From Candidatus Dadabacteria bacterium (GTDB taxonomy: Bacteria; Desulfobacterota_D; UBA1144; Nemesobacterales; UBA2774): a stretch of DNA of 7,160 nucleotides. The notes beneath the pieces are model-generated. The model was not told the DNA's origin, ran no database searches, and worked only from the letters and a program-made list of their open reading frames with translations. The translations under genes and the position numbers were made by a program. Location of the stretch: contig QIHJ01000036.1 of assembly GCA_003229065.1 (NCBI GenBank), positions 1 through 7,160 on the forward strand, read 5' to 3'. Numbering within the stretch: position 1 is the first letter of the stretch; each line of letters starts with the position of its first letter. This document shows, in pieces, positions 1-7,160 of the stretch.

Positions 1-7
1 AACAGTT

Positions 8-38
8 CTGAGCGAGTGAAGAGCGGGTCTTCGTTCAG
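8..38. repeat. Imperfect palindrome at the left edge
   Basis: The arms CTGA (8-11) and TCAG (35-38) enclose the arms GAAGA (18-22) and TCTTC (28-32) around a 5-base loop, so the element can form an interrupted hairpin. It is not followed by a T-run, so it does not look like an intrinsic terminator. The 9-mer GCGAGTGAA (12-20), followed by GTCTT, recurs in repeat block 5 at 7049-7057, which suggests this element belongs to the same repeat-rich intergenic pool. Bases 39-110 hold nothing I can identify. Confidence 0.4.
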
Positions 39-110
39 TAAATGCAACAATCTTGCTGATCGTTGGGAAAATTAACTGAACCCAAAACAAAGAGGGATTT
101 GTCTTTATGC

Positions 111-146
111 TGTCATTCTAGAGGAGCGAAGCGACGAAGAATCTCT
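111..146. repeat. Palindromic intergenic element (GAGGAGCGAAGCGACGAAG type)
   Basis: The sequence contains the arms ATTCT (115-119) and AGAAT (138-142) around a GA/CG-rich core with CGAAG and GCGACGAAG. From memory, closely similar elements that read 'tgtcattct...gaggagcgaagcgacgaagaatct' are scattered between genes in many environmental bacterial genomes. I cannot check that here. It lies just beyond the tail of repeat block 1 and may be an independent palindromic repeat. Confidence 0.5.
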
Positions 147-154
147 CCTTTATA

Positions 155-357
155 TTTTATTCCCCCATGGTATTGTTGCACACACTTGAATTAAAATAAC
201 CGCTCACCCTGAGCGCACACGCAGTGTGCAGTCGAAGGGTCGCCTCTGTCCCCATTCTGACTTTATTCCGGCGGGCATCGCTGTAAAGCGCTCGCCTCTG
301 TCCCCATTCTGACTTTATTCCGGCGGGCATCGCTGTAAAGCGCTCGCCTCTGTCCCC
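155..357 (-). repeat. Repeat block 1: long unit plus two short units, inverted
   Basis: Read on the minus strand, this block holds two identical 52-base short units (357-306 and 305-254) followed by one long unit (253-155). Each unit begins GGGGACAGAGGCG. The short units continue through GCTTTACAGCGATGCCCG and end near GGAATAAAGTCAGAAT. In the long unit a hairpin module replaces the middle: CCCT/AGGG outer arms (207-210, 236-239) and a perfect GCACAC-GCA-GTGTGC inner stem (215-229), followed by an AT-rich stretch. The long unit has a degenerate tail. This block is inverted relative to the other four. A 69-codon open frame on the minus strand here is only translated repeat and is not called a gene. 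Confidence 0.9.
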
Positions 358-398
358 ACCACACAATATCTTGCGAAATCTCTCCCGATGTTATAGAA

Positions 399-444
399 TT
401 CTTATATACTCCATAATAGATATAATTTTAAAGAAATGAGGTGA
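399..444 (+). promoter_or_regulatory. Likely promoter and ribosome binding site of yebC
   Basis: A perfect TATAAT (-10) lies at 421-426. The region about 16 bases upstream (TTCTTA, 399-404) is only a weak -35 match. A start near 433 would leave a leader of about 18 bases. The Shine-Dalgarno sequence GAGGTGA (438-444) is 6 bases before the yebC ATG. The ribosome binding site is convincing. The promoter call rests mainly on the -10 hexamer in AT-rich DNA. Confidence 0.5.
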
Positions 445-450
445 CAGGTC

Positions 451-1197
451 ATGTCAGGACATTCTAAATGGGCAAATATAAAGCACAGAAAAGCCTCTGT
501 TGACGCAAAGAGGGGCAAGATTTTCACCAAGCTCATCCGTGAGCTTACGGTGGCCGCAAAGCACGGCGGCGGGGATATAGAGTCAAACCCCAGGCTCAGA
601 ACCGCTATAAACACCGCCAAGGGCGCTAACATGCCCAACGACACCATAGACCGTGCGGTAAAGCGCGGCACGGGTGAGATCGGCGGAGACGATTTTCACG
701 AGCTTTCGTATGAGGGATACGGCCCCGGGGGAAGCGCCGTGCTGGTGCGCACGCTTACAGATAACAAGAACAGAACGGTGTCCGATATAAGAAGAATATT
801 TACCAAACACGGGGGCAACCTGGGCGAAAACGGCTGTGTCGCTTGGATGTTCGATATGAAGGGACGCATTGCATTTGAAAAAGACACTGTGGACGAAGAG
901 CAGGTATTTGACCTGGTGCTCGATGCCGGAGCGGACGACGTAGTTACCGAGGATAGCGAGCTTGTGGTTATAACCCCGCCTGAGGAGATAGAAACGGTTA
1001 AATCGGTCCTCGATGAAGCGGGGCTAAAGTATGAAACGGCTGAAGTTACGATGATCCCGGAGAATAACGTAAAGATCGAAGGAAAAGAAGCGGAACACAT
1101 GATCCGCCTCATGGAAGCGCTTGAGGACAGTGATGATGTTCAGAATGTCTATTCAAATTTTGATATTCCCGAAGAATTAATTGAGAGCCTGACGTAA
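451..1197 (+). CDS. yebC: YebC/TACO1-family gene-expression factor
   Basis: This 248-residue protein has the usual length for the family. It opens with the hallmark [14 protein letters not shown], then [15 protein letters not shown] (24-38), NPRLRTAI (46-53), [11 protein letters not shown] (59-69), YEGYGPGG (87-94), [12 protein letters not shown] (103-114) and KHGGNLG (119-125). Family members were first described as DNA-binding regulators (PmpR type). The mitochondrial relative TACO1 and some bacterial YebC proteins are instead linked to translation, including at proline-rich stretches, so the molecular role here is left open between transcription and translation. The protein should be cytoplasmic. 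The start is fixed by the family N-terminus and by GAGGTGA 6 bases upstream. Its position directly before ruvC is a widespread arrangement. Inverted repeat blocks lie on either side of the gene. Confidence 0.95.
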
Positions 1198-1250
1198 CTA
1201 AAGGAGTCCCCAATCAGTGCATGGGATGACAAAACAATTGAAATGACCAT
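1198..1250 (+). other. Short spacer after yebC with an orphan Shine-Dalgarno-like motif
   Basis: AAAGGAG (1200-1206) begins three bases after the yebC stop. The only starts within reach lead to peptides of under ten codons that I would not call genes. The motif may be a relic of the original ribosome binding site of the next gene, now separated from it by repeat block 2. This is inference. The motif could also be chance. Confidence 0.3.
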
Positions 1251-1408
1251 GGGGACAGAGGCGAGCGTCTTACCGCGATGCCCGCAGGAATAAAATTAGA
1301 AATAGGGACAGAGGCGACCCTTCGACTGCACACTGCGTGTGCGCTCAGGGTGAACGGTTATTTTAATTCAAGTGCGTGCAGCGATGCCCGCAGGAATAAA
1401 ATAAAAAT
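1251..1408 (+). repeat. Repeat block 2: short unit plus long unit, abutting ruvC
   Basis: A 53-base short unit (1251-1303) is followed by a long unit (1304-1408) whose tail ends at the base before the ruvC ATG. The long unit carries the hairpin module at 1318-1350: CCCT/AGGG outer arms and a GCACAC-TGC-GTGTGC inner stem at 1328-1342. An AT-rich stretch and the shared tail GCGATGCCCGCAGGAATAAA follow. The tail supplies AGGA (1392-1395), 13 bases before the ATG, and a TAAAAT hexamer (1397-1402), 6 bases before it. Confidence 0.9.
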
Positions 1409-1954
1409 ATGAGGGTAATCGGAATAGACCCTGGCTCAAGGATTTGCGGCTACGGGGTGCTTGAGGTCCGAAACGGAGATATAGCACACGTGGCTAGCGG
1501 AAGTATTGCGCCCAAATCGAGCCTGGAAATGCCTCAGAGGCTAAAGATCATATATGAGGGACTCGTGGAGGTTATAAGCGAGCATAAGCCCGAGGCAATT
1601 TCCATAGAGGACATCTTCTTTGCCAAGAACGCCCGGAGCGCTATAAAACTGGGCCAGGCAAGGGGGGTCGCGCTTTTAGCGGCTTCTACTTCAGGCATTA
1701 CCATCCACGAATACTCTCCGACAAAGGTGAAGCTCGCGCTCACCGGAAGGGGGAGGGCAAACAAACTCGAGATGCAGAGGATGCTCACATCGATATTGGG
1801 AATAGCCGACTTTGAGAGCACCGACGCCTCAGACGCCGTGGCCATTGCGCTTTGCCATATTCACCTTTCACGCATCGAAAGAAGGCTCGGAGCCGAGTTT
1901 GTCAAGCCAAGGAGAAAGAGGAGGCGTTTTACATTAGATGATCTCCCTTCTTAG
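1409..1954 (+). CDS. ruvC: Crossover junction endodeoxyribonuclease RuvC
   Basis: RuvC is the Holliday-junction resolvase. It acts as a dimer and cuts symmetrically related strands of the four-way junction bound by RuvAB. The 181-residue protein has the RNase H-like fold signature and all four acidic catalytic positions: Asp7 (GIDPGS), Glu67 (SIEDIF), Asp139 and Asp142 (STDASDAVA). The basic loop GRGRANK (113-119) is also present. The C-terminus is a Lys/Arg-rich tail (KPRRKRRR, 166-173), slightly longer than in the roughly 173-residue E. coli protein. The ATG is set by the family start MRVIGIDPG. No good Shine-Dalgarno sequence is present, since the nearest AGGA is 13 bases away inside the preceding repeat. 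The 3' end overlaps ruvA by 17 bases, which suggests translational coupling. Confidence 0.96.
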   Translation: MRVIGIDPGSRICGYGVLEVRNGDIAHVASGSIAPKSSLEMPQRLKIIYEGLVEVISEHKPEAISIEDIFFAKNARSAIKLGQARGVALLAASTSGITIHEYSPTKVKLALTGRGRANKLEMQRMLTSILGIADFESTDASDAVAIALCHIHLSRIERRLGAEFVKPRRKRRRFTLDDLPS

Positions 1955-2528
1955 AGGTAACATCGCGAAAAAAGAACTTGGAAGCGTTATCATGGACGTA
2001 CAGGGAGTGGGGTACGGGGTTACGGTTCCGCTTTCGACATTCTACCGTCTTCCGGAGCTCGGAAGTGAAGCTCAGTTAATCATACATACGCACATGAAAG
2101 ACAGCGGGATCGAGCTCTTCGGCTTTCTAACCGAGGAAGAAAAGGCCGTCTTTAACCTGCTCATCGGAGTATCAGGCGTAGGTCCCAAGCTTGCAATTGG
2201 CATACTGTCCAACGTCGACCCGGGGGAATTTGCCTCTGCCGTCGCATCAGGCGAATTGCAGAGGAAGAAGATTCCAGGCATAGGGCCTAAACTCGCCTCG
2301 AGGCTTCAGAACGAGCTAAAGGACAAAGTGCCCAAGCTGAGCTTCTCTGAAGAGACCAAGCGGGAAGGCACAATTGCAGGGGACGTGATCTCGGCACTCC
2401 TTAACCTGGGCTATAAAAAGAACGAGATAGATGAGCGTATCAAGCAGCTTGAAGAAATCGCCTCAAGAGAAGACGATATAGAAAAAGCGCTCAGAGAATC
2501 GCTTAAGCTCATGAAGCAGATTTCATAA
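1938..2528 (+). CDS. ruvA: Holliday junction branch-migration protein RuvA
   Basis: RuvA binds the four-way junction as a tetramer and loads the RuvB motor. The 196-residue protein shows all three domains. An N-terminal OB-fold begins MISLLRG and includes VQGVGYGV (21-28). Two helix-hairpin-helix motifs follow: GVSGVGPKLA (77-86) and KIPGIGPKLASRL (111-123). A flexible linker leads to the RuvB-binding domain III (about 146-196). The acidic pin, Glu55-Asp56 in E. coli, aligns without gaps to Asp55-Ser56, so one acid is missing. The start lies inside ruvC. AGAGGAGG (1917-1924) is 13 bases upstream, a rather long spacing, so coupling to ruvC termination is likely. ruvB does not follow directly but comes after a repeat array. 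Confidence 0.95.
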   Translation: MISLLRGNIAKKELGSVIMDVQGVGYGVTVPLSTFYRLPELGSEAQLIIHTHMKDSGIELFGFLTEEEKAVFNLLIGVSGVGPKLAIGILSNVDPGEFASAVASGELQRKKIPGIGPKLASRLQNELKDKVPKLSFSEETKREGTIAGDVISALLNLGYKKNEIDERIKQLEEIASREDDIEKALRESLKLMKQIS

Positions 2529-2572
2529 AATTCCAAAACTATTAATCTCCTCTAAGAAGTTATATATTATAT

Positions 2573-2731
2573 GGGGACGGAGGCGAGCGTTTCACAGCGA
2601 TGCCCGCAGGAATAAAATTAGAAATGGGGACGGAGGCGAGCGTTTCACAGCGATGCCCGCAGGAATAAAATTAGAAATGGGGACGGAGGCGAGCACTTCA
2701 CAGCGATGCCTGCAGGAATAAAATCAAAATA
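2573..2731 (+). repeat. Repeat block 3: three tandem short units between ruvA and ruvB
   Basis: Three head-to-tail units with an exact 53-base period start at 2573, 2626 and 2679. The first two appear identical. The third differs at a few positions, for example GCACTTCACA for GCGTTTCACA and a T in TGCCTGC. They begin GGGGACGGAGGCGAGC and end in CAGGAATAAAAT plus an A-rich tail. Each contains TTCACA, 16 bases, then TAAAAT; in the third these lie at 2697-2702 and 2719-2724, with the ruvB ATG at 2739. There are no unique spacers between units, so this is not a CRISPR array. Confidence 0.93.
2697..2724 (+). promoter_or_regulatory. Promoter-like pair in the repeat copy next to ruvB
   Basis: TTCACA (2697-2702, 5 of 6 bases of the sigma70 -35 consensus) and TAAAAT (2719-2724, 5 of 6 of the -10 consensus) are separated by 16 bases. 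A start about 7 bases downstream would fall near 2731 and give ruvB a leader of only about 8 bases. That fits the lack of any Shine-Dalgarno motif there. The same pair occurs in the two upstream units at 2591/2613 and 2644/2666. This is inference from consensus matching, and transcription is untested. Confidence 0.4.
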
Positions 2732-2738
2732 GCCAATC

Positions 2739-3761
2739 ATGAATGAAAGAATCATAACCCCAGACGGGCAGGAAGAGGATGCTCTATTCGACGTTAATCT
2801 CAGGCCCTCACGTCTTAAAGACTACCTGGGCCAGGTAAAGATAAAGGAAAAGGTGGGGATATTTATAGAGGCCGCAAAGAGGCGTAAAGAGGCGCTCGAC
2901 CATGTTCTTCTGTACGGCCCCCCGGGGCTGGGTAAGACGACGCTCGCGCACATAGTGGCAAACGAGCTCGGAGTGAGGATTTACTCCACCTCTGGCCCGG
3001 TCGTAGAAAGAGTGGGCGACCTGGCTTCTATCCTGACTAACCTCGAAGATAGAGACGTTCTCTTTATAGACGAGATACACCGCCTCAATAGAATTGTGGA
3101 AGAATATCTCTATTCGGCAATGGAGGACTATAAGATAGACATAATGATAGGCGAGGGCCCTACCGCAAAGTCGATGAAAGTGAGTGTGAACCACTTTACT
3201 CTCATCGGGGCTACCACCAGGACAGGGCTTCTTACTTCCCCTCTGCGCTCCAGATTCGGCGTCGATCTCAGGCTCGACTACTACAATTCGGCTGAGATCG
3301 AGGGGATATTAAAACGCTCGGCAAAGATACTCAGCGTCGAGGCCTCACCAAAGGGAGTTCAGGAGATATCCTGCCGCGCCCGAGGTACACCCAGGGTTGC
3401 CAATAGACTCCTTAAAAGGGTAAGAGACTATGCGGAGGTAAAGGCGGACGGTAATGTGACTGAAGAGGTGGCAATACGGGCTCTCGACATGCTAGAGGTG
3501 GATTCACTCGGCCTCGACGGTCTAGACAGGATGATACTCGAGACAATAATAGAAAAATTCAGGGGAGGTCCCGTGGGCATCGATACCCTCTCCGCGGCAG
3601 TGAGTGAAGAAAGGGACACTATCGAAGACGTATACGAGCCCTATCTCGTGCGCGAGGGGCTTCTTGTAAAAACGCCCAGAGGCAGGGAAGTCACCCCTCT
3701 TGCTTACGACCACCTGAACATAGCCCCGCCCCACATGCAAAAAGGTCTTTTCAGGAAGTAA
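2739..3761 (+). CDS. ruvB: Holliday junction branch-migration ATPase RuvB
   Basis: RuvB is the AAA+ hexameric motor that pulls DNA through RuvA-bound junctions using ATP. The 340-residue protein is of normal length. It shows the family N-terminus with [12 protein letters not shown] (21-32), Walker A GPPGLGKT (60-67), Walker B VLFIDEIH (107-114), sensor 1 region [16 protein letters not shown] (155-170), an arginine-finger candidate Arg172 in SRFG, sensor 2 Arg219 in [12 protein letters not shown], and a C-terminal winged helix (about 256-340) with [15 protein letters not shown]. The start is set by homology; no ribosome binding site is visible because the preceding DNA is repeat tail. ruvB is separated from ruvCA by 210 bases containing three repeats, so it may have its own transcript. 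The stop codon touches repeat block 4. Confidence 0.96.
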
Positions 3762-3955
3762 TGGGGACAGAGGCGAGCGCTTCACAGCGATGCCGGGGAA
3801 TTAATAATGGGGACGGACCGGAGCACAAAGTGCGATCGGGGGGCAGGAATAAAATCAAGTAGACAGAGGCGACCCTTCGACTACACACTGCGTGTGCGCT
3901 CAGGGTGAGCGGTTATATTAATTCAAGTGTGTACAGCGATGCCGGGGAGTTATTC
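3762..3955 (+). repeat. Repeat block 4: short, diverged and long units after ruvB
   Basis: A degenerate short unit (3763-3808) begins immediately after the ruvB TAA. A diverged unit (3809-3860) keeps the head GGGGACGG and the tail GGCAGGAATAAAAT but has a different middle, GGAGCACAAAGTGCGATCGG. A long unit (3861 to about 3955) follows with a shortened head and the hairpin module (outer arms 3873-3876 and 3902-3905; one G-to-A change shortens the inner stem). Bases 3956-4022 hold no gene; the G-rich and A-rich stretch there has no clear role. Confidence 0.88.
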
Positions 3956-3990
3956 AGAAACTGGCGGGGTTGGTGATGTTTTTGTAGTTA

Positions 3991-4037
3991 CCTCCTTAGT
4001 AAAAGGGGGGGTATAAAAAAACTTACTTACTAAGAGG
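3991..4037. repeat. Imperfect inverted repeat at the 3' end of the exported-protein gene
   Basis: CCTCCTTAGTAA (3991-4002) is mirrored by TTACTAAGAGG (4027-4037) with one bulged base, around a 24-base loop that contains runs of G and A. The right arm lies inside the last codons of the minus-strand gene. It could fold as an mRNA 3' stem. The T-run on the minus strand falls in the loop and not after the stem, so it is not a typical intrinsic terminator. Confidence 0.5.
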
Positions 4038-4472
4038 TATCTCTCTTATAAATTCATCCCAGTGCTCTTCTGTGATTAGGTCAATCTCCTTTCTCGGGGT
4101 TTTGTAGCCCTTCTCGCCAGGGAATAGCTTCGAATAAACCTGGTTCCTCATCTCAAGCCACTTATCAATAGCCGCGTAATTGGGGAATTTAACTACAGTC
4201 TTGTACGTCCAGAGGGGCTCTAGCGTATGCACTCTCTGTGAGTAGAGCTTATATTCTTCTGTTATTATCCCCATTTTCCGCATCTCTTCCCAGAAGGGAT
4301 ACAATTTCTCCCTATAAACTTGAAGGAATTTCTCCGTATTCTCAGGCTTTACGACATAAAAGCTCTCCTCTATCACCACGGTGTATCTGCCTTCCTCCGA
4401 GAAGCTCAGTTGCGGGGACAGAAGATAAAGTGAAATAATAGTCAGTGCGGTTATGATTGAGATTCTTGTCAT
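4023..4472 (-). CDS. Small exported protein of unknown function
   Basis: I do not recognise a named family. Starting at the ATG at 4472 gives 149 residues. The in-frame GTG just upstream (4475) is less likely, because AAGGAGG ends 6 bases before the ATG but only 3 before the GTG. Residues 1 to about 25 form a signal peptide: MTR, a hydrophobic stretch (4-19), then SFSEEG. The mature part of about 125 residues has a beta strand (YTVVIEESFYVV, 30-41), a long helix (43-68), a strand (70-80), a strand (WTYKTVVKF, 88-96) and a helix (99-116). This order resembles the ferredoxin-like halves of dimeric alpha-beta-barrel proteins (NIPSNAP/ABM-like), which is a weak structural analogy only. It has many aromatic residues, and the mature part has no cysteine. 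It probably acts in the periplasm or at the envelope. It is divergent from tolQ, and nothing links it functionally to the ruv or tol genes. Confidence 0.85.
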   Translation of the reverse strand: MTRISIITALTIISLYLLSPQLSFSEEGRYTVVIEESFYVVKPENTEKFLQVYREKLYPFWEEMRKMGIITEEYKLYSQRVHTLEPLWTYKTVVKFPNYAAIDKWLEMRNQVYSKLFPGEKGYKTPRKEIDLITEEHWDEFIREIPLSK

Positions 4473-4727
4473 CACGCGCCTCCTTTTTTAAGCCCAGCTT
4501 TTATATTATCTTAGTACCGGGAGTAATAATAATATATTCTCTACTCAAAATCTAACGGGCGGATTTAAACCGCTCGGGCTTTCATAATCCCAGTTGATTT
4601 TACATATTATGTATGGAACACTTTAGATTAAATCTAAGGTGTGGCTCATTTGTATCTATATAGTCTCAAGTGTTGAATTTCAGAAATGTTCAAATCCTAA
4701 ATCTATCATATCAGCGGGTAAATTAGC
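4473..4727. promoter_or_regulatory. Divergent intergenic region with three small dyads
   Basis: This 255-base AT-rich region must hold the promoters of the exported-protein gene and the tol operon. It has no member of the dispersed repeat family. On the minus strand AAGGAGG lies just before the exported-protein start. Three inverted repeats are present: GCGG-7-CCGC (4559-4573), TACATA-T-TATGTA (4601-4613) and TTAGATT-A-AATCTAA (4623-4637). TTGAAT (4673-4678) and TATCAT (4704-4709) are promoter-like hexamers but are 25 bases apart, so I do not call them a pair. Confidence 0.5.
4601..4637. promoter_or_regulatory. Two adjacent perfect dyads upstream of tolQ, possible operator
   Basis: TACATA-T-TATGTA (4601-4613) is a perfect 6+1+6 inverted repeat and TTAGATT-A-AATCTAA (4623-4637) a perfect 7+1+7 inverted repeat. 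Their centres (4607 and 4630) are 23 bases apart, about two helical turns. Paired dyads of this size between divergent genes are typical of sites for dimeric regulators. In AT-rich DNA such dyads also arise by chance, and no regulator is encoded nearby. Confidence 0.35.
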
Positions 4728-5486
4728 ATGACAAACTGGATATATTTCGTGTTGCAGGCGCAGGCAGAGACCACAGCGGAGCAGGTAAAGATAATGAGCC
4801 TCGTAACCCAGGCAGGCCCTGTCGTAAAAGCGGTTCTTCTGATTCTCTTATTCATGTCTGTAGTATGCTGGACCATAGTGTTCTCAAAGTACTTTGTACT
4901 GAGAAAAGCGACCCGGAGCTCGGACAAATTCCTCGATCTCTATAACGCAAGCGGAAACTTCGGGAACCTCTACTCCTCAACAAAACACATCAGCGGGCCG
5001 ATTGCCGAAGTGTTCAGAGCGGGCTACACGGAGATACTTAAAATCCGCAGGTCAAGCGGATCGGGACAAAATCCCGAGGGCGGCGGGAGCCCCGAAATGA
5101 TGTCAAATGAGCTCGGCATGATCGAGCTTGTGGAGAGGGCGCTAAACAGATCTATGTCGTCAGAAACGTCTAAACTTGAAAGCTCGCTTACATTTTTAGC
5201 CACTACCGGAAGCGCGGCCCCTTTTATAGGGCTCTTCGGCACCGTCTGGGGCATCATGACTTCTTTCATTGGGCTTGTGGGCAGTGAAGGCGTACCCACT
5301 CTACAGGCAGTGGCGCCAGGAATTGCAGAAGCGCTCATAGCAACCGCGATAGGCCTGGCAGCCGCCATACCGGCAGTTATAGCGTATAATTACTTCGTAA
5401 GCCGCGTAAAGCGCATTGATGTTGATATGGAAAACTTTTCATCCGAGTTCTTAAATATCGTGGATAGATATATAAAGAAGGTGTAA
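4728..5486 (+). CDS. tolQ: Tol-Pal motor subunit TolQ (MotA/TolQ/ExbB family)
   Basis: TolQ forms the inner-membrane proton channel with TolR and energises TolA, supporting outer-membrane constriction at division. The 252-residue protein has three membrane segments: about 31-54 (VVKAVLLILLFMSVVCWTIV core), about 160-185 (GSAAPFIGLFGTVWGIM) and about 198-223 (GIAEALIATAIGLAAAIPAVI). The last two carry the family's conserved Pro, Gly and Thr residues. The cytoplasmic loop contains a Gly/Ser-rich insert (109-123). The ATG at 4728 lacks a clear Shine-Dalgarno sequence. The in-frame ATG at 4794 (Met23) has AGG 8 bases upstream and would give 230 residues, so it is a real alternative. Dense packing with tolR and a TolA-type third gene favour TolQ over ExbB. 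No ybgC gene precedes it. Confidence 0.92.
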   Translation: MTNWIYFVLQAQAETTAEQVKIMSLVTQAGPVVKAVLLILLFMSVVCWTIVFSKYFVLRKATRSSDKFLDLYNASGNFGNLYSSTKHISGPIAEVFRAGYTEILKIRRSSGSGQNPEGGGSPEMMSNELGMIELVERALNRSMSSETSKLESSLTFLATTGSAAPFIGLFGTVWGIMTSFIGLVGSEGVPTLQAVAPGIAEALIATAIGLAAAIPAVIAYNYFVSRVKRIDVDMENFSSEFLNIVDRYIKKV

Positions 5487-5495
5487 TAGAGCGAT

Positions 5496-5936
5496 ATGGG
5501 AATGCAGACTCAAAAACCAGGCGGCCGTACCGTGATGGCCGAGATAAACGTAACGCCCTTTGTCGATGTTATGTTGGTGCTCCTTATCATCTTTATGGTG
5601 ACAACGCCGATATTGTATCAAGGGGTTGATGTGAAACTCCCTAAGACCGAGTCAAAGTCCGTGCCGTCCATAGACCGCGAGAAGAAAGTCGTGGTAACTT
5701 TGAACGGCGACGGTGAGATATTTATAGAGAAGAACGAATATACGCTCGATGAGCTCAGGGTAGAGGTCAGACGGCTGATGGCCTCCGAAGGTAAAGATAT
5801 AGAGACCGAAAGCGTTTTTCTGAGGGCTGATACATCAGTCCCTTACGGCACGGTCGTCGAGGTAATGTCCGAGATCAGAAACGCCGGTGTCACGAATCTC
5901 GGGCTTATCACGGAGCCTGTGACTAGCCAGAGGTAA
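5496..5936 (+). CDS. tolR: Tol-Pal motor subunit TolR (ExbD/TolR family)
   Basis: TolR is the single-pass partner of TolQ and its membrane aspartate carries protons. The 146-residue protein has a short cytoplasmic N-terminus, the family motif AEINVTPFVDVMLVLLIIFM (15-34) with the key Asp24, one membrane helix (about 23-42) and a periplasmic domain (about 45-146) with VVVTLNGDGEIFIEKNEY and a C-terminal VMSEIRNAGVTNLGLITEP. Its length matches the family. It starts 9 bases after tolQ. GAAGGTG (5477-5483) at the tolQ end is 12 bases upstream, so translation may be coupled. Met3 (5502) is a possible alternative start. Confidence 0.94.
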   Translation: MGMQTQKPGGRTVMAEINVTPFVDVMLVLLIIFMVTTPILYQGVDVKLPKTESKSVPSIDREKKVVVTLNGDGEIFIEKNEYTLDELRVEVRRLMASEGKDIETESVFLRADTSVPYGTVVEVMSEIRNAGVTNLGLITEPVTSQR

Positions 5937-5946
5937 GCGGTAGAAT

Positions 5947-7029
5947 ATGAAAAGATCCGATAAAGATCCTTCCAAGGGTACGTCATTTTGGGGAATGGTT
6001 TTTTCAATAGTGCTCCATGCATCAGTCATTGTTCTGATACTATTTTGGGGCTTCAGAGGGGTGTCTGAATACAGCGGCTCGAGCGGGCCTATACAGGTGT
6101 CGCTTTCGTCATTAGACACCGGGCAGGGCAATAAAGCGCCCGCTAAAAAGACTCAAACGAAAACTAAAAAAGCCGAGCCCAAGAAAGTAGAGAAAAAACC
6201 CGTAACTAAAAAAGCCGAGAAAAAAAAGGAAGTAAAGAAGGAGGAGGTAAAAGCTCCTCCGGAACCTCCCAAGAAAGAGGAAGAACCTAAAAAAGAAGAG
6301 ATCAAGAAAGTTGAAAAAAAGGAAGAACCCAAAAAAGATGAAAAGCCCAAAGAAGAGCCTAAGAAAGAGGAGAAACCAAAGAAAGCTGTAAAGAAAGAGC
6401 CTGAAAAAAAAGAGCCCGTCCCTCTTGAGCCTGAAAAGAAAGAAGAGAAGAAGGTAGCCGAGAAACCAAAACCTACGGAAAAGCCAAAACCTAAAAAGGA
6501 AGAAAAAAAAGCTCAGAAAAAACCCCAAAAGAAATCATTAGACAAAGAGAGAAGCAGGGTGCTTAAGGACATTCAGAGACAAAAGGTGCTCGATCAGTTA
6601 GGGAGCAGCGAAGAGCCGGATGAACCTGAAGAGCCTATGGGCGAGGAGCAGAAGCTTGCCATGGCCGATGCCGAGGAGACGGGTCTTGAGACAAGAGGCC
6701 CGGCCGGAAGCTCAAACGGCGGCTCGTCTGTAAGCCCGGTGATACTAAATCTATATAGCAATCAGGTACATAGAAAAATAAGTCGTAACTGGAGAATTCC
6801 CCCGAGCGTTCCCACAGATGGCGGGCTTGCGACTGATCTACTTTTTAAAGTCGACCAGGACGGTAAAATCTACGACGTAAGGGTAAGCGAATCATCGGGG
6901 AACCCGGTGTTCGATGAATACTGCATAAACGCAATCTATAAATCAGCCCCGCTACCGCCCCCGCCTTCGGAGCTTAAGAAAGAGGCTAAGGATAAGGGAA
7001 TCATTATTACATTCAGAAACGAACCCTAG
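5947..7029 (+). CDS. tolA: TolA-type periplasm-spanning protein (TolA/TonB family)
   Basis: TolA is anchored in the inner membrane, driven by TolQR, and reaches across the periplasm to TolB/Pal. The 360-residue protein has one N-terminal membrane helix (about 14-36) with the Ser20-x3-His24 motif used by TolA and TonB to couple to the motor. A very Lys/Glu/Pro-rich spacer follows (about 64-200), then an acidic segment (220-245), a Gly/Ser linker (251-263) and a C-terminal globular domain (about 266-360) with FKVDQDGKIYDVRVSESSGN, the FDEYCINAI helix and the PLPPPP turn typical of TolA/TonB_C domains. The spacer has prolines every few residues, more like TonB than the Ala/Lys/Glu helix of E. 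coli TolA. TonB therefore remains an alternative, but gene order favours TolA. It starts 10 bases after tolR; AGAGG (5929-5933) is the nearest ribosome binding candidate. Confidence 0.85.
   Translation: MKRSDKDPSKGTSFWGMVFSIVLHASVIVLILFWGFRGVSEYSGSSGPIQVSLSSLDTGQGNKAPAKKTQTKTKKAEPKKVEKKPVTKKAEKKKEVKKEEVKAPPEPPKKEEEPKKEEIKKVEKKEEPKKDEKPKEEPKKEEKPKKAVKKEPEKKEPVPLEPEKKEEKKVAEKPKPTEKPKPKKEEKKAQKKPQKKSLDKERSRVLKDIQRQKVLDQLGSSEEPDEPEEPMGEEQKLAMADAEETGLETRGPAGSSNGGSSVSPVILNLYSNQVHRKISRNWRIPPSVPTDGGLATDLLFKVDQDGKIYDVRVSESSGNPVFDEYCINAIYKSAPLPPPPSELKKEAKDKGIIITFRNEP
6130..6545 (+). repeat. Purine-rich low-complexity stretch inside tolA
   Basis: This part of tolA is built from AAG, AAA, GAA, GAG and CCN codons. 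It gives a strongly purine-rich coding strand and many near-repeats of KKEEPKK- and EKPK-type peptides. The open frames on the opposite strand are only poly-Phe/Leu shadows. Internal similarity makes the stretch prone to in-frame length change, so spacer length may vary between strains. Confidence 0.8.
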
Positions 7030-7117
7030 GGGACAGAGGCTGGGGGCCGCGAGTGAACGTCTTGTGTGAGCGAGAGCAGGAGTAAAATTAGTACAGCGAT
7101 GCCCGCAGGAATAGAAT
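7029..7117 (+). repeat. Repeat block 5: diverged units after tolA
   Basis: The head GGGGACAGAGGC begins on the last base of the tolA TAG stop. Its middle is unrelated to the standard unit (7041-7076) and contains GCGAGTGAA followed by GTCTT, as in the palindrome at 8-38. The tail GCAGGAGTAAAATTA comes next, and then a second tail without a head, ACAGCGATGCCCGCAGGAATA, ends at 7117. It looks like one diverged unit plus one truncated unit. Confidence 0.8.
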
Positions 7118-7145
7118 CAGGATACAAGATGCAGGATTCAGGATG
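7118..7145 (+). repeat. Four 7-base tandem repeats, consensus CAGGATN
   Basis: The units are CAGGATA, CAAGATG, CAGGATT and CAGGATG. They directly follow repeat block 5. The last unit contains the ATG (7143) of a possible downstream gene, and the third unit places AGGA 6 bases before that ATG. The array could therefore serve as the ribosome binding site. Confidence 0.7.
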
Positions 7146-7160
7146 AAAAGAATAAAAGAT
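7143..7160 (+). CDS. Possible start of the next tol-operon gene (tolB?), cut by the window end
   Basis: Six codons (MKRIKD) are open to the window edge, with AGGA (7133-7136) at a good spacing of 6 bases. A Lys/Arg-rich beginning would suit a signal peptide, and tolB normally follows tolA, so tolB is the expected gene. Six codons cannot prove it; the call rests on position and ribosome binding spacing only. Confidence 0.35.

Follow-up and report, generated by a model that had tools for sequence, protein, structure and literature searches.

The gaps between the genes of this housekeeping locus are largely filled by short repeats, which raises the question of what these repeats are and how they came to lie there. 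The window, that is, the whole stretch of 7,160 nucleotides under analysis, is one contig of the Dadabacteria MAG G000. A sequence-only reading had described five repeat blocks in it (155-357, 1251-1408, 2573-2731, 3762-3955 and 7029-7117) that share one unit, and had proposed a modular, genome-wide and recently active family. The observation is confirmed and its interpretation is partly supported. The repeats are a dispersed family of short gene-less hairpin elements, found in two genomes of one Dadabacteria genus.

Module architecture and units in the window

All five blocks lie where they were described. The units share a 5' head, ATGGGGACAGA or a variant of it, located at the hairpin foot in types A and B and shortly before the hairpin in type C and some of type D; in the listed copies, the head before the hairpin reads GACAGA, GACGGA or a near variant. 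The tails, placed after the hairpin, form a set of variants such as GGCAGGAATAAAAT, and the tail quoted earlier, GCGATGCCCGCAGGAATAAA, occurs as only one of several. At least five hairpin bodies fill the place between head and tails. The common unit of 52-53 bases is thus present as one of these modules, not as the sole form. The long, hairpin-containing copies also exist, with the correction that each is a short unit with another hairpin repeat nested after GGCGA; by eye, this nested E hairpin meets the A module at a common GAGCG.

On the minus strand, a type E (long) unit with head, nested CCCTTCGA..TCAGGGTGA hairpin and diverged tail occupies 153..256 (the end at 153 is approximate and read by eye), next to a type A (short) unit at 260..307 in exact 52-nt tandem with a further type A unit at 312..358 (both profile hits). 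The remaining units lie on the plus strand. Between the yebC stop and the ruvC start, an insertion to which no strand is assigned (1198..1408) holds a type A unit (1249..1296) and a type E unit (1303..1402), both profile hits. Three type A units form the array between ruvA and ruvB (2571..2618, 2624..2671 and 2677..2724, all profile hits). A type A unit with a short tail adjoins the ruvB stop codon (3761..3804, profile hit), followed by a type B unit with the hairpin CCGGAGCAC-AAA-GTGCGATCGG (3807..3855) and a type E unit (3862..3949, profile hit). Finally, a type C unit adjoins the tolA stop codon (7029..7091), and a truncated type A tail is found at 7090..7117. The earlier count of seven short, three long and about three diverged or truncated copies holds, the last group being the type B unit, the type C unit and the tail; the division into such classes missed the several kinds of hairpin and the one-way arrays found genome-wide. 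A short ORF from ATGGGG in the type A unit was considered as a small peptide and rejected on sequence, because a two-base difference between tails (GCCCGCAGG versus GCCGGGGCAGG) shifts the frame.

Extent and distribution of the family

The family extends well beyond the locus. A query built from the window units gives 67 matches on 31 of the 446 contigs of G000, roughly a lower bound, since some matches overlap and 40 of 53 candidates were scored. The similarity exceeds chance, the best match outside the window reaching E 1.5e-22 in this single-genome search. Eight of these matches fall on the 7-kb contig of the window, which is therefore denser in repeats than average. The congener G001 shares the family, with at least 18 matches (15 of 51 candidates scored), and the same query finds nothing in 58 other relatives save one 20-nt match in G056. 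Module C has 16 matches in G000 and 12 in G001, with one 24-nt match among 19 other genomes; a B/D hairpin pattern with free N positions has 11 and 7, its reversed control none, and the 58 other genomes two single matches. One exact pattern searched in viral contigs and one array searched in phages and plasmids return no match. Rfam covariance models yield no family matching the repeats at E 1 in five stretches (the window, L080, L082, L094 and L145).

Positions, orientations and arrays were counted in stretches picked for having matches, so that densities there are not genome averages: 34 contigs of G000 including the window (225,581 bases, with C1 cut at 20,000) and 16 stretches of G001 (163,977 bases). 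Of the profile hits, 83 of 85 (G000) and 28 of 34 (G001) fall outside ORFs, as predicted by a home-made, heuristic codon-score caller rather than a trained gene finder, which bears out the mostly intergenic location. The proposed preference for the direction of the genes is reduced to a weak trend, with same-strand units in 11 contexts against 4 opposite in G000 and in 5 against 3 in G001. Blocks between divergent genes make up 7 of the 26 classifiable in G000 and 5 of 18 in G001.

Hairpin structure and covariation

The B/D hairpin consists of a 3 + 4 bp stem with an internal loop. The set tested for covariation comprises 24 hairpins, 21 of them distinct (26 rows passed the filter, and two likely chance matches with neither head nor tail were dropped). 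Measured against a structure drawn from these same sequences, 95.2% of 147 cells are paired, and 29 cells are changed on both sides compared with 8.5 in shuffles, none of 500 shuffles being as high. Slid structures score far lower. Two of five measures are not clearly above shuffles, namely double-change pairs (45 of 500) and pair types (377 of 500). This covarying group keeps its pairing around a conserved internal loop, and the same bulge appears when four examples of the B/D type are folded as DNA. Among eight distinct rows of nested E hairpins, pairing stands at 97.9% and four pairs are changed on both sides, a value reached by 1 of 500 shuffles. The compensatory base changes in two module groups indicate that the hairpins are real. 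Full-length type A units show no folding advantage over shuffled sequence (z 0.08, -0.27 and 0.31); their cores folded as DNA give z -1.57 and -0.37, and no covariation is visible by eye in the type A interior.

Polarity and mixing of the arrays

In the stretches examined, neighbouring modules always point the same way (47 of 47 pairs in G000 and 5 of 5 in G001, 52 of 52 together), with module C left out and a limit of 120 nt between cores. All multi-unit blocks are one-way (27 of 27 and 3 of 3), and 25 of the 30 arrays mix module types (22 of 27 in G000, 3 of 3 in G001). When the limit is set at 150 nt, one of 26 multi-hit blocks in G000 (L093:1703-1912) contains opposite units; these are 119 nt apart, and their cores lie beyond the 120-nt limit of the pair count. 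Of the 14 adjacent A-A pairs, 8 have the same variable interior, as against 8.4% of 3460 non-local pairs, in a set of 84 interiors that includes a few plainly outside the family; this shows plain tandem duplication as well.

Insertion sites compared with relatives

Comparison with relatives at ten loci shows the yebC-ruvC junction to be tight in all six relatives where it is visible, with a gap of 1-4 bases against 211 in the window. The insertion in the window is therefore derived, in support of the recent activity proposed earlier. A second array in G000 (L088:726-837) is absent from the congener; with this single relative for comparison, loss in G001 is a possible account of the difference. 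At both sites the flanks have diverged, and neither a target duplication nor an exact cut site can be read. Between ruvA and ruvB, the three units of G000 correspond to one in G001. The synteny comparison with G001 covered its 16 match-bearing stretches, and L080:2038, seemingly empty there, was left out of the absent sites on account of a run of N. Orthologous junctions are free of the repeats or carry other repeats. Beside ruvB in G001 lies a repeat, CGTCATTGCGAGG.., that by its tag resembles a CGTC-tagged REP.

Transposase search and routes of spread

The REP-associated transposase suggested in the sequence-only reading was not found: PF01797 (Y1/RAYT) matches neither G000 nor G001 at E 0.001, and at E 10 it gives a single match, in G001 (12.5 bits, E 0.23). 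Both are incomplete MAGs (80.3% and 82% complete), so that absence of a Y1 gene is not proven, and 21 of 47 repeat blocks in G000 have no gene between block and contig end. A Y1 gene occurs in only 2 of the 14 other genomes of the same family, and for RAYT class 3 and subclass 2.6 atypical structures without GT[AG]G are reported (PMC6006769); these two facts pull the transposase reading in opposite directions. In G022, a Y1 gene is flanked by GGGACAGAC repeats, including one inverted pair; these are present at only four places and form no large family there. A possible link between the repeat head and these flanks is a weak lead.

A predicted IS200/IS605-type (Y1, HUH) transposase acting in trans may have carried the hairpin elements, as single-stranded DNA, to new sites between genes, with local tandem duplication in addition, an account to which we give close to an even chance. 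The elements would be non-autonomous and the enzyme lost or unassembled. It would recognise one strand through the head motif and the bulged hairpin and cut near both unit ends. Each unit's end would recreate the target, so that a new unit lands beside an existing one and one-way arrays result, and runs of identical units would arise by local tandem duplication. The dispersal of the units, the covariation, the polarity of the arrays, the derived insertion and the E. coli parallel given below speak for this account. Against it count the lack of a Y1 match in the two genomes and its rarity in the family, a foot other than GT[AG]G, the unreadable target and cut sites, the poor folding of type A, the two weaker covariation measures, the opposite pair in L093, the signs of plain tandem duplication and the few GGGACAGAC sites in G022. 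Spread by no dedicated enzyme, through replication slippage, template switching and gene conversion between common heads and tails, with modules swapped by recombination and arrays grown by tandem duplication, is somewhat unlikely. The identical interiors of adjacent A-A pairs, the three units against one at ruvA-ruvB, the joining of E and A at GAGCG and the failure to find a transposase in either genome all agree with it, but it does not readily explain a two-unit array at the formerly empty yebC-ruvC junction or the uniform direction of arrays with mixed modules.

It is improbable that the host retains the hairpins for a role in its transcripts, where they would mark 3' ends, govern stability or signal termination. 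Such RNA elements would account for the compensatory changes, the units directly after the ruvB and tolA stop codons and the scarcity of hits within ORFs; against them stand both orientations to the genes, the blocks between divergent genes, the orthologous junctions with no units or with other repeats, and the lack of an Rfam match in the five stretches. Integron-like assembly, in which a tyrosine recombinase joins single-stranded hairpins head to tail, would suit different units with bulged hairpins in one-way arrays and is nevertheless highly improbable: the integron-integrase model exceeds its cut-off in none of 21 genomes, including the incomplete G000 and G001, its weaker matches in all 21 and in all 14 control genomes are such as ordinary tyrosine recombinases would give, and the units are gene-less and lie at many sites, not on one platform. 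Beyond movement by a Y1 transposase, the repeats might constitute a kind of miniature mobile DNA not described before, polar hairpin cassettes, although we consider this unlikely. A fixed head and a few tails would act as a universal joint with several unrelated hairpins between them, and a strand-specific enzyme would join each new cassette, head to tail, to a unit already in place, so that mosaic arrays grow in one direction, integron-like but without genes.

Comparison with known repeat systems

GTAG REPs associated with TnpA-REP/RAYT, as in E. coli (group 2), share with the Dadabacteria repeats short intergenic bulged hairpins, a 5'-foot motif, many copies, compensatory changes and copies at stop codons (PMC8266576; PMC3733652; PMC2817692). 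Palindromes of the GTAG REP kind (20-50 nt, bulged in one group) are found in types B and D and more weakly in type A, and the Dadabacteria copies are likewise many and mostly intergenic. In E. coli, TnpA-REP acts on a single strand and requires a bulged hairpin with a conserved motif in front of it (PMC8266576). The foot differs, being GT[AG]G in GTAG REPs and GACAGA or GACGGA here, and the GT[AG]G tetranucleotide is absent from the 5' foot of the listed Dadabacteria copies. GTAG REP systems combine a RAYT gene, which the repeats flank, with inverted pairs, whereas the Dadabacteria repeats form direct one-way arrays, with no RAYT found in either incomplete MAG.

CGTC REPs are dispersed hairpins with no known dedicated transposase (PMC3733652), and in this they are like the Dadabacteria repeats, from which the CGTC/TGTC tag, the 8-9 bp stem and the CCA tail of CGTC REPs are missing. 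Head-to-tail pairs are described as negligible in CGTC families (PMC3733652). BIMEs are mosaic clusters of hairpin repeats and linkers, hybrid clusters of different REPs having been described (PMC2817692), and the Dadabacteria arrays are mosaic hairpin clusters too. REPs within BIMEs alternate in orientation (PMC2817692); the inverted or alternating pairing of BIMEs and REPINs is not seen among the direct pairs of the Dadabacteria arrays.

In conclusion, the palindromic repeats described in these papers are mostly inverse-paired, and those with a known mobiliser usually depend on a single tetranucleotide and a single enzyme family. A family with different covarying hairpins in one place, another foot motif and one-way arrays would distinguish what a mobiliser recognises in such a repeat, the foot motif and the bulge, from what it ignores, the stem sequence. 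In two natural genomes whose insertion site can be read, it would also make testable how such repeats spread and whether they outlive their transposase.

Distribution of the repeat family

The repeats are genuine hairpin elements, known so far from one Dadabacteria genus only. The five blocks that the sequence-only reading described are all located in the window, and the genome-wide family it proposed is borne out by at least 67 matches on 31 contigs of the window's own genome (G000) and at least 18 in a congener (G001), both numbers being minima, with only part of the candidates scored. A profile search finds 85 matches in 34 fetched G000 contigs and 34 in 16 G001 stretches. Among a named genome collection, the repeat pattern matches a single organism, Candidatus Dadabacteria bacterium UBA2774 (14 stretches), classed under Candidatus Dadabacteria; on this basis the window is very probably from a Dadabacterium. 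The repeat query has no match in 58 other genomes except a single one of 20 nt, none in the phages and plasmids searched, and the exact pattern none in viral contigs. For 21 of 47 G000 blocks, no gene separates the block from the contig end. The repeats therefore probably break the G000 assembly, making copy numbers minima.

Unit anatomy and hairpins

The listing of heads reveals at least five hairpin bodies between common head and tail variants: type A, the short unit (GGCGAGCG-variable-GCGATGCC), type B (CCGGAG-arm-loop-arm-CGATCGG), type C (GGCTGGGGGCGGCGAGTGAACG..GAGAGC), type D (GGGAGTGC-GAA-GCACGATCC) and type E, the long unit, a type A whose GGCGA is followed by an embedded CCCTTCGA..TCAGGGTGA. 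The head sits at the hairpin foot in types A and B, and is separated from the hairpin by a G-rich stretch in type C and some D. Inner array units often start with GAGGACAG or GAAGACAG. The piece nested in type E is also found alone in both genomes, and the pattern CCCTTCGAC..GCTCAGGGTGA is present in 8 of 58 other relatives. Another hairpin repeat, GAGATCCCG..GCCCGGRATGAC, encloses an A unit or array at three places in G000 (L088:2479, L093:1703, L094:3157) and one in G001 (L150:11083).

A separate composite repeat, ATTTATGTATGTCGG..TCACCCTTCGA..TCAGGGTGA..GGTGCCGAGATT, contains the hairpin nested in type E (stretches L143:1578-1630, L138:11623-11694, L142:3707-3791, L147:8407 and L147:10012). 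Window positions 1-119 form another dispersed repeat, 1-106 matching L094:2798-2903 at 88% and 96-119 matching L138, and positions 115-146 resemble, by eye, a degenerate CATTCT..AGAATC hairpin repeat.

Judged from covariation, the hairpins are real. B/D-type outer stems vary as CCG/CGG, CGG/CCG and GGC/GCC and inner stems as CAC/GTG, GGC/GCC, TGC/GCA and CGC/GCG, surrounding an invariant GA..GAT internal loop. Pairing is kept in 95.2% of 147 cells, and 29 cells show a double change, where shuffles give 8.5. None of 500 shuffles attains the observed percentage, number of double-change cells or score, for a structure that was drawn from the same sequences and is thereby favoured over slid controls; the five pairs with a double change are reached in 45 of 500 shuffles and the number of pair types in 377 of 500. 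When the pattern leaves the arms unconstrained, 17 of its 18 matches in G000 and G001 pair at the N position, as read from the match list, and type E hairpins (8 distinct rows) agree with the covariation result. DNA folding gives the same bulge in four B/D-type examples (z -0.95 to -2.34) and z of -1.57 and -0.37 for two type A cores; whole type A units fold no better than shuffles.

Polar, mixed arrays

Counted with module C undetected in this search, 27 of 43 G000 blocks carry more than one module. Every one of these 27 runs in a single direction, 22 combine different types of module, and all 47 neighbour pairs share a direction. G001 has 3 multiple blocks among 23, all one-way and mixed (5/5 pairs in the same direction). 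The reversed control gives 3 matches for A and 0 for B, D and E. Clustering of profile matches at 150 nt places opposite units in 1 of 26 multi-hit G000 blocks (L093:1703-1912). Of 14 adjacent A-A pairs, 8 have the same variable interior, versus 8.4% of 3460 non-local pairs, and these identical interiors therefore point to local duplication. Local duplication by itself does not make mixed arrays.

Locus and insertions

The window is a complete contig of the MAG (2.05 Mb, 446 contigs, 80.3% complete), and its locus is syntenic in G001. Pfam supports YebC, RuvC, RuvA, RuvB, TolQ/ExbB-type, TolR/ExbD-type and TonB-C (TolA-like) proteins; for the gene at 4023-4475, Pfam gives no match. That gene seems to be a conserved ruvB neighbour. 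A similar C-terminus (..DEFIREIPLQK) lies directly upstream of ruvB in the relatives G014 and G011, with one like it in G010.

From yebC stop to ruvC start, the distance is 1-4 nt in all six loci with ruvC visible (G001, G009, G002, G003, G012, G007) of ten fetched. The window gap measures 211 nt and holds an A-E pair and ~50 nt of other sequence, an insertion that, from this gene spacing, is derived. A second A-E pair (L088:726-837) is absent from G001, the one relative compared, through either gain in G000 or loss in G001. The ruvA-ruvB gap holds three units in G000 versus one in G001. No target duplication is readable at the insertion sites. G001 differs in the repeat next to ruvB, which there resembles the CGTC type. 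Where the window carries A-B-E units at the 3' end of ruvB, G001 (L150 ~14240-14520) has other repeats, one of them of the CGTCATTGCGAGGCTCC type, so that the two genomes fill one gap with different repeats.

Search for a mobiliser

The REP-associated transposase that the sequence-only reading proposed to look for does not appear: PF01797 has no match in G000 or G001, both incomplete MAGs, and at E 10 gives one 12.5-bit match only, in G001. The model matches 29 of 60 genomes, and 2 of 14 in the same family beyond the genus. Since the MAGs are incomplete and those 21 G000 blocks reach contig ends gene-free, a transposase gene flanked by repeats could be lost in assembly. A mobilising enzyme is predicted. 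Elsewhere, a Y1_Tnp gene of the relative G022 (L054 1180, 1922) is flanked by an inverted pair of AAATAGGGACAGAC[AG]CTATTT, which has 4 sites in that genome.

Comparison with REP kinds

Passages of earlier reports describe E. coli TnpA-REP as acting only on the REP strand and requiring a bulge and a preceding motif (PMC8266576). GT[AG]G is carried by most RAYT-linked REPs, with atypical structures lacking it in RAYT subclass 2.6 and class 3, according to sections of PMC6006769; the orientation of REPs alternates in BIMEs, as part of PMC2817692 describes. For CGTC REPs, the relevant portion of PMC3733652 gives no known transposase and negligible head-to-tail pairs, and an extract of PMC8049555 reports REPINs, in fewer copies, in RAYT-less E. 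coli genomes. No published description of the present family was found in the cited papers or in literature surveyed at the level of search listings. The family works like REPs but shows neither their tag nor their orientation, and is therefore not classed as REP. Its build is unusual in being polar and modular, one insertion is derived, and the family is a variant of the REP/BIME kind.
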